From Haloarchaeobius salinus (GTDB lineage Archaea > Halobacteriota > Halobacteria > Halobacteriales > Natrialbaceae), in contig NZ_JANHAU010000001.1 of the NCBI RefSeq assembly GCF_024464185.1, positions 558,001 to 622,000 on the forward strand: a stretch of DNA of 64,000 bases, written 5' to 3'. A program made the position numbers and the translations under genes. Below, piece after piece: positions 1 to 64,000 of this stretch (position 1 is its first letter; every line of letters begins with the position of its first letter). The notes below the pieces were generated by a model. It ran no database searches, was not told the origin of the DNA, and worked only from the letters and a program-made list of their open reading frames with translations.

Positions 1-1
1 G

Positions 2-262
2 ACGGCGGGGCGGATCCTCCACACGACCGAGATTGCGGCACTGGACCGCTACGAGGGCGTCGAGAGCGGGCTGTACCGACGGGTCACGGTCCCGCGGGAG
101 GCCGACGCTGGCGACGGCGAACCGGTCCAGATGTACGTCGGCGACCCGGCCGAACTCGCGGTCGTGGACGCCGCCGCGGACTGGCCCGACGGCCCGCCGA
201 CGCTCGACGCACTGGCCGAACTGGTTTCGGCCGAAGGTGTCGTGGTACCAACGCTCGAATGA
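2..262 (+). CDS. Gamma-glutamylcyclotransferase-like (AIG2/GGCT fold) protein, 3' part
   Basis: The gene enters the window already open and its last 86 codons are visible. The segment LDRYEGVESGLYRR is the typical C-terminal half of AIG2/GGCT-like proteins, where a Tyr-Glu-Gly-Val stretch is followed by a Tyr-Arg-Arg strand. Family members are small cytosolic proteins; some cyclise gamma-glutamyl amino acids, but for haloarchaeal members the substrate is unknown. The catalytic Glu lies in the part outside the window or cannot be assigned here. The frame closes with TGA at 260-262, before a 330-base gap ahead of ilvA. Confidence 0.6.
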   Translation, partial: TAGRILHTTEIAALDRYEGVESGLYRRVTVPREADAGDGEPVQMYVGDPAELAVVDAAADWPDGPPTLDALAELVSAEGVVVPTLE

Positions 263-590
263 CACCCGGCAGACGACCGTCTGACGGCCACTGAAGGTCG
301 ACGCAGTACTGCGATTACACTTTCACTCCGGATGGCTGGCGTTTATATACATCCGGGCCGACGACTCAGTTGCACGTCACACGCGTGCTACCCCGTATTT
401 CCCTTTGGACGACCGCGGCGGGCTCCCCGTACCCGCGACGGGCGTCTCTTTCGGCGTATCCCGGTGAGCGACGGGCTCGCCGGTCGCTGGATGGAGATCG
501 GATCCGGACCGATGCTCGCGCCGTCCCCGACATCGGCGACGGGCACCCATGACGGCAATATTAACCGGGCGGCGGTCCAACCCCGCGATT
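263..590 (+). promoter_or_regulatory. ilvA upstream region with two TATA-like elements
   Basis: No credible gene lies in this 328-base gap. A strong TATA box (TTTATATAC, 342-350) has no start codon 25-30 bases downstream. It would start an RNA near 370-375, at a small hairpin (GCACG/CGTGC, about 372-388) followed by a T-rich stretch. A second AT-rich box (CAATATTAA, 555-563) lies 28-36 bases before the ilvA ATG and fits a leaderless ilvA transcript. The upstream start could make a leader or a small RNA. Confidence 0.5.
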
Positions 591-1802
591 ATGCTCGAAC
601 TCGACGACGTTCTCGCCGCGGAGCCGCGAGTCAGGGAGACATCGCGGCACACACCCATCGAGTACACGCACACGTTCTCGGACATGACGGGCGCGGAGGT
701 CCACCTGAAGATGGAGAACTTCCAGCGCACCGGCTCGTTCAAGATCCGGGGGGCGACCAACCGCATCGCGACGCTGTCCGAGGAGGAGAAGGCGGCCGGT
801 GTCGTCACCGCGAGCGCGGGCAACCACGCACAGGGGGTGGCGCTGGCGGCGACGCGCTCGGGCGTCGACGCGAAGATCGTCATGCCGGAGTACGCACCCA
901 TCTCGAAGATCAAGGCGACCCAGAGCTACGGCGCGGCGGTCGTCCTCCACGGCGCGGACTACGACGAGGCAGCCGAGAAGGCCCACGAGCTCGAAGCCGA
1001 GGAGGGCCGGACGTACGTCCACGCGTTCGACGACGAGAAGGTGATGGCGGGCCAGGGCACCATCGGGCTGGAGGTCCTGGAGGACCTGCCCGAGGTCGAG
1101 ACGGTCGTCGTCCCCATCGGGGGCGGCGGGCTCATCTCCGGCATCGCGACCGCGATCAAGGCGAAGAGCCCGGAGACGCGGGTCATCGGCGTGCAGGCCG
1201 AGGGCGCATCGAGCGTCGCCCAGTCGCTCACCAAGGGCCACCGCGTCGAGCTCGACCGCGTCGACACCATCGCCGACGGCATCGCGGTCCGAGGCCCCGG
1301 CACGCTCACCTACGAGGTCATCACGGAGCGCGTCGACGAGGTCGTCACGGTCTCCGACCCCGAGATCGCGATGGCGCTGACGTACGTGCTCGAACGCGGG
1401 AAGACGCTCGTCGAGGGTGCCGGCGCGGCCCCGCTCGCCGCCCTGCTGTTCGACAAGTTCGACTACGAGGAGGACGAGGTCGTCGTCCCGGCGATGTGCG
1501 GGGGGAACATCGACCTGAACATGCTGACGACGGTCATCATGCGCGGCCTCGTCGCGACGGGTCGGTACGTGAAGATCCGGACCGTGCTCCGTGACCGCCC
1601 CGGCTCGCTCGAGGACCTGCTCCACGTCATCAGCGAGAAGAAGGCGAACATCTACGCCATCCAGCACGACCGCACCTCCCGACAGATCGGCATGGCCGAC
1701 ACCGAGGTCGAGGTCGACCTCGAAACCCGGGGGAGAGACCACATCGACGAGCTGCTGGAGGCAATCCGCGACGCCGGCTACGAGGTCGAGGTGCTGGTCT
1801 GA
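591..1802 (+). CDS. ilvA: Threonine ammonia-lyase (threonine deaminase) with ACT domain
   Basis: This PLP enzyme converts threonine to 2-oxobutanoate, the first step toward isoleucine. Of 403 residues, about 1-320 form the fold-type II PLP domain. Lys51 in GSFKIRGA is the Schiff-base lysine, ASAGNHAQG is the substrate loop, and the phosphate-binding Gly loop (GGGGL) is near residue 178. Residues about 327-403 form an ACT domain (KIRTVLRDRPGSL), which in relatives senses isoleucine or valine. The ATG at 591 was chosen over one at 549 because a TATA-like box sits about 28 bases before it and the protein then begins like its family. The 3' end overlaps the converging gene by 25 bases. Confidence 0.93.
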   Translation: MLELDDVLAAEPRVRETSRHTPIEYTHTFSDMTGAEVHLKMENFQRTGSFKIRGATNRIATLSEEEKAAGVVTASAGNHAQGVALAATRSGVDAKIVMPEYAPISKIKATQSYGAAVVLHGADYDEAAEKAHELEAEEGRTYVHAFDDEKVMAGQGTIGLEVLEDLPEVETVVVPIGGGGLISGIATAIKAKSPETRVIGVQAEGASSVAQSLTKGHRVELDRVDTIADGIAVRGPGTLTYEVITERVDEVVTVSDPEIAMALTYVLERGKTLVEGAGAAPLAALLFDKFDYEEDEVVVPAMCGGNIDLNMLTTVIMRGLVATGRYVKIRTVLRDRPGSLEDLLHVISEKKANIYAIQHDRTSRQIGMADTEVEVDLETRGRDHIDELLEAIRDAGYEVEVLV

Positions 1803-2650
1803 CCGGCGTACCTGACCGTCAGGAACTGCCGCCCGCACAGCCACATCTCGTGGGTGGCGACGACGGCGGCCCCCTCCGTTCTCCGCACGTCCGTCGGCGC
1901 GCCCGGCGCGTCCGCAGGCCACACCCGGAACCGCTGTACCATCGGCAGGGCGAACGCGCCCGCTGGCGTCACCAGGTAGAGGCCGGGATCACCCGGTGCC
2001 TCGGTCGTCAGCTCGACCGCGTCGTCGTCCAGATTCCGGAGCGAGAGCACCGTCGAGAGGTTGCACCCTGGGAGGGGGACCGCGATGTTGACGTACCGTT
2101 CGCCGTCGGCGGCGACGTGCGAGCCGTAGGCCGCGACGAACACCCCCTCACCGGTGTCGGCGTCGGTGCGGACCCACATCCGCGCGCCGTCCCGCGGGTC
2201 CAGTGCCGGGTCGATGCGCTCGAACCGGCTTTCGAGCCGGACCGTGCGACCGTCGCCCGGCGCTGGGAGGTTCAGCTGTTCGAGCCGGCTCGTCAGGTGA
2301 CTCGCCAGCCACGCACCGCTCCGGAAGGGGCGGTGCCACTCGGCGGTCAGCGAGAGCTCGTACTCGCCGGTGCGCTCGTAGAAGGCCCGCACCTCGGGAT
2401 CGACCAGCCCGGGGTCGAAGCCGTCGTGAGCGAAGGCGGCCATGTCGTCCATCTCGCCGACGGGGTGGTCGCCGGTGCCGACGCCGGTGCGCGCGACCCA
2501 GTCGCCACCGATCCGGGTGCGTGCAGTCAGCGGGCTGAGCGGCACGTCCGTCACTCGCGTACCGGCGAGACGACGGGCAGCGTAGCCGACCCCGGCGAGG
2601 GCGGCGGCTCCGGCGACGGCTCGACCGGCGGTTCGGCGAGGCGCGTCCAT
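1778..2650 (-). CDS. Conserved haloarchaeal membrane-anchored protein of unknown function
   Basis: The protein has 290 residues. An Arg-rich N-terminus (MDAPRRTAG) precedes an Ala/Gly-rich hydrophobic stretch (about 10-28), which is either an uncleaved anchor or an atypical signal. The rest is a soluble beta-rich domain with one Cys pair (Cys-Asn-Leu and Cys-Gly) and no motif I recognise. The ATG at 2650 was preferred over one at 2707 because the extra 19 codons look unlike a protein N-terminus and run into the ridA promoter. It converges on and overlaps ilvA by 25 bases. No function is proposed. Confidence 0.7.
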   Translation of the reverse strand: MDAPRRTAGRAVAGAAALAGVGYAARRLAGTRVTDVPLSPLTARTRIGGDWVARTGVGTGDHPVGEMDDMAAFAHDGFDPGLVDPEVRAFYERTGEYELSLTAEWHRPFRSGAWLASHLTSRLEQLNLPAPGDGRTVRLESRFERIDPALDPRDGARMWVRTDADTGEGVFVAAYGSHVAADGERYVNIAVPLPGCNLSTVLSLRNLDDDAVELTTEAPGDPGLYLVTPAGAFALPMVQRFRVWPADAPGAPTDVRRTEGAAVVATHEMWLCGRQFLTVRYAGQTSTSTS

Positions 2651-2760
2651 CGTCCCGATACGTTCGGGCGGTGGGTCAAGGAACGTCCGGTTCCAGACGA
2701 CCGGCACCCCTGCTCGGGAAGTCGTCAGTATTTAAGACGGAGGGCGTCGTCGCCCAGCAC

Positions 2761-3141
2761 ATGAAGCGAACCATCAGCACCTCCGACGCCCCCGCGGCAG
2801 TCGGCGCGTACAGCCAGGCGACGACCAACGGCGACGTCATCTTCACGGCCGGCCAGATCCCGATGACGCCCGACGGCGAGCTGCTCGACGACGAGTCCAT
2901 CACCGTCCAGACGCGCCAGTCCCTGGAGAACATCGAGGCCATCCTCGACGAGGAGGGCGCGAACATGACGGACGTGCTCAAGGTGACCGTCTTCATGGAC
3001 GACATCGAGGACTTCGACGAGATGAACGACGCCTACAAGGAGTACTTCGTCGACAACCCGCCGGCCCGCTCGGCCGTCGAGGTCGCGAACCTCCCGAAGG
3101 GCGTCGGCGTCGAGATCGAGGCCATCGCCGACGCGGAGTGA
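2761..3141 (+). CDS. ridA: RidA family reactive-imine deaminase
   Basis: This 126-residue YjgF/YER057c/UK114 protein hydrolyses 2-aminoacrylate and related enamine/imine products released by PLP dehydratases such as IlvA, yielding 2-keto acids and ammonia. Family marks are VGAYSQA, the Gly-Gln-Ile-Pro turn, the catalytic Arg (Arg103 in PPARSAVEV) and Glu120 at the trimer interface. A TATA box (TATTTAAG, 2728-2735) lies about 26-33 bases before the ATG, so the transcript is probably leaderless. Its stop overlaps the start of the next gene (GTGA), so the two are probably co-translated. It lies close to ilvA, whose product makes its substrate. Confidence 0.93.
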   Translation: MKRTISTSDAPAAVGAYSQATTNGDVIFTAGQIPMTPDGELLDDESITVQTRQSLENIEAILDEEGANMTDVLKVTVFMDDIEDFDEMNDAYKEYFVDNPPARSAVEVANLPKGVGVEIEAIADAE

Positions 3142-3338
3142 ACGAACGCACGAAATCGGCCCTGCTGTGGGGTGCAGTCGGCGTCTTCGCCTTCCTCGCC
3201 CTCCACCAGGGCTACGTGTTCGTGGGCGGCGAGAGCATCGGCATCCTCCCCGCCATCGGCGTGGCCGTCGTCGTCGGGGCAGTCGCCGCGGTGGCGGCGT
3301 ACGCCGGCGAGGTCCGGCTGCTGCGGCGCGGTCGGTGA
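3138..3338 (+). CDS. Small two-TM membrane protein
   Basis: The product has 66 residues and two hydrophobic helices (about 7-28 and 34-56), with basic residues at the C-terminus (RLLRRGR). It starts at GTG (3138), overlapping the ridA TGA, a layout typical of translational coupling. I do not recognise a family. It may simply be carried in the ridA transcript. Confidence 0.65.
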   Translation: MNERTKSALLWGAVGVFAFLALHQGYVFVGGESIGILPAIGVAVVVGAVAAVAAYAGEVRLLRRGR

Positions 3339-3386
3339 CCGAAGAAACGTAGCCGTTAAATGCAGCACCCGATTATCGACGAACGA

Positions 3387-3468
3387 GCCAGGATGGCCGA
3401 ACGGTAAGGCGCACGCCTGGAAAGCGTGTTCCCTTTCGGGATTCAGGGTTCAAATCCCTGTCCTGGCG
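3387..3468 (+). tRNA. tRNA-Ser (GGA)
   Basis: A cloverleaf can be drawn. The acceptor GCCAGGA pairs with TCCTGGC. The anticodon loop CTGGAAA sits between CACGC and GCGTG, giving anticodon GGA. There is a long variable arm (TTCCCTTTCGGGAT), as expected for serine, and a T-arm with GGTTCAAATCC. The discriminator is G, usual for tRNA-Ser. No intron and no encoded CCA are seen. An AT-rich box (GTTAAATG, 3356-3363) lies about 25 bases upstream. Confidence 0.97.
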
Positions 3469-3564
3469 TTTTCGCGACGCAGTAGGACCAGCCACGCGTC
3501 TCGAACCCCGGCAGGACGTGCGCCTGGCGGTGGTTACAAGCGGTCGCGGGTCGAACCGTCGGCC

Positions 3565-4179
3565 ATGGATACAGCGGGGTTCGTCGAGGCGGTCGAGGAC
3601 GGGAACCGGACGGAGCTGTCGCGGCTCGGCTCCTCGAAGTCACTGTACGCGCTGACGGGCGGGGAGCTGGACGCGGACCACGTCTACGCCGTCGTCGAGA
3701 CGCTCGCGAATGCACAGGCCGACCGGTACGAACCGTGGGCCGACGAGGCCGACGGCGAGCTGGCCGACGTGCTGACTGCCGCGGCCGACGCCGAGCGCGA
3801 ACGGGCGGCCGACGCCGCCGGGGAGACGGACGAATCCGTCGAGGGTGGACTGTTCGACGGGCTGGACGACTGCGAGGGAACGGCCGAGTGGGCGGCTGGG
3901 CTCGTGGCGGCGACGATCGTGACGAAGAAGCTGCAGGAGCAGCTCGTCGGCTTCTTCGTCGGGCAGGCCGACCCGACGACGGCGTCGACGTTCCGGAGCT
4001 ACGGCGACGAGCTGGGCGAGCGACGCGAGGCGGCGCTGGCGGCGCTCGAGACGGTCTGTGCGGACGAGTCGGAGTGGGAGACCGCGGTCGATGCGGCTGG
4101 CGGCGTGGTCACCGCGGCGTACGACGTGTACGTCGACCGGCTGGAGGCGATGGGCGTGAACCCGAAGCCGGTCTGCTGA
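3565..4179 (+). CDS. Rubrerythrin-like helical protein, conserved in haloarchaea
   Basis: The product has 204 residues, is acidic and almost wholly helical. It begins MDTAGFVEAV and continues with LSRLGSSKSLYALTGGELD. This N-terminus resembles haloarchaeal proteins annotated as rubrerythrin-like, but I cannot see the repeated ExxH iron ligands of true rubrerythrins, so metal binding is not supported. The ATG at 3565 fits where the acidic protein sequence begins; sequence in the same frame further upstream is basic and crosses the tRNA. It converges with the next gene, with 1 base between stops. Function unknown. Confidence 0.7.
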   Translation: MDTAGFVEAVEDGNRTELSRLGSSKSLYALTGGELDADHVYAVVETLANAQADRYEPWADEADGELADVLTAAADAERERAADAAGETDESVEGGLFDGLDDCEGTAEWAAGLVAATIVTKKLQEQLVGFFVGQADPTTASTFRSYGDELGERREAALAALETVCADESEWETAVDAAGGVVTAAYDVYVDRLEAMGVNPKPVC

Positions 4180-4180
4180 C

Positions 4181-4453
4181 TCAGACGCCGGGGAGGGTCT
4201 CGCGGTAGGCGTGGACGTGGTCGAGTGCGGCGTCGACCTCCTCGCGGACCTCGCCGCCCTCCGCGGTGGCGACGTCGTCGAGGATGCGCTCGTGGCGGGC
4301 GAGGCGGCCGTGGTCCGGGCCGCGCTCGGCCTCGGCGTGGCGCTCGAACTCCTCGGCCTGCCGGTACAGTCGTTCGCGGGCGTCGGCGTCGCTGGCTGCC
4401 TGTGCGGCGGCGCGGACGTGCTCGCCGGCGGTCTCGAGCTGCTCGCGTGTCAT
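4181..4453 (-). CDS. Small acidic helical protein conserved in haloarchaea
   Basis: The product has 90 residues, predicted as two or three amphipathic helices, with the run RGPDHGRLARHERIL in the middle. I know similar short proteins from many haloarchaeal genomes but none with an assigned function. Its ATG overlaps the stop of the upstream lipoprotein gene by 4 bases, placing it third in a minus-strand operon. Confidence 0.75.
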   Translation of the reverse strand: MTREQLETAGEHVRAAAQAASDADARERLYRQAEEFERHAEAERGPDHGRLARHERILDDVATAEGGEVREEVDAALDHVHAYRETLPGV

Positions 4454-5931
4454 ACGTGGACGTACGACGGCTCGGGGGTTGTCGTTTGTGGTGCTGGCGA
4501 GGTCTGCGCGGACTGACGACGCGGGGTCGTGGCGACGACTGGGTCTGCGGCCGGCGTGTCGGCGGTTAGCGAGCCCGTCGTCGTCGTGGCGACCGCAGGT
4601 GAGGCGTCGGGGGCCGCGGTGGCGCTCGCCGCCGACTGGTTCGTCCTGAGGACGACGGTCTCCCGGTCGAGGGACACGTCGAGTGCGTCGAGCAGGCTAG
4701 CGTCGCCGACCGTGACGACGACCGTGGTGTCGTCGGGTCGGTCGGTCGCCGCTCGCACGTCGCCCTCGAGCCGCCAGCGGGCACCCGCCCGCTCGCCGTC
4801 GGCGTCGAAGGTGGCGTTCATGGCGTCGCGGAACTCGGTCGCGTCGGCGGCGGTGTCCCAGCGGGTCACCCAGACGAAGCTGGCGTTCGCGGTGGGGTCG
4901 TCGCGGTAGGTGACGAGCCGGTCGTTCCCCCAGCCGGCCGCGGCGTCGACCGCCTCGGGGACGGCGACGCCGTTCTCCAGGACGACGCGGGTGTACGCCT
5001 CGCCGAGCGTGTCGCTGGCGGAGCCGCGCCAGGTCGCCCCCTCGGCGATGGTCCGGACGGAGAGCGTGGCGGGTGGCTCGCTGCCCGGGTCGAGCCCGTG
5101 GAGCACCTGTTCGCTGGTCGTGGGTGGGCTCTCGTAGAGGGTGTCGACCGCGTCGAGCCCCGTCGACTGGTTGCGGACGTACTCGTATCCGAACAGGTAC
5201 GCGGCCTGGCCGTGCCGGAACGGCGTGCCGGGGGTCGCCTCGGTGTACAGCGTCGTCGTCCGCTCGCCGCCGGTCGGTGCCTCCAGCCCGTAGGTCTCGA
5301 CGTACCGGGTCTCGGTCCAGACGGCGACGCCCTCGACGATGCTCCGGGCGGTCCAGCGGGCGTCCGTGCTCGTCCCGCCGACGTTCCCGCGCACCGCCGA
5401 CACCTGGTTGCGCTGGAACTGGACGACGTGGACGAACTCGTGGGCGAGGACGACCTCCAGCGCGGCCGGCGAGCCGTCGCCGGGGTAGACGCTGACGCCG
5501 CCGAAGGGGCTGGTCGCGCCGTTTGGCGTCCCCCGGAGGTCGGCGTCGCTGTCGTCGAGTTCGACGCCGACCAGCGCGCCGAAACGGCCGGTCCCGGTCG
5601 GTTGTCGTCGGTCGGTCGTGTTCGGTCCGAACCACGTCGAGGCGTTCTCGACGGCCACCTGGTCCGGCGGGCTGGCGGTCACGTCGAGCAGCGACTCCAC
5701 GCGGTCGAACACCGGGGCGGCCGGGACGGAGAGACTGCCGCCACGGTAGCGGATGCGGGTCGAGTCGGTGTCGGCGGCGTCGGTGGGCTGGGAGGTGGGT
5801 CGTTCGGTCGTCGGGGGTGATTCGGCGGTCGCGGTGGCCGTCTCCGGGCGGTCGACCTCCTGTGCGCCACAGCCCGCGAGGAGGACGAGCAGGGTGCAGG
5901 CGAGGACGCCCAGCCGACGGCCGCGGCGCAT
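4450..5931 (-). CDS. Lipoprotein of the Hvo_1808 surface-protein type with HEFVH motif
   Basis: The product has 493 residues. The signal peptide ends in a lipobox (LLAGC, Cys about 21), followed by a Thr/Pro-rich spacer typical of haloarchaeal exported proteins. The body contains LAHEFVHVVQFQ, an HExxH-type zinc-protease motif, then a possible downstream ligand in EGVAVWTETRYVE. It ends in a long Thr/Ala/Pro-rich tail that may be glycosylated. The central and C-terminal parts align by eye with the lipoprotein at 38792-40360 (shared PPTTSEQV/PPLSSEQV, AGWGNDRL/AGWGGDRL). It abuts the upstream lipoprotein gene with no gap. Protease activity is inferred from the motif only. Confidence 0.75.
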   Translation of the reverse strand: MRRGRRLGVLACTLLVLLAGCGAQEVDRPETATATAESPPTTERPTSQPTDAADTDSTRIRYRGGSLSVPAAPVFDRVESLLDVTASPPDQVAVENASTWFGPNTTDRRQPTGTGRFGALVGVELDDSDADLRGTPNGATSPFGGVSVYPGDGSPAALEVVLAHEFVHVVQFQRNQVSAVRGNVGGTSTDARWTARSIVEGVAVWTETRYVETYGLEAPTGGERTTTLYTEATPGTPFRHGQAAYLFGYEYVRNQSTGLDAVDTLYESPPTTSEQVLHGLDPGSEPPATLSVRTIAEGATWRGSASDTLGEAYTRVVLENGVAVPEAVDAAAGWGNDRLVTYRDDPTANASFVWVTRWDTAADATEFRDAMNATFDADGERAGARWRLEGDVRAATDRPDDTTVVVTVGDASLLDALDVSLDRETVVLRTNQSAASATAAPDASPAVATTTTGSLTADTPAADPVVATTPRRQSAQTSPAPQTTTPEPSYVHV

Positions 5932-6846
5932 TCAGGCGGTCACCTGCCGTGCGTGGACGACGCTCCGGTTCCCGCCGACCGGCACCGCGTCGTCGGCCTC
6001 GGGCGGGAGCGCCACGGTCACGTTCCGGTCGTAGGCGACGAAGTCGCGACGGACGTCGACGACCTGCTGGAGCGCCTGCCCGCTGACGGAGACGGTCTCG
6101 TTCACGTGAATGTCCGAGCGGACCACGAGACTCGTCTCGGTGGAGACGTAGAACGTGGCGTCGAACGCGTGGACCTCCCCGCCGCCGAAGTTGACGCCGC
6201 TCAGCTCGGCCAGCTCGGCGTCGCTGGGGCGGAGTGAGAGCACGTACGTCTCCTCGCCGCGGACCGTCTCGGTGCCGGTGACCGTGAGGTTCTCGGTGAC
6301 GTTCAGGAGGTCAGTGTGCAACCGGAGTGCGCTCCGGTTCCGCCACAGTTGGTCGTAGCGTTCGGAGACGTTCTGGGTCACCCACTGGGAGCCGTACTGG
6401 CGCTCCAGCGCCGGGCTCCGGATGTAGAGGGAGTCGTTCAGCAGGTACGTCGACTGGTTCACCGTCCGCCCCTGGGACTGGACGGTCTGGTCGACGACGA
6501 GCCGACGCTGTGCGGCGTCGATGGTGATGTCGAACGTCGAACTGGTGGACTGGCTGGCGGTCGCCGTCGAGACGGTCTGGTCGAGCACGCCCTCGAGCTG
6601 GACGTCCGAGACGCCCCGGAGTGCGGTCAGCGCCGACTGCCGGATCTCGCGCTCCTCGGCGTCGGAGAACGCGGACTCGCCGTCGTCGGTCGGGGCCGTG
6701 GTGACGTCGTCTGTCGATGCCTCGGTCGACGTTCCGTCCGCCGGTGCGGTCGTCGCCGGGCGGCCGTCGCCCTGGTCCGCACAGCCGGCGAGCACCGGCG
6801 TCGCGAGCAGGACGACGACCAGGAGGAGGGCCTTCGTTCGTTGCAT
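5932..6846 (-). CDS. Lipoprotein with LolA/LppX-like C-terminal domain
   Basis: The product has 304 residues: a signal peptide with lipobox (VLAGC, Cys about 22), a Thr/Asp-rich linker to about residue 60, then a beta-rich domain with repeated strand pairs and many Asn-X-Ser/Thr sites. This layout resembles haloarchaeal LolA/LppX-fold lipoproteins of unknown role. It is first in a three-gene minus-strand operon. A TATA box on that strand (about 6872-6881) precedes the ATG by about 26-35 bases. Confidence 0.7.
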   Translation of the reverse strand: MQRTKALLLVVVLLATPVLAGCADQGDGRPATTAPADGTSTEASTDDVTTAPTDDGESAFSDAEEREIRQSALTALRGVSDVQLEGVLDQTVSTATASQSTSSTFDITIDAAQRRLVVDQTVQSQGRTVNQSTYLLNDSLYIRSPALERQYGSQWVTQNVSERYDQLWRNRSALRLHTDLLNVTENLTVTGTETVRGEETYVLSLRPSDAELAELSGVNFGGGEVHAFDATFYVSTETSLVVRSDIHVNETVSVSGQALQQVVDVRRDFVAYDRNVTVALPPEADDAVPVGGNRSVVHARQVTA

Positions 6847-6935
6847 CGTCTACACACGGCTTGGGACTGGGTACGTATAATCCCTCGAGCGACTTTTCGC
6901 GGTCGGAAAACACGGACTCCGTCGGCGTGTCGGAC

Positions 6936-7886
6936 TCAGCTCCCGTCGTCGAGCAGGCTGTCGACCTCGTCGGCCGACCAGTTCGCGGGCGTCGGCGACC
7001 CCCGGAGCGCGACCCCGAGGGCGGCCCAGGCGAGGGCGGTGGGGACGGCCGCGACCGCGCCGGAGACGGCGACGACGTCGGCGAGCGCGACTGCGACGGT
7101 CAGCGCGCCCAGCGCCGAGAGGGCGACGGCCGCGTCCGCGAGGATGCCGAGTTCGTCGCGCGCGGCTGTCGCGAGCAGTGCGGTGCCGACGGCGAGCGTG
7201 CCGACGCTCGCGACGAACGGCGTGAGTGCGGGTTCGACGGTCGCGCCGAGGAACGGCTCCGGTGTGAGGATGGCGGCGACGTGGACGGCGGCGACGCCGG
7301 CGGTCGCGAGGACGGTGCCGACGCGGTCGAGCGGGCTCCCGAGGCGCTTGATGCGCGTGTGGGCTGCCCAGACCCCGCCCACGACGAGGAGCACCGGCAC
7401 CGAGATCCACGGCCGGACGGCGTCGGCGGCGGGCGCGAACCCGGCGAGGGTGCCGGCCGTCCAGAGCAGTCCCCCGGCCGCCCCGAGCCCGCCGCCGCGA
7501 CGGACCCACTTCGGCGGCGAGGCGACGGCCTGCGCGAGCGTGCGAACCGTCAGCGCGGTCGTGACGAACAGCGCGGTGGCGACGGCGACGACGAACCCGA
7601 GGACGACGTACAGGAGCGGCGACTCGGGGCGGCCGCGGACGCCGGGTGCGACGGTGGGCACCGCGACGAAGAAGCCGTACAGCGCGACCGCGAGGACGAT
7701 GCCGGCGACGACACCGACCCGGGCGTGGTGGCGGAAGCCGAGCGCCTCGAAGAACCGGAGCAGTGGCGGTCGGCCCGGCCGATGGTCGTCGGACGCTTTG
7801 GCGTCGGGCTCGGCCGCCACGCTGCCGTCGGCCCCGGCTGCCGGGTCGCCGTCGACCGGGTCGGCGGGCTCGGTGGCGTCTGTCAC
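6936..7886 (-). CDS. Multi-pass membrane protein, unknown function
   Basis: The product has 316 residues. An acidic soluble N-terminus (about 1-45) is followed by some eight hydrophobic helices. No transporter signature is visible. The start is placed at GTG 7886 (MTDATEPADP), the only reasonable initiation codon after the upstream MFS gene ends; the same frame stays open further upstream only as the shadow of that gene. It lies 59 bases downstream of the MFS gene on the same strand and may be co-transcribed. Confidence 0.7.
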   Translation of the reverse strand: MTDATEPADPVDGDPAAGADGSVAAEPDAKASDDHRPGRPPLLRFFEALGFRHHARVGVVAGIVLAVALYGFFVAVPTVAPGVRGRPESPLLYVVLGFVVAVATALFVTTALTVRTLAQAVASPPKWVRRGGGLGAAGGLLWTAGTLAGFAPAADAVRPWISVPVLLVVGGVWAAHTRIKRLGSPLDRVGTVLATAGVAAVHVAAILTPEPFLGATVEPALTPFVASVGTLAVGTALLATAARDELGILADAAVALSALGALTVAVALADVVAVSGAVAAVPTALAWAALGVALRGSPTPANWSADEVDSLLDDGS

Positions 7887-7945
7887 GGTCGACGGTTGGG
7901 ACGAGAGCGACAAATCGGCGTCGGTCTGGTGCCGGGCGGGGCGGC

Positions 7946-9298
7946 TCAGGCGTACGCCGCGAACTCCTCGCCACGCAGGAGGAAGTACACGGTGCCCAGC
8001 AGGCCGACGACGGTGGCGAGGCCGAACGCGACCGCCGGCCCGGAGTAGCCGAGGTAACCGGCGGAGCCGTACAGCAGCCCGCCGAACGCGGCGCTCGGGA
8101 TGGTGAGCGTGTTCCGGACGAGGTAGTACGATCCGGTCACGCGCCCGCCGGCGTTCTCCTCGGCGGGGCCGACGATGAGCGCCTTGTGCGCCGGGAGCCC
8201 GGCGAACCGGAGCCCGGAGAAGGCCCAGACAGCGCCGACGACGACCGCCTCGGAGAGCGCGACGGTGCCGAGGACGGGCAGTCCCGCGAGCGTGACGCCG
8301 CCGTCGGGCGCGGCGACGAGCAGCACCGGGAAGACGGCGTAGACGAAGAAGCCGACGCCGACGACGGGCTTCAGGCCGACCCGGCGCGCGAGGTTCGCGA
8401 CGGGCACCATCGTCACCAGCGCGACGGCCATCTCGACGGCGAGGAAGACGCCGAACAGCGCCTCCGGGGAGAGGTAGAACCCGAAGAGCGTCGCGTCGGT
8501 CTCCAGGTAGCGCGTGACGACGAGGACGGCGAAGCCGTACACCATCCCGTTGGCGAACCGGACGAGCGTGTCGCCGACGAGCAGCGGCCGGAGCGGGTCG
8601 GGTAGGTTCGCGAGGTCGTCCCGAATCTGCGAGAGCCCTTCGAACTCCGTACCCAGCGAGTCCTCCTCGGCCTCGTACAGCACGTGCTGGGCGAGCGTCC
8701 CGACCAGTGCGAAGCCGACCGCCACGGCGAGCACGTACTGGAACCCGGGGTCGAAGCCGTAGGCGGCGAGCAGGCCGGCGGCGACGAGCGGCCCCACCAG
8801 GAAGGCGGTCCGGCGGAACGTCTCCGTGCTGGCGAAGCCCGTCGCCAGCCGGTCGTTCGGGACGCTCTGTTTGACGACGGCGAACGTCGCGCCCAGCCCG
8901 AACGACTTCCACGCCTGCGCGAGCACCAGCCCGACGAACACCCACGCCCACGCCGGAATTCCGGCGATAGCCAGCGCCGGCGCGAACACCCAGACCGCGA
9001 AGCCGAGCGCGGAGGCCAGCCCGAACAGCGTGAGCGCGGTCCGGGAGCCGATGCGGTCCGAGATGGCACCGCCCGGATACGGGTACGCCGCGCCGATGAG
9101 GTTCCCGAAGCTACCGTAGAGTCCGACCAGGAGCTCTGTACCGCCGAGGAAGAGGATGTACTCGCCCATGTACCGGCCCGTCATCTGGAAGCCGAGGCTG
9201 AACGCGAACATGGCGACCGAGAGCACGAACACGTCCCGCTCCAGCGCGAAGAACTGGCGGAAGTAGGTGAACGCCCCGGGTGTGTCGGCGTCCGCCAT
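7946..9298 (-). CDS. Major facilitator superfamily transporter
   Basis: The product has 450 residues and 11-12 predicted membrane helices. The loop after helix 2 carries GGAISDRIGSRTAL, an MFS motif A variant. A second motif-A-like loop (NLARRVGLKPV) starts the C-terminal half, and a charged cytoplasmic loop lies near the middle. The substrate cannot be told from sequence; drug or metabolite export is common for this type. A TATA-like sequence on the minus strand (about 9327-9332) sits about 29 bases before the ATG. Confidence 0.85.
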   Translation of the reverse strand: MADADTPGAFTYFRQFFALERDVFVLSVAMFAFSLGFQMTGRYMGEYILFLGGTELLVGLYGSFGNLIGAAYPYPGGAISDRIGSRTALTLFGLASALGFAVWVFAPALAIAGIPAWAWVFVGLVLAQAWKSFGLGATFAVVKQSVPNDRLATGFASTETFRRTAFLVGPLVAAGLLAAYGFDPGFQYVLAVAVGFALVGTLAQHVLYEAEEDSLGTEFEGLSQIRDDLANLPDPLRPLLVGDTLVRFANGMVYGFAVLVVTRYLETDATLFGFYLSPEALFGVFLAVEMAVALVTMVPVANLARRVGLKPVVGVGFFVYAVFPVLLVAAPDGGVTLAGLPVLGTVALSEAVVVGAVWAFSGLRFAGLPAHKALIVGPAEENAGGRVTGSYYLVRNTLTIPSAAFGGLLYGSAGYLGYSGPAVAFGLATVVGLLGTVYFLLRGEEFAAYA

Positions 9299-9409
9299 AG
9301 ATGGCTGGAGGTGCGTTCGGTTCGGGTATAGAAGGTTCGGTCGCGGAGTACGGAGAGGAACGTAGTCGTATTGAGGCGAACTGTCGTCTGGTCGTTCTGA
9401 AACGGAGAG

Positions 9410-10201
9410 CTACCTCGGCTTCTCCTCTCGAACTGCTCGAATCGACGCCTGGACCGCGTTCATGTTTCTGGGATAGGACTCCTCAAGGTGCGGGTGGGTC
9501 TGAAGCCACTCTTCTCCCCAAGAACCACTTGTTCCTCGACTGAGCCACCCGTAGCTCCAGTGTGGGGAAGTAACAACAGGTGGGTCTGTGTCGAACACTC
9601 TCCCGCACTCCTTCGCCGTTGAAATCCGGCTTCTGTCGACACCGAGTGCGGATAGAGTACGTAAACAGGCGTTCTTCCCCAGCGCGACGATTACGTCCGG
9701 GTTTACCTGGTCGATCTCCTCTTGGAGGTAGGTCTGGCAATGAGCGAACTCGGTGTTCCGAGTCTGGTCGTCGATTCCACCCTCTGGTGGACATTTGATC
9801 GCGTCCGCCATCCAGACCGAGTCCATGTTCAGGCCATCGATAGGCTCCAACAACTCTTTGAGAACTGGTCCGCCAGTCCACTCCTCCAGAAACTTTTTCG
9901 AAATATCCCGATTGTACTCGTCCCATCCATCGTACTCATCCCAGTCGAACCGATGGCTCGGCTCGATTGTGACGAACATGAGCTCTCCCTCGGGATTGAA
10001 TAATCCTGGATTCACTCGACACGAACGGCCATCATCGTAGGCCGGACAGCCCGAACACGCCGCCTCACCATTGAGTGCGTTGTCCCGAATGCGCTCTATC
10101 CACGTCGTTCCCATGCGCCATACTCTATCTCTGTTGACAAAAGTGTGGTTGCAGGTCACACACTTCTTCGAAGTGTGGGACAGGCTCGAAAATACCGCCA
10201 T
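9410..10201 (-). CDS. Uracil-DNA glycosylase superfamily protein with N-terminal zinc ribbon
   Basis: This matches [4Fe-4S] family 4-type uracil-DNA glycosylases. Four cluster cysteines are recognisable: CSGC, KCPPEGG and HCQTYLQEEI, followed by the conserved strand VNPDVIVALGKNA. The second active-site region is TSPHWSYGW. Ahead of this lies a zinc ribbon, CSVC...CVTC. Its first Cys pair is encoded upstream of the first in-frame ATG (10201), and no ATG, GTG or TTG is present further up before the divergent gene, so the true start is unresolved (another ATG is at 10114). The gene is visibly AT-richer than both neighbours, which suggests acquisition from elsewhere. Confidence 0.75.
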   Translation of the reverse strand: MAVFSSLSHTSKKCVTCNHTFVNRDRVWRMGTTWIERIRDNALNGEAACSGCPAYDDGRSCRVNPGLFNPEGELMFVTIEPSHRFDWDEYDGWDEYNRDISKKFLEEWTGGPVLKELLEPIDGLNMDSVWMADAIKCPPEGGIDDQTRNTEFAHCQTYLQEEIDQVNPDVIVALGKNACLRTLSALGVDRSRISTAKECGRVFDTDPPVVTSPHWSYGWLSRGTSGSWGEEWLQTHPHLEESYPRNMNAVQASIRAVREEKPR

Positions 10202-10218
10202 CCCACCGCAGACAGAAC

Positions 10219-10228
10219 ACCTAAAGGC
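10219..10228. promoter_or_regulatory. Possible shared TATA-like element between divergent genes
   Basis: The sequence CACCTAAAGG reads as a TATA-like box on both strands. It lies about 25 bases from the ATG of the rightward gene (10251) and about 20-25 bases from the first ATG of the leftward gene (10201). A shared bidirectional element is an inference from spacing only. Confidence 0.3.
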
Positions 10229-10250
10229 AGACCGACCTTTGGCTACCTCA

Positions 10251-11207
10251 ATGACGACTCTGGGAACGGCCAGCGCGGACCCCGGCGAGCTCGACACCGG
10301 TCGGCTCACCGTCGGGGAGACCCGCGACGGCAGTCCCGTCGGCCTGCCCGTCGCCGTCGTGAACGGCGAGCGCGAGGGCAAGACGCTCTACATGCAGGCG
10401 GCGAGCGACGGGAACGAGTTGAACGGCGTCGGCGTGATACGCGAGGTGTTCCCGAGGCTGGACCCCGCCGAGCTCGCCGGCGAGATCCGCATCGTGGGAA
10501 TCGTGAACTTCCACGGCTTCCAGATCGACTCCCACCGGAACCCCATCGACGACACGAAGCTGAACCGGACCTACCCCGGCGATTCGGAGGGCACGTCCTC
10601 GGAGCGCATCGCGGCGGCGACGTTCGACGCGGCGCGGGACGCGGACCTCATCCTCGACCTGCACCAGGGCTCGGACAGCCGGATGATACACGAGACGCGG
10701 GTGCGCTGTGGCCGTCGGCACCGGCTGCACCAGCAGTGCCTCGAGTTCGCGAAGGTGTTCGGCGCGGGGCACATCCTCGACCAGAAGGGCCCGGACGGCC
10801 AGCTCGCCCGCGCCGGCCCGGACGAGGGCATCCCGACCATCGACCCGGAGCTCGGCGGCACCGTCGGCTTCGACGCCGAGAGCGTCGCCATCGGCGTGGA
10901 GGGCGTGTTCAACGTGCTCCGGCACTACGAGTTCATCGACGGCGACACGGACCTGACGCCACAGACCCGCGCGGCGGGCTTCGACCAGTACGGCGCGCCG
11001 GCCGGCGGGCTCGTCGACTTCGCGGTCGACCTCGGCGACCGGGTCAAGCGCGGCGACACGCTGTTCCGCGTCACCGACCCGTTCGGCCAGCTGAAGGCCG
11101 AGGTGACCGCGGACTCGAACGGCCTGTTCTGGCGGACGCGCCGGCTGCCGCAGGTCGCGACCGGCGAGTACGTCTGTTCGGTGGGGACCGACCTCGACAG
11201 CTACTGA
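10251..11207 (+). CDS. Succinylglutamate desuccinylase/aspartoacylase family protein
   Basis: The product has 318 residues of the M14-like AstE/AspA fold. A central YMQAASDGNELNG replaces the usual zinc-binding His-Gly-Asn-Glu with Asp-Gly-Asn-Glu. NRTYPGD and a second metal-site region, LILDLHQGS, are present. The C-terminal 70 residues form a small beta-domain (VKRGDTLFRVTDPFG) seen in many members. It probably cleaves an N-acyl or amide bond of a small metabolite; the substrate is unknown. The start is the first ATG after a TATA-like box at about 10221-10226. It is high-GC, unlike its divergent neighbour. Confidence 0.8.
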   Translation: MTTLGTASADPGELDTGRLTVGETRDGSPVGLPVAVVNGEREGKTLYMQAASDGNELNGVGVIREVFPRLDPAELAGEIRIVGIVNFHGFQIDSHRNPIDDTKLNRTYPGDSEGTSSERIAAATFDAARDADLILDLHQGSDSRMIHETRVRCGRRHRLHQQCLEFAKVFGAGHILDQKGPDGQLARAGPDEGIPTIDPELGGTVGFDAESVAIGVEGVFNVLRHYEFIDGDTDLTPQTRAAGFDQYGAPAGGLVDFAVDLGDRVKRGDTLFRVTDPFGQLKAEVTADSNGLFWRTRRLPQVATGEYVCSVGTDLDSY

Positions 11208-11304
11208 CGACGGGCCGCCCGGCAAACCTATCTGCCAGCCCTTCGACCACCCAGTCAGACCCCCACAACAGTCACCCACCTTCGACATCAGCCACATCCC
11301 TTCC

Positions 11305-12414
11305 ATGACACTACAGAACCTCTACTGCCAGGCCTGCGGTGCGGAGTACGACGCCGGTCCGGACGAGCCGTGGCGCTGTTCCTGCGGCCACGCGCTGGAC
11401 CTCGAGACACCACCGCTCCCCGACGGCGACCCGCTGCCGGTGAGCCAGCTCGACACCCGACGCGGGCTGTGGACGTTCCACGAGTTCCTCCCGGTCGACC
11501 GCGCGGTCACGCTGGGCGAGGGATTCACGCCGGTCGTCGAATCCGACCGCTGGGACGCCGAGTTCAAGCTCGAGTACGTCTCCCCGAGCGGCTCGTTCAA
11601 GGACCGCGGCGCGACGACGACGCTCTCGCGGGCGGCCACGCTGGGCGTCGAGAAGGTCATCGAGGACTCCTCGGGCAACGCCGGCGCGGCCATCGCGACG
11701 TACGCCGCCCGGGCGGGCATCGAGGCCGACGTGTACGTACCGGCCGACGTGAAGCAGTCGAAGCTGATGGCCATCCAGCGCGCCGGTGCCCGGCCCGTCA
11801 GGGTCGAGGGCAGCCGCGAGGACGTGACCGACGCGGCCATCGACGCCGTCGAGTCCGGCGAGGGCTGGTACGCCAGTCACTCCTGGAACCCCGCGTTCTA
11901 CGCGGGCACGATGACGTTCGCCATCGAGCTCGCCGCCCAGCGCGACTGGACGGTGCCCGACTCGGTCGTCCTCCCGGTCGGCCACGGGACGCTCGCGCTC
12001 GGCGCGTACCGCGGCTTCGACCTGCTCGAACGCGCCGGCATCGTCGACCGCGTCCCCCGGCTGCTCGTCGGGCAGGCCGCGGGCTACGCGCCCCTCGCCG
12101 CGGAGTTCCGGGGACTCGTCGCCGAGGACGAGGACGACACCGAGAACGAGATGGCCGACGGCATCCAGATCGCCGAGCCGGCGCGTCACGACCAGCTCCG
12201 GGCGGCCATCGAGGACTCCGGCGGCGACGCCATCGCGCTCGGCGAGCACGTCGTCGAGAACACGCTCGACGCGCTCCACCGCGACGGCTTCTACGTCGAG
12301 CCGACCTGCGCCGTCGCCCCCGCCGCGCTCACGAAGTACCGCGAGCTCGGCGTGATTGACGACGACGAGGACGTTGTCGTCCCGCTCACCGGCAGCGGCC
12401 TGAAGACGATGTAG
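11305..12414 (+). CDS. Threonine synthase-like PLP enzyme with zinc ribbon
   Basis: The product has 369 residues. Cys8/Cys11 and Cys25/Cys27 form an N-terminal zinc ribbon found in archaeal threonine synthases. Lys99 in SGSFKDRGA is the PLP lysine, and SSGNAGAAIATYAA is the substrate loop. The C-terminal LTGSGLKTM is the family's phosphate or substrate contact. True ThrC turns O-phosphohomoserine into threonine; haloarchaea usually carry several paralogues, so this copy may be ThrC or a related lyase. The Nudix gene starts at the base after its stop, so the two form an operon. Confidence 0.8.
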   Translation: MTLQNLYCQACGAEYDAGPDEPWRCSCGHALDLETPPLPDGDPLPVSQLDTRRGLWTFHEFLPVDRAVTLGEGFTPVVESDRWDAEFKLEYVSPSGSFKDRGATTTLSRAATLGVEKVIEDSSGNAGAAIATYAARAGIEADVYVPADVKQSKLMAIQRAGARPVRVEGSREDVTDAAIDAVESGEGWYASHSWNPAFYAGTMTFAIELAAQRDWTVPDSVVLPVGHGTLALGAYRGFDLLERAGIVDRVPRLLVGQAAGYAPLAAEFRGLVAEDEDDTENEMADGIQIAEPARHDQLRAAIEDSGGDAIALGEHVVENTLDALHRDGFYVEPTCAVAPAALTKYRELGVIDDDEDVVVPLTGSGLKTM

Positions 12415-12948
12415 ATGACGACCTACCCCGCCAGCTTCTGTCCCGACTGCGGCACCGAACTCGTCGACCGCCACGTCGACGGCCGCGAGCGGCGTTTCTG
12501 CGGGTCCTGCTCGCAGGTCGTCTGGCACAACCCTGCGCCCTGTGCCGGCGTCGGCGTCGTCGGCGAGGATGGGGTGCTGCTCGCCCAGCGCGACGTGCCC
12601 CCGGGGCGCGGCGAGTGGAGCATCCCCGGCGGGCACATGGAGGCCGACGAACCGGCACCCGTCGCGGCGGCGCGCGAGTTGGCGGAGGAGACCGGACTCC
12701 GGGTCGACCCCGCCGACCTCGAACTCGTCGACTGCTTCCACACCAGCAACGGGGACGGCAAGTACGTCGTCTCCGTCGGATACGTGGTACGGGCGGCGGA
12801 CTGCGCGGGGACGGCGACGGCCCGCGACGAGGTGCAGGCCGTCGGCTGGTTCACGCCCGAGACGTTCGCGGCGCACGACGGCGTCCTCCACGGGGACCAC
12901 ACGGGGCGGTTCCGTGCCGCCTGGGACTGGTTCGGTTCGCGGGCCTGA
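12415..12948 (+). CDS. Nudix hydrolase with NADH-pyrophosphatase-type zinc ribbon
   Basis: The product has 177 residues. Cys9/Cys12 and Cys29/Cys32 form a zinc ribbon like that of NudC. The Nudix box spans GGHMEADEPAP through ARELAEETGL, with all box residues (G-x5-E-x7-REL-x-EE-x-G) present. It should hydrolyse a nucleoside diphosphate linked to another moiety, perhaps NADH or ADP-ribose. It directly follows the threonine synthase-like gene (ATG immediately after TAG). Confidence 0.88.
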   Translation: MTTYPASFCPDCGTELVDRHVDGRERRFCGSCSQVVWHNPAPCAGVGVVGEDGVLLAQRDVPPGRGEWSIPGGHMEADEPAPVAAARELAEETGLRVDPADLELVDCFHTSNGDGKYVVSVGYVVRAADCAGTATARDEVQAVGWFTPETFAAHDGVLHGDHTGRFRAAWDWFGSRA

Positions 12949-13035
12949 GCGGCGCCCTCGCCTGTTCTCGCGACGATGGTGACCGTCGAGAGCAAATCGC
13001 CCACACCTATATGGGACGCAAGCGTTGCCACGAGC

Positions 13036-13971
13036 ATGAGCTTCGCCGAAATGGACGTGGACACGATCTGGATGGACGGGGAGTACGTCGACTGGGAGGA
13101 CGCACAGATTCACGTGCTCACCCACGGACTCCACTACGGAACCGGCGTCTTCGAGGGCGCGCGCTGTTACGACACCGAGAAGGGCCCGGCCATCTTCCGC
13201 TGGGACGACCACGTCGAGCGGCTCTACCAGTCCTGCAAGCCGTACGAGATGGAGATCGACCACGAGCCCGCGGAGATAACCGAGGCCACGAAGACGCTCA
13301 TCGCCGAGCAGGAGCTCGCGTCCTGCTACATCCGACCCATCGTCTTCTACGGCTACAAGAGCCTCGGCGTCTCGCCCGGTGACTGCCCGACGCGGACCGC
13401 CATCGCGTGCTGGCCGTGGGGCACCTACCTCGGCGAGGACGCGCTGGAGAACGGCATCAAGGTGAAGGTGTCGTCGTGGCGAAAGCACTCCTCCAGCCAG
13501 ATCCCGACGAACGCGAAGACGACCGGCCTCTACGTCAACAGCCTGCTCGCCGGCGAGGAGGCCCGCCGCAACGGCTACCGCGAGGCCATCGTCCTGAACA
13601 AGGAGGGCAACGTCGCCGAGGGCCCCGGCGAGAACATCTTCCTCGTCCGCGACGGCGAGATCTACACGCCCGGGCTCTCCGAGAGCATCCTCGACGGCAT
13701 CACCCGCGACACCGTCATCACGCTCGCCGAGGAGCTGGGCTACGAGGTCCACGACAACGTCTCCATCTCGCGTGGCGAGCTCAACACCGCCGACGAGCTC
13801 TTCTTCACCGGCTCGGCCGCCGAGGTCACGCCCATCCGGCAGGTCGACAACGTCGAGATCGGCGACGGCTCGCGCGGTCCGGTCACCGAGGAGATACAGC
13901 AGCGGTTCTTCGACGTGGTCAACCGGCGCACCGACGACCACGACGAGTGGTTCGACTACGTCGACGCCTGA
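13036..13971 (+). CDS. ilvE: Branched-chain amino acid aminotransferase
   Basis: This 311-residue fold-type IV PLP aminotransferase catalyses the last step of Val/Leu/Ile synthesis, glutamate being the usual donor. HGLHYGTGVFEG is the substrate loop. Lys161 in NAKTTGLYVNSLL is the PLP lysine. VAEGPGENIF and ELFFTGSAAEVTPI are class IV signatures. The ATG at 13036 is supported by a TATA box (CCTATATG, 13007-13014) at leaderless spacing; an in-frame ATG at 12976 would lie upstream of that box. Confidence 0.93.
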   Translation: MSFAEMDVDTIWMDGEYVDWEDAQIHVLTHGLHYGTGVFEGARCYDTEKGPAIFRWDDHVERLYQSCKPYEMEIDHEPAEITEATKTLIAEQELASCYIRPIVFYGYKSLGVSPGDCPTRTAIACWPWGTYLGEDALENGIKVKVSSWRKHSSSQIPTNAKTTGLYVNSLLAGEEARRNGYREAIVLNKEGNVAEGPGENIFLVRDGEIYTPGLSESILDGITRDTVITLAEELGYEVHDNVSISRGELNTADELFFTGSAAEVTPIRQVDNVEIGDGSRGPVTEEIQQRFFDVVNRRTDDHDEWFDYVDA

Positions 13972-13977
13972 ACTGGC

Positions 13978-14640
13978 TCAGTCCCCTTCTTCGTCGTCCT
14001 CGACCTCGACCAGATCCTCGACCGTCGAGTTGCCCATCCGCTCGGAGTCGCCGAAGCCCGCCGAGAGGATGCGGGTGAGGGCGTCTTCGACGCGTTCGTC
14101 GGTCTCCTCGAGCTCCTCGGGCGGGATCTCGATGACGAACCCGGTGGTGATGTTCGGCGCGGTCGGCATGAACACCACCTCGCGGCCGTCCTCGGTCGTC
14201 TTCCCGGTCTTGAACGCGGTGAGACGCATCCCCGGCAGCGGCTCGACGCGGACGGGTTTCTGCAGCGAGTCGGTGCCGCCGAGTGCGGTCTCCGCAGCCA
14301 TCTTCGAGGCGTTGTAGACGACGCGCAGGCCGGGGACGCGGTTGGCCATGTTGTCGATGAGTCCCTCGGCCAGGTTGCCGACTGCGGTCCGCATCAGGTA
14401 GCCGACGGAGAAGACGAACACGACGAAGACGGCGAGGACGACGAGCACGCGGAGCGGTTCGACGAGGGCGTCCGCAACCGCGCTCGACAGGCCGAGGTCG
14501 GTGAGCAGGTCGACCCTGATGACGCGCTGTGGCGTGATGGCGGAGACGACGCCGTACAGCCAGGCGATGACGTAGGCGCTGACGAGCACGGGCAGGACGA
14601 CGATGAGACCCGACGCGAAGTCCCGTTTCCACGACGACAT
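13978..14640 (-). CDS. DUF502 family membrane protein
   Basis: The product has 220 residues: two TM helices (about 10-30 and 60-85), then a soluble domain with the family segments VPGLRVVYNASKM, KTGKTTEDGREVVFMPTAPN and TGFVIEIP. DUF502 proteins occur in bacteria, plants (COV-like) and archaea with no firm biochemical role. The C-terminus is strongly acidic. The ATG at 14640 is preferred over 14652 because the protein then starts MSSWKRDF. Convergent with ilvE. Confidence 0.85.
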   Translation of the reverse strand: MSSWKRDFASGLIVVLPVLVSAYVIAWLYGVVSAITPQRVIRVDLLTDLGLSSAVADALVEPLRVLVVLAVFVVFVFSVGYLMRTAVGNLAEGLIDNMANRVPGLRVVYNASKMAAETALGGTDSLQKPVRVEPLPGMRLTAFKTGKTTEDGREVVFMPTAPNITTGFVIEIPPEELEETDERVEDALTRILSAGFGDSERMGNSTVEDLVEVEDDEEGD

Positions 14641-14679
14641 ACACGCGACCAATCAGACTGCGGGGTTATGTCTCTGTTC

Positions 14680-15519
14680 CTATCGGCCGAGGACCGCCCG
14701 CAGCGCGAACGTGACGTTTTCTTTCCGTTCGCGCACCCGCCGGTAGAAGTACGAGAGCCACTTCCCACCGTAGGGGGCGTACTGCCACACCTCGACACCC
14801 TCGCTGGCGAGGTCGAACTGCGCGTCCTCGCGCACGCCCATGAGCATCTGGATCTCGTAGGGCGTCCCGTGCTCGGCGTGGAGGTCCCGCGCCATCGCGA
14901 TCATCTCGGGGTCGTGGCTGCCGACGGCGATGCCGTCGTCGAACTCCTCGAACATCTGTCGGAGGAGGTCGCGGTACTGCTGGTCCACCCGCGACTTCTC
15001 CTTGTACGCGACGGACTTCGGCTCGTCGTACGCGCCCTTCACCAGCCGGACCTTCCCCGGCACGTCCGCGAGGCGTTCGAGGTCCTCGGGCGTGCGCTTG
15101 AGGTTCGCCTGGATGCAGACGCCGACGTTGCCGTCGGTCTCGCGGGCGTACTTCTCGAAGGCGTCGAGCGTCGCGTCGGTCGTGTGGCGGTCCTCCATGT
15201 CCACCCAGACGAACGTGCCGGCCTCGTCGGCCACGTCGACGATCTCGCCGAGCAGCTCGTCGAACACGTCGTCGCCGACGTCGAGGCCGATCTGCGATGG
15301 TTTGATCGAGATGCAGGCGTCGACCTCGGTGTCGCCGATGTCCGCGACCAGCTGCTTGTACGTCTCGGCGTCGTCCTCGGCCGGCCCCCGCTCGTCGTAG
15401 TGCTCGCCGAGCAGGTTCAGGATGACCTTCACGTCGCCCTCGTTCAGCTCCCGGGCGTGTTCCAGTGCCTCCGCTGGTGTCTCCCCGGCGACGAACCGGC
15501 TCGCGATGGGTGGAATCAT
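14680..15519 (-). CDS. putA: Proline dehydrogenase
   Basis: This 279-residue single-domain FAD-dependent enzyme oxidises proline to 1-pyrroline-5-carboxylate. It is a TIM barrel without the aldehyde dehydrogenase domain of bacterial PutA. Signature parts are VSIKP-like [29 protein letters not shown], and the C-terminal [22 protein letters not shown], whose Arg pair binds the proline carboxylate. The ATG at 15519 gives the usual family N-terminus; further upstream the frame is not protein-like. Two identical TCCACGTG boxes lie 67-107 bases upstream. Confidence 0.9.
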
Positions 15520-15585
15520 GCCAGAGAGTGGGGGCCGGTGGTACAAGAGGGTTGATGTCCCGGGCTGGGTGGTGTGGGCAGTGAT

Positions 15586-15626
15586 TCCACGTGGGTCGGA
15601 CACCGAGCGGGGACCGAATCCACGTG
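15586..15626. promoter_or_regulatory. Paired TCCACGTG boxes upstream of putA
   Basis: TCCACGTG occurs at 15586-15593 and again at 15619-15626, 33 bases apart, about three helical turns. Each contains the palindrome CACGTG. The pair sits in the 196-base gap between putA and carS. A role as an operator for proline-responsive control is inferred from position and spacing only. Confidence 0.35.
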
Positions 15627-15715
15627 CGATGTACACTCCGGTGCCGGGCGGCGGCCCGCGAGCTGTCAGCAGCTGTCCCGAAACGACGTCGGGTCGAACC
15701 GGGAACCGGGTACCG

Positions 15716-16261
15716 CTACCACGGTTCCTGCTTCAGGTCAAGCACGTACGCCACGCCGTTCGTCCCGATGTGCAGCAGCGGCGTCAGGACGACGACGACC
15801 GCGAGCACCGGCCACGTGAACCACTCGCCGAACCACGCCGGGTCCACGACGGCGGTGAGCGCGAGCGCGCCGACGACGAAGTCGAGCTGGTCGAGCCCGG
15901 GGAACGCGGCCCCGCGTTCCCGGCCGGTCCGGCGCTTGAGGAACGACGCGCCGATGTCCCCGAGCATCGCGCCGAGGGCCAGGGCGAACGCGACCGGCAG
16001 CGGGAACGTCGGGAGCGTCACGTTCGCGGCGTCCCCGACGGTCGGGGCGAGTTCGGAGAGGCCGAGGGCGAGTGCGACGCCCACGGCGGTCCCGACGATG
16101 GTCCCGCGCCAGGTCTTCCCGTCGCCCAGCACCCGTCGCTCGCCGAGGGTGCGACCGCCGTCGATGGGGCGCCCACCGCCGAGGAGCACCGCCGCGTTGT
16201 TCGGCACGTACGCGGGGAGCATCGCCCAGAAGGCGACCACCAGCGTCGAGACGACGTCCAT
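15716..16261 (-). CDS. carS: CDP-archaeol synthase
   Basis: This 181-residue membrane protein makes CDP-archaeol from CTP and unsaturated archaetidic acid, a key step of archaeal ether-lipid synthesis. It has five to six TM helices and the CarS hallmarks: a PAYVPNN start loop, [20 protein letters not shown], and [11 protein letters not shown] in the middle. The ATG at 16261 has a palindromic TATA-like box (ACTTAAG, about 16285-16291) at leaderless spacing. Divergent from pyrE across a 312-base gap. Confidence 0.93.
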
Positions 16262-16573
16262 GGTCGTGGGATGTCGACCGTCCGACTTAAGACGTCTGGG
16301 TTGCCGTCGGCCCGGTGGTGCTCGACACGAACCGGCGTCAGAGGGACGGTGGCGGCCAGAACGTCCCTGCACGACCGACTCCCGCGGCTGGCCACGCCGT
16401 CGGACTCTCGCTGCGCTCCGCTCGCGGATTCCACTCGCGCTCCCCGGCGGGGGCACCCGGCCGGTCCGGACCCACCCCATCGGCGGCAGCGCCGGAGCCG
16501 CCGAGGACCAACCGCGGCACGCCCGCGGACGAATCCACGGGCCTTATTGCCGCCGGGTGCGGCTCTCAGTGCA
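16262..16573. other. Intergenic region between carS and pyrE
   Basis: This is a 312-base gap between divergent genes. It contains the carS TATA box (about 16285-16291) and a CTTATTG box (16543-16549) about 25-31 bases before pyrE. The middle is very GC-rich with CTCGCT/GCTCCGCTCG-type simple sequence common between haloarchaeal genes. I see no coding potential or RNA there. Confidence 0.5.
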
Positions 16574-17104
16574 ATGACGGACGACGAGCTCATCTCGGCA
16601 CTGGTGGCGGCCGACGCGGTCCGCTTCGGCGAGTTCGAACTGAGCCACGGCGGCACGAGCGAGTACTACGTGGACAAGTACCTGTTCGAGACGGACGTCG
16701 ACTGCCTGCGCCAGATCGGCGACGCGTTCGCGGAGCGCGTCGAAGACACGAAGCTGGCGGGCGTCGCACTCGGCGGGGTCCCGCTCGTGGTGGCGACCGC
16801 GCTCGCGGCGGACCTGCCGTACGTCATCGCCCGCAAGCAGCAGAAGGAGTACGGCACCGCGAACCTCGTCGAGGGGCGGCTGGACGAGGGGGAGGAGGTC
16901 GTCGTCGTGGAGGACATCGCCACGACCGGCCAGTCCGCCGTCGACGCAGTCGAGGCGCTCCGTGACGCCGGCGCGGTGGTGAACCGGGCGCTCATCGTCG
17001 TCGACCGCGAGGAGGGTGGCCGCGAGAACCTCGCCGACGCCGGCGTCGAGATGGAGGCACTGGTCACCGCGAGCGACCTGCTCAGTCATGCCGACGACGC
17101 GTAG
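16574..17104 (+). CDS. pyrE: Orotate phosphoribosyltransferase
   Basis: This 176-residue enzyme transfers phosphoribose from PRPP to orotate, forming OMP in UMP synthesis. [13 protein letters not shown] is the PRPP-binding motif, [10 protein letters not shown] precedes it, and [10 protein letters not shown] is the flexible catalytic loop with the Lys cluster. TSEYYVDKY near the N-terminus contacts orotate. The ATG at 16574 gives the family N-terminus and matches a TATA-like box about 27 bases upstream. Confidence 0.94.
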
Positions 17105-17140
17105 AATCGTGCGATAACGTACCACAGCGCGCATCGCAAC

Positions 17141-17285
17141 CCTTTTCTTGCAGTCTCGGCTATTGAGATGTACGATGGTAGGTGTCTGCTTTACAGGCCG
17201 GGCGGCAGCCCACTTCTAACAACATCAACGTCCACCTACCGTTCTCCGCGCTCGCAGACATCAACCAGAGACATCAACAACAGCC
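17141..17285 (+). promoter_or_regulatory. Structured thrS leader with Thr-rich upstream reading frame
   Basis: A T-rich box (CCTTTTCTTG, 17141-17150) could start RNA near 17165-17170. GGTAGGTG (17177-17184) is the exact complement of CACCTACC (17233-17240), and a smaller hairpin GGGC-GGCA-GCCC (17200-17211) sits between. A reading frame from ATG 17168 overlaps the thrS start in another frame; six of its codons 18-33 encode Thr, several as rare ACA. ACATCAAC occurs three times (17222, 17258, 17271). Together this looks like a leader that could sense threonyl-tRNA, but it is unproven. Confidence 0.45.
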
Positions 17286-19229
17286 ATGTCCCAGTCAGAA
17301 TCCGAATCACAGATAGCGGTCGTACTACCGGACGGATCGGAACTCTCCGTCCCCGAAGGAGCCAGCGTCGAGGACGTCGCCTACGAGATCGGCCCCGGTC
17401 TCGGACGTGACACCGTCGCGGGCAAGATCGACGGCGACCTCGTCGCCAAGGAGGCCGTCGTCCACGACGGCGCGGCCATCGAGATCGTCACCGACGGCTC
17501 CGACGAGTACCTCGACGTGATGCGACACACGGCCGCCCACGTCCTCGCACAGGCGGTGAAACGACTGTACCCCGACGCGAAACTCGCCATCGGCCCACCG
17601 ACGGACGAGGGCTTCTACTACGACTTCGACGACATCGACGTCGACGCCGACGACCTCGCCGCCCTCGAGGACGAGATGGCCGACATCGTCGAGGCGGACC
17701 TCGAACTCGAGCGCGAGGCGGTCTCCTACGAGGAGGCGAAGGAGCGCCTCGCCGACGAGCCGTACAAGCTCGAACTGCTCGACGAGCTCCACGAGGCGGG
17801 CGCGGAGATCACCTTCTACTCCCAGGGCGACTTCGAGGACCTCTGTGCCGGCCCGCACGTCGAGTCGACGGGCGAGATCGGCGCGTTCGACCTGCTCGAG
17901 ATCGCCGGCGCGTACTGGCGCGGCGACGAGGACAACGAGATGCAGACGCGCATCTACGGCACGGCGTTCGAGAGCGAGACGGACCTCGAACAGTTCCTCG
18001 ACCGGAAGGAGGAGGCCGAGCGACGCGACCACCGCAAGATCGGCAACCAGATGGACCTGTTCTCCATCCAGGACGTGACGGGGCCGGGGCTACCGCTGTA
18101 CCACCCCAACGGGAAGACGGTGCTGCGCGAGCTGGAGCGGTTCATCGAGGACCTCAACCTCGATTCGGGCTACGAGTACGTCGAGACGCCCCACCTGTTC
18201 AAGACGGACCTGTGGAAGCGCTCGGGCCACTACGACAACTACGAGGACGACATGTTCCTCTTCGAGGTCGACGACGACGAGTTCGGGCTGAAGCCGATGA
18301 ACTGCCCGGGACACGCCGCCATCTTCCAGGACCAGTCCTGGAGCTATCGCGACCTGCCTGTTCGCTACGCGGAGGACGGGAAGGTGTACCGCAAGGAGCA
18401 GTCCGGCGAGCTGTCCGGGCTCTCCCGTGTCTGGGCCTTTACCATCGACGACGGCCACCTGTTCGTCCGTCCCGACCAGATCGAGGCCGAGGTCGAGCAG
18501 ATCCTCGACGCCATCGACACGGTGCTCGACACGTTCGAGCTCGACTACGAGGTCGCACTCGCGACGCGCCCCGAGAAGTCCGTCGGCAGCGACGAGATCT
18601 GGGAGCGGGCCGAGTCCATCCTCGAGCGGGTCATCGAGGAGCACGAGGACGAATACGTCGTCGAGGAGGGTGACGGCGCGTTCTACGGGCCGAAGATCGA
18701 CTTCGCGTTCGAGGACGCCCTGGGGCGCAAGTGGGACGGCCCGACGGTCCAGCTCGACTTCAACATGCCCGAGCGCTTCGACCTCTCCTACGTCGGCGAG
18801 GACAACGAGCACCACCGCCCGGTGATGATCCACCGCGGGGTCTACGGCTCCTACGAGCGCTTCTTCATGGTGCTCATCGAGCACTTCGAGGGCAAGTTCC
18901 CGTTCTGGCTCGCCCCCGAGCAGGTCCGTATCCTGCCCATCTCGGACGACAACCTCGACTACGCCCACGAGGTCGCCGACGAGTTCTCGGAGTTCCGCGT
19001 CGAGGTCAACGACCGCGACGCCACCATCGAGCGCAAGATCCGCGGCGCGCACAACGACCGCGTGCCGTACATGATCATCGTCGGCGGCAACGAGGAGGAG
19101 GCCGGCAACATCTCGGTGCGCGACCGCAAGGAGAACCAGGAGTACGACGTCGAGGTCGACGAGTTCCGCGACCACCTCCGGCGCGAGCGCGACGAGAAGC
19201 ACGTCGAGCCGGACTTCCTGCTGGACTGA
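17286..19229 (+). CDS. thrS: Threonyl-tRNA synthetase, bacterial-type with editing domain
   Basis: This 647-residue enzyme charges tRNA-Thr. Domains in order: TGS (about 8-70), second additional/editing domain with HTAAH (His81, His85) and CAGPH (Cys187, His191), class II catalytic core (about 250-540) with the zinc/ATP motif NCPGH (339-343) and [15 protein letters not shown], then the anticodon-binding domain (about 545-640). The architecture is that of bacterial ThrRS; most archaea have a different editing domain. It is preceded by an unusual leader (17141-17285). Confidence 0.96.
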
Positions 19230-19337
19230 GCGGTCTCGGGGGCCGGCTCCTCCCGGGACGGTTGTTACACGACCGTGTGTACCCACTCGACATTTCGTTT
19301 CGACGTATTCATGGTTGCGTAGTCGTGTATAGTGGTC

Positions 19338-20054
19338 ATGAACCGCGCAGAGAAGGCGGCACTCCAGCTTCGCGCCGTCGACGTGCTCCAGATGCTGAAG
19401 GAGACGCGCACCTACGACGAACTCGCCGAGGTCACCGGCCTCCCGGCGGGCGATTTGAACCGCTACGTGAACGGCCACGTCCTCCCGAGCGCCGAGCGCG
19501 CCCACGAGGTCGTCTCCGGCGTCGGCCACGGGGCACTCGCCGACGAACTCGAAGCCAGGATCGAGGTGGACGACGAGGGCTACGTCGACAACTCAATCGC
19601 CGTCTTCGACCAGTCGTTCCTCGACCTCGTCGCACCGGTCGCCGCCGACGCCTACGGGTTCGAGCGGCCGGACGCCGTGCTGACCGCGGCGACGGACGGT
19701 ATCACGCTCGCGGCGGCGATGGCGAGCTACTTCGGCGCGCGCTGTGTCTACGCGAAGAAGAGCAAGGAGACCGCCGTCGAGGAGTTCGTCGAGGCCCGCC
19801 AGCGCCTCCAGTCCGGCATCGAGCTCACCTACTACCTGCCGGCGTCCGCGCTCTCGCCGGGCGACACCGTCCTCGTCGTCGACGACCTCATCCGCTCGGG
19901 CGAGACCCAGGAGCTGCTGCTCGACATCGCGGACCACGCCGGTGCGGCGGTCGGCGGCGTCTTCGCCCTCATCGCGGTCGGCGACGAGGGCACCGAGCGT
20001 GCAGCCGCGCTCACCGACGCCCCGGTCGGCGCGCTGGTCGACGTCGAACCCTGA
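19338..20054 (+). CDS. gfcR: GfcR-type transcription regulator (HTH plus phosphoribosyltransferase-like domain)
   Basis: The product has 238 residues. The N-terminus has a helix-turn-helix (about 20-55, TYDELAEVTGLPAGDLNRYVNG). The rest is a PRTase fold with PRPP loop VLVVDDLIRSGET and flexible loop YAKKSKETA. This is the architecture of GfcR, the haloarchaeal activator of sugar-catabolism genes described in Haloferax volcanii, often misnamed PyrE; the true pyrE lies at 16574. A TATA-like box (about 19306-19313) is 25-32 bases before ATG 19338. The effector is not known from sequence. Confidence 0.88.
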   Translation: MNRAEKAALQLRAVDVLQMLKETRTYDELAEVTGLPAGDLNRYVNGHVLPSAERAHEVVSGVGHGALADELEARIEVDDEGYVDNSIAVFDQSFLDLVAPVAADAYGFERPDAVLTAATDGITLAAAMASYFGARCVYAKKSKETAVEEFVEARQRLQSGIELTYYLPASALSPGDTVLVVDDLIRSGETQELLLDIADHAGAAVGGVFALIAVGDEGTERAAALTDAPVGALVDVEP

Positions 20055-20081
20055 GTCGTTCCCGCAGCCCCCCGTTCGTTC

Positions 20082-22004
20082 TCACGCCTCCCGCTCGACC
20101 AGCGCCTCGCGCGTCTCGCGGATGACCCGGGCGACGCGTTCGACCTCGCCGCCCTCGTCGGCGATGTAGCCCGCGATGGACTCCGTCGCCGCGAGCAGCC
20201 ACGCCGCCCGTTCGGCGATGCGTCCAACGTCGCCCGGCCCGACGCCGTACTGCTCGGCGAGCTCGTCGAGCGCGACCCCGTCGGCCCAGTCCGCGAGCAT
20301 CAGCGCGGTCTTGAACACGTCGAGCCAGCGCTGGAAGTCGCCGTCGAAGCTCATCACCGACTTCGTGAGCTCGCTCTCGCGTCGGGTCGCCGCATCCGTC
20401 ACCCGGCCGGCCTCGTCGTTGCGGGTGTACAGCGTCGGCATGTCGCTCGTGTCGCAGACGAGCTCGAGGACGGTCAGCGGCGTCACCCGCGGCAGGTCGG
20501 CCGCCTGCTCGATGGCGTCGACGACGGACGCGCCGGTGACGGGGTCGACGTAGACCCGGGAGACGAGCGTGCCGAGCCGGGTGGCGGCGAGCCCGTCGCG
20601 CCGGTCGAGCATCCCCGCCGCCGCGAGGTAGTCGAGCACGTCACCGACGACCGAACCCAGCTCGTCGGCGGCGCGCTGGTGGCCGTAGAACGTCTCGTCC
20701 AGCAGGTCGAGCACCTCGGTCCGGGAGTCGGCGAAGCCCGACGCGACCGTCGAGAGCACGTGGGTGCGCAGGGCGCGCTCGCTGTCGAGCTTCGAGGTGA
20801 CGCGCTCGGGCTCGGCCCCGACGTAGCGGTCGCGCAGGTCGTCGGCCGCCTCGGCGTCGCCGGCGACGAGCAGCGCCTCGCCGTAGGGGTCGAGGTGGGG
20901 GCGGCCGGCCCGTCCGAACATCTGGTGGACCTCGAGCACCGGCAGCGGGGTCATCGCGTCGCCGTCGTAGCGCTCGTGGTCCCGGACGACGACCCGGCGG
21001 GCCGGGACGTTGACGCCGGCGGCGAGCGTCGGCGTCGCGACGATGACCGTCAGCTCCCGGTTCCGGAAGGCGTCCTCGACGACCCGGCGCTGGTCCGCCG
21101 AGAGTCCGGCGTGGTGGAACGCCACCGCGTTGGCGGCCGAGCGCGCGAGGTCGGTGCCCGTGCCGGTCGTCGCCAGGAGGCGCAGCTCCTCCGCCACCTC
21201 GGCGGCATCGGCGAGGAACTCGTCGGCGAGGTCGCCAGCGAGCGCCTGCGCGGACCGGCGCGAGGAGACGAACACGAGGCACTGGCCGCCGTCGGCCACG
21301 GCGTCGCGGGCGAGTGCGATTGCGGGCTGGTCGCCGCCGGTCGGGATGTCGCGCTCCTCGCCGTCCTCGAACACCGCGGTCCCCTCGGCGTAGACGCCCG
21401 TCTTCAGGTCGACGGGTCGCCAGTCGCTCGCGACGAGTTCGGCGTCCAGCCAGTCGGCGATCTCGGCGGCGTTGCCGACCGTCGCGGAGAGCCCGACGAG
21501 CTGGATCTCCGGGGTGAGCCGGCGGAGCTTCGCGACGGTCACCTCCAGCGTCGGTCCGCGCCCGTCCTGGTCGAGCAGGTGTATCTCGTCGACGACCGCG
21601 CAGTCGACGGCTTCGATCCACTCGGCCCCGTTCCGGATCGCCGAGTCGACCTTCTCGCTGGTGGCGACGACGATGTCGTGCCTGGCGAGGTCCTCGTCGG
21701 TCGCGTCGAAGTCGCCCGTCGCGATGCCGACGCTCACGTCCGGCAGCTCTGCGAACTCGTCGTACTTCTCCGTCGCGAGCGCCCGCAGCGGGACGACGTA
21801 CACCGCCGGTCCGTCGCTGGTGAGCATCGCGAGCTGGGCGACGAACGTCTTGCCCGAGGCGGTGGGGACGGCCGCGAGGACGCGTTCCCCCTCGCAGACT
21901 CCGGCCTCGACCGCCGCCTGCTGTGGCGGGTAGAGCTCCTCGACGCCCTGGGCCGCGAAGTGCTCGACGAAGCGCTCGGCCAGCGGCAGGTCCGCGACGT
22001 GCAT
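20082..22004 (-). CDS. Ski2/Hel308-like ATP-dependent helicase lacking the C-terminal HhH domain
   Basis: This 640-residue superfamily 2 helicase has Walker A PTASGKT, DEIH box, motif III SATVGN, motif VI QMFGRAGRPHLD, a winged-helix and part of the ratchet helical domain. Full Hel308 continues with a helix-hairpin-helix domain after RIAERAAWLL; here the protein ends about 45 residues later (REALVEREA). It probably unwinds branched DNA or RNA, but may be a distinct paralogue. A TATA box (about 22029-22036, minus strand) is 25-32 bases before the ATG. Confidence 0.85.
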   Translation of the reverse strand: MHVADLPLAERFVEHFAAQGVEELYPPQQAAVEAGVCEGERVLAAVPTASGKTFVAQLAMLTSDGPAVYVVPLRALATEKYDEFAELPDVSVGIATGDFDATDEDLARHDIVVATSEKVDSAIRNGAEWIEAVDCAVVDEIHLLDQDGRGPTLEVTVAKLRRLTPEIQLVGLSATVGNAAEIADWLDAELVASDWRPVDLKTGVYAEGTAVFEDGEERDIPTGGDQPAIALARDAVADGGQCLVFVSSRRSAQALAGDLADEFLADAAEVAEELRLLATTGTGTDLARSAANAVAFHHAGLSADQRRVVEDAFRNRELTVIVATPTLAAGVNVPARRVVVRDHERYDGDAMTPLPVLEVHQMFGRAGRPHLDPYGEALLVAGDAEAADDLRDRYVGAEPERVTSKLDSERALRTHVLSTVASGFADSRTEVLDLLDETFYGHQRAADELGSVVGDVLDYLAAAGMLDRRDGLAATRLGTLVSRVYVDPVTGASVVDAIEQAADLPRVTPLTVLELVCDTSDMPTLYTRNDEAGRVTDAATRRESELTKSVMSFDGDFQRWLDVFKTALMLADWADGVALDELAEQYGVGPGDVGRIAERAAWLLAATESIAGYIADEGGEVERVARVIRETREALVEREA

Positions 22005-22129
22005 CTACCACGGTGTTCGGCGGGATGGTATAAAAAGTGGAGCCGGAGCACGGACCGCACGGGCGGGCCGCCACCCCCGGCGTTCGGTACCTCCGGGACC
22101 GGTTTCTCGACGCATCTTCGTGCAATTAT

Positions 22130-22141
22130 ACATGTACATGT
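22130..22141. promoter_or_regulatory. 12-bp perfect palindrome upstream of purine permease
   Basis: ACATGTACATGT is a perfect 12-base palindrome inside an AT-rich stretch. It lies about 30 bases upstream of the permease TATA box (TTTATAGTGC, 22171-22180). The position suits an activator site or operator controlling the permease. No regulator can be named. Confidence 0.4.
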
Positions 22142-22207
22142 GTATTATTCGGGCTTGTTTCCGGAACAGTTTTATAGTGCAGATTTGTGGTTGGTCGTAC
22201 GTGCATT

Positions 22208-23707
22208 ATGGGTTCCAGTGACAGTGCGGCGGAGCAGTCGGGCTCTGGTGGTGGGTCCGGTCTGTTCGGCTTCGACGAGCACGGTACAGACCTCAGAACC
22301 GAGCTACTGGCGGGGCTGACGACGTTCCTGACGATGAGCTACATCATCGTCGTCAACCCGGCTATCCTCAGCATCGTCATCACCCCGGAGGAACTCGGGG
22401 TCGCGCCGGGGATGGAGTTCCAGCTGCTCGCCGTGACCACCATCATCTCCTCGGTCGCGGCGATGCTGGTGATGGCGTTCTACGCGAACCGACCCTTCGG
22501 GCTCGCCCCCGGGATGGGGCTGAACGCCTTCTTCGTCGCCGTCGTCCTGACGATTCCGTCGGTGACGTGGCAGGTCGCCCTCGCAGCCGTCTTCGTCGAG
22601 GGCCTGCTGTTCATCGCCTTGACGCTCGTCGGCCTGCGCGAGTACGTCATCAACCTCTTCCCCGACCCCGTGAAGTACGGCGTCGGGCCCGGTATCGGGC
22701 TGTTCCTCGCGCTCATCGGGCTCCAGCAGATGCGCATCATCGCCGGCGACATCGGTATCGTCGAGGCCCCGACCGACGCCGGGAACTTCGTGACGCTGAA
22801 CCCGGTGCTCGCACAGGACGCCATCGCCATCGTCTCCATCGTCGGCGTGCTCCTGACGCTCGTGCTCTACGCCCGTGGCGTCAAGGGCTCCATCGTGGCG
22901 GGCATCCTCGGGACGAGCGTCATCAGCTACGTCGTCGCGGCCCTGGGCGTGACCGCCGACATCGGGTCGCTCCCGGTCGAGGGCGAGGGAATCAAGCTCG
23001 CCGCCGCGACGTCGAGCCTCGCACCCGGGGTCGGCGACCTCAGCTACTCCGTCGCGGACTACGACATCACCCCGCTGGTCGGCGCGTTCGTCGACGGGTT
23101 CGCGAACGTCGAGGCCGTGACGTTCGCGATGGTGATGTTCACGTTCTTCTTCGTCGACTTCTTCGACACCGCCGGCACGCTCGTCGGACTGTCCAACGCC
23201 GCGGACATGACCGACGAGAACGGCGAGGTCCCCGAAATCGAGAAGCCCCTGCTCGCCGACGCGGTCGGGACGACCGTCGGCGGCATCGTCGGCACCTCGA
23301 CGGTGACGACGTACATCGAGTCCTCGACGGGTATCGAGGAGGGTGGCCGCACCGGGATGACGGCACTGGTCGTCGCCGGGCTGTTCCTGCTCGCGCTGGT
23401 CGCCATCCCGCTGCTCTCGGCGATCCCTTCGTTCGCACCGTACGTCGCGTTCGTCATCGTCGCGGTGTTCATGCTGCGCAACGTCACCGACATCGACTGG
23501 CAGGACAGCGCGAGCGCGATCACCGGCGGGCTGACCATCATGCTGATGCCGCTGACGACGTCCATCGCGACCGGGATCGCCGGCGGACTGCTCGCGTACC
23601 CGCTCGTCTCGGCGGCACAGGGCGAGTTCGAGGACGTCCGCCTCGGGCACTGGGCGCTCGCGGGGCTCGTCGTCGTCTACTACGTCGTCCGGACCGTCTA
23701 CATCTGA
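22208..23707 (+). CDS. NCS2-family purine permease (AzgA-like)
   Basis: The product has 499 residues and 13-14 membrane helices. The N-terminus GLFGFDEHGTDLRTELLAGLTTFLTMSYIIVVNP is the mark of the AzgA branch of nucleobase:cation symporters, which import adenine, guanine or hypoxanthine. The conserved FFDTAGTLVGLSN helix and GTSTVTTYIESSTGIEEGGRTG loop are present. ATG 22208 has a TATA box about 28-37 bases upstream. An in-frame codon at 22187 is rejected because it falls between TATA and the expected start. Confidence 0.9.
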   Translation: MGSSDSAAEQSGSGGGSGLFGFDEHGTDLRTELLAGLTTFLTMSYIIVVNPAILSIVITPEELGVAPGMEFQLLAVTTIISSVAAMLVMAFYANRPFGLAPGMGLNAFFVAVVLTIPSVTWQVALAAVFVEGLLFIALTLVGLREYVINLFPDPVKYGVGPGIGLFLALIGLQQMRIIAGDIGIVEAPTDAGNFVTLNPVLAQDAIAIVSIVGVLLTLVLYARGVKGSIVAGILGTSVISYVVAALGVTADIGSLPVEGEGIKLAAATSSLAPGVGDLSYSVADYDITPLVGAFVDGFANVEAVTFAMVMFTFFFVDFFDTAGTLVGLSNAADMTDENGEVPEIEKPLLADAVGTTVGGIVGTSTVTTYIESSTGIEEGGRTGMTALVVAGLFLLALVAIPLLSAIPSFAPYVAFVIVAVFMLRNVTDIDWQDSASAITGGLTIMLMPLTTSIATGIAGGLLAYPLVSAAQGEFEDVRLGHWALAGLVVVYYVVRTVYI

Positions 23708-23775
23708 CTGGTCTGGCGGCCACGGCGCACACGACCGCCGTCCCTTTTATGCCGAGGCCCCAAGCGGTGACCAGC

Positions 23776-24021
23776 ATGTCCAACCTCGAACTGTACGACC
23801 TCCCCGGCTGTCCGTTCTGCGCGAAGGTGAAGACCAAGCTCGACGAGCTCGGCCTCGAGTACGAGACCCACGAGGTACCGCGCTCGCACAGCCAGCGCAC
23901 CGAGGTGAAGGCGGTCAGCGGTCAGACCGGCGTCCCGGTGCTCGTCGACCCCGACAACGGCGTCGAGGGGATGCCCGAGTCCGACGACATCGTCGCGTAC
24001 CTCGAGGAGCACTACGCGTAG
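23776..24021 (+). CDS. Glutaredoxin-like protein
   Basis: This 81-residue thioredoxin fold begins MSNLELYDLPGCPFCAKV. CPFC is the redox motif, and the cis-Pro is in TGVPVLVD. It should reduce disulfides of proteins or small thiols in the cytosol; in haloarchaea gamma-glutamylcysteine replaces glutathione. A TATA-like box (TTTTATG, 23744-23750) precedes the ATG by 26-32 bases, so the gene likely has its own promoter though it follows the permease closely. Confidence 0.9.
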   Translation: MSNLELYDLPGCPFCAKVKTKLDELGLEYETHEVPRSHSQRTEVKAVSGQTGVPVLVDPDNGVEGMPESDDIVAYLEEHYA

Positions 24022-24094
24022 CGACTCCGTCACCGTCGGGAGAACGGTCGGCGCGACGACAATCTTCTTAAATCAACCGCACGTACGGACAGGT

Positions 24095-24370
24095 ATGCCC
24101 GAGAAACCGAGTTCCGGCGAGATTCTGGGGGTCCCGTACAACTTCGAACGGCCGAGCCTCAGCCGCATGGTCTCCTCCTACTGGGAGCCCGGCGAGGGGA
24201 TGCTCGTGAAGAAGCCCTTCGGCATCGGCTACACGCTGAACCTGGCGAACTGGCGCTCGTGGGTCGTCATCGCGATCGCCGGCGGCCTGCTCTGGCAGGA
24301 GCGCAACTCCGGCTCCGAGGCCGAGGAGGAGGAGGACGACGAGGCCGTCGAGGTCATCGTCGAGGACTAG
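24095..24370 (+). CDS. DUF5808-like small membrane protein
   Basis: The product has 91 residues. The motif KPFGIGYTLNLANWRSW precedes one TM helix (about 52-68), and the tail is Glu/Asp-rich. This matches a small family widespread in haloarchaea (DUF5808 type) with no known role. A TATA box (CTTCTTAAATC, about 24063-24073) lies before the ATG. It converges with nuoCD, whose stop begins at the next base. Confidence 0.75.
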   Translation: MPEKPSSGEILGVPYNFERPSLSRMVSSYWEPGEGMLVKKPFGIGYTLNLANWRSWVVIAIAGGLLWQERNSGSEAEEEEDDEAVEVIVED

Positions 24371-26026
24371 TCAGCGGTCGACTTCTCCCATGATGGTGTC
24401 GAGGCTGCCCAGCGACGCGATCAGGTCCGCGACGTACTCGCCCTCGGCGATGGGGGGCAGCGCGGAGAGGTTCGAGAAGCACGGGCTCCGGATCTTGAAC
24501 CGCGCGGGCGTGCCCGTGCCGTCCGAGCGCATGTAGATGCCGAGCTCGCCCTTCGCGCCCTCGACGGCGCGGTAGACCTCGGTGTCTGCCTCCGGTTTGA
24601 GGGTGCGGGGGACGTTCGACTGGATGGTTCGGTCCTCGTCGGGCCACTCCTCGAGGACGTCGACGCACTGCTCGATGATCCTCGCGCTCTCCTCGACCTC
24701 CCGCAGACGGACGAGCACGCGGGCGAAGTTGTCGCAGCCGTCCTCGGTGACGACGTCCCAGTCGAGCTCGTCGTAGTAGCCGTACGGGTCGTCACGGCGG
24801 AGGTCGTAGTCGACCCCGGAGCCGCGGGCGACGGGGCCGGTGCAGCCGTACTCCTTGGCCGTATCGGGGTCGAGGTGGCCGGTATCGACGCAGCGCAGCT
24901 GGAATATCTCGTTGCTCGTGAGCAGGTCGTGGTACTCCTCCAGGGCGGGCGGGAACGTCGCCAGCGTCTCGCGGACGTCCTCGAAGAACGCCTCGCGGGG
25001 TTCGGGGAGGTCCCAGGCGACGCCGCCGAGGCGGAAGTAGTTGAACATCATGCGCTGGCCGGTGAGCTGTTCGAGCAGCCCGAGTGCCTTCTCGCGGTCG
25101 CGGATGCCGTACTGGAAGACGGCGGTGAACTCGCCGAACACGTCGAGCGCGTACGTCGCGACGGCGAGCATGTGCGAGGCGATGCGGCAGAGCTCCGCGC
25201 CCATCGTCCGGATGACCTGCGCGTACTCCGGCACCTCGATGTCGGCCATGTCCTCGGCGGCGCGGGCGTAGGCCCACTCGTTCAGCAGCCCCGAGGAGGC
25301 CCAGTCCCAGCGGTCCGGGTACGGCATGATCTGGTGGCGGTAGGTGCCCTGCTGGCACAGCTGCTCCTGACAGCGGTGGATGAAGCCGATGTCCGGGTCC
25401 ACGCCCACCACCGTCTCGCCGTCGAGGACGGTCTCGACGTGTAACACGCCGTGGGTCGCGGGGTGGTGCGGGCCGATGTTGAGAAAGAGCGTGTCCCCCT
25501 CGCGGCCGTCGTCCTGCAGGGGGTTGGCGTGTCCCTCCAGCGTGACAATCTGTGGCTGGTCCTGGTCGTAGTCGGTCGAGAGCGGGTGGCCCTGCCAGGT
25601 GTGTGGCAGCAGGATGCGGCGCAGGTCCGGGTGGTCGCCGTAGTCGATGCCGACGAGGTCGTACGCCTCGCGTTCGTGCCAGTTCGCCGTCTCGTACACC
25701 GGGGCGGCGGACTCGCTCCACGGGTCGTCGACGCTCGTCGGGACGACGACGCTCAGCTCGTCGGTCGGGTCGTCGTACCGCTTGAGGTGGTAGATGGTCT
25801 CGTAGCGGTCCTCGTACTGCTGGGCGGTGACACAGGAGCAGTGGTCGTAGCCCGCCTCCCGCTTGAGGTGGCCGAGGACGGTCTGGACCTCGTCCGGCCG
25901 GACGACGATGCCCGGCGCGTTCAGGTGCTCCTCGCGGTCGAGGACGTACTCGCCGACCAGCCCGTCGATGTCGGGCTCGCTGGCCTCCTCCGTCCGTACC
26001 AGCGCCTCGGTCTGCCCGCCGCTCAC
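24371..26026 (-). CDS. nuoCD: NADH dehydrogenase-like complex I subunit CD (NuoCD fusion)
   Basis: The product has 551 residues. The NuoC part (about 25-170) has ANWHEREAYDLVGIDY...HPDLRRILLP. The NuoD part (about 190-551) has NIGPHHPATHG, MPYPDRWDWAS near the quinone site, and the C-terminal IMGEVDR. In haloarchaeal complex I this hydrophilic subunit sits between NuoB and the membrane arm. No other nuo gene is near, which is unusual. The GTG start at 26026 overlaps the TGA of a 13-codon frame (ATG 26064); no better start exists. Confidence 0.9.
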   Translation of the reverse strand: MSGGQTEALVRTEEASEPDIDGLVGEYVLDREEHLNAPGIVVRPDEVQTVLGHLKREAGYDHCSCVTAQQYEDRYETIYHLKRYDDPTDELSVVVPTSVDDPWSESAAPVYETANWHEREAYDLVGIDYGDHPDLRRILLPHTWQGHPLSTDYDQDQPQIVTLEGHANPLQDDGREGDTLFLNIGPHHPATHGVLHVETVLDGETVVGVDPDIGFIHRCQEQLCQQGTYRHQIMPYPDRWDWASSGLLNEWAYARAAEDMADIEVPEYAQVIRTMGAELCRIASHMLAVATYALDVFGEFTAVFQYGIRDREKALGLLEQLTGQRMMFNYFRLGGVAWDLPEPREAFFEDVRETLATFPPALEEYHDLLTSNEIFQLRCVDTGHLDPDTAKEYGCTGPVARGSGVDYDLRRDDPYGYYDELDWDVVTEDGCDNFARVLVRLREVEESARIIEQCVDVLEEWPDEDRTIQSNVPRTLKPEADTEVYRAVEGAKGELGIYMRSDGTGTPARFKIRSPCFSNLSALPPIAEGEYVADLIASLGSLDTIMGEVDR

Positions 26027-26073
26027 GAATCGACACCCCCTGTCTGCCTCGTCGGTCGCGCCATATCGGCTAT

Positions 26074-26091
26074 CGTGCTCCGGGGAGCACG
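26074..26091. promoter_or_regulatory. 8-bp inverted repeat between nuoCD and Bat-type regulator
   Basis: CGTGCTCC-GG-GGAGCACG is an inverted repeat with 8-base arms and a 2-base centre in the divergent promoter region. A TATA-like TTTAAGT box (26118-26124) nearby serves the rightward gene at leaderless spacing and might serve both. It could be the binding site of the adjacent regulator, which is an inference. Confidence 0.4.
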
Positions 26092-26146
26092 GTCCTTCGG
26101 TCGCAGTCGCTAGGGGATTTAAGTCAGAAGTCCGAACCCGTGGTCG

Positions 26147-26800
26147 ATGAAGTACCTGCAGGTCACGCTCAGGCACTCGGCGGAGACCATCCATCCGATG
26201 CACGAGTTCGTCTGCGATCACGGCGGCTACGACGAGTACCACCTGGTCAACTGGAACTTCGCCACGCCCGACGCGAACACGCTCCTCTTCCACGTCCACG
26301 GCCCGCGCGAACCGTACGAGGCGACACTGCGGGAGGTCGAGGGCGTCCAGTCGTTCGAGGTCGCCCCCCTCGGTGACGACCGCTTCTACGTCTACGTCAT
26401 GGACGACCCAGACGAGACAGGACAGGGGCTCATGGCGGCGTTCTCGCGACCGAGTATCGCCGCCGTCCCACCGCTGTCCTACCGGATGGACCGCTCGGTC
26501 TCCATCGGCGTCCTCGGCGAGCCCGACCGCCTCCGGGAGGTGTTCGAGGCGACGCCCGACGACATCCGGGTGGACATCGAGCGCGTCGGCGAGTACGCCG
26601 CGGACCCGGCCGCCGCGGGCGCTCGTCTCACCGACCGCCAGCGCGAGGCCGTCCGGGTGGCACAGGCTCTGGGCTACTACGAGGTGCCCCGCGAGGCGAC
26701 AGTCGCCGACGTGGCGGACGAGCTCGACTGCTCGACGGGCACCGCCGCCGAACACCTCCAGAAGGCCGCCGCGGAACTGCTCGGTGACCTCGACTGCTGA
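26147..26800 (+). CDS. Bat-type helix-turn-helix transcription regulator
   Basis: The product has 217 residues. The C-terminal HTH_10 domain (about 158-215) reads LTDRQREAVRVAQALGYYEVPREATVADVADEL, the hallmark of haloarchaeal bacterio-opsin-activator-like regulators. The N-terminal 150 residues are the associated sensor-like region found in short family members, without PAS or GAF domains. The ATG is 23-30 bases after a TATA-like box. Divergent from nuoCD, so it may control that gene; targets are unknown. Confidence 0.85.
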   Translation: MKYLQVTLRHSAETIHPMHEFVCDHGGYDEYHLVNWNFATPDANTLLFHVHGPREPYEATLREVEGVQSFEVAPLGDDRFYVYVMDDPDETGQGLMAAFSRPSIAAVPPLSYRMDRSVSIGVLGEPDRLREVFEATPDDIRVDIERVGEYAADPAAAGARLTDRQREAVRVAQALGYYEVPREATVADVADELDCSTGTAAEHLQKAAAELLGDLDC

Positions 26801-26863
26801 CGCTCCCATCGCCGCTCGCCCGCGACCGACGGCTCTTTGACCCACACACGCCGACGCTATCGC

Positions 26864-27427
26864 ATGACGATCCGCTTCGTGACGAGCAACGAGGGGAAGG
26901 TCCGCGAGGCACGCGAGTACCTCACCGAGCCCGTCGAGCAGGTGAACTACGACTACACCGAGATCCAGAGCGACGACCTCGGCGACATCGCCGCCCACGG
27001 CGCGCGCGAGGCGTTCGAACACCTCGGCGGCGAGGGGTCGGTGCTGGTCGACGACGCTGGCCTGTTCTGCGACGCGTTCGACGGCTTCCCCGGCCCGTAC
27101 TCCGCCTACGTGCAGGACACCGTGGGCGTGCAGGGTGTGCGCGACCTCGTCGCCACCGCCCCCGACGACCGTGCACGCTTCCGGACCGTCCTCGCGTACT
27201 GCGATGGCGACGAGGTCCACACGTTCGAGGGCGCGGTCCAGGGCCGCATCGTCGACCCGCGTGGCGACGGCGGCTTCGGCTACGACCCGATCTTCGAGCA
27301 CGACGGGCAGACCATGGCCGAGATGAGCACCGCCGAGAAGAACGCCATCAGCCACCGTGGCCGCGCGCTGGCGAAGTTCGCGGACTGGCTCGCCGCCGAG
27401 CCAGCCGAGCGGAAGGGGCCACGGTAG
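26864..27427 (+). CDS. XTP/dITP pyrophosphatase (RdgB/HAM1)
   Basis: This 187-residue housecleaning enzyme hydrolyses ITP, XTP and dITP to monophosphates, keeping deaminated purines out of nucleic acids. TSNEGKVREA is the nucleotide-binding start, VLVDDAGLFCDAF the metal site, GGFGYDPIF the base pocket, and SHRGRALAKF the C-terminal substrate contact. ATG 26864 gives the family N-terminus MTIRFVTSNEGK. Confidence 0.93.
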   Translation: MTIRFVTSNEGKVREAREYLTEPVEQVNYDYTEIQSDDLGDIAAHGAREAFEHLGGEGSVLVDDAGLFCDAFDGFPGPYSAYVQDTVGVQGVRDLVATAPDDRARFRTVLAYCDGDEVHTFEGAVQGRIVDPRGDGGFGYDPIFEHDGQTMAEMSTAEKNAISHRGRALAKFADWLAAEPAERKGPR

Positions 27428-27621
27428 TCCCCCATCCGCTCACCCGGCAGTTCAAGTACGAAGCCGGGGGCAGGGTCGGCGTGTACTGACGACCGGCCCC
27501 TGGTCGACCGAGGCTGGAGCGCGGCGCATCGCCGGGGGCAGTGGCGCGCCGCCTGTTCGCCATCGCGGTCCGTCCGACCGAAACCCGAAGGGTTACTCTC
27601 CCGGCGTCCCCCGTTGCCGAC

Positions 27622-28401
27622 ATGACACGTGACACCGCCCTCGTCACCGGTGCGTCAGGCGGCATCGGTCGCGAGCTCGCCCGCCAGTTCGCCCGCCACG
27701 GCCACGACGTCGTCGCCGTCGCCCGCCGCGAGGACGTCCTCGCCGAGGTCGCCGACGAGATAGAATCGCGCTACGCCGTCGACGTGACGCCGCTCCCGAT
27801 GGACCTCGACCGGGACGGCGCGAGCCAGGAGCTGTACGACGCGGTCCACGAGCGCGACCTCGACGTCGGCATCCTGGTGAACAACGTCGGTATCGGGACG
27901 CACGGTCCCTTCGCCGACTCGGACCTCGACGAGGAGCGCACCCAGCTGCGGCTGAACGTCGTCACGCTCGTCGAGCTCACCCGGCTGTTCCTCGACGACT
28001 TCACCGAGCGCGACCGGGGGAGGATCCTCAACGTCGGCTCAACCGCCGGGTTCCAGCCCGGCCCGTTCATGACCGGCTACTACGCCAGCAAGGCGTACGT
28101 CAACTCCTTCACCGAGGCGCTCGCCGAGGAGCTCCGGGACACCGGTGTCTCCGCGACGGTCCTCGCCCCTGGCCCGGTCGATACCAACTTCCAGTCCCGT
28201 GCCGGCATGGGCCACTCCGCGGTCGGTTCGACGTACAAACAGCCCGTCGAGCAGGTCGCCAAGGCGGGCTACACCGGGGTGATGCGAGGCAAGGCCGTCG
28301 TCGTCCCGGGGCTGCCGATGAAGGCACTCTGGCTGCTGTCGCGGGTGACCCCGCGGCCGATCCTCCGGCGGGTCTCTCGGATGGTCAACGAGGAGCGGTA
28401 A
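27622..28401 (+). CDS. Short-chain dehydrogenase/reductase
   Basis: This 259-residue classical SDR has TGASGGIG for NAD(P) binding, NNVG in place of NNAG, the catalytic Ser in NVGSTAG, and YYASK with the Tyr-Lys pair. PGPVDTNF follows. The C-terminal hydrophobic stretch (GLPMKALWLLSRVTP) and basic end resemble DltE/YqjQ-like membrane-associated SDRs, so the substrate may be a lipid. The substrate is not predictable. The short frame upstream of ATG 27622 is not needed. Confidence 0.88.
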   Translation: MTRDTALVTGASGGIGRELARQFARHGHDVVAVARREDVLAEVADEIESRYAVDVTPLPMDLDRDGASQELYDAVHERDLDVGILVNNVGIGTHGPFADSDLDEERTQLRLNVVTLVELTRLFLDDFTERDRGRILNVGSTAGFQPGPFMTGYYASKAYVNSFTEALAEELRDTGVSATVLAPGPVDTNFQSRAGMGHSAVGSTYKQPVEQVAKAGYTGVMRGKAVVVPGLPMKALWLLSRVTPRPILRRVSRMVNEER

Positions 28402-28440
28402 TCGGAAGTTCTATCCGAGCCACGTCCCGCGGTTACGGTG

Positions 28441-28644
28441 ATGTCCTCCGACTCGATCGTCCAGCGACTCGGCCCCCATCAGGCTGCCCTGTTCGCCGCC
28501 ACCGGAAGTGCCATCATGCTCCTCCTGGCGGCCGGAGTGCTCTTCGTGTCCAACTCCTCGTTGTACTGGGTCGTCCTCGCAGTCGCACCCGTGGACTTCG
28601 CACTCGTCTACGTCCTCCTGAAGCGAACCTTCGAACGGGCCTGA
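28441..28644 (+). CDS. Small two-TM membrane protein
   Basis: The product has 67 residues, with two hydrophobic helices (about 17-38 and 42-60) and a basic end (LLKRTFERA). A GTG three bases earlier could also start it. It converges with the gene ending at 28645. Similar short proteins occur in haloarchaea; role unknown. Confidence 0.65.
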   Translation: MSSDSIVQRLGPHQAALFAATGSAIMLLLAAGVLFVSNSSLYWVVLAVAPVDFALVYVLLKRTFERA

Positions 28645-29115
28645 TCAGGCCCGCGGGTCGCGGTCCGGTCCCGGGTACTCGTCACCGACGACGGCCTCGT
28701 ACAGGCTCTCGGCGTCGAACAGCCGCGCGAACGCGTCCGGTGTCCGGACGCTGACCGCCATCCGTCGGTTCAGGTTCGCCCCGGCGTCGACGCTGCCGAG
28801 TCCCTCGTCGAAGCTGAGGAGGTGGGCGGCCTGCCCGCGGTACGCCGACGCGAGCCCGGGGTGGTCCGTCGCGGGGTGGTCGACGGGCTCGCGCTCGGCC
28901 TCGATGCGCTCGCGCCAGTCCGCCGCCAGCGACGCGTCCGTCAGCTCGGCGACGACCGTCTCGGCGTCGTCGAGCAGGTGGTCGCTGGCGACGAGGGTCA
29001 CCCAGTCGTGTCGCCGGACGTGGTCCATGGCCGCGCGGCTCGCGCCGCCACAGCAGACGTCGGCGGCGAGCACGTCGGCGTCGGCGACGACGCGGGCGGC
29101 CGACTCAGCGCTCAT
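28645..29115 (-). CDS. PIN-like domain protein of unknown function
   Basis: The product has 156 residues. It starts VVADADVLAADVC, followed by a basic/hydrophobic stretch and later LLSFDEGLGSVDAG. Acidic residues at the ends of predicted strands fit a PIN-like nuclease fold, but the full set of catalytic Asp residues cannot be confirmed by eye. It is last in an operon: its start overlaps the 46-codon gene by 11 bases, which in turn overlaps the aldolase gene. It could be a toxin-like or RNA-processing protein. Confidence 0.6.
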   Translation of the reverse strand: MSAESAARVVADADVLAADVCCGGASRAAMDHVRRHDWVTLVASDHLLDDAETVVAELTDASLAADWRERIEAEREPVDHPATDHPGLASAYRGQAAHLLSFDEGLGSVDAGANLNRRMAVSVRTPDAFARLFDAESLYEAVVGDEYPGPDRDPRA

Positions 29116-29245
29116 CGTCGCCTCCGTCCTCCGCCGCCTCGTCGTCGTCGTCCCCCGCGGCCCGGTGCTCCGCGAGCGTCTCGCGCACCTCCGCGACAGT
29201 CACGTCGTAGCTCGCGGCCCGGTCGAACAGCTCGCCCCAGCTCAT
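29105..29245 (-). CDS. 46-residue acidic protein in the aldolase operon
   Basis: The product begins MSWGELFDRAASYDVTVAEVRETLAEHRAAG and ends in an Asp/Glu-rich tail. It has one predicted amphipathic helix that resembles a small dimerisation or antitoxin-like element. ATG overlaps the upstream stop (29242-29245), and its own 3' end overlaps the PIN-like gene by 11 bases. That double overlap is the main evidence that it is real. Confidence 0.65.
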   Translation of the reverse strand: MSWGELFDRAASYDVTVAEVRETLAEHRAAGDDDDEAAEDGGDDER

Positions 29246-30105
29246 CGTGCGGCCCGCACGAGTTCGGCGAGTTCTGTCGTGGTGGCGTCGTCGACCGGCT
29301 GGAACGGTCGCCGGACGTGGCCGGCGGGCAGCGACCGCGACCGCATCGCGGCCTTCAGTCCGGGGATGCCGTAGCGAGCGGTGACCGCACGGTTCAGCTC
29401 GACCAGCGAACGGTTCAGGTCGCGTGCGCCGTCGGTGTCGCCGTCGGTGTGGCGGTCGTAGATCTCGCTCGCGAGTTCGGGGACGACGTTCGCCAGCGCG
29501 AGCACCCCGCCGTCCGCGCCGTGGTCGAGGCCAGCGGCGTAGATGCTCCCGCTCCCGACGAGCACGGAGAAGTCGGCGTCCCCGGTGAGGGAGACGGTCC
29601 GCTGGAGCCGTTCGAGGTTCCCGCTCGAGTCCTTGATGCCGCCGACGTTCGGGTGCGTCGAGAGCGCCTCGACGGTTCGCGGGTCGAGCGGCGTCTCGGT
29701 GTACTTCGGCACGCTGTAGAGGAATATGGGGATGGGGCTCTCGTCTGCGAGCCCGCGGTAGTAGGACGCGAGCGCGGCCTGGTCGTGCCGGAAGTAGTAG
29801 GGAGTGACCACGAGTGCGGCGTCGGCACCGGCCGCGGCGGCGGCCTCGGTGTCGGCGAGCGTCTCGCGGTAGCCCGGCTGGCCGGTGCCGGCGAGGACGG
29901 GCACGTCGCTCCGGTCGGCGACGACCTCGACGACGCGCCGGCGCTCCGTCGCGGTGAGCAGTGGTGCCTCGCTGTTCGACCCGCACGGGACGACGAAGTC
30001 GACGCCGGCGTCGGTGACCCGGTCGACGAGGTCGGAGAGCGCAGGTTCGTCTATCTCGCCCGTCTCGTCGAAGGGCGTCACGAGCGGCAGTCCGGTGCCT
30101 TCCAT
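29242..30105 (-). CDS. DapA/NAL-family lyase (Schiff-base aldolase)
   Basis: This 287-residue TIM-barrel aldolase has the Schiff-base Lys in GGIKDSSGNL and the catalytic Tyr in TPYYF. Where true dihydrodipicolinate synthases have Gly-Thr-Thr-Gly-Glu, this protein has PCGSNSEAP, so it may use another 2-oxo acid, for example 2-keto-3-deoxygluconate. ATG 30105 gives the family start MEGTGLPLVTPFDE. It leads an operon with two overlapping small genes. Confidence 0.82.
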   Translation of the reverse strand: MEGTGLPLVTPFDETGEIDEPALSDLVDRVTDAGVDFVVPCGSNSEAPLLTATERRRVVEVVADRSDVPVLAGTGQPGYRETLADTEAAAAAGADAALVVTPYYFRHDQAALASYYRGLADESPIPIFLYSVPKYTETPLDPRTVEALSTHPNVGGIKDSSGNLERLQRTVSLTGDADFSVLVGSGSIYAAGLDHGADGGVLALANVVPELASEIYDRHTDGDTDGARDLNRSLVELNRAVTARYGIPGLKAAMRSRSLPAGHVRRPFQPVDDATTTELAELVRAAR

Positions 30106-30183
30106 GCTCTGAGTGAGTCGGTGGGGCGACAAAAACGAACCGCTGGCGGGTATCGTCGCCACCGTGTGACGAACGTCTGACGT

Positions 30184-30290
30184 AACTTTAAGGCCGACCG
30201 AGGACACCCATCGGTAGGGCGCGCACGACGGCCTCGAACTCCCATCCTACGCGTCGCGCGCCCGGTAGCTGTCTCTCCCCCCTTTCCACT
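30184..30290 (+). ncRNA. Candidate structured small RNA
   Basis: A TATA box (CTTTAAGG, 30186-30193) with no start codon downstream predicts RNA starting near 30212. There GGGCGCGC (30217-30224) pairs with GCGCGCCC (30256-30263), extended after a two-base bulge by GACG/CGTC (30227-30230 and 30252-30255), closing a 21-base loop. A pyrimidine-rich tract with TTT (30270-30286) follows. No open frame explains it. The same hairpin could also act as terminator of the minus-strand trkA-like gene. Confidence 0.4.
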
Positions 30291-30297
30291 GTCGCGA

Positions 30298-30954
30298 TCA
30301 GGCAGCGGTGAGCGCCTGCCGGACCGAATCCACGCCGGTCTGCTCGACGACGACCGCGAGCCGGTCACCGGCCTCGATCGACGTCGAGGGGAGCGGAATC
30401 GTGAGCGGGCCGTCGCTCGGCCCGTGGGCGTAGACGCGTGCCTGCTCGGGCAGGTCGACCTCGACGACGCGCTTGCCGACGAGCTGTGAGTCCTCGGGGA
30501 TCTCGAAGACGGAGAACTGGAGGTTCTCGGTCACGTCCGCGAGGACGTTGAAGTCGCCGCCGAGCATCGCCGTCTTCGCGCCCGCAGCGCCGAGGCGCTC
30601 GGGGTAGATGACCTCGTCGACGTCGCTGGCGTACTTCTCGTAGATGTCCTCGCGGTAGTCCTCGTCGATGCGGAGGACGGTCCGCGCGCCGTTGTGCTTC
30701 CCGATCATGCAGGCGGTGAAGTTCGCGTTCAGGTCGGGCGTGAGCGCGGCGATGGCGTCGGCGTCGGCGATGCCGGCCTCCTCCAGGACGTCCTCGTCCT
30801 CGGCGTCGCCCTCGACGACGGTGAACCCGTCGTGGCGTGCGCGCTCGACGCGGTCGGGGTCGTTGTCGACGACGACGACGTCGTGGCCCTCCTCGCCGAG
30901 GATGCGGCAGGTTCTCGTTCCGACGCGACCGTATCCCACGATAACGAACTTCAT
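30298..30954 (-). CDS. trkA: TrkA-type potassium channel/transporter regulatory subunit
   Basis: The product has 218 residues. RCK_N (about 1-125) has a Rossmann fold MKFVIVGYGRVGTRTCRIL with the acidic residue after strand 2 (VVDNDPDR), so it should bind NAD(H) or ATP. RCK_C (about 135-218) ends the protein. It would gate a K+ transporter such as TrkH from the cytosol; no membrane subunit is adjacent. ATG 30954 has a strong TATA (CTTTTTTACC on the minus strand, about 30976-30986). Confidence 0.88.
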   Translation of the reverse strand: MKFVIVGYGRVGTRTCRILGEEGHDVVVVDNDPDRVERARHDGFTVVEGDAEDEDVLEEAGIADADAIAALTPDLNANFTACMIGKHNGARTVLRIDEDYREDIYEKYASDVDEVIYPERLGAAGAKTAMLGGDFNVLADVTENLQFSVFEIPEDSQLVGKRVVEVDLPEQARVYAHGPSDGPLTIPLPSTSIEAGDRLAVVVEQTGVDSVRQALTAA

Positions 30955-31153
30955 GCTGGTGGGTACGCGAGCGGGGGGTAAAAAAGATAGTCCCGGGACA
31001 GCGTGGCGTCGTTCCACGGGCGTCTCGTCGACCGGTCCCGACCGTCGGGTGTGCTCGGGGAACTTGAACCCACTGCTCTGACAGGCTGAAACTGCCGTCC
31101 CCGTCCGATTTCCACCACGTAAGTTTATCTATGACCGTTTGTTAGACGAGGTC

Positions 31154-32416
31154 ATGAGTGGCAATCGCACTCCAGCGACGGTGGACAGGCGCACGATCCT
31201 GCGGGCGGCAGGGGCAGCGGGCATCGGCGGGCTCGCTGGCTGTCTCGGTGGCGGTGGCGGCGAGGGAGGGGCGAACGAGCTGACGGTCGGGTTCGCCACG
31301 TCGACCTCGGGCCCGTTCTCGGTGTTCGGGCAGTCGGCCATCGACGGGGCGATGCTCGCGGTCGAGGACCTCGAGTCGGAACTCGACGTCAGCATCGACG
31401 TCGAGACCGGTGACACGCAGCTCGACCCACAGACCGGTGTCAGCCAGCTCCAGCGGATGGTCACCGAGGCGGACGCGGACTTCACGATGGGTGGTGTCTC
31501 CTCGAGTGCGGCACAGGCGATGGCGTCGTGGGCGAACGAGAACGAAGTCGTCTACATGCCGACGGGTGCACACGGCGACGGGCTGACCGGGGACGCGTGC
31601 GGGCCGTACACGTTCCGCCCGACGGCGTCGAACTCGATGCTCGCGGCGACCATCGGCGCGGAGATGGCCGAGGCCGCGGACAGCTGGTACCTCCTGTACT
31701 CCGACTACGCGTGGGGACAGACGGCACAGGAGGCGGTGACCCGTATCCTCGAGGACCAGGGCATCGAGGTCGTCGGCCGGTCGGCGACGCCGTTCCCGGC
31801 GGACGACTACTCGCCCTACCTGAACGAGGCGGACAACTCCGGGGCGGACGGCATCGGGATGCTCATCGCCGGGCTGGACCTCCGGAAGGCGGCGAACCAG
31901 CTGGTCTCCCAGGGGATGCAGGGCGACTACACCCTGGCGATGCACCAGCTGGAGGACGCGGTCTTCTGGGGACTCGACCGCGACTCCGCCGGTATCCTCG
32001 ACACGGCCGGACAGGTCTGGGGGCCGGCGATCGACACCGACGCGAGCGTCGACTTCTGCGAGCGGGTCGCCGAGAGCTCCGAGACCGACCCGTACGTCCG
32101 GCACTTCCTGGGCTACCTCTCGATGGACCAGGCGGTGCGGGCGGCGGTGCGGGCGGACTCGACGAACGCAGACGACATGCGCGGGGCGCTGGAGGGCCAC
32201 GAGGTCAGCTCCGTCGCCGCCGACATCAAGGGCGACGGGGCGGAGATGTACTGGCGCGAGGGCGACCACCAGCTCATCCAGCCGACCTACAGCGTCGAGG
32301 CACTCCCGGTCGGGGAGATGTCCGGCGACCCCTACAAGCGGTGGTTCCAGACCGTCAACACGTTCGAGGGGGACGACGTGGCGCGCTCGGTGTCCGAAAC
32401 CGGTTGCTCGATGTAA
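31154..32416 (+). CDS. LIV-type ABC transporter substrate-binding lipoprotein
   Basis: The product has 420 residues. A Tat signal with twin Arg (DRRTILRAAG) ends in a lipobox (GLAGC, Cys about 28), so it is exported folded and lipid-anchored. The mature part is a Peripla_BP_6 domain starting ELTVGFATSTSGPFSVFGQSAIDGA. It begins a seven-gene operon with both permeases, both ATPases and lactate-utilisation genes, so the ligand may be lactate or a related 2-hydroxyacid rather than an amino acid. TATA box GTTTATCT (31123-31130) is 24-31 bases before ATG 31154. Confidence 0.9.
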   Translation: MSGNRTPATVDRRTILRAAGAAGIGGLAGCLGGGGGEGGANELTVGFATSTSGPFSVFGQSAIDGAMLAVEDLESELDVSIDVETGDTQLDPQTGVSQLQRMVTEADADFTMGGVSSSAAQAMASWANENEVVYMPTGAHGDGLTGDACGPYTFRPTASNSMLAATIGAEMAEAADSWYLLYSDYAWGQTAQEAVTRILEDQGIEVVGRSATPFPADDYSPYLNEADNSGADGIGMLIAGLDLRKAANQLVSQGMQGDYTLAMHQLEDAVFWGLDRDSAGILDTAGQVWGPAIDTDASVDFCERVAESSETDPYVRHFLGYLSMDQAVRAAVRADSTNADDMRGALEGHEVSSVAADIKGDGAEMYWREGDHQLIQPTYSVEALPVGEMSGDPYKRWFQTVNTFEGDDVARSVSETGCSM

Positions 32417-32419
32417 TCG

Positions 32420-33439
32420 ATGAGTACGACGGAACTCACTCGGGAAGATCTCGCGACGGTCTCGCCGGGTTGGTGGGCTGTGGCGGTCCTGACCGTGGTC
32501 CTGCTCGCGCTCGCGTTCGCCGTCGAGCCCGGGCTGTTCATCGACCAGGCCATCGGCGGGCTGGTGTACGGGATGGTGCTCGTGCTCGTCACGCTCGGGC
32601 TGTCGCTCATCCTCGGGCTGATGGGCATCGTCAACTTCGCCCACGGCGCGTTCTTCATGCTCGGGGCGTACCTCTCGTACTCGGTCGTCGTCACGCTCGG
32701 ACTGCCGTTCTGGGCGGCGCTGATACTCGCGCCGCTCGTCGTCGGCGTGGTCGGCGTCGTGCTGGAGATGACCGTGCTGCGGTACCTCTACGGCTCCGAC
32801 CCCATCGTCAGCCTGCTCGCGACGTTCGGGCTGACGATGATGATCGAGGAGGTCATCCGGGCGTACTGGGGGACCGCGCCGCTCGAGATCTCCCGACCGG
32901 CGGTGCTCACGCGCGGGACCGACCTCGGGGTGACGACGGTGCCGACCTACCGGCTGTTCCTGGTGGGTGTGGCGGTCGTCACCATCCTGGCGGTGTACCT
33001 GCTCATCTCCCGCACCGACTTCGGGCTCACGGTCAGGGCCGGCGTGCAGGACGGCGAGATGACCGAGTTCGTCGGCGTGAACCTCCCGGTGCGCTTCACC
33101 GCGATGTTCTTCCTGGGGGCGGCGCTGGCCGGCTTCGCGGGCGTGCTCTACTCCGCCGAGACGGGGATGCGGACGACGATGGGAGAGACGTTCGTCATCC
33201 TCGCGTTCGTGGTCGTCGTCGTCGGTGGCGTCGGGAGCCTGTTCGGGAGCGTGGTGAGCGGCATCCTCATCGGCGTCTCGGCGTACCTCACGCCGGTCGT
33301 GCTCACCGCGCTCGCGGAGGTGACGAACCAGCCGTGGCTGGCGCTCCAGATACGTGACCTCGTCCCGTACCTGGTGATGATACTCATCCTGCTGTACCGG
33401 CCACGGGGGCTGTTCGGCGAGGAGGGGTTCCTCGAATGA
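32420..33439 (+). CDS. livH: LIV-type ABC transporter permease, LivH-like
   Basis: The product has 339 residues and about nine membrane helices. LGLSLILGLMGIVNFAHGAFFMLGAY is the hallmark of LivH permeases, and VVVVVGGVGSLFGSVVSGILIG forms the last part of the domain. It starts 3 bases after the binding-protein stop and overlaps livM by 4 bases (ATGA). The symbol refers to family, not proven substrate. Confidence 0.9.
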   Translation: MSTTELTREDLATVSPGWWAVAVLTVVLLALAFAVEPGLFIDQAIGGLVYGMVLVLVTLGLSLILGLMGIVNFAHGAFFMLGAYLSYSVVVTLGLPFWAALILAPLVVGVVGVVLEMTVLRYLYGSDPIVSLLATFGLTMMIEEVIRAYWGTAPLEISRPAVLTRGTDLGVTTVPTYRLFLVGVAVVTILAVYLLISRTDFGLTVRAGVQDGEMTEFVGVNLPVRFTAMFFLGAALAGFAGVLYSAETGMRTTMGETFVILAFVVVVVGGVGSLFGSVVSGILIGVSAYLTPVVLTALAEVTNQPWLALQIRDLVPYLVMILILLYRPRGLFGEEGFLE

Positions 33440-34548
33440 GCGGCGAGACGGCGACCGGCGAGGGATCGACCGAGACGCTCGACCGCGCCCGGTCGCTGCT
33501 CTGGCGCTATCGGGTCCCGGTCGGTCTCGTCCTGGTCGTCCTGCTGTTGCGTCCGGTCATCTCGCACCCGCTCCTGCTCGGCTACGAGGCCATCGCGGCG
33601 ACCATCCTCATCTGGATGGTGTTCGTCGCGGCGTTCAACCTCCTGTTCGGCTACGCGGGACTGCTCTCGTTCGGGCACGCGATGTTCCTCGGCTTCGGGA
33701 TGTACGCCGCCGCCATCGGGGTCTCCGGTCGGGCCGGCGCACCCGAGCTGCCGTTCCCGGTCGCCGCGGCCATCGGCATCGCGGTCGCCGCGACGGTCGG
33801 CTACCTGCTCGGACGGCTCACCGTCGAGAAGGGCGAGATCTACTTCGCATTCCTCACGCTGGCGGTCGCGCAGGCGGTCGAGTTCACCGCGAACCGGAAC
33901 CCGCTGAACCTGACCGGCGGCTCGAACGGGGTCACGCAGAACGTGCTGCCGTCGTGGGTCGAGTCGACCCGCGGCCAGCTCGTCGTGGTCCTCGGCGGCC
34001 TCGAGGTCGACTGGTACTGGTTCGTCTCGGTGGTGTTCCTCGTCGCGATGCTCGCGCTCTGGCAGATCGTCCGCTCGCCGTTCGGGCGGTCGCTCGTCGC
34101 CATCCGCGAGAACGACGACCTCGCGCGGGCGATGGGTATCGACACGAAGCGGTACAAGGTGCAGGCGTTCACCGTCAGCGCCGCGTTCTCGGCGCTCGCG
34201 GGGTCGGTGCTGATGGTCGACCGGTACGGCGCGTCGCAGGAGACCCTCAGCGTCATCACCAGCGGCGACACCGTCCTGATGGCCGTCCTCGGCGGGGTCC
34301 GGTACTTCTTCGGCCCCATCGCGGGCGTGTTCGTCTGGCAGTTCGCCGAGGAGTTCCTGAACGACTTCGAGGTGCTGCACCTCGGGGTCACGAGCGTCGA
34401 CCTCTCGGGAGTGCTGACGCACTGGCACTTCTTCCTCGGCGCGCTGTTCGTCGTCATCGTCGTGGTCGCCCCGCTGGAGGGCATCTGGGGCTACCTCCGT
34501 GACTGGGCACGCGGGCTGTACGCCCGCCTCAAGGGGGTGGCCGAATGA
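33436..34548 (+). CDS. livM: LIV-type ABC transporter permease, LivM-like
   Basis: The product has 370 residues and about ten helices. NLLFGYAGLLSFGHAMFLGFGMY is the LivM signature, and the EAA-like cytoplasmic loop SPFGRSLVAIRENDDLARAMGI contacts the ATPases. Overlaps livH and livG by 4 bases each, so translation is probably coupled. Confidence 0.9.
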   Translation: MSGETATGEGSTETLDRARSLLWRYRVPVGLVLVVLLLRPVISHPLLLGYEAIAATILIWMVFVAAFNLLFGYAGLLSFGHAMFLGFGMYAAAIGVSGRAGAPELPFPVAAAIGIAVAATVGYLLGRLTVEKGEIYFAFLTLAVAQAVEFTANRNPLNLTGGSNGVTQNVLPSWVESTRGQLVVVLGGLEVDWYWFVSVVFLVAMLALWQIVRSPFGRSLVAIRENDDLARAMGIDTKRYKVQAFTVSAAFSALAGSVLMVDRYGASQETLSVITSGDTVLMAVLGGVRYFFGPIAGVFVWQFAEEFLNDFEVLHLGVTSVDLSGVLTHWHFFLGALFVVIVVVAPLEGIWGYLRDWARGLYARLKGVAE

Positions 34549-35363
34549 GCGACGCCACCGGGCCGGAGGCGACCAGCTCCGTCGACCCGAGGCTCGATCC
34601 GGCCGACGCCGCGTTGGCGACCGAGGGGCTCCGCCGGACGTTCGGCGAGGTCACCGCGGTCGACCGTGTCTCGCTGGGCGTCGAGCGCGGCGAGCTCCGG
34701 GCCATCATCGGTCCGAACGGTGCGGGCAAGACGACGCTGTTCAACACCGTCATGGGGACGCTCCCGCCGACCGACGGCCGGGTGTACCTCGACGGCACGG
34801 ACGTGACCGACCGCGACGAGCACGAGCGGCCACATCTCGGGCTCGCACGGTCGTTCCAGTCGAACGAGCTGTTCGAGGACCAGACCGTACTGGAGAACGT
34901 CCGCGTGGTCGTCCAGACGACCCGGCGGGGCGCGTTCAGCTTCGACCTGTTCCGCGACCACCGCTCGGTGGGGCGGGACCGCGCGCTCGAACTGCTCGAC
35001 ACGGTGGGGCTCGACGCGCCGCCGTCGACGCTCGCGAAGAACCTCTCCCACGGCGACCAGCGCCGGCTCGGTATCGCGATGGCGCTGGGGACCGACCCAG
35101 CGGTGCTGTTGCTCGACGAGCCCACGTCCGGGATGAGCCCGGGTGCGACGACGGCGACGGCGAACCTCATCGAGGAGATACGGGACGAGCTCGGGCTGAC
35201 GGTGGTCCTCATCGAGCACGACATGGACGTCGTGCTCTCCATCTCGGACCGCATCTCGGTGCTGAACCGCGGCTCGCTCATCGCGACCGGGCCACCCGAC
35301 GAGATACAGGCGAACGACGCGGTACAGGACGCGTACCTCGGCGGTATGCGGGAGGAACTATGA
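34545..35363 (+). CDS. livG: LIV-type ABC transporter ATPase, LivG-like
   Basis: The product has 272 residues. Walker A GPNGAGKTTL, Q-loop in ARSFQSNELF, signature LSHGDQRRLGIA, Walker B VLLLDEPTSG, and His switch VLIEHDMDVV are all present, so it should be active. The N-terminal 25 residues are an acidic extension. Overlaps both neighbours by ATGA. Confidence 0.92.
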   Translation: MSDATGPEATSSVDPRLDPADAALATEGLRRTFGEVTAVDRVSLGVERGELRAIIGPNGAGKTTLFNTVMGTLPPTDGRVYLDGTDVTDRDEHERPHLGLARSFQSNELFEDQTVLENVRVVVQTTRRGAFSFDLFRDHRSVGRDRALELLDTVGLDAPPSTLAKNLSHGDQRRLGIAMALGTDPAVLLLDEPTSGMSPGATTATANLIEEIRDELGLTVVLIEHDMDVVLSISDRISVLNRGSLIATGPPDEIQANDAVQDAYLGGMREEL

Positions 35364-36118
35364 GTTCGGAACCCGAGGCACACACGACCACGGAGACGAC
35401 GGAACCGACCAGCACACTGCTCGAAGTCGACGGCCTCGAGGCCGGCTACGACACCGGACAGGTGCTGTTCGACGTGGACCTCGCCATCGACGAGGGCGAG
35501 CTCGTCTCCCTGCTCGGGCGAAACGGCGCGGGGAAGACGACGACGATGCACGCCATCATGGGCGCGGACGAGCCGGCGGTGCTCGGCGGCGACGTCCGCT
35601 ACCGGGACGAGTCCATCGTCGGCTGGCCGTCCCATCGGCGCGCGAACGCCGGCATCGCCATCGTCCCGGAGAAGCGGCGCTGTTTCCCGCGGCTCTCGGT
35701 CGTCGAGAACGTCCGGCTCGCCATCAACCACGCCGAGGCCCCGCTCGGGCTGGACGAGACGCTCGAGTTCTTCCCCGAGCTCGACGACATGCGACGGAAG
35801 GAGGCCCGGAACATGAGCGGTGGCGAACAGCAGATGCTCGCCATCGCCCGCGCGCTCGCGGCGAACCCGGACCTGATGCTGCTCGACGAGCCGTTCGAGG
35901 GGCTCGCGCCCTACATCGTCCGGCGCATCGAGGACATCGTCGCCGACATCAACGCGGAGAAGGGCGTGACGGTGTTCTTCGTCGAGCAGAACGTCGCGGC
36001 CGCCCTCGCCATCGCGGACCGTCACTACGTGCTCGACGAGGGCCGCATCGTCGACGAGGTGACGAGCGACCGCATCCGCGAGGACGAGGAGTTCCGTCAG
36101 CGATACCTCGGTGTGTGA
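35360..36118 (+). CDS. livF: LIV-type ABC transporter ATPase, LivF-like
   Basis: The product has 252 residues. Walker A GRNGAGKTTT, the LivF-typical VPEKRRCFPRLSVVENV, signature MSGGEQQMLAIARAL, Walker B LMLLDEPFEGLAP and His-switch region replaced by VFFVEQNV, where Gln is standard for LivF. It pairs with LivG. The stop overlaps the GTG start of the LUD gene, tying transporter and catabolic genes into one unit. Confidence 0.92.
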   Translation: MSSEPEAHTTTETTEPTSTLLEVDGLEAGYDTGQVLFDVDLAIDEGELVSLLGRNGAGKTTTMHAIMGADEPAVLGGDVRYRDESIVGWPSHRRANAGIAIVPEKRRCFPRLSVVENVRLAINHAEAPLGLDETLEFFPELDDMRRKEARNMSGGEQQMLAIARALAANPDLMLLDEPFEGLAPYIVRRIEDIVADINAEKGVTVFFVEQNVAAALAIADRHYVLDEGRIVDEVTSDRIREDEEFRQRYLGV

Positions 36119-36648
36119 CCGTGTCCTCGACAGTGACAGTCGCAGACGACTTCCTGGACGCGCTTTCGGCCCTCGACGTGTCCCACGACCGGACGACGCT
36201 CGCCGACCTCGAGGCGACACTCGCCGACGCGGTCGACGAGCCGGCGGTCGGCGTCCCGCTGCACGTCGACGCCGACCTGCCCGACGCGGTCGCCACGACG
36301 TTCACGCCGAGCGAACTGCAGGACGCTGCGACGGGGGTCACGCCCGCCCGCCTCGGCATCGCGGAGTACGGGAGCGTCCTGATCCGGTCGAGCGCGGGCG
36401 GCGACGAGCCGGTGAGTCTCTCCCCCGAGCGCCACGTCGCGGTGCTCGCCGCCGAAGACGTCGTTGCGACGGGCCGCGACGCGGTGGACTGGCTGGCCGA
36501 CGAGGTCGCCGCCGGCCGGGGCTCGCACGTGCTCGCGACCGGTGCCTCCGCGACCGCCGACATGGGCGGGCTCGTCGAGGGCGTCCACGGCCCGAACGAG
36601 GTCCACGTCGTGCTCGTCGAGGACGACGAGGAGGTGGGCGACGAATGA
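36115..36648 (+). CDS. lutC: LUD-domain protein, LutC-like
   Basis: The product has 177 residues. The LUD (lactate utilisation) fold shows LGIAEYGSVLIRS, HVAVLAAEDVV and the C-terminal GASATADMGGLVEGVHGPNEVHVVLVED. LutC works with LutA and LutB to oxidise L-lactate to pyruvate in bacteria; its own chemistry is unclear. The start is GTG 36115 overlapping the livF stop; GTG 36121 is an alternative. Overlaps the next gene by 4 bases. Confidence 0.85.
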   Translation: MTVSSTVTVADDFLDALSALDVSHDRTTLADLEATLADAVDEPAVGVPLHVDADLPDAVATTFTPSELQDAATGVTPARLGIAEYGSVLIRSSAGGDEPVSLSPERHVAVLAAEDVVATGRDAVDWLADEVAAGRGSHVLATGASATADMGGLVEGVHGPNEVHVVLVEDDEEVGDE

Positions 36649-38858
36649 GCTCCGAACGCAAGCAGAAGGCGGCACACATCCGCCACCTGCTCGAGACGGA
36701 GGGACCGCTCATCGGGCCGAAGGTCAGCTCGAAGAACCGCGACCGCTACGCCGCGGCGGAGCGCTTCGAGGCGTGGGATGGTACCCGCGACGAGGCCCGC
36801 GCCATCAAGGAGGCGGCCATCGCGGACCTCCCCGAGCTGATCGAGCAGCTCCGCGAGTCCGTCGAGGCGAACGGCGGCACCGTCTACGTCGCCGACGACG
36901 CGGCCGACGCCAACCGCTACGTCACCGAGCTCTGCGAGGAGCAGGGCGCGGAGACGCTGGTGAAGTCGAAGTCGATGACGACGGAGGAACTCGAGCTGAA
37001 CGACGCGCTCGAGGCCGCCGACGTCGACACCTACGAGACGGACCTCGGGGAGTTCGTGATACAGCTCGCCGACGAGTCGCCGAGCCACATCGTCGGGCCG
37101 GCGCTGCACAAGTCCCGCGAGGAGATCGCCGACCTGCTGAACGCGACGTTCGAGCCCGACGAACCGCTGGAGACGGCCGAGGAGATGACCCGGTTCGCCC
37201 GGGACTACCTCGGCGAGCGGATCCGCGAGGCCGACGTCGGCGTGACGGGCGCGAACTTCGTCTTCGCGGAGTCGGGTTCGATGGCGCTCGTGACCAACGA
37301 GGGCAACGCCCGGAAGTGCGCGGTGACGCCGGATACGCACGTTGCCGTCACGGGCATCGAGAAAATCCTGCCCTCCGTCGACGAGTTCGGTCCGTTCGTG
37401 GACCTCATCTCGAAGGCGGCGACCGGACAGGACATCTCCAGATACGTCTCCCTGTTCACGCCGCCGACCGCGTCGCCGACGCTCGACTTCGAGTCGGACG
37501 AGCCCATCGACTTCGGCGACCCGACCGCCGAAACCGACGACCCCGACGGCGACCGCGCGTTCCACCTCGTCCTGGTCGACAACGGCCGCACCGAGATGCG
37601 CGAGGACGACCAGCTCCGGGAGACGCTGTACTGCATCCGATGTGGCGCGTGCTCGAACTCCTGTGCGAACTTCCAGGCCGTCGGCGGCCACGGCTTCGGC
37701 GGCGAGACGTACTCCGGGGGCATCGCCACCGGCTGGGAGGCGGGCGTCCACGGTATGGAGAGTGCAGGGGAGTTCAACGACCTCTGCACCGGCTGTTCGC
37801 GCTGCGTCGACGCCTGCCCGGTGAAGATCGACATCCCGTGGATCAACACGGTCGTCCGCGACCGGCTGAACCGCGACGCCGACCCGGACACGTTCGACCA
37901 CCTGGTCGACGGCCTCTCGCCGGACGAGGAGCCGTCCGGGCTCGCGCTGGACAAGCGCCTGTTCGGGAACTTCGAGCGGCTGGCGAAGCTCGGCAGCGCG
38001 ACCGCGCCCGTCTCGAACTGGCTGGCCGACGCCGGCCCGGTGCGGGCCGGGATGGAACGCTTCCTCGGCGTCGACCGGCGGCGCGACCTGCCGCGGTTCC
38101 GGCGAGAGACGCTCGTCGACTGGTTCGACGACCGGGGGCCGCGTGTCTCGTCGGACGACGCCGACCGCGAAGCCGTCCTCTACCCCGACGCGTACACGAA
38201 CTACGTGCTGGTCGACCGCGGGAAGGCGGCCGTCCGGGCGCTGGAGGCGCTCGACGTTCGGGTCCACGTGCCCCGCGTCCGGTCCTCCGGGCGCGCACCG
38301 CTCTCGCAGGGGATGATCTCGACCGCGGAGGACCACGCCCACCACGTCTACGCCGGGCTGGCCGAGCACATCGACGCCCGGCGCGACGTGGTGGTCGTCG
38401 AGCCGTCCGCGCTGGCGATGTTCGAGCGGGAGTACGAGCGCCTGCTGGCCCCGAAGTCGGCCGAGCGGCTCGCCGACGCGAGCTACGAGGTCATGGAGTA
38501 CGTGTACGGTATGCTGGAGAACGGCGGCTCGCCCGACGCGCTGGCGACTCCGCCCGAGGCCGTCGCCTACCACAGCCACTGCCAGGGCCGCACCCTGGAC
38601 CTCGAACCGTACACCGTCGCCGTGCTCGAGGCCTGCGGTGCGACGGTCCGCACCTCCGACGTGGAGTGCTGTGGCATGGCCGGGAGCTTCGGCTACAAGG
38701 AGGCCTACTACGAGCTGAGCATGGACGTCGGCGAGGAGCTCGCCGACCAGTTCGCCGACGAGCCGGTCGTCGCCGCCAGCGGCACCTCCTGTCAGGAACA
38801 GCTCGATGCGCTGCTCGGCGGCGAGGTGCCACACGCCGTCGAGTTGATCGCGCCCTGA
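36645..38858 (+). CDS. LutB-LutA fusion: LUD, double [4Fe-4S] ferredoxin and CCG domains
   Basis: The product has 737 residues. About 60-300 is a LUD domain (VGVTGANFVFAESGSMALV). Ferredoxin-type clusters are at CIRCGACSNSC (from Cys330) and CTGCSRCVDACP (from Cys381). The last 300 residues are the LutA/GlpC-like oxidoreductase part, with a cysteine-rich domain (HCQGR, ECCGMAGSFGY). The fusion should pass electrons from lactate or another 2-hydroxyacid to the respiratory chain. It is last in the transporter-lut operon; its final 67 bases overlap the converging lipoprotein gene. Confidence 0.88.
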   Translation: MSSERKQKAAHIRHLLETEGPLIGPKVSSKNRDRYAAAERFEAWDGTRDEARAIKEAAIADLPELIEQLRESVEANGGTVYVADDAADANRYVTELCEEQGAETLVKSKSMTTEELELNDALEAADVDTYETDLGEFVIQLADESPSHIVGPALHKSREEIADLLNATFEPDEPLETAEEMTRFARDYLGERIREADVGVTGANFVFAESGSMALVTNEGNARKCAVTPDTHVAVTGIEKILPSVDEFGPFVDLISKAATGQDISRYVSLFTPPTASPTLDFESDEPIDFGDPTAETDDPDGDRAFHLVLVDNGRTEMREDDQLRETLYCIRCGACSNSCANFQAVGGHGFGGETYSGGIATGWEAGVHGMESAGEFNDLCTGCSRCVDACPVKIDIPWINTVVRDRLNRDADPDTFDHLVDGLSPDEEPSGLALDKRLFGNFERLAKLGSATAPVSNWLADAGPVRAGMERFLGVDRRRDLPRFRRETLVDWFDDRGPRVSSDDADREAVLYPDAYTNYVLVDRGKAAVRALEALDVRVHVPRVRSSGRAPLSQGMISTAEDHAHHVYAGLAEHIDARRDVVVVEPSALAMFEREYERLLAPKSAERLADASYEVMEYVYGMLENGGSPDALATPPEAVAYHSHCQGRTLDLEPYTVAVLEACGATVRTSDVECCGMAGSFGYKEAYYELSMDVGEELADQFADEPVVAASGTSCQEQLDALLGGEVPHAVELIAP

Positions 38859-40360
38859 GCGGATGAGACATCGGCAGCCGTGAGGCGACTGTTTTCCGGG
38901 TGGATCTCCGACAGCGCCGACCGGTCGGGCCCGTTCACGATGGTCACCGTCTCGCCCGTGACGTGCACGGAGAAGGCGTCGGCGAACTGGCCGTCGGGGA
39001 CGACCCAGTGCCCGCCGTCGCGCCGGTCGGCGTCGTGGTACCGGAGCAGCTCCCTGTAGGTGTCGGCGAACTCACGAGCCTCGGCGTTCGAGTCCCACTC
39101 GATGCGCCAGACGTAGCCCGTCTCGTCGCCGTTGCGGTAGGCGTACAGGCGGTCGCCGCCCCAGCCGGCGCTGGGGGCGAGATCGTAGGTGAGCTCCGGG
39201 CCCGGGCCGTCCTGGCGGAGGAACGCCTCCCGCGTGACGAGGCTCCCGTCGCGGTCGTCGTACAGTGTGTAGGCGAACATCGTCGCGAGGCTCGCCTCGC
39301 CGAGGGTCCGACCGGACCGCTCGCCGGCGGTGACGCGCTCCCAGTCGTCGCTGCTGCGGTCCGGTACCGAGACGGCTTCTGGCTCGTCCGGGTCGGGCCC
39401 CCAGTGGATGACCTGCTCGCTCGACAGCGGCGGCTCCCGGTACAGCTCGGCGACGCCGTCCCAGCCAGCACGCTCGTACACGTCGGCGACCATCGACTCC
39501 CCGGCGGCGTACGGGAAGTACGACTGGAGGTAGATGCCGAGGTTCGGGCCGGCACGGTCGGCGGCTGCGTCGTCGTCACCGCTCCCGTCGTCGGCTCCGT
39601 CGCCGCTGCTCTCGTCGGTCCAGTCGCTCCGACGCAGGCAGTCCCACTCCTCGCCGCAGCGGGCCTCGTAGCGCCGCTCGGCGAAGTTCGCGTCGCCCTC
39701 GATGAGCGCCCGGAGCGCGACGACGCCGTCCTGCGAGATGTTCTGGGGGACGCGGGTCTGACGAAGCGGTCCACGGAACTGGTAGGCGTGGACGAGCTCG
39801 TGGCCCAGCGTCAGCTCCGCGAGTCTGGGCGTGTCGGAGTCCGAGATGACGACGATCCGGTCCTGCTGCGTGTCGTAGTAGCCCTGCACCGACGCCTCGC
39901 GAGTCGCCTCCTCCGCCTCGCCCGCGTCGGTCGTCTCGCCGACGACGAACAGCGCCTCGAGCTCGGCCGCCCGTTCGATGGCTGCGGCGCGCTGGGTGGC
40001 CGTGGGCGAGCCGTCCCCACCGCCGCCGGCACTGTACTCGGAACGGTCGATGACCTCGACGTGGACGGGCTCGTCGAACTCCACGTCCCTGACGACCTCG
40101 ACGCGGGCCATCGCCCGGGCGACGACGGCCTCCAGCTCGGCCTCGGTCAGGCCGTCCTCGGGGTCCACGTCCAGCGACTCGTTGTGCCAGTAGCCGCGTT
40201 CCCAGCCCTGTACGTCGGTCGTGGGGTCGCCGACGGTCGGGTCCGCGGCGAGCGAGTCGTCCCCCTCGGGCGGGTCGGCCTCCTGTGCGCCCAGTGCGGT
40301 ACAGCCGGCCAGCGCGACCAGCGACAGCGTGACGACGACGAGCAGCGAGGACCTGCGCAT
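38792..40360 (-). CDS. Hvo_1808 family surface lipoprotein with HELVH motif
   Basis: The product has 522 residues. A signal peptide with lipobox (ALAGC, Cys about 20) is followed by YWHNESLDVDPEDGLTEAELEAVVARAMARVE, the N-terminal block of the Hvo_1808 family. LGHELVHAYQFR is an HExxH zinc-protease-like motif, and LIEGDANFAERRYE lies downstream as a possible third-ligand region. It is a larger homologue of 4450-5931. The C-terminal 22 codons are antisense to the end of the lutB-lutA fusion; the tail there is low-complexity. Confidence 0.8.
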   Translation of the reverse strand: MRRSSLLVVVTLSLVALAGCTALGAQEADPPEGDDSLAADPTVGDPTTDVQGWERGYWHNESLDVDPEDGLTEAELEAVVARAMARVEVVRDVEFDEPVHVEVIDRSEYSAGGGGDGSPTATQRAAAIERAAELEALFVVGETTDAGEAEEATREASVQGYYDTQQDRIVVISDSDTPRLAELTLGHELVHAYQFRGPLRQTRVPQNISQDGVVALRALIEGDANFAERRYEARCGEEWDCLRRSDWTDESSGDGADDGSGDDDAAADRAGPNLGIYLQSYFPYAAGESMVADVYERAGWDGVAELYREPPLSSEQVIHWGPDPDEPEAVSVPDRSSDDWERVTAGERSGRTLGEASLATMFAYTLYDDRDGSLVTREAFLRQDGPGPELTYDLAPSAGWGGDRLYAYRNGDETGYVWRIEWDSNAEAREFADTYRELLRYHDADRRDGGHWVVPDGQFADAFSVHVTGETVTIVNGPDRSALSEIHPENSRLTAADVSSAQGAINSTACGTSPPSSASSCS

Positions 40361-40404
40361 TCACCCGACGTTCGGACCGGCCGACCAAAAGCCGTGCGCC
40401 CGCG

Positions 40405-41004
40405 CTACGCGACCCTCGCCAGCACCTGCACCCAGCCGTCCTGGCTCGCGACCTCCTCGGCCTCGGTCGTGTCGACGCGTGTCGGCTCGAAGCCGGCGTC
40501 GACCAGCAGCGACGTCACGGCGTCGGCCGTGTGGCGCTCGAAGAACCGGCCGCCCGGGTCGAACCCGCTCTCGTCGCCGCGCTTCAGCGAGCAGTACAGG
40601 TGCCCCCCGTCGTCGAGCACCCGCGCGAACTCCGAGCACGTCGCGGGCACGTCCTCACGTGGCACGTGCAGCAGCGAGGCACAGGCCCAGACGCCGTCGA
40701 AGCTGCCGGATTCGAAGGGGAGGTGGCGCATGTCGCCGAGTGCGAACCCGGCGTCGGGGACGTTCTCCCGGGCACTGGCGAGGAAGGAGGGCGTCACGTC
40801 CAGCCCGGTCACGTCGCAGTCGCGCTCGACGAACGTCTCCGTGTCCGCACCGGGGCCACAGCCGACGTCCAGCACGCGGTCCCCGTCGAGCGCCTCGAAG
40901 AAGGGGCCGCCGAACCGTTCCGCGATGGACTCGGAACGGTACTTCTCGACGAAGCTGTCGTTGTGTTCCTCGTAGACGGCACGGGTTCGGGCGACTTCGT
41001 CCAT
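40405..41004 (-). CDS. Class I SAM-dependent methyltransferase
   Basis: This 199-residue Methyltransf_11-type fold has motif I VLDVGCGPGADT, the acidic residue after strand 2 (VTGLDVTPSF), and motif for strand 4 GSFDGVWACASLLHV. The acceptor substrate is unknown. ATG 41004 gives the usual MDEVARTRAVYEEHND start; upstream codons are implausible. Confidence 0.87.
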   Translation of the reverse strand: MDEVARTRAVYEEHNDSFVEKYRSESIAERFGGPFFEALDGDRVLDVGCGPGADTETFVERDCDVTGLDVTPSFLASARENVPDAGFALGDMRHLPFESGSFDGVWACASLLHVPREDVPATCSEFARVLDDGGHLYCSLKRGDESGFDPGGRFFERHTADAVTSLLVDAGFEPTRVDTTEAEEVASQDGWVQVLARVA

Positions 41005-41109
41005 GTCGTCGCCGTCTCGACGTCGGCCTATCAATCTTCGGCAGGTACTCGACATCCCCTGGCGGGGACTGCGACGACCGGGTGCGCCGCGGAACACCAC
41101 CGGGCCGCC

Positions 41110-43287
41110 TCAGAACACCAGGCGCTCGAGCAGGCGACGCAGGAACCCCGGCCGTTCGGACTCCTTCGGGTACACCGTGACGGTCGTACACCGCGGCCTC
41201 GGGAACGTCCGTCCGCGGTCGAGCAGGCCGCTCCGGAGGCGGTGGTCGGCACCGCGACGGACGACGACGTCCGGGTCGTCACCCATCCCACCGTCCGTCC
41301 GGACGGGCGTCGACTCGACCGGCACCGAGAGCATCCCCGACAGCTCCGCCTGGTACGCCTCGACGGTCTCCCGGTACTGCTCGGGGCTGTCGCGGTCGAC
41401 GGGGTACCACAGCGAGATCCGACCGTGGTTCGCCTCGGCGACGGCTTCGGCGACCGAAACCGCGAGGGGGGCGTACGGTCCGTCGGCCTCCGCGAGCGCG
41501 ACCTGTCGGGGGCTGTCGTACCCCAGGTTGTCGACGAGCACCACGTCGCAGGGGGCGTGCCGGACGACCCAGTCGATCGGCTCGCCGAACAGGCGCGAGC
41601 GGAGCCGGAGCGGTTCGTGCTCGGTGAGGACGGTGTCGACCCCACGCTCCCTGGCGAGGTTGACGATGGCGTGTTTCGTGTCGTGGCTGACCACCTCGTC
41701 GGCCTCGATGGTGACGCCGACGTCGTCGGCGACACGCGACAGCCGCGTCTCGAAGGAGAGGTCGGCGGGCGACTGGACGGTGACCTCCTCGGTGAGTGGG
41801 GCCTGGTCGGGAACCTCCTGGAAGCGGACGGCGAGCACCCGGCCATCGTGCGGCCTGACGAGGTCGGCCGCGAGCGAGACGAGCGCACGCTCGCGCTCCG
41901 GCCCGATGTCCTTGGTGAGCGCGACGAGCACCTCGTGTGCGGGTTCGTCCGCGGCGTCGGCGACCTCCTCGAGTGCGCCCCGGCCGACCTGACGCCGGAT
42001 AGCGTCGGTCGCGGTCCCCTCGCGGCTGACGCGCGGGCGGACGTAGACGAGGTACCAGACCAGACTGGCGAGCGTGATGACGACGGCCCCGGCGAGGGGG
42101 ACCGTTCCCATCTGGGTCAGCAGGCCGAACCCGGTGATGGTCCCGAATATCTGCATCCAGGGATACAGCGGGGACGTGAACTCGGGATCGTACTCGGCGG
42201 TCCCCTCGCGGAAGGCGACGACGGCCATGTTGATGAGTGCGAACACCAGTATCTGGAACGCACTCGCCAGTTTGGCGATGTCGAGGATCGGCACGAACGC
42301 GATGAGGACGAGCAACACCGCGCCGGTCAGGGTGATGGAGTTGACGGGCGTGCCGAAACGGTCGCTGATGCTCGCCATCGACGGCGGTGCCAGCTTGTCG
42401 CGGCTCATCGCGAACGGGTAGCGCGACGAGGAGAGGATACCGGCGTTCGCCGTCGAGACCAGCGCGAGGATGGCGGCGACGATGACGGCGAACACGCCGG
42501 CCGCCCCGAGGGTCGCCTCGGCCGCGACGGCGACCGGCGTGTCGGAGCCGGCGATGCTACCGGGGTCGGTGACCCCGACCATCACGGCGACGACGGCGAC
42601 GTACAGGACCGTCGTGAACGCCAGCGAGCCGAGGATGCCGAGGGGGATGTTCCGGCCGGGGTCCTCGACCTCCTCGGCGATGCTCGCGACCTTCGTGACG
42701 CCGGCGTACGAGACGAACACCAGGCCGGTCACCGCGAGGAGCCCGCCGAGGCCCGCGTCGAAGAAGTTCGCGTAGTTGGCCGACTGGACCGCCGGGGCGC
42801 TCCCCGCGGTGAACCAGCCCAGCGCGGCGAGCATCACGACGACGATGACGAGCTGGAACAGCCCGGTCTGCTTCGCGCCGAGCAGGTTGATCAGGATGAG
42901 CACCGTCGCGAGGCCCAGGGCGACGGGCTTCAGCGGCAGGTCGAACAGCAACAGCAGGTAGGGGACGCCGCCGACCAGCGCGAGCGCACCCTTGAACGAG
43001 AGCGAGAACCACGTCCCGACGCCCGCGATGGTCCCGAGCAACGGCCCCATCCCGCGCTCGATGTAGATGTACGTCCCTCCCGCCTCCGGCATCGCGGTCG
43101 CCATCTCGGACTTCGAGAGCGCCGCCGGTACCACGAGCAGTCCCGCCAGCAGGTACGCGAGGATGACCAGGGGCCCGGCCCGTTCGAGCGCCAGCGCGGG
43201 CAGGATGAAGATGCCACTGCCGATCATCGCACCGATGCTGATGGCGAGGACCGAGGGTAGCCCGAGGTCTCGTTCGAGTTCCTTCAC
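41110..43287 (-). CDS. APC-family amino acid permease fused to UspA domain
   Basis: The product has 725 residues. Residues about 1-430 form a 12-TM APC permease: the helix 1 motif AISIGAMIGSGIFILP and the helix 6 region FVSYAGVTKVASIAEEVEDPGRNIP are present. About 455-600 is a universal-stress-protein-like cytosolic domain, followed by about 120 residues resembling a second, degenerate one. Such fusions are common in haloarchaea and may gate uptake by ATP. It is divergent from an Lrp regulator, so amino acid import under Lrp control is likely. Confidence 0.88.
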   Translation of the reverse strand: MKELERDLGLPSVLAISIGAMIGSGIFILPALALERAGPLVILAYLLAGLLVVPAALSKSEMATAMPEAGGTYIYIERGMGPLLGTIAGVGTWFSLSFKGALALVGGVPYLLLLFDLPLKPVALGLATVLILINLLGAKQTGLFQLVIVVVMLAALGWFTAGSAPAVQSANYANFFDAGLGGLLAVTGLVFVSYAGVTKVASIAEEVEDPGRNIPLGILGSLAFTTVLYVAVVAVMVGVTDPGSIAGSDTPVAVAAEATLGAAGVFAVIVAAILALVSTANAGILSSSRYPFAMSRDKLAPPSMASISDRFGTPVNSITLTGAVLLVLIAFVPILDIAKLASAFQILVFALINMAVVAFREGTAEYDPEFTSPLYPWMQIFGTITGFGLLTQMGTVPLAGAVVITLASLVWYLVYVRPRVSREGTATDAIRRQVGRGALEEVADAADEPAHEVLVALTKDIGPERERALVSLAADLVRPHDGRVLAVRFQEVPDQAPLTEEVTVQSPADLSFETRLSRVADDVGVTIEADEVVSHDTKHAIVNLARERGVDTVLTEHEPLRLRSRLFGEPIDWVVRHAPCDVVLVDNLGYDSPRQVALAEADGPYAPLAVSVAEAVAEANHGRISLWYPVDRDSPEQYRETVEAYQAELSGMLSVPVESTPVRTDGGMGDDPDVVVRRGADHRLRSGLLDRGRTFPRPRCTTVTVYPKESERPGFLRRLLERLVF

Positions 43288-43405
43288 GACAGCTCACCCG
43301 GTGTGTTCGAACTGGCTCTCGCTACCACGTCGTGTGTGTCCCGGATGGAGGCCCACATTCTGTATCGCGTTATATCCCCAGTTCGGTGACGGAACAACAT
43401 AAACT

Positions 43406-43441
43406 AGCCGATTCCGATAACAATCCGTCAAAGAATCGGCT
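43406..43441. promoter_or_regulatory. 9-bp inverted repeat in permease/Lrp divergent promoter
   Basis: AGCCGATTC (43406-43414) and GAATCGGCT (43433-43441) are exact inverted copies with an 18-base spacer, giving 27 bases between arm starts. A TATA-like sequence for the permease (about 43370-43377) lies just beside it. Lrp/AsnC proteins bind spaced dyads, so this is the best operator candidate for the adjacent regulator. Confidence 0.5.
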
Positions 43442-43452
43442 GTAAATATCAA

Positions 43453-43470
43453 CGAGTGTCTTTGCACTCG
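43453..43470. promoter_or_regulatory. 6-bp inverted repeat in permease/Lrp divergent promoter
   Basis: CGAGTG-TCTTTG-CACTCG forms an inverted repeat with 6-base arms and a 6-base spacer, 12 bases from the larger dyad. It could be a second regulator site or a hairpin in the Lrp gene leader. Confidence 0.35.
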
Positions 43471-43561
43471 ATACCGGACCCGGGGCCTCCCCCGCCCACC
43501 ACTGCGTCTGCGAGGCCTGCCAAACGATAAGTAGCGCCATCGCAGAGGTATCGGACGGCAG

Positions 43562-44065
43562 ATGAAACACGGGAAACTCGACTCGGTGGACAGGCAGATA
43601 CTCTACTACCTCCAGCAGGACGCTCGACACACGTCCTCCAGCGACATCGCCGAGAAGATCGACATCTCACCGAGCACGGTCCGGACGCGCCTCAAAGAAC
43701 TCGAGACGAGCGGCATCATCCGCGGCTACCACATCGACATCGACTACGACCTCGCGGGCTACCCGCTCTACACGAAGATAATCTGTACCGCGCCGGTACC
43801 GGAGCGCGACAGGCTCGCGAACCGTGCCCGCGAGGTCAACGGCGTGACGGCGGTCCGCGAGATCATGACCGGTCAACGGAACGTCTACGTCAACGCCATC
43901 GGGACGGACCACGACGACCTCAACCGCATCGGCCGCGACCTCGACGACCTCGGCCTCAAGATCGTCGACGAACAGCTAATCCGCGACGAGTACGTCTGTC
44001 CGTACCACGGCTTCCTCGGCGCTGACGAAGATGGACTGTCGGCCGATGGTGACGGCGAGCTGTGA
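43562..44065 (+). CDS. Lrp/AsnC family transcription regulator
   Basis: The product has 167 residues. The N-terminal HTH (about 6-60) reads LDSVDRQILYYLQQDARHTSSSDIAEKIDISPSTVRTRLKELE. The C-terminal RAM/AsnC effector domain (about 70-150) is of the variant kind found in haloarchaeal regulators next to transporters. It probably controls the divergent APC-USP permease through the inverted repeats between them. Effector unknown. Confidence 0.88.
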   Translation: MKHGKLDSVDRQILYYLQQDARHTSSSDIAEKIDISPSTVRTRLKELETSGIIRGYHIDIDYDLAGYPLYTKIICTAPVPERDRLANRAREVNGVTAVREIMTGQRNVYVNAIGTDHDDLNRIGRDLDDLGLKIVDEQLIRDEYVCPYHGFLGADEDGLSADGDGEL

Positions 44066-44277
44066 GTCGGGGCTCGGTCACCGGCTGCGACCGCAGTCGT
44101 GAGACGTGGGGGTACCTGGGCCCCGAGCCCCCAGTCCTCCCCTGAGGCGGTCCGCCGCACGTAGCTCGCTGCCACACTTTGTTCCGACAACTGGAAGTTG
44201 AACATACTTCGGGTGTAGTGTCCGAATCGCCCACCTACATCCGACCGTACTCGAACCGGAATACGTACGAAGAAGCA

Positions 44278-44349
44278 AGCCTAGGCCGGGATTTGAACCC
44301 GGGCTCTCGTCCTTACCAAGGACGCGCTTTACCGCTAAGCTACCCAGGC
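44278..44349 (-). tRNA. tRNA-Thr (GGT)
   Basis: Read on the minus strand, acceptor GCCTGGG pairs with CCTAGGC with one G-U pair. The D-arm has TAGCTTAGCGGTAAAGCG. The anticodon stem CGTCC/GGACG encloses TTGGTAA, giving anticodon GGT. The T-arm is CCGGGTTCAAATCCCGG. The discriminator is T, usual for tRNA-Thr. A TATA-like AT-rich box lies about 35 bases upstream (about 44384-44390). No intron. Confidence 0.97.
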
Positions 44350-44404
44350 ACCGAAGTGCATCCTACCGTTGCTCGGTGTAGTTTTAATGGGTTTCGATTC
44401 GCCC

Positions 44405-45079
44405 CTACGAATCCGTCGCCGACTGGCGGACGTGGTCGTCGACCCCGCCTGCGGTCTCCTTCGCCGTCGCGCCGACGTTGAGGTCGGTCGCGGCGGGCAG
44501 CGCGTCGACCGCGGGGAGGGGTTCGCTCCCGTCGGTGGGCACGAGGCCGGTGAGCTGGGCGAACAGCTCGGTGGTGGGGGTGGCACCGACGGCGGTGGTG
44601 CCGGCCACGGCGGCGAGTTCGAACACGTCGCGTTCGAGGCTGGCGTCGAGGGCGGTCGTGTCGGCGTCGGGGTGGCGACGGTCGGTCTGGTCGCGCCCGA
44701 AGTCGCGGACGGTGTCGACGGCCTTGGCGGCGGCGTCGGTCCGTGCGAGGAGGTAGAAGCCGCGGGAGACGAGCACCGTGGCGGCCAGCGAGTCGAGGTT
44801 GGCCTGCGTGTGGTCGTCGGTTTCGGTCCAGGGCTCGTCGTGGGCGAGCGTGCGGGTGAGCCGGAGGCCGTCGTAGACGAGCTGGACGCCGGCGGCCCGG
44901 TCGACGACCGTCTCGACGTCGACATCCTCGTCGCAGGCGCGGGCGCAGCGGAGCGCCACCACGCCGGGGGCCATCGACGCGGCTGCCAGGCGGGTCGCGA
45001 TGTCGTCGCGGAGCCGGTCGGGGTAGATGTCGGCGAGCGCCTCCTGGGCGGCGCGCCTGCACGTTGCGGCCTCGTCCAT
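44405..45079 (-). CDS. Conserved haloarchaeal helical protein, unknown function
   Basis: The product has 224 residues and is predicted almost all-alpha, with no signal peptide or TM segments. The pattern of long helices (ATRLAAASMAPGVVALRCARA, LDSLAATVLVSRGFYLLARTDAA) recalls a decayed isoprenoid-synthase-like fold, but there is no Asp-rich DDxxD motif, so no such activity is claimed. Divergent from the crotonase gene across 59 bases. Confidence 0.7.
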   Translation of the reverse strand: MDEAATCRRAAQEALADIYPDRLRDDIATRLAAASMAPGVVALRCARACDEDVDVETVVDRAAGVQLVYDGLRLTRTLAHDEPWTETDDHTQANLDSLAATVLVSRGFYLLARTDAAAKAVDTVRDFGRDQTDRRHPDADTTALDASLERDVFELAAVAGTTAVGATPTTELFAQLTGLVPTDGSEPLPAVDALPAATDLNVGATAKETAGGVDDHVRQSATDS

Positions 45080-45138
45080 TGCCGTCGACTAGCGGGGGGA
45101 AAGGCAAAGACCTTTGGAAAGCGAAGACTCGCCAACGT

Positions 45139-45828
45139 ATGATCGAGACGGCAGTCGACGGCGGGGTGACCCGGGTGACGCTCTCCCGGCCGGCCCGCCG
45201 CAACGCGTTCACGGAGGCCGGGCTGCGTGCGTTGCGGTCCGCGGTGACCGGGGCGGAGACGCCGGTGGTGTCCCTCTCGGGTGCGGGTGAGGCGTTCTCC
45301 GCGGGGGCGGACCTGACGGTGGTCAAGGAACTCGACCGCGAGGAGGCACGGGCGTTCGCACAGCTGGGCCAGTCAGTCGCGACGGCCATCGCGGAGTCCG
45401 AGGCGGTCGTCGTCGCAGGCATCGACGGGCCGGCCCGAGGTGGCGGGGTGGAGCTGGCGCTGGCCTGTGACGTCCGGGTCGCCACGCCGGAGGCGACGTT
45501 CGCGGAGACGGGCGTCTCGCTCGGACTGTTCGGTGCGTGGGGCGGGACGGCGAGGCTCCCGCGTATCGTCGGTGGGGGCGAGGCGATGGACCTCGCGCTC
45601 TCGGGGCGGACCGTCGACGCCGAGGAGGCGCTGCGGATGGGGCTGGTCTCCCGTGTCGTCGACCACCCGGCGACTGTGGCCGCGGAGATCGCCGAGAACA
45701 ATCCGGCCGCACTGTCGGCAGTGAAACGGCGGATGCGCGACGACGCGGATCGGGCGGTCCAGCACGCCCGCGAGGCCGAGGCGTTCGCGGACCTCGTCGA
45801 GCGGAACGCGGCCGACCTCTCGTGGTGA
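45139..45828 (+). CDS. Enoyl-CoA hydratase/isomerase (crotonase) family protein
   Basis: This 229-residue crotonase fold has the oxyanion-hole segments GAGEAFSAGADL and GPARGGGVELALACDVRVA, with Glu in the position of the first catalytic Glu of enoyl-CoA hydratase. The segment where the second catalytic Glu normally sits reads TGVSLGLFGAWGGTARLPR, with Gly replacing Glu, so hydration is doubtful. Isomerisation, hydrolysis or another acyl-CoA reaction is possible. The protein is also short for the family, about 229 against 250-260. ATG 45139 starts the fold correctly. Confidence 0.82.
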   Translation: MIETAVDGGVTRVTLSRPARRNAFTEAGLRALRSAVTGAETPVVSLSGAGEAFSAGADLTVVKELDREEARAFAQLGQSVATAIAESEAVVVAGIDGPARGGGVELALACDVRVATPEATFAETGVSLGLFGAWGGTARLPRIVGGGEAMDLALSGRTVDAEEALRMGLVSRVVDHPATVAAEIAENNPAALSAVKRRMRDDADRAVQHAREAEAFADLVERNAADLSW

Positions 45829-45904
45829 CGGCCGGAACTGACACTCCAGCTACCAAACCGCGCTTCAGCGAACGCTTTTGCGCCCGTCGTCACTGGCTGT
45901 TCTC

Positions 45905-46561
45905 ATGACAGGAACTGCGGTCATCGCGGGCGTCGGACCGAAGATCGGCGAGGCAGTCGCACGCGAGCTCCACGACGCGGGCTACGACGTGGGGCTGTTC
46001 GCCCGCTCGGAGGCGTTCATCGCGGAACTGGCCGCGTACCTCGGGGAGGGTACACTCGCCGTTCCGACGGACGTGACCGACGAGGAGTCGGTCGAGGCCG
46101 GGATGGCGACGGTTCGGGAGGAGTTCGGCCCCGTCTCGGTACTCGTCCTGAACGCGACCGGTGGCGGCGGGCGGCCCGTCGGGCAGGCGAACGCGGAACG
46201 GCTCCGGGGGATCTTCGACGTGCGGGTCGCCGGGTCGCTGACCTGCGTCAACGCCGCGCTGGCTGACCTTCGGGAGACGGAGGGAACCGTCATCTTCAGC
46301 GGGACGACGTACGCCGACTCGCTCGTCCCGGAGCAGATCGAGTGGGGGGCGGTCGGCCCGGCGGCGCGGGGTCTCTCGGCGTCCCTGGCGACAGCGCTCG
46401 ACGACGTACAGGTCACCTACGTCCGCATCGGGAGCCGGGTCGCCCCGGCCGGGCAGGTCGACGACGACGCCCTGAGCGCGGCCGAGGTCGCGGCGACGTA
46501 CCGCGAGCTGGTCGAGCGCGACGTGGCGGTCACGCGGGAGCTGGACCTGCGCCAGCGGTAG
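45905..46561 (+). CDS. SDR-fold protein lacking the Tyr-Lys catalytic pair
   Basis: The product has 218 residues. The N-terminus VIAGVGPKIGEAVAREL is a modified Rossmann Gly motif, and LVLNATGGGG replaces the NNAG motif. Where classical SDRs have Tyr-x3-Lys, this has IEWGAVGPAARGLSASLA, so neither residue is present. It may bind a dinucleotide without classical catalysis, or use other residues. It lies 76 bases after the crotonase-like gene and may belong to the same pathway. Confidence 0.75.
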   Translation: MTGTAVIAGVGPKIGEAVARELHDAGYDVGLFARSEAFIAELAAYLGEGTLAVPTDVTDEESVEAGMATVREEFGPVSVLVLNATGGGGRPVGQANAERLRGIFDVRVAGSLTCVNAALADLRETEGTVIFSGTTYADSLVPEQIEWGAVGPAARGLSASLATALDDVQVTYVRIGSRVAPAGQVDDDALSAAEVAATYRELVERDVAVTRELDLRQR

Positions 46562-46619
46562 TGCGTTTCGCGAGCGACGACACGGAAAATATGAGTACTC
46601 CCAGCCCGTGGTGGTGGGT

Positions 46620-47237
46620 GTGCACGAGTGCGACCACTGTTCGGAATCGTTCGAGGCGGAGGAGCCGTACCTCGAACACCTGCGAGACGAGCACGGCGAC
46701 GACCTCGGCCCCATCGAGCAGCGCCGGGTCGATGCGCTGGACGACGGCGACGGGGGGCTCCCGACGTTCGTCTACGCCGCGGCAGCCGTGGTCGGCCTGG
46801 TCCTGCTCGGCGGGGTCGCCGTCGGGCTGCTCGGCGGGGGCGGCGGCGGTGCCGGGAGCGGGGTACTGAACGACAGCGCACCCCGGGAACCCATCGGCGT
46901 GGGAACGGTCCACGAGCACGGCGGGATGACCGTCACCATCGGCGGGCAGACGCTGGACTTCAGTCAGCAGCAGTACCAGCTGCAGGCCGACGCCTTCCAC
47001 TACGAGAACGGCGACGGTTCGCGGTGGCACGTCCATGCCGACGGGGTCACCCTGGAGTACGGGCTGGAGTCGCTCGGTATCGAGGCCGCCCCCGACGCGC
47101 TCGCGTTCGACGGCGAGGTGTACCGGACGAGCGAGGGCGACACGGTCCGCTACGTGGTGAACGGGCAGTCCGTCGACCCGACGACGTACGAGCTACAGGA
47201 GGGCGACCAGGTCGAGGTCGTTGCAGAGAGCGGATAG
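46620..47237 (+). CDS. Membrane protein with N-terminal C2H2 zinc finger
   Basis: The product has 205 residues. CDHCSESFEAEEPYLEHLRDEH is a classic C2H2 finger (about 4-25), followed by one TM helix (about 50-75) with a Gly-rich end, then an outside domain with HEHGGMTVTIGG and HYENGDGSRWHVHADGV. GTG codons occur at 46608, 46611, 46614 and 46620. I chose 46620 because an AAAATAT box (46586-46592) lies about 28-34 bases before it. A zinc finger joined to a membrane anchor is unusual; role unknown. Confidence 0.65.
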   Translation: MHECDHCSESFEAEEPYLEHLRDEHGDDLGPIEQRRVDALDDGDGGLPTFVYAAAAVVGLVLLGGVAVGLLGGGGGGAGSGVLNDSAPREPIGVGTVHEHGGMTVTIGGQTLDFSQQQYQLQADAFHYENGDGSRWHVHADGVTLEYGLESLGIEAAPDALAFDGEVYRTSEGDTVRYVVNGQSVDPTTYELQEGDQVEVVAESG

Positions 47238-47239
47238 CC

Positions 47240-48037
47240 CTACAGATCAGCAGGCTCCGGTGCGGGCGGCATCGACCGCTTGTGGGCGCTGTTCTCGTAC
47301 AGCTCGCGGACCGTCTCGACGACACCCTCCTCGACACCGAGTTCGCGCGCGGTCGCCACCGTGGAGGCCCCGCCCTCGATGTGGAGCGCGATGACCGCGT
47401 CGACGACGTCGTAGCCGACGCCCATCTCGTCCGCGTCGGTCTGGTCCGCCCAGAGTTCGGCGGTGGCGGGCTTCTCGGCGAGTTCCTCCGGCGCGCCGAG
47501 GTGCCGTGCGAGCTGGCGGACCTGCTGCTTGTACAGGTTGCCGATGGGGTTGCAGTCGACCGCCTGGTCGCCGTACTTCGTGAAGTAGCCCGTCAGCGCC
47601 TCCGCCTTGTTCCCGGTGCCCAGCACCACGCGGTTCTCCTCGTTGGCGACGTAGTAGTTGAGGACCCCGCGGACGCGAGCGGCGGTGTTGCCCACGGCGA
47701 CGGTGTCCTCCGCTGCGGCGGGGATCGAATCGACGATCTCGTCGACGATGCCGCCGATCTCGATCACGTCGTAGTCGATGCCGAGGTCCGCGGCGACGCG
47801 CTCTGCGTCGCTCATGTTCGCCTCGCTGGAGACGCGCGATGGCAGGACGAGCCCGTAGACGTCCTCCTGGCCGAGGGCTTCGACGGCCAGGTAGGCGGTC
47901 GTGGTGCTGTCGACGCCACCCGAGAGTCCGAGGACCGCCCCGTCGGCCCCCGCGTCCTCGACGACGCCCTGGATGAAGCTCACGATGTGGTCGCGCTGTG
48001 CGGTCAGTTCCTCGTCTCCGAACCGGAGGTCTATCAT
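47240..48037 (-). CDS. nadE: NAD+ synthase, ammonia-dependent
   Basis: This 265-residue enzyme converts deamido-NAD+ to NAD+ with ATP and ammonia. SGGVDSTTT (39-47) is the PP-loop, VLGTGNKAEALTGYFTKYGDQAVDCNPIGNLYK is the central signature, and DEMGVGYDVVDAV follows near the C-terminus. There is no glutaminase domain. Convergent with the preceding gene, leaving 2 bases between stops. Confidence 0.94.
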   Translation of the reverse strand: MIDLRFGDEELTAQRDHIVSFIQGVVEDAGADGAVLGLSGGVDSTTTAYLAVEALGQEDVYGLVLPSRVSSEANMSDAERVAADLGIDYDVIEIGGIVDEIVDSIPAAAEDTVAVGNTAARVRGVLNYYVANEENRVVLGTGNKAEALTGYFTKYGDQAVDCNPIGNLYKQQVRQLARHLGAPEELAEKPATAELWADQTDADEMGVGYDVVDAVIALHIEGGASTVATARELGVEEGVVETVRELYENSAHKRSMPPAPEPADL

Positions 48038-48166
48038 CGTCCGCCGGTAGGGCGTACAGGACCAATAACGTTCCTCGGGCGTCGCTGGAACTGGACGACC
48101 GTCCAGTCCGGTGAAGCGCTACGTTCAAGTGCCATCGGGAGGAAGGAAGTGATGGAATCACTGCGA

Positions 48167-48300
48167 GCGAGCGCCGTTGGTCCCGCGAACGGGATGGGGC
48201 CCGGTGCGAGCGAACGCGGTAGGCGAGCGCCGTTGGTCCCGCGAACGGAGTGAGTGGGACCTCGGCGCGAGCGAACGCAGTGAGCGAGCGCCGTTGGTCC
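48167..48300 (+). repeat. Direct repeats of the tRNA-Gly 5' end
   Basis: A segment containing the first 13 bases of the tRNA-Gly gene (GCGCCGTTGGTCC) with GCGA before it appears three times: 48167-48183, 48223-48239 and, as the tRNA itself, 48284-48300. The first two copies share nine further bases (CGCGAACGG). Repeat starts are 56 and 61 bases apart. The pattern suggests local duplication at the tRNA 5' side, perhaps by past recombination. Confidence 0.7.
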
Positions 48301-48358
48301 AGTGGTAGGACAGTGGCTTCCCAAGCCACTAGCCCGGGTTCAATTCCCGGACGGCGCA
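48288..48358 (+). tRNA. tRNA-Gly (CCC)
   Basis: Acceptor GCGCCGT pairs with ACGGCGC. The D-arm is GGTCCAGTGGTAGGACA. The anticodon stem GTGGC/GCCAC encloses TTCCCAA, giving CCC. The T-arm is CCGGGTTCAATTCCCGG. The discriminator is A. No intron. Copies of its 5' end lie upstream. Confidence 0.97.
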
Positions 48359-48730
48359 TGATCGTCTCGAACACAGTGAGAGACGTCATCGCCAGCGGGG
48401 ATCGAACCGGGGAGGATACGCGTCGCGGCGCGAGCGGGGACTGTCTCGCCACCCTGCGGTCGGGTTCTCGAACAGCTCGTTCGTTCCGACTCGCTCAAGC
48501 CCTGATTGAACGCGAGAAATCCACGGTTGCGTGCCCGTGGCGAACGGTCATCCGGATCGGTTCGAAATCACCCCGTAACATCTTCTTGCGGTCCGGAACC
48601 ACGTGACGGGACGGGGAATTGAAAGCGGCATTATCTGCGACCGGTCGCTTACACACCGTGTCGGGGTGAGGTAATCGGTGGTTAGCTATGTCATCCGGTA
48701 TCAATGTTATGGCCGGGGAGTTGGAAGGCC
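48359..48730. other. Gene-poor gap after tRNA-Gly
   Basis: No supported gene in 372 bases. It holds one short inverted repeat (CCACGG...CCGTGG, about 48521-48540) and an AT-rich box (about 48698-48712) that could be the promoter of the gene at 48731. Base composition is less GC-rich than the flanks. It may be a decayed insertion next to the tRNA, but no integrase remnant is visible. Confidence 0.45.
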
Positions 48731-48991
48731 GTGAGTCAGAACGTACAATCCGATACTGGGGGTATCGATCCACCTGCGGCGGGTGAGACGCAGCCGACGG
48801 GGGAGTCACTCGTGTTCGACGTGCTCTCCGATTCGACCGTGACGGACCGGTGGCCACAGCTCGCACGTGGCTACGCCGGGAACGACTTCGCGACGATCCG
48901 TGCCACCGTCGCGGTCGAGTGGGACGACATCGAGCACGAGGATCTCGACGTGGAGCCGGCGGACCTGCTCGACTGTGCGGAGGGTGACTGA
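48731..48991 (+). CDS. Short acidic protein of unknown function
   Basis: The product has 86 residues with the segment SLVFDVLSDSTVTDRWPQLARGYAGNDFATIRATVAVEWDDIEHEDLDVEPADLLDC. The GTG at 48731 (MSQNVQSDTG) follows an AT-rich promoter-like box at leaderless distance; an in-frame ATG at 48704 falls within that box. It ends one base before the start of the next gene, so they form a pair. No domain recognised. Confidence 0.6.
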   Translation: MSQNVQSDTGGIDPPAAGETQPTGESLVFDVLSDSTVTDRWPQLARGYAGNDFATIRATVAVEWDDIEHEDLDVEPADLLDCAEGD

Positions 48992-48992
48992 G

Positions 48993-49172
48993 ATGCGCTT
49001 CCCGACCATGGTCCGACTGGTGGTCGGCCTGACACTGTTCGCGCTGGCCGCGCTCGGCCTGGCGTGGTCGTTCGAGGGAACGATGTACGCGCTGGGGTCG
49101 GTCGGTATGCTCGCGGTCTGTCTGTTCACGGTCGCACTCGCGCTCGAACCGGAGCTCCGGGGTACGTACTGA
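48993..49172 (+). CDS. Small two-TM membrane protein
   Basis: The product has 59 residues: hydrophobic helices at about 6-26 and 32-50, a Glu-containing link (SFEGTMYAL), and an ending LEPELRGTY. It directly follows the 86-residue acidic protein (1-base gap), so the two are probably co-translated. Function unknown. Confidence 0.65.
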   Translation: MRFPTMVRLVVGLTLFALAALGLAWSFEGTMYALGSVGMLAVCLFTVALALEPELRGTY

Positions 49173-49278
49173 GCCCGCACCGGCGTGGCGTCGTCGCACT
49201 GACGCCGTCGGTTTCTTCGTCCCGTCGGGGAGCGGCGGCTCGGGGGCACGAGCGAAGTGAGAACGGCGACCGGCTAGC

Positions 49279-49431
49279 CTACCGCGAGGGTGACGACCGA
49301 TGGTCCGTCTGTTCGGTGATGGCGACGGTGGTGTCGGACTCGATCCAGGCGTCCAGGTTCTCGCGGTCGTAGATGATGAGTCCGTTGACCGTCTCGCGTC
49401 CGACGTACCGTTCGGAATCCGTATCTTCCAT
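49279..49431 (-). CDS. 50-residue conserved haloarchaeal protein
   Basis: The product is MEDTDSERYVGRETVNGLII followed by YDRENLDAWIESDTTVAITEQ. The YVGRE...IYDRE..DAWIxSD pattern recurs in short proteins of many haloarchaea with no known function. ATG 49431 is preceded at leaderless spacing by a TATA-like AAACATAAGC box on the minus strand (about 49461-49470). Confidence 0.65.
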   Translation of the reverse strand: MEDTDSERYVGRETVNGLIIYDRENLDAWIESDTTVAITEQTDHRSSPSR

Positions 49432-49494
49432 TCGAGTCGATACTGGATTCCGCCGCGCTGGGCTTATGTTTGCTGGCCGGGATGGCCACAACAG

Positions 49495-49773
49495 CTAAGC
49501 CCCGGACAGCGATTTCGCGCAGTTTCGGCAGTAGCGGTAGCGCGAGTCGGGCTCGTTCGACGCGCCGCAGTGCGGACAGCGTCGACCCCCGGTCTCGTCG
49601 GTGTCGCGGACCGACGTGTTCGCCACGACGCGGTCGACGCTCGCCGGGTCACCGCCGGCCGGGTCGGGCGTCGGGTCGTCGTCGACCTGCCGGCGGTAGT
49701 AGACGTACACGGCGAGCTGGAGTGCGGCGAACACGACGAGGTACCCGAGGGTCCAGTCCCAGACGTTCGCCAT
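49495..49773 (-). CDS. Small membrane protein with C-terminal zinc ribbon
   Basis: The product has 92 residues. One TM helix (about 5-25, WDWTLGYLVVFAALQLAVYVYY), an acidic linker, then a zinc ribbon CPHCGASN...YRYCRNC with two Cys pairs. It resembles small haloarchaeal zinc-ribbon membrane proteins. A TATA box on the minus strand (AACGCTATAAG, about 49797-49807) precedes the ATG. Confidence 0.75.
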   Translation of the reverse strand: MANVWDWTLGYLVVFAALQLAVYVYYRRQVDDDPTPDPAGGDPASVDRVVANTSVRDTDETGGRRCPHCGASNEPDSRYRYCRNCAKSLSGA

Positions 49774-49825
49774 GCTGTGACATTGTGTGGCACGGAACTT
49801 ATAGCGTTCGACGGCGGCGGGCGCG

Positions 49826-50911
49826 TCACGGCGGGCGAACGCGGTAGATCTCGTCGTCGGTCGGGTCGGGGTCGCCCCGGCCGTCCTGGTTGCTCGTCGT
49901 GAAGTAGAGGTGGTCGTCGGGACCGGTGAACGTCGTCCGGATCCGGCCGAGATCGCTGTACAACGTTCGCTGCTCGGGGTCGCCGTCGCCGAAGGTGACC
50001 TGTCGGAGATGCGTCCCCGTGAGCGCGCCGACGAAGAAGCTGTCCCGCCAGCGGTCGATGGGACCGGTGTAGTGGGTGATGCTCCCGGGGCCGATGAGTG
50101 GGTCCTGCCACGAGAGCACGGGGTCGACGAACCGGTCGTCGTCGGCAGCCCCGGCGACCTCGGGCCAGCCGTAGTTGCCGCCGCGTTCCAGACGGTTGAG
50201 CTCGTCGACCCGGTCGGGTGTGTTCTCGACGACGTAGACCGCGTCGTCGGCGAACGTGAGCCCACGCGGGTTACGGTGGCCGTATGTGTACACCAGGGAG
50301 TCGAACGGGTTGTCGGGATGGGCCTCGCCGTCCCGGGTGACCCGGAGCACCTTCCCGGCCAGCGAGACCCGAGACTGGGCGTTCTGGGGCTCGCCGGCGT
50401 CGCCCGTCGTGACCCAGAGCGCGCCCTCGGGACCGAACGCGATCCGGCCCCCGTTGCTCACGGTGTTGCCCGGTATCCCGTCGAGGACGACCGAATCCAC
50501 CGCGAACTGCCGGCTGGCGTCGAGCCGGAGCACCCGGTTCCGTAGGCCGTTCTCGCCGTCGTACGTCTGGTAGACGTAGAGGTCCGTCGGTTCGGTGGGG
50601 TCGAACGCCAGCCCGAGCAGGCCGGCCTGCCCGTAGGCGGCCGTGTCTCCAGTCAGGTCCCCGACCGGCCCGAGGTCGTTCCCGGTCGCCCTGACCACTC
50701 GGCCGGGGCGCTCCGTGACGAAGAGGCTCCCGGTTTCGGGGTGGAACGACGCACCCCACGGCGTCTGGAGCCGCATCCGCACGCGTTCGAGGCGCAGGGG
50801 AGCGTCCTCGTCGATCGGCGTCTGCTCGCCGTCACCGGGCGGATCGAGACAGCCGGCGACGCCGCTGGCGAGGCCAACGCCGACCGTGGTGAGGAGGCGA
50901 CGACGCTTCAT
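49826..50911 (-). CDS. PQQ-dependent sugar dehydrogenase-type beta-propeller lipoprotein
   Basis: The product has 361 residues. A Tat signal (MKRRRLLTTVGVGL) ends in a lipobox (VAGC, Cys about 21). The mature part is a six-bladed soluble glucose dehydrogenase fold with GGRIAFGPEGALWVTTGDAG, YGHRNPRGLTF and the late GNYGWPEV block. Members oxidise sugars with PQQ, but haloarchaea generally lack obvious PQQ synthesis, so the cofactor is uncertain. It would act outside the membrane. Confidence 0.86.
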   Translation of the reverse strand: MKRRRLLTTVGVGLASGVAGCLDPPGDGEQTPIDEDAPLRLERVRMRLQTPWGASFHPETGSLFVTERPGRVVRATGNDLGPVGDLTGDTAAYGQAGLLGLAFDPTEPTDLYVYQTYDGENGLRNRVLRLDASRQFAVDSVVLDGIPGNTVSNGGRIAFGPEGALWVTTGDAGEPQNAQSRVSLAGKVLRVTRDGEAHPDNPFDSLVYTYGHRNPRGLTFADDAVYVVENTPDRVDELNRLERGGNYGWPEVAGAADDDRFVDPVLSWQDPLIGPGSITHYTGPIDRWRDSFFVGALTGTHLRQVTFGDGDPEQRTLYSDLGRIRTTFTGPDDHLYFTTSNQDGRGDPDPTDDEIYRVRPP

Positions 50912-50946
50912 CGTCCCGACCTTTCACACGACGGAGTAAAAACCTG

Positions 50947-51846
50947 TTACTTCGGTGGCGACAGGTCGCGGCCGAACTCGTCGAAGCTGTCGAGGTCGTC
51001 GGGCAGCCCGGTCGCGAGCTCGCGTTCGTCGCGTCGGTCGACGTTGGCGTCCTCGAGCGGGTCGGCGACGTCCTCCCAGCCCGGTTTGACGCGGACGCTC
51101 CTCGCGGGCTGGCCGACGGCGACGTGGTGGTCGGGCACGTCGCTGCCGACGATGCTCTTCGCGCCGACGACGGCGTTCTCGCCGACGCGACAGCCCGCCC
51201 GGACCATCGAGTCGTAGGTGACGCGGGCGTCGTCGTCGACGATGGTGTGGTAGTTCGACACCGCGGTCTGGTCGACGATGTCGTGGTCGTGGCTGTAGAT
51301 GTGGGCGTCGTCGGAGATGGAGACGCGGTCGCCGATGGTCAGCTTCCCGCGGTCGTCGAGGTGGACGTCGTCGTGGACGACCCCGTTGTCGCCGACGCTG
51401 ATGTTGTGCCCGTAGGTGAACGTGATACCCTTGAAGAACCGGCAGTTCTCCCCGCAGTCCTCGAACAGGTGCTCGGCGAGCATCGCCCGGAAGCGCAGTG
51501 CGAACGCGACGTTGTCGGCCATCGGCGTGGCGTCGAACTGCCGCCAGAGCCACTGGAGGTGCTTCGAACGCTCGAACACGTCCTCGTCCTTCTCGGCGTA
51601 GTACTCCGACTCGAGCGTCGTGTTGCATGGGTCGTAGCCCTGGAGCCGGACGCGCTCGGCCGGCGAGACCTCGGCGTCGTTCTGCCAGCGCTCGTAGGCA
51701 TCGCGGTCCCCGTGCAGGTCGACCAGCGTCTCCTCGACGACCGTGCAGGTGTCCTCGTCGGACGAGAGGCGCTCGTCGACCTCGTCGATGAACGCGCGAA
51801 CACCAGCCTCCGCGTCGGCCGGGAGCGAGACGTGCCGTTTCGTCAT
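50947..51846 (-). CDS. Hexapeptide-repeat acyltransferase
   Basis: The product has 299 residues. An N-terminal helical region of about 115 residues is followed by a left-handed beta-helix (about 140-235) with hexapeptide units (ISVGDNGVVHDDVHLDDRGKLTIGDRVSI). The catalytic His region is HIYSHDHDI, and VVGAKSIVGSDVPDHHVAVGQPARSV ends the domain. Similar to maltose O-acetyltransferase-like enzymes, but with a long N-terminal domain. Acceptor unknown. Confidence 0.85.
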   Translation of the reverse strand: MTKRHVSLPADAEAGVRAFIDEVDERLSSDEDTCTVVEETLVDLHGDRDAYERWQNDAEVSPAERVRLQGYDPCNTTLESEYYAEKDEDVFERSKHLQWLWRQFDATPMADNVAFALRFRAMLAEHLFEDCGENCRFFKGITFTYGHNISVGDNGVVHDDVHLDDRGKLTIGDRVSISDDAHIYSHDHDIVDQTAVSNYHTIVDDDARVTYDSMVRAGCRVGENAVVGAKSIVGSDVPDHHVAVGQPARSVRVKPGWEDVADPLEDANVDRRDERELATGLPDDLDSFDEFGRDLSPPK

Positions 51847-51954
51847 GGCTCCCCGTTCGGCGGGCAGCCGTATGGACCTTCGGTTGTCCGAACCCTGTAC
51901 ATCACCGGGACGGCGTGTGGTTCGGCGGGTCGCTCGCCGCCCGGTTGCGACCAG

Positions 51955-53406
51955 GTGCCGACGGCTGGAGACCGGTTGCAGCCGTCGGAGGTGTCCGCCG
52001 TCCGTTCGGTGCTCGACGAGCACGGGGTCGACTACCTGCTGTTCGAGGAGGACAGCGGCCGCGACGACGCGGTCGTCGTCGAGTTCCCGCTGCCGACGCA
52101 GGCCGTCGAGACCGTCCTCGACGACCTCCGGGAGACGACGGCGGTCGACGAGACCTACACGGTCGTCGCCAGCGCGGAGACGGTCTTCTCCGAGCACGAC
52201 GACGAACTGGAGGAACGGTTCATCACGGGGGACGAGGAGGACGACAGCATCGCGACCGAGGAGATCCGTTCGACCGCGCTCGACCTCACACCCAGCCCGG
52301 CGACGTACTCCGCGATGACGGTGCTGAGCGTACTCGTCGCGACTGCGGGGCTGTTGCTCGACTCGCCCGCCATCGTGGTCGGCTCGATGGTCATCGCCCC
52401 GCTGGTCGGCTCGGCGCTCACCGCCAGCGTCGGGACGGTGCTGCTCGACCGGGAGATGATGATCGAGGGCTTCCGGACCCAGTTGCTGGGCCTCCTGCTC
52501 GCGGTGGTCGGTGCGACGCTGTTCAGTCTCGGCCTGAAGTCGGCCGCGTTCCTCCCGCCAGCGCTCGACGTGACGACGACCCAGCAGATCTCCCAGCGCA
52601 TCTCGCCCGGGCTGCTCTCGGTCACGGTCGGCCTCTGTGCGGGCGCGGCCGGCGCGTTCGGGCTCGCGACCGGCGTCTCGGTGACGCTCGTCGGCGTGAT
52701 GGTCGCGGCGGCGCTCATCCCGGCCGCGGCAGCCGTCGGCGTGGGCATCGCGTGGGGCGTCCCGGCGGTCGCCCTCGGCGCGTTCGTCCTGCTCGTGCTG
52801 AACGTCGTCTCCATCCACGTCTCGGGGGTCGCTGTCCTCTGGTACCTGGGCTACCGGCCCGGTGACGGCCGGACGCGGGCCAGCGACTCGGGAACGCGCG
52901 ACGTGCTCGCCGACGGTGCACCGTCGATGAGCCGCGACCGGGTCCTCCCGGTGGTCGTTGTCGCGGTCGCCCTGCTCGCCGTCGTCGCCGTCTGTGGTGT
53001 GGTCGTCGCCGCACACGCCGGCTTCGAGCAGTCGGTCAACCAGGCGGTCGGCGAGACGCTCGAGGAGCCGCGCTACGAGGAGCTCGGGCTCGTCGTCGTA
53101 CGTGCCCAGTTCGACGGGCGGCCGGTCGTCAGCGTCGTCGACGAGCAGCAGGTGACCGTCGTCGTCACACGGGACGCCGACGGGCAGTATCCGGCGTTGC
53201 ACCGCACACTCGAGGCGCGTATCGAGGAACGGACCGGCAGAGAGGTCGCCGTCGTCGTCCAGTTCGTCGAGCGACAGACGGCGAGCGACCGGCGCGCTGG
53301 ACACCCTCTCCCCGGTGGGGCATCCCCGACCCACGACAAGAGCTATCGGTCCGGCGGTTCGACCGTGGCGTATGTCGGACACCCTGTCCTCCCTCCGCGA
53401 GGCTGA
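51955..53406 (+). CDS. DUF389 family membrane protein
   Basis: The product has 483 residues. A soluble N-terminal domain (about 12-75, RSVLDEHGVDYLLFEEDSGRDDAVVVEFPLPTQAVE) is followed by DUF389 membrane helices beginning TPSPATYSAMTVLSVLVATAGLLLDSPAIVVGSMVIAPLVG. A second soluble domain lies near the C-terminus. The start is uncertain: GTG 51955, TTG 51976 and GTG 51991 are all possible. The last 40 residues are unusual in composition and overlap the start of the next, broken gene. Function unknown. Confidence 0.8.
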   Translation: MPTAGDRLQPSEVSAVRSVLDEHGVDYLLFEEDSGRDDAVVVEFPLPTQAVETVLDDLRETTAVDETYTVVASAETVFSEHDDELEERFITGDEEDDSIATEEIRSTALDLTPSPATYSAMTVLSVLVATAGLLLDSPAIVVGSMVIAPLVGSALTASVGTVLLDREMMIEGFRTQLLGLLLAVVGATLFSLGLKSAAFLPPALDVTTTQQISQRISPGLLSVTVGLCAGAAGAFGLATGVSVTLVGVMVAAALIPAAAAVGVGIAWGVPAVALGAFVLLVLNVVSIHVSGVAVLWYLGYRPGDGRTRASDSGTRDVLADGAPSMSRDRVLPVVVVAVALLAVVAVCGVVVAAHAGFEQSVNQAVGETLEEPRYEELGLVVVRAQFDGRPVVSVVDEQQVTVVVTRDADGQYPALHRTLEARIEERTGREVAVVVQFVERQTASDRRAGHPLPGGASPTHDKSYRSGGSTVAYVGHPVLPPRG

Positions 53407-53622
53407 CGCCACCGCTGGCCGTGCAGCCATCGGCGCTGTCGCCGGTCGGTCGGCGCGACCGTCGCGTTCGGCACCGTCTCCGGCCCCCTCGCGATTGCCG
53501 GGGTTACGGCCGTCCTAACGCTCGTCCTCACCGCCGTCCTCGCACTCGTGCTCGAGGTCGACCTGACGGAGCCTGCGCCGAAGCTGCATTCCCGCGACCC
53601 GGGAACGAAACACACCCGCTAA
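53371..53622 (+). pseudogene. Frameshifted small membrane protein
   Basis: From ATG 53371 the frame reads MSDTLSSLREADATAGRAAIGAVAG and then turns into nonsense. In the other frame the sequence continues as GATVAFGTVSGPLAIAGVTA and a further hydrophobic stretch, ending at TAA 53620-53622. The switch falls at GGTCGGTCGG (about 53449-53460). Loss of one 4-base GGTC unit would explain it. Restored, it would be a protein of about 85 residues with two TM helices. The alternatives are a sequencing error or programmed frameshift. Confidence 0.55.
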
Positions 53623-53647
53623 GTGGGACCGTTCCCTAGCCGGAGGT

Positions 53648-54745
53648 ATGCAGTACCGCGAACTCGGTGACTCGGACGTCGAGGTGTCGGAAATCGGCTT
53701 CGGCGCGTGGGTTGTCGGCACGGACTGGTGGGGCGACCGCACGGAGGAACAGGCGGTCGAGATGCTGCAGTACGCCCACGACCAGGGCATCACCTACTTC
53801 GACACCGGTGACGTGTACGGCCACGGCCGCAGCGAGGAGCTCGTCGGCGAGGCCCTCGGCGACCGACGCGACGAGGTGACCGTCGCCACGAAGGTCGGCT
53901 ACGACTTCTACAACAACCCGCAGGCCGGCCACGGCGAACTCCCGAAAGAGATCACACCGGAGTGGATCCGCACCGCCACCGAGCGCAGTCTCGACCGCCT
54001 CGGCTTCGACCACGTCGACGTGCTCCAGCTCCACAACGCGAACGTCGACGAGGTCGACGCGGACGTGCTCGAGGTCCTCGACGAGCTCCGCGAGGAGGGC
54101 CTCGTCGACGCCGTCGGCTGGGCACTCGGCCCCTCTATCGGCTGGCTCGCCGAGGGCGACATGGCCATCGAGCAGGAGTTCGACTCGCTCCAGCTCGTCT
54201 GGAACGTGCTCGAACAGGAGGTCGGCGACCACTTCCTCGACACCATCGAGCGCACCGGTTCGTCGACGAGCCTCATCCCCCGCGTCCCGCACTCCTCCGG
54301 CCTGCTGAACGAGCAGGTCACGCCGGACACCGAGCTCGACGACGACGACCACCGCTCCTACCGGCCGGACGAGTGGTACGAGACGGGCTGGGAGAAGGTC
54401 GAGGCGCTGCGGTTCCTGGAGCGCGCCGACGAGGGAACCTCGTCGAGCTCCCGGACGTCGTCCGGGAACGCCGGCGAGCGCACGATGTCCCAGGCCAGTA
54501 TCCGGTGGCTCCTCTCGCACGACCAGGTCGCGACGGTCACGCCGACGTTCCGCACGAAGGCGGACATCGACGAGTGGGCCGCCGCGAGCGAGGTCCCGCC
54601 CCTCTCCGAGGCGGAGGTCGCGCGCGTCGCCGAGCTGTACGCCGACGACTTCGGCATCGACCGCGACGACGGGATGGACGTGCTCCGCTCGTCGGTCGGG
54701 GGCGAGGACATCGACGCGGCGAACATCGACAAGCAGGCGACGTAG
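53648..54745 (+). CDS. Aldo/keto reductase
   Basis: This 365-residue AKR barrel has DTGDVYGHGRSEELVGEAL with the catalytic Asp-Tyr, TVATKVGY with the Lys, and LQLHN in place of the usual His-containing motif. The C-terminal half carries SQASIRWLLSHDQVATVTPTFRT for NADPH binding. It contains an acidic insert and a longer C-terminus than usual. Substrate unknown; reduction of aldehydes or sugars is typical. Confidence 0.88.
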   Translation: MQYRELGDSDVEVSEIGFGAWVVGTDWWGDRTEEQAVEMLQYAHDQGITYFDTGDVYGHGRSEELVGEALGDRRDEVTVATKVGYDFYNNPQAGHGELPKEITPEWIRTATERSLDRLGFDHVDVLQLHNANVDEVDADVLEVLDELREEGLVDAVGWALGPSIGWLAEGDMAIEQEFDSLQLVWNVLEQEVGDHFLDTIERTGSSTSLIPRVPHSSGLLNEQVTPDTELDDDDHRSYRPDEWYETGWEKVEALRFLERADEGTSSSSRTSSGNAGERTMSQASIRWLLSHDQVATVTPTFRTKADIDEWAAASEVPPLSEAEVARVAELYADDFGIDRDDGMDVLRSSVGGEDIDAANIDKQAT

Positions 54746-54931
54746 CTACCGCTCGCTAATCGGTCCATTCTCCTCGAAAACGGGCGATTACCTTTCTGTG
54801 TCGGGGTGCACGCTACTCCTGCTCTCGGTTTCGACGGCCGGACACCGTCGAGCGAGAGCGTGACCGATTCGGGTCCGCACGAACCCCCTGCCGCGCAGAC
54901 TCCCCCCTCTGGCGCGGGCGGGGGGTGGTCG

Positions 54932-54971
54932 TCGTGTTCACCGCGAACACGAAACCGATACCCCTTTCTTT
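54932..54971 (+). terminator. Hairpin with T-rich tail, possible terminator for aldo/keto reductase
   Basis: TCGTGTTC (54932-54939) pairs with GAACACGA (54945-54952) across a 5-base loop, followed by ACCGATACCCCTTTCTTT. Archaeal termination depends mainly on T-rich tracts, so the call is tentative. Confidence 0.35.
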
Positions 54972-54988
54972 CCGATGGAGTGCCCCCG

Positions 54989-55012
54989 CCTGCGGGCGAA
55001 TCCCCCCGCAGG
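54989..55012. terminator. 8-bp inverted repeat after pitA, possible terminator
   Basis: CCTGCGGG-CGAATCCC-CCCGCAGG has exact 8-base arms and an 8-base loop, 45-68 bases beyond the pitA stop. No T-run follows on the pitA strand, so a role in termination or RNA stability is only possible. Confidence 0.3.
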
Positions 55013-55056
55013 ATTTCACTTCCACTCCGCAGTCCCGACGAGGGGTGGCTGGCCGG

Positions 55057-56568
55057 TCAGGCCAGGAAGACGTGGCGCGGACGGTCCGCCAGCACGTCAC
55101 GGCCCCAGTCGACGGTGTCCGAGAACGCGTCCGACCGGAAGAAGGCCATGGCGTCGTCCCGGGACTCCCAGCGCGAGGCGATGAACATGTCGTTCTCGTC
55201 CTCGCGGTTGGCGAGCAGGTCGGTGGTGATGTGGCCGTCCATGTCCGCGAGGAGGTCGCCGACGGTCTCGAACTTCTCGACGAAGTCCACGCGCTTCTCC
55301 GGCTTCGTGGTGTAGAACATCCCCATCGTCCCCCAGGTGTCGGCGTCGGCGTCGTCGCCGGCCTGCCGGACGATGCCGGGCAGGTCGGAGAGGAAGCCGC
55401 TTGCGGTGTCGGCGGCGGACTGGGTCTGCCAGATGCTCGCGACCGCCGCCGGGGCGTCGCCGTCGGACCCGTACACCGCGGTCTTCACGTGGGAGTCGTA
55501 GTGCTCGAAGTTCGAGCGCAGGCCCGCGACCTCGTCGAACAGCTCGTCGGGGTCGGCCTCGGAGTAGAGCACGACCGCGTAGACGTCCTCGCCGTGGGGC
55601 TGGCCGCCGTAGACGCCCTCCTCCTCGAGTGCGGAGCGCACGTCCGCGCCGTGGTCGGTGGCCGGACGCTCCTCCTCGTCGTGGTGGCCCCCTTCGCCGT
55701 GTGCGTCGCCGTGGTGGTGGCCGTCCTCGCCGTGACCGTGCGCGTCGCCGTGATGGTGAGCGCCCTCGTCGTGGTGGCCGCCCTCCGCGGCGGGGACGGT
55801 CTCGCCGGCCATGAACGCCGGGAGGTCGCTGGCCTCGAACCGGCGGCCGGTGTAGAACTGTCCGAACTCGGCGAACCGGGAGGTCGACGGGTCGAAGCGC
55901 ATCTCGTACAGCAGGTCCTTCACGTCGGTCATGTCGTCGGCCCAGAGGGTGACGCCCCACTCGTGGTCGTCGAGGCCGACGCTGCCCGTGATCATCTGCT
56001 GGACCTTGCCGCCGTAGTCCCGGCCGATGTCGCCGTGGCTCGCCATGTGCTCGGCGCGCTCGTCGAACGGCATGTCGTACCAGTTGTCCTCGCCCGTCCG
56101 GCGCTTGGACATCGGGTAGAAGGAGAGGTAGTCCATCTCCGGTATCTCCGGGTGGAGTCGCGACTGGATGTACTTCGCCAGCCCGGAGTCGTCGTCGACC
56201 TCGCCCTCGAAGTACTCCCGGGCGCGCTCGGTGTAGCCCGAGGCCTCCGTGACCGAGACGTACGAGCCCGTCTGCTCGGTGAAGCCCGCGAACTCCGTCG
56301 ACTCGAAGCCGCGTTCGAGCTGGTCCAGCTCGTCGAGCGTCGGACGCAGGTGCAGTACCATGAGGTCGGCCTTGTGGCCGAGGATGGTGTACACCGCCGT
56401 CCCGCCCGTCTCGGGGTCGCTGTGGGCGTCGAGGAATGCGATTCCCTCCCCGACGGCACGCTCGCGTGTCCGCTCCGGGGCGTCGCGCCACGCGTCCCAG
56501 TCCACGGTCCGGAAGTCGTGCAGTGCGTACCAGCCTTCCTCGGTCACCGGAGGTTCGCGTCGCTGCAT
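55057..56568 (-). CDS. pitA: PitA: HemQ/chlorite dismutase-like domain fused to ABM domain
   Basis: The product has 503 residues. About 1-275 is a chlorite-dismutase/HemQ fold with the heme-ligand block HMASHGDIGRDYGGKVQQ and GSVGLDDHEWGV, then MRFDPSTSRFAEFGQFYTGR. A His/Glu/Gly-rich linker (about 285-330) may bind metal. About 345-503 is a two-lobed antibiotic-biosynthesis-monooxygenase-like domain. This fusion is known from Haloferax volcanii as PitA. HemQ relatives decarboxylate coproheme; what PitA does is unsettled. Divergent from a PadR regulator. Confidence 0.9.
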   Translation of the reverse strand: MQRREPPVTEEGWYALHDFRTVDWDAWRDAPERTRERAVGEGIAFLDAHSDPETGGTAVYTILGHKADLMVLHLRPTLDELDQLERGFESTEFAGFTEQTGSYVSVTEASGYTERAREYFEGEVDDDSGLAKYIQSRLHPEIPEMDYLSFYPMSKRRTGEDNWYDMPFDERAEHMASHGDIGRDYGGKVQQMITGSVGLDDHEWGVTLWADDMTDVKDLLYEMRFDPSTSRFAEFGQFYTGRRFEASDLPAFMAGETVPAAEGGHHDEGAHHHGDAHGHGEDGHHHGDAHGEGGHHDEEERPATDHGADVRSALEEEGVYGGQPHGEDVYAVVLYSEADPDELFDEVAGLRSNFEHYDSHVKTAVYGSDGDAPAAVASIWQTQSAADTASGFLSDLPGIVRQAGDDADADTWGTMGMFYTTKPEKRVDFVEKFETVGDLLADMDGHITTDLLANREDENDMFIASRWESRDDAMAFFRSDAFSDTVDWGRDVLADRPRHVFLA

Positions 56569-56708
56569 GGCCGAGGCTTCGGAGCGGCCGGGTAAGGACG
56601 TGTTGATTCGTCCGAGGGAGGGGGCCGATGGCGGGACGCGACCGAGAAGCTGGCAAGCCATCCTCAGTATCGAAACCCTTTCACGTCCACCGCGGGTACC
56701 ACGCGATA

Positions 56709-57236
56709 ATGCGGAAAAGCGGTCCACCGAAGGGACTCATCGCCTATCTCGTGCTCGAGTTGCTCGCGGAGAAACCGCGGTACGGGTACGAGATCCTCAA
56801 GGAGATACGGGAGCTCAGCGGTGGCCACTGGGAACCATCCTACGGCTCGGTCTACCCCATCCTCTACAAGTTCGAGGACGAGGGCTGGGCCGAGCGCATC
56901 GAGCGGGAGGACGAACCGGACCGCAAGTACTTCGAACTGACCGACACGGGCTACGACGAACTCGACAGCCGCCGCGAGGACTCCGCGATGAAGGCCAAGG
57001 AGTTCGCCGACGTCATCCTCGGGTTCTACCACGTCTACGTCGCCTTCTCCTGCGACGACCGGTTCGAGGTCCCCGCCGTCGACGGCGAGTGGCGGTTCGA
57101 CGACACGTTCTCGGCGTGGATCGTCGAGCAGATGATCCGCCACCACGAGCACTACTACAGCGACGAGTTCGACCGCATCGACGCCACGCCCGAGGAGTTC
57201 TACGAGGCCCACGGAATCGACAACGACGAGGAGTAG
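56709..57236 (+). CDS. PadR family transcription regulator
   Basis: The product has 175 residues. The N-terminal winged helix reads GLIAYLVLELLAEKPRYGYEILKEIRELSGGHWEPSYGSVYPILYKFEDEGW, the PadR hallmark. A longer C-terminal helical part (about 95-175) probably dimerises. Divergent from pitA across 140 bases, so it may control that gene. The IS5-type element inserted 19 bases after its stop. Confidence 0.9.
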   Translation: MRKSGPPKGLIAYLVLELLAEKPRYGYEILKEIRELSGGHWEPSYGSVYPILYKFEDEGWAERIEREDEPDRKYFELTDTGYDELDSRREDSAMKAKEFADVILGFYHVYVAFSCDDRFEVPAVDGEWRFDDTFSAWIVEQMIRHHEHYYSDEFDRIDATPEEFYEAHGIDNDEE

Positions 57237-57254
57237 CTGGCCGTCGAATTTTAC

Positions 57255-57261
57255 CTCTATT
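57255..57261. repeat. Target-site duplication, left copy
   Basis: CTCTATT lies directly before the left inverted repeat and recurs at 58774-58780 after the right one. If the following G is counted in both places, the duplication is 8 bases, the usual size for the ISH1 type of IS5 element. Confidence 0.85.
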
Positions 57262-57280
57262 GGGCCTTGTTTAGACGCTG
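57262..57280. repeat. Left terminal inverted repeat of the IS element
   Basis: GGGCCTTGTTTAGACGCTG. It differs from the right end only at the fourth base (C versus T). A small hairpin CTGAGC-AATA-GCTCAG (57278-57293) overlaps its inner edge. Confidence 0.88.
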
Positions 57281-57338
57281 AGCAATAGCTCAGTTATTTC
57301 GCCAAAGATACCTTGGATCAGTTGCTCAGTTGAAGTTC

Positions 57339-57824
57339 CTATACCGCAACTGCGACAGCATTAAAGAGAACGAATAGGAGACCGGAACCAAGTAGGGCGC
57401 TCACGACCGTTCGTCGGGGGTGTTCATGACGGAACTTCCCAGCGAGACCATAGGGGACGCTGAGCCCAAGCGTTACCGCCAGAAACATACCGATATTTTG
57501 GATAAGCTCGACCCCGGCACCCGGATAGCCGCCGGGCGTCCCCATCGTCGCCAGAAATCCGACAAAGGTTGTAAGGGCGATACTAAGCGCCCCCCAGACG
57601 CCTAATAGGGTAACCTCCCACCAGACAACTGGTTCAGCGAATCGAACATACGCAACCAGCGAGATCACTAGCGGGAGCGCAAAGATAGCAAATAACTCGA
57701 GGTTCCCGCTCCGAAGCGGGGAACTCGGTATATTTGCGACTAAGAGAGCAATTCCGAGAACGACTAGTCCGATGAGTATACCCGATAATGTTCGGGTGTC
57801 AGGCGTTCGTGTGGAGGTAGCCAT
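57339..57824 (-). CDS. Passenger gene: four-TM membrane protein of unknown function
   Basis: The product has 161 residues with four to five hydrophobic helices (about 12-32, 43-62, 68-94, 108-130, 140-160), and WWEVTLLGVWGAL in the middle. It uses more A/T-ending codons than the surrounding genes. It lies between the left inverted repeat and the transposase, with its own AT-rich promoter (TTTATCATC on the minus strand, about 57844-57853). No family recognised. Immunity, membrane stress or selfish retention are possible roles but nothing in the sequence shows which. Confidence 0.75.
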   Translation of the reverse strand: MATSTRTPDTRTLSGILIGLVVLGIALLVANIPSSPLRSGNLELFAIFALPLVISLVAYVRFAEPVVWWEVTLLGVWGALSIALTTFVGFLATMGTPGGYPGAGVELIQNIGMFLAVTLGLSVPYGLAGKFRHEHPRRTVVSALLGSGLLFVLFNAVAVAV

Positions 57825-57875
57825 ATTGAAAAAATTACTCTAAGATGATAAATATTTTGTGTAGGATGACCGACG

Positions 57876-58709
57876 TTAGAGAGTCGGTTCAAGATTTCTC
57901 ACAGTTGCTTTCAGAACAAGTTCTCGAAACTGTTCGCAGCATGTTCGTGCCCGGAGAGTATCACCGTACTGCTGCTTGAGCCCGAAGAATACGTCCTCAA
58001 TGATTGATCGCTGGTGATAGATGTCCTCGTCCTGTCAACCGTTGTGCACCATATCAAGCGGAGAGAACTCTGGGTGTTTGATCACTGGTCGAACGTCGGC
58101 CTCCCGAAGTTGTTCACGTAGGTCATCCCAGTCATATCCTTTGTCAGCGGTAACGCTCTCTAATCGGTTGAGGTTCCGCGTGAGTACTTGCCGCCCGACT
58201 TGGGTGTCGTGAGGTTGCTTCATCGAACAGTGAATATCTAAGACAGTACTGGTTTCGCAGTCTACCAACGCTGTTGCCTTGACTGATCGGAATGTGTAGT
58301 TTGTCCCGTTTGCGTAGTGGCGGCTAGCCGAATGGCGGTCGAAGCCAGTTGCGTCGATAGCCTGCACACCTCCAACGTCGTGAAGATCAGCAGAGAGTCG
58401 AAGAAGGGTTCGCCAGACCGCTATCTTGAGCTGCTGCTTTCGTGCGCAGACAGTCGTGAAGTCCGGCAACTCGTTCGGTTTAAGATTCAGTTTTGCGACT
58501 ATTCCGTGCATCTCGTGGAGAGCATCGAGGAGCCGTCGATAGGGGAGATCGAGGTATCTGCGGAGACCGTGAATCACAACGATTACCCAGTCAGCGTAGC
58601 CACCGTCACCTTTCTTGACCGCTGGTGTAGGGTCGCCAGAGACAGCGCGTTTCGCCAGTGTTACGAGGCGATCTGTGAAGCGTGAGAGACGAGAGGGCAC
58701 ACTCCTCAA
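57876..58709 (-). pseudogene. IS5-type transposase broken by one in-frame TGA
   Basis: The full frame has 278 codons. Asp119 (QAIDATGFD) and Asp189 (TADKGYD) are the first two residues of the DDE triad. TGA at 58035-58037 replaces codon 225, most simply a CGA to TGA change. Beyond it the frame continues cleanly to TAA at 57876 and contains the signature Y231-x2-R234-x3-E238-x6-K245 with the catalytic Glu, so the shortened product cannot be active. Start is TTG 58709 or GTG 58700. Confidence 0.9.
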
Positions 58710-58754
58710 ATCTGACGCAAAGGTCAGTTAGTTCACCGGTGTGAAGCCTCCCTC

Positions 58755-58773
58755 CAGCGTCTAAACAAGACCC
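58755..58773. repeat. Right terminal inverted repeat of the IS element
   Basis: CAGCGTCTAAACAAGACCC, the inverted partner of 57262-57280 with a single mismatch. It lies just upstream of the transposase start. Confidence 0.88.
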
Positions 58774-58780
58774 CTCTATT
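58774..58780. repeat. Target-site duplication, right copy
   Basis: CTCTATT, identical to 57255-57261. Its perfect match suggests that the insertion is fairly recent. Confidence 0.85.
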
Positions 58781-58965
58781 GTAAACCGCCCGCCTGCGAC
58801 ATCGACCGATCAGCCGACAGGCGCGCGGCCCGCGAGCGTGTCGAGCGGAGGGCAGCGAGACGACGGAGGAGTCTCGCCAGGCCGCGGGTCGCACTCGTGC
58901 GAGTGGTCCACGACGGAGGGGTCGAACGTGCTGTCTACGGGACCAATCTGAGCGTCCAGAAACGA

Positions 58966-60753
58966 TCAGCCGGCCAAAAACTGCGGTCCGACCACCAGCA
59001 CGACGAAGCTGAGGAACATCGTCACGCCGATGGTCGTCGTCACCGCGCTCACGCGCCGGCGGGTCACCTCGAACGGGAGCCGCGAGAGGACGGCTTCGGT
59101 CGAGGTCCGGAGCAGATGGCCGCCGTCGAGCGGGAACGCGGGGATGCAGTTGAACGCGCCGAGCTGGACGTTGATCCAGCCGGTCCAGAACAGCGCGTTC
59201 GCGACCGCGAACAGCACGCCAGCACCGAGGAACTCGAGCGGCCCGGTGGCGACGAAGAAGTTCGATATCTCGCCGATGAAGCCCGCGAAGTTGTACGGGA
59301 AGTCGCCGCCGGGCATCACGGCCGCGATGGGGAGGACGAGCACGAACAGCACCTTCCCGACGAACGACTGGGCGAACGAGTTGAGCATCGACTGGTCGCC
59401 GCCGCCGAGGATGGCGAGGTACGCCTCGGCGGGGTAGTACTCCAGCCCCACGTCGTCGACGGTCACGCCGCTGGTGCCCTGGGCGAGCGGTGCGACGCCC
59501 AGGAAGCTGCTGCCGTCGTCCTGCGTGCCGAGCGTGACCTCGTGGACCGAGCGCTCCTCGCCGTCGTAGAGGACGACCTCGACGGTGTCACCCGGCGCTC
59601 TCGCATCGATGGCATCGCCGATGTCGCTGTAGGAGATGACTCGCGTGTCGCCGAACCGGGTGACGACGACGTTCTCACCGGCGGGTGCGCCCGCCTCGGC
59701 GAGCGGCTCGCCCTCGATGGGGCGGAGGTACGCCCCGGCGACGAACCGTCGCTCCTCGCCGTCTTCCGTCGTCACGGTCGTCTCGCCGGACGACACACGG
59801 ATGGCGTCCTCGAACTCGGCGGCGGTCGAAACGGGCGTCCCGTTCACCGCCGTTATCGTGTCCCCGGCTTCGAGATCCGCGGGGCCGTCCTCCAGTGCGC
59901 CCGTCACGAGCACGCTCCGGTTCAGCGTCACCTGCCGGTCCTCGTTCACCGTCACCGTGAGCTGGCTGGCGTTCTGCTCGTCGACGATCTCCTGAAAGTG
60001 GCTGTTGTTCTCGACGGCCGTCCCGTCGACGGCGGTGATTCTGTCGCCGCCGTCGATGCCCGCGTCGGCCGCCGCGGAGCCGGGGAGCGCGCCGCCGACG
60101 AGCGCGCCGCTGGCGACGCCGATGGAGCCCGCGACCGGCCCGAACAGCAGCGCGAACGCCACCACGGTGATTGCGAAGTTGTTCGTCACACCCGCCGCGA
60201 ACATCCGCGACTGCGCGCCGCGGTTCGCCTTCCGCCGGTCCTCCTCGTCCGGCTCGACGAAGGCCGCCACCGGCAGGATGGCGAGCAGGCCGATGCCCAT
60301 CGACTCGATGTCGATGTCCTCGACCCGGCAGAGCAGGCCGTGGCCGCCCTCGTGGACGACCAGTCCGACCAGCAGCCCGAACAGGATGCCCGGGGTGGCC
60401 CGCGGCGGCAGGAAGTCGTTCACGCCCGGGATGACGAGCACGTTGCGGGGCTGATTCACCGCGCTCGGTGCCGGCGGGTTCTGGATCGTCAGGATAGCGC
60501 CCTGGAGGAGGAACAGGAACGCACCGAACATCACGACGAGCGCGATGCCGAGGCCGACGTTGGCCCAGGCTCGCCAGAACCGCTTCGGTCCAGCCAGCCA
60601 GTTCAGGAACTTCCGCCCCCGTTTCGTGTGGACCAGCAGGATCGGTCCCTGCGTCGAGACGTACGACGGGAGGAGGTTCTCCTTCTTGGCCGCCCAGACC
60701 AGCATCCAGTAGAGGACGAAGCCGGCGATACCCAGCCACAGGGTGGAGACCAT
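58966..60753 (-). CDS. Site-2 protease (M50) with PDZ domains
   Basis: This 595-residue intramembrane zinc metalloprotease has HEGGH (134-138) as the zinc motif in a membrane helix, two PDZ-like repeats in the middle (VDGTAVENNSHF and VNGTPVSTAAEF), and NCIPAFPLDGGHLL near residue 545 supplying the third ligand Asp. N-terminal and C-terminal helices frame the extracytoplasmic PDZ region. Such enzymes cut membrane-bound regulators. A gene for a membrane-anchored HTH protein is divergent from it at 60912. Confidence 0.92.
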   Translation of the reverse strand: MVSTLWLGIAGFVLYWMLVWAAKKENLLPSYVSTQGPILLVHTKRGRKFLNWLAGPKRFWRAWANVGLGIALVVMFGAFLFLLQGAILTIQNPPAPSAVNQPRNVLVIPGVNDFLPPRATPGILFGLLVGLVVHEGGHGLLCRVEDIDIESMGIGLLAILPVAAFVEPDEEDRRKANRGAQSRMFAAGVTNNFAITVVAFALLFGPVAGSIGVASGALVGGALPGSAAADAGIDGGDRITAVDGTAVENNSHFQEIVDEQNASQLTVTVNEDRQVTLNRSVLVTGALEDGPADLEAGDTITAVNGTPVSTAAEFEDAIRVSSGETTVTTEDGEERRFVAGAYLRPIEGEPLAEAGAPAGENVVVTRFGDTRVISYSDIGDAIDARAPGDTVEVVLYDGEERSVHEVTLGTQDDGSSFLGVAPLAQGTSGVTVDDVGLEYYPAEAYLAILGGGDQSMLNSFAQSFVGKVLFVLVLPIAAVMPGGDFPYNFAGFIGEISNFFVATGPLEFLGAGVLFAVANALFWTGWINVQLGAFNCIPAFPLDGGHLLRTSTEAVLSRLPFEVTRRRVSAVTTTIGVTMFLSFVVLVVGPQFLAG

Positions 60754-60911
60754 TGCGAGATACTGAGGGAGGCGCGGGGAAATGCGTTTGGTTTGGCCGT
60801 ATCGAACCGGCGGCGGGCAGGGGGCTCTGCTGCCACATCGATTCGGTCATCATCACGGGACCATGCAGTATCAGCCATCAGGGCTTTTGGTTCGCACTCG
60901 AACGGAATGCC

Positions 60912-61316
60912 ATGAGAAGTGGTGACAAGACCGCGCTCCAGCGCGAGATACTGCTCACCTGGCATCGCAACCCGAACGCGACGAACAAGGAGATAGCGGA
61001 GGCGTGTGACTGCTCGGCCTCGTACGTGAGCCAGGTGAAGAACCGGTTCGATGACTACAACGAGTTCGAGGCGATGATGGACCGGCAGGACCGCGAACTC
61101 GAACGGATGTTCGGCGGTGACATCTTCGCTGGACAGGGCCAGCAGACCTCGGCGCGGTCAATGAATGCCCAACCGGCAAACTCGGCCGAGGGTGTCAACC
61201 TCGCCGAGGCGTGGGACGAGCTCCCTGACAACCCTGTGGGTCATCTTATGCGGGCGATTATCCTCATCGTTCTGCTGTACGTGTTGTACGAGGTACTCAC
61301 TATCCTGGTCCTGTGA
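60912..61316 (+). CDS. Membrane-anchored helix-turn-helix protein
   Basis: The product has 134 residues. The N-terminal HTH (about 8-50) reads LQREILLTWHRNPNATNKEIAEACDCSASYVSQVKNRF, then a charged helix and Gln/Ser-rich linker. A single TM helix ends the protein (about 110-133, MRAIILIVLLYVLYEVLTILVL). This layout fits a DNA-binding regulator held at the membrane. It is divergent from a site-2 protease gene, which makes release by proteolysis a reasonable guess. Confidence 0.78.
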   Translation: MRSGDKTALQREILLTWHRNPNATNKEIAEACDCSASYVSQVKNRFDDYNEFEAMMDRQDRELERMFGGDIFAGQGQQTSARSMNAQPANSAEGVNLAEAWDELPDNPVGHLMRAIILIVLLYVLYEVLTILVL

Positions 61317-61451
61317 ACGATGCTCTCTCGAGATTGAACTGCCGATTCCGAGAACAGTCAGAAATCTACAGATCTCGGCTCCCGCGACTGCCGGGGCTCG
61401 CTGCGTTCGAAAACCCGGCTACGGCCGTACAGAAAGGAGAATCCCGACGCG

Positions 61452-63119
61452 TCAGCGTTTCCGCCGCAGTCGCGCGACGACGAAGTCCCGGTCGAGCTTG
61501 CCGAGGAAGGTCCCGAGCTGCGGTCCCTGCTCCTCGTCGAAGAAGAGGCGGTAGCCGGCGGTGAACAGGCCGCCGATCTCCATGTCGTTGCGCTTGGCGG
61601 TCTCGTAGATCTCGCCCTGTATCTCCTCCCCGTCGTGGCCCTCGGCGACGAAGTCGGCGAGTTCGTCGAGCGCGTCCTCGGTGGCCGGGTCGAGGTCGAC
61701 GTCGGGCATCTCGGCGCGCTTGAGCTCGTAGTTGAACTCGTTGTCGGTGCGTCGCGCCCAGTTCCGGGCGCGCTCGACGCGGGCGAGGGCGTCGTCGATG
61801 GTCTCCTGGTCGGCGTCGTCGGGGATGTGGCCCTCCTTGCGGGCGACCTGCTCGCGGAGGTCCGGGTCGTCGAACATCCCGAGAACCGCGGCGAACGTGA
61901 ACGGGAGTCGGATGCGGTCGGGGTCGGTCTCGTCGACGACGAAGGGGTAGACGCGCTCGGCCCTGGCGGTCTCGTCCCCGGTGCCCTCGACCTCGCCGAA
62001 GTAGAGCTTCTCGAAGCGGTCGAACTCGTCGACGAGCTGATCGAGTCGCTCGATGGAGAAGTCCCGGGCCTTCTTCGGGTTCTTCGCGAAGAAGAACCGG
62101 ACGACCTCGGGTTCGAGGAGTTCGAGCACGTCCTCGACGAGGACGACGTGGCCCTCGGAGGAGGAGAACGCCTTGCCGTCGAGCGTGAACCACTCGTACA
62201 CCATCGGAACGGGCGGGGTGTTGCCGAGGACGTTCCGGGCGATGTCGTCGCCGGACGGCCAGGAGCCCTCGGCGTGGTCCTTGCCGAAGGGTTCGAAGTC
62301 GACGCCGAGGACGCGCCACTGTGCGGGCCACTCGAAGCGCCAGGGGAGCTTGCCCTCGCGCAGGGTGGCGGTTCCCTCGTGGCCACAGCCCGAGATGACG
62401 TTGTCGCCGGCCTCCATGTCGGTGCAGACGTAGTCGACCTCGCCCTCGTCGGGCCGGACCGCGGTGATGGTCTCGGTGACCTTGCCGCACTCGGCGCAGA
62501 TGGGGTTGAACGGGACGTAGTCGGCGTCGACCTTGTCCTGGTACTTCGCGAGGACGGTCCGGGCGGTGTCCTGGTTCGCCAGCAGGAACCGGGTCACGTC
62601 CTCGAACTCGCCGTCCTCGTACAGTGCGGTGTTCGAGACGAGTTCGATGGGCACGCCGAGGGCGTCGGCGCTGGACTGGATGAGCGCGGAGAAGTGCGCG
62701 CCGTAGGAGTCACAGCAGCCGAAGGGGTCCGGGATGTCGGTGTAGGGCTTGCCCAGGTTCCGGCCGAGCGCGCCGGCGTTCACGTCGCCGAGGTCGACGA
62801 GTTCGCCGTCCAGGTTGGCGAGCTTCCGGGGGAGCTTCCGGAGCGGGTCGCGGTCGTCGGCGGTGAACACCTGCCGGACCTCGTGGCTGCGCTCTCGCAG
62901 GACCTCGGCGACGAAGTAGCCCCGCATCACCTCGTTCATGTTGCCGAAGTGCGGGACACCCGACGGGGAGATACCACCCTTGATGACGATGGGGTCGTCG
63001 GGCTCTCTGGCCTCGATGGCGTCGGCGATCTGGTCGGCCCAGAAGACGTGTCGGCGCTCGCCCCCGTCCTCTTCTTCGGCCTGGAGCGTGTACGGGCTGG
63101 TCGCCTCGTCGGCGCTCAC
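61452..63119 (-). CDS. lysS: Lysyl-tRNA synthetase, class I
   Basis: The product has 555 residues of the archaeal class I type. PSGVPHFGNMNEVMRG holds the HIGH-like motif, and KAFSSSEGHV replaces KMSKS. Zinc-binding Cys pairs lie at CAECGKV and CTDMEAGDNVISGCGHEG. The C-terminal third is helical for anticodon binding. The start is GTG 63119, which overlaps the TGA of a 16-codon frame beginning at ATG 63166. That frame has a TATA box (CTTAAG, 63191-63196) at leaderless distance, so lysS may be translated by re-initiation. Confidence 0.94.
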   Translation of the reverse strand: MSADEATSPYTLQAEEEDGGERRHVFWADQIADAIEAREPDDPIVIKGGISPSGVPHFGNMNEVMRGYFVAEVLRERSHEVRQVFTADDRDPLRKLPRKLANLDGELVDLGDVNAGALGRNLGKPYTDIPDPFGCCDSYGAHFSALIQSSADALGVPIELVSNTALYEDGEFEDVTRFLLANQDTARTVLAKYQDKVDADYVPFNPICAECGKVTETITAVRPDEGEVDYVCTDMEAGDNVISGCGHEGTATLREGKLPWRFEWPAQWRVLGVDFEPFGKDHAEGSWPSGDDIARNVLGNTPPVPMVYEWFTLDGKAFSSSEGHVVLVEDVLELLEPEVVRFFFAKNPKKARDFSIERLDQLVDEFDRFEKLYFGEVEGTGDETARAERVYPFVVDETDPDRIRLPFTFAAVLGMFDDPDLREQVARKEGHIPDDADQETIDDALARVERARNWARRTDNEFNYELKRAEMPDVDLDPATEDALDELADFVAEGHDGEEIQGEIYETAKRNDMEIGGLFTAGYRLFFDEEQGPQLGTFLGKLDRDFVVARLRRKR

Positions 63120-63166
63120 CGGTCGCTCACCCCGGATTCGGTCGCGTCAGCGCGTGTCGATTGCAT
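63120..63166 (-). promoter_or_regulatory. Leaderless mini-frame in front of lysS
   Basis: ATG 63166 opens 16 codons (MQSTRADATESGVSDR) whose TGA (63116-63118) overlaps the lysS GTG as GTGA. The ATG is 25-31 bases after a CTTAAG TATA box. It contains no Lys codons, so it does not look like a Lys-sensing leader peptide; coupling of translation is the simpler idea. Confidence 0.45.
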
Positions 63167-63221
63167 GGCTGTGCGTACCCGACTGGCGTGCTTAAGGGTT
63201 GTCAAGCAGAAGCAGCAGCGC

Positions 63222-63938
63222 CTACTCGGCCCAGTAGGTCAGTTCGTCGCCGGTGCCCTCGGGGATGACGTCGGTGCCGTCGTGGTCGCCGTAGCGGACC
63301 GCGGTGAGCACGCGTTCGGGGTCGTTGCCGTCGAGGACGATGGTGCGCATGCCCGAGCGCTGGATGACCTTCGCGGCGAGGAGGTCGACGGGTGCGGACG
63401 CACCGGCGTTCATCTCCAGCCCGGCGATGACGTCGACGAGGTCGTTCGCGGTGAGCTCCTCGTAGCGTTCCGCGCTGTCGTCCTCCTCGGGGTCGGCGGA
63501 GAAGACGCCGGGGACCGAGGTCGCGTAGACGAGCAGGTCGGCACCGACGTACTCCGCGAGAGCGGCGCTGACGGCGTCGGTGGTCTGTGCCGGGGCGACA
63601 CCGCCCATGACGACCACGTCGCCGTTGCGCATCACTTCGCCGGCGGCCTCGTAGTCCTTCGCGGGCGCGGTCACCACGTTCTCGCCGAGTGCGGAGATGA
63701 GAAGCCGGGCGTTCAGCCGAGTGACGTCGATGCCGATCTGGTCGAGTTCGATCTCGTTGGCACCGAGGTCTCGCGCAGTGCCGATGTAGTCGCGGGCGAC
63801 ACCGCCGCCGCCGACGACGGCGGCGACCTGGCATCCGTCCGCGACGAGCTCGTTGACAACGTCCGCGTACGCGGCGACCCGGTCGGGGTCGAGTTCCGGC
63901 GCGAGGACGCTGCCGCCGACGGAGACGACTACCTTCAT
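63222..63938 (-). CDS. pyrH: UMP kinase
   Basis: This 238-residue archaeal hexameric UMP kinase of the amino acid kinase fold makes UDP from UMP. MKVVVSVGGSV begins the fold, VVGGGGVARDYI is the Gly loop, and VYATSVPGVFSADP and NAGASAPVDLLAAKVIQRSGMRTIVLDG lie near the ATP site. ATG 63938 has a minus-strand TATA (CTTAAGAG, about 63963-63970). It precedes lysS on the same strand by 102 bases, though lysS seems to have its own promoter. Confidence 0.94.
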   Translation of the reverse strand: MKVVVSVGGSVLAPELDPDRVAAYADVVNELVADGCQVAAVVGGGGVARDYIGTARDLGANEIELDQIGIDVTRLNARLLISALGENVVTAPAKDYEAAGEVMRNGDVVVMGGVAPAQTTDAVSAALAEYVGADLLVYATSVPGVFSADPEEDDSAERYEELTANDLVDVIAGLEMNAGASAPVDLLAAKVIQRSGMRTIVLDGNDPERVLTAVRYGDHDGTDVIPEGTGDELTYWAE

Positions 63939-64000
63939 GCTACCGGCCAGTAGCCGATTGCGTCTCTTAAGGATTGCCAAGTGCCCGTCGGCGACACCTA

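Follow-up and report, generated by a model that had tools for sequence, protein, structure and literature searches.

Importers of the LIV/HAAT type (TC 3.A.1.4), represented by LivJ/K-H-M-G-F and UrtABCDE, share with the importer described here their five-part set of subunits, their Pfam families, the order SBP-H-M-G-F and the fold of the substrate-binding protein (SBP). However, whereas those systems belong to amino-acid or urea metabolism, the importer in the window (the whole stretch of 64,000 nucleotides of Haloarchaeobius salinus DNA that was analyzed) is tied to genes of lactate oxidation. These genes resemble LutABC/LldEFG and the fused LdhGH in pairing a LutC-type LUD protein with a LUD-[4Fe-4S]2-CCG fusion, but in contrast to LdhGH, the fusion in the window lies below the LdhH equivalog cut-off and, of its CCG modules, has cysteines only in the second. 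The lactate permease LctP, like the importer, is linked to LutC-LdhH in many haloarchaea and therefore has an equal presumed role, but it is an unrelated secondary transporter. An LIV-type ABC transporter for L-lactate is reportedly encoded in the PGA1_c12640 region of Phaeobacter inhibens, an assignment in GapMind that is based on mutant fitness and that we treat as a lead. Our literature search returned nothing relevant on a published lactate ABC importer or on lactate use by Haloarchaeobius, and the passages of PMC9007349 that deal with lactate or Phaeobacter contain no statement of an LIV-type L-lactate transporter in P. inhibens.

Gene order, junctions and conservation of the operon

A sequence-only reading of this DNA had described seven consecutive genes on one strand, and had assigned them to the families SBP, LivH, LivM, LivG, LivF, LutC and a fusion protein. 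Analysis with Pfam agreed with these assignments, and the features are as follows.

31124..31131, + strand: archaeal TATA-like element, TTTATCTA, approximately 26 nt before the ATG of the SBP gene, read from the sequence
31154..32416, + strand: substrate-binding lipoprotein (SBP), Peripla_BP_6 by Pfam, ATG start; predicted lactate binder
32420..33439, + strand: LivH-type permease, BPD_transp_2 by Pfam
33436..34548, + strand: LivM-type permease, BPD_transp_2 by Pfam
34545..35363, + strand: LivG-type ATPase, ABC_tran and BCA_ABC_TP_C by Pfam
35360..36118, + strand: LivF-type ATPase, ABC_tran by Pfam
36115..36648, + strand: LutC/LldG/LdhG-like LUD-domain protein, LUD_dom by Pfam, GTG start
36645..38858, + strand: LutB-LutA fusion of LdhH architecture (LUD, two [4Fe-4S] and one CCG module) by Pfam and NCBIfam; predicted L-lactate dehydrogenase large subunit

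All seven frames are open at these coordinates. The SBP/LivH junction, read directly, is TAATCGATG, with 3 bases between the genes, and the five later junctions, in order from LivH/LivM to LutC/fusion, are 4-base overlaps of ATGA, ATGA, ATGA, GTGA and ATGA, confirming the spacing given in the earlier reading. The genes are presumably cotranscribed. At its distance from the ATG, TTTATCTA fits a leaderless haloarchaeal transcript; its position suggests that the mRNA may be leaderless or nearly so, with the element acting as a putative TATA box. The element is kept, as the block CCACGTA(A/G)GTTTAT(C/T)TATG, in four Haloarchaeobius species and is unrecognizable in the more divergent loci L089 and L116. 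The SBP begins with a twin-arginine-like signal carrying an LAGC lipobox, and this protein, the two BPD_transp_2 permeases and the two ABC ATPases together constitute an LIV/HAAT-type importer encoded in one operon.

The gene order was the same in all six Haloarchaeobius species examined (SBP identity, 69 to 100%), the nearest named loci being those of H. iranensis and strain FL176. At nearly every junction after LivH, 4-base overlaps are possible in the five congeners that were analyzed; in one locus (L086), the LutC start lies 2 bases past LivF. Because the order holds in all six species and overlaps are kept at nearly every pair, the arrangement goes beyond chance. The combination LIV-LutC-LdhH was also observed in Halorubellus salinus, where a reading frame on the opposite strand separates livF from lutC, in Haloferacaceae archaeon XH8, with a 47-base gap, and in the metagenome-assembled genome (MAG) QS_1_68_17, with an 83-base gap. 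These loci and those of the congeners rule out an operon confined to one genome, and the linkage that the sequence-only reading had proposed to look for in related genomes was found there. The coupling of importer and enzyme is thus real and recurrent in several families, and it is tightest in Haloarchaeobius.

Most other haloarchaea with lutC-ldhH have no importer alongside and often have LctP instead; the pairing of LIV with LutC-LdhH is therefore lineage specific, which counts against the lactate reading. So does the Halorubellus relative G309, in which LutC-LdhH has no importer at the corresponding place; its downstream neighbors are similar, an arrangement that makes the importer look like a module gained or lost beside a resident enzyme pair, in a direction that we infer. 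For all LIV-linked LdhH proteins as a single clade, the p-AU value was 0.113.

The LutC-LdhH pair and lactate permease

The description of the last gene as a LutB-LutA fusion is supported by its domains and can be refined, since these represent the known LdhH architecture (a match to NCBIfam NF045670) and the partner is LdhG/LutC. The match to NF045670 (LdhH, quinone L-lactate dehydrogenase large subunit) scored 421.7 bits (5e-126), below the equivalog cut-off of 800 bits, indicating a related architecture and not an equivalog as curated. Pfam recognized LUD_dom, a 4Fe-4S dicluster and a C-terminal CCG module, the last with 20.1 bits at a cut-off of 20.6. Cysteines C330/333/336/340, C381/384/387/391, C646, C675-676 and C716 were invariant in an alignment of eight haloarchaeal sequences, so that the fusion has the two CxxCxxCxxxC motifs and the CCG module with conserved cysteines that are expected of LutABC/LdhGH proteins. 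The first CCG module is free of cysteines in all eight homologues, and only the second retains them. As in LutABC/LdhGH, a LutC-type LUD protein adjoins the LUD, 4Fe-4S and CCG protein, and LutC adjoined LdhH in 20 of 20 loci examined. A match to LdhH was present in 345 of the 392 genomes of the order at an E value of ≤1e-60, a count that may take in weaker relatives.

A pair consisting of LldG and a LUD/Fe-S protein has been proposed to act as lactate dehydrogenase in haloarchaea that were enriched or grown on lactate (PMC8966722). LctP (PF02652) was encoded within 8 kb of at least 45 LdhH genes, all in different genomes, among the 149 listed, a figure that is a lower bound. From this genomic context and the published proposal, haloarchaeal LutC-LdhH is predicted to act on lactate. 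No match to LctP (PF02652) was detected in the H. salinus genome at an E value of ≤1e-20, and LctP was not found in two congeners either, which favors lactate as the substrate of the importer. Three Haloarchaeobius congeners do have LctP, which counts against this proposed function; in congener G270, LctP lies beside a second LutC-LdhH.

Phylogeny, gene neighbors and fold of the binding protein

Homologues of the SBP with at least 43% identity were present in 17 of 243 genomes and were sharply set apart from paralogues, whose identity was approximately 34% or less. A tree of 40 SBPs resolved two sister clades, with support of 98/97 for the clade that includes the window and 96/93 for the other. 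We compared the neighborhoods of these SBPs across haloarchaea, as the earlier reading had recommended, and observed that the relatives adjoin other enzymes of the same chemistry, encoded either beside livF or immediately before the SBP gene. LutC-LdhH was the partner in 5 of the 15 loci of the window's clade. An Ldh_2 malate/L-lactate dehydrogenase lay by livF in 5 of 15 (three Halovenus loci and two MAGs); these genes are convergent with livF and outside its transcript, a point against the lactate reading, and a direct search placed the Ldh_2 gene of Halovenus rubra directly after livF. Ldh_2 is rare, being found in 10 of 99 sampled genomes of the order. In Halorubellus salinus, the gene for a GlcD-type FAD-linked oxidase immediately precedes that for the SBP, in addition to the Lut genes. 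Salinigranum and a MAG have a PDH-type E1 as the partner; haloarchaeal E1 proteins may serve branched-chain 2-oxoacids, and this part of the association is therefore ambiguous.

Overall, an enzyme of C3 2-hydroxy- or 2-oxoacids was the partner in 12 of 15 loci of the window's clade, compared with 2 of 64 other LIV loci. The latter comprised 2 of 17 loci of the sister clade and other groups, both with weak matches (29 to 39%) several kilobases off, and none of 47 distant LIV loci, among which the locus listed as L194 is the same as L120. Fisher's test gave p = 7e-10 when loci were counted and 3e-8 when these were collapsed by hand to lineages; the test was designed after the pattern had been noticed, and the values describe strength and were not preregistered. 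The three loci of the clade that have no such partner, one of which is at a contig end, count against the association. Across lineages, the link between the clade and C3-acid enzymes departs from chance. This result bears on the possibility that an ordinary importer of branched-chain or other amino acids lies by chance upstream of the lut genes, as might be supposed from the LIV/HAAT fold, the families of the subunits and the annotation of the best PDB sequence matches as amino-acid binding. We consider such a coincidence very improbable, since it leaves the association unexplained, none of the five subunits reaches an NCBIfam Liv or Urt equivalog/subfamily cut-off, and amino-acid catabolism genes are absent from the operon and were not recognized in the neighborhoods of the clade that were examined.

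The SBPs of the sister clade are approximately 42 to 49% identical and are linked to genes for acyl-CoA ligase, 3-hydroxyacyl-CoA dehydrogenase, thiolase and DUF35 proteins, and a fatty-acid SBP of the same fold has been solved (4n03). The importer in the window could, by analogy, carry a fatty acid or another CoA-activated carboxylate, with the lut genes as mere neighbors. There is hardly any likelihood of this, as the split of partners between the two clades is clean and requires one change on the tree, and the lactate-type loci are without the beta-oxidation set. In addition, the clades show fixed differences at positions 120, 137, 140, 286, 288, 290 and 292, among others, with an inserted His140 only in the lactate-type clade. 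Judged from the fold, the clade-specific residues (120, 137-140 and 286-292) would be located in loops lining the pocket, which also argues against a shared substrate.

The AlphaFold model of the SBP (pLDDT 88) gave its best VIA-align match to 3i09 (Z 47.6 over 369 residues), followed by 4maa (Z 47.1), placing the protein in the LIV-type periplasmic binding fold (type I). Ranked next were structures with vanillate, 4-hydroxybenzoate or other carboxylates bound, and lower matches included complexes with the 2-oxoacids 3-methyl-2-oxopentanoate and 3-phenylpyruvate. LIV-type carboxylate SBPs (4evs, 4ey3, 4q6w, 4f8j, 4obb, 4dqd and 4n03), whose ligands include hydroxybenzoates, p-coumarate and 2-oxoacids, have the same fold as the SBP in the window, but the latter is only 14 to 17% identical to them and none of those listed contains lactate. 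Since the fold is known to carry carboxylates other than amino acids, lactate is a modest step. The remark in the sequence-only reading that LIV systems are not usually linked to substrates of this class was too strong, given the solved complexes with hydroxybenzoates, 3-phenylpyruvate and 3-methyl-2-oxopentanoate.

Predicted function of the importer

We think it likely, from sequence and gene context, that the operon encodes an LIV/HAAT-type importer of lactate, possibly also of pyruvate, that feeds an L-lactate dehydrogenase encoded in the same operon. The lipoprotein SBP would capture L-lactate, and possibly D-lactate or pyruvate, outside the cell, and LivH-LivM with the LivG-LivF ATPases would bring it in at the cost of ATP. 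LutC and the LutB-LutA fusion, an enzyme of the LdhGH type, would then oxidize L-lactate to pyruvate, with Fe-S clusters relaying the electrons to a pool of quinone or ferredoxin or to the respiratory chain. The importer would take the place of the linked LctP of many haloarchaea, probably with higher affinity, which would be an advantage at low lactate concentrations. Uptake of lactate or another 2-hydroxyacid for oxidation had been predicted from the window alone; the prediction, which it remains, has gained support from the linkage in relatives and from their partners of the same chemistry.

Alternatively, the importer may serve a broader or different range of short hydroxy- or oxoacids, such as pyruvate, glycolate, malate, sulfolactate or branched-chain 2-hydroxyacids, with lactate as a minor ligand. 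The partners of its relatives leave room for this, as they include a GlcD-type oxidase, the Ldh_2 family, which covers malate, lactate, sulfolactate and ureidoglycolate enzymes, and a 2-oxoacid dehydrogenase E1, and LIV-type SBPs that bind 2-oxoacids have been solved (4obb and 4dqd). We regard a range of this kind as unlikely, because all partner types fit lactate and pyruvate alone, the only substrate pair to match every one of them, and because LutC-LdhH, the partner in four lineages, has the lactate permease family as its usual linked transporter. Lactate, with or without pyruvate, is thus the favored substrate.

For the family as a whole, the balance tips slightly toward a haloarchaeal LIV/HAAT clade that is dedicated to C3 2-hydroxy- and 2-oxoacids, that split from a sister tied to beta-oxidation, and that has repeatedly been joined to LdhGH, Ldh_2 and GlcD-type enzymes, sometimes replacing LctP. 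The operon itself is a lineage-restricted variant of known parts and not a new category, since LIV-type proteins that bind carboxylates other than amino acids, 2-oxoacids included, are already in the PDB. The substrates of most archaeal LIV-type importers have been guessed from the annotation "branched-chain amino acid," and this clade offers a specific reassignment, to lactate, that is cheap to test. The two sister clades form a natural pair for locating the residues that switch specificity, and a lactate importer of this type could account for the use of lactate by haloarchaea that are without LctP.

Genes flanking the window operon

The genes bordering the operon are as follows.

38792-40360, minus strand: opposite-strand gene after the LutB-LutA fusion gene (LutBA), encoding 522 aa with a weak match to DUF6782 metallopeptidase
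29242-31017, minus strand: DHDPS-family aldolase and TrkA-type potassium regulator, divergent and upstream of the operon

The first of these overlaps the 3' end of LutBA tail to tail (38792-38858) and is a conserved neighbor within Haloarchaeobius. The aldolase and potassium regulator are retained at the same upstream position in five congeners.

Additional systems in Haloarchaeobius congeners

Two lactate systems were observed in one Haloarchaeobius sp. genome (L100, G270:C10), comprising LIV-LutC-LdhH and a separate LutC-LdhH adjoining the lactate permease LctP. Two congeners carry an additional related binding protein (45-46% identical; L110 in G356 and L111 in G279), which falls outside the two main binding-protein clades, in a group with proteins from Natronomonas and MAGs.

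Sister clade of binding proteins

One LIV/beta-oxidation locus is present at both ends of contig JAKCFJ010000004.1 (812,767 bases; L129 and L130), as expected for an uncircularized replicon. The binding protein is identical at the two ends, and tblastn matches to several genes there were fragmented, as by frameshifts. Across haloarchaea, analysis of sister-clade neighborhoods (L126-L130, L133, L135-L137, L139, and L145; 10-kb flanks) showed that acyl-CoA ligase, 3-hydroxyacyl-CoA dehydrogenase, thiolase, and DUF35 genes accompany these LIV-type binding proteins. The sister-clade systems probably take up fatty acids or other carboxylic acids that undergo activation with CoA.
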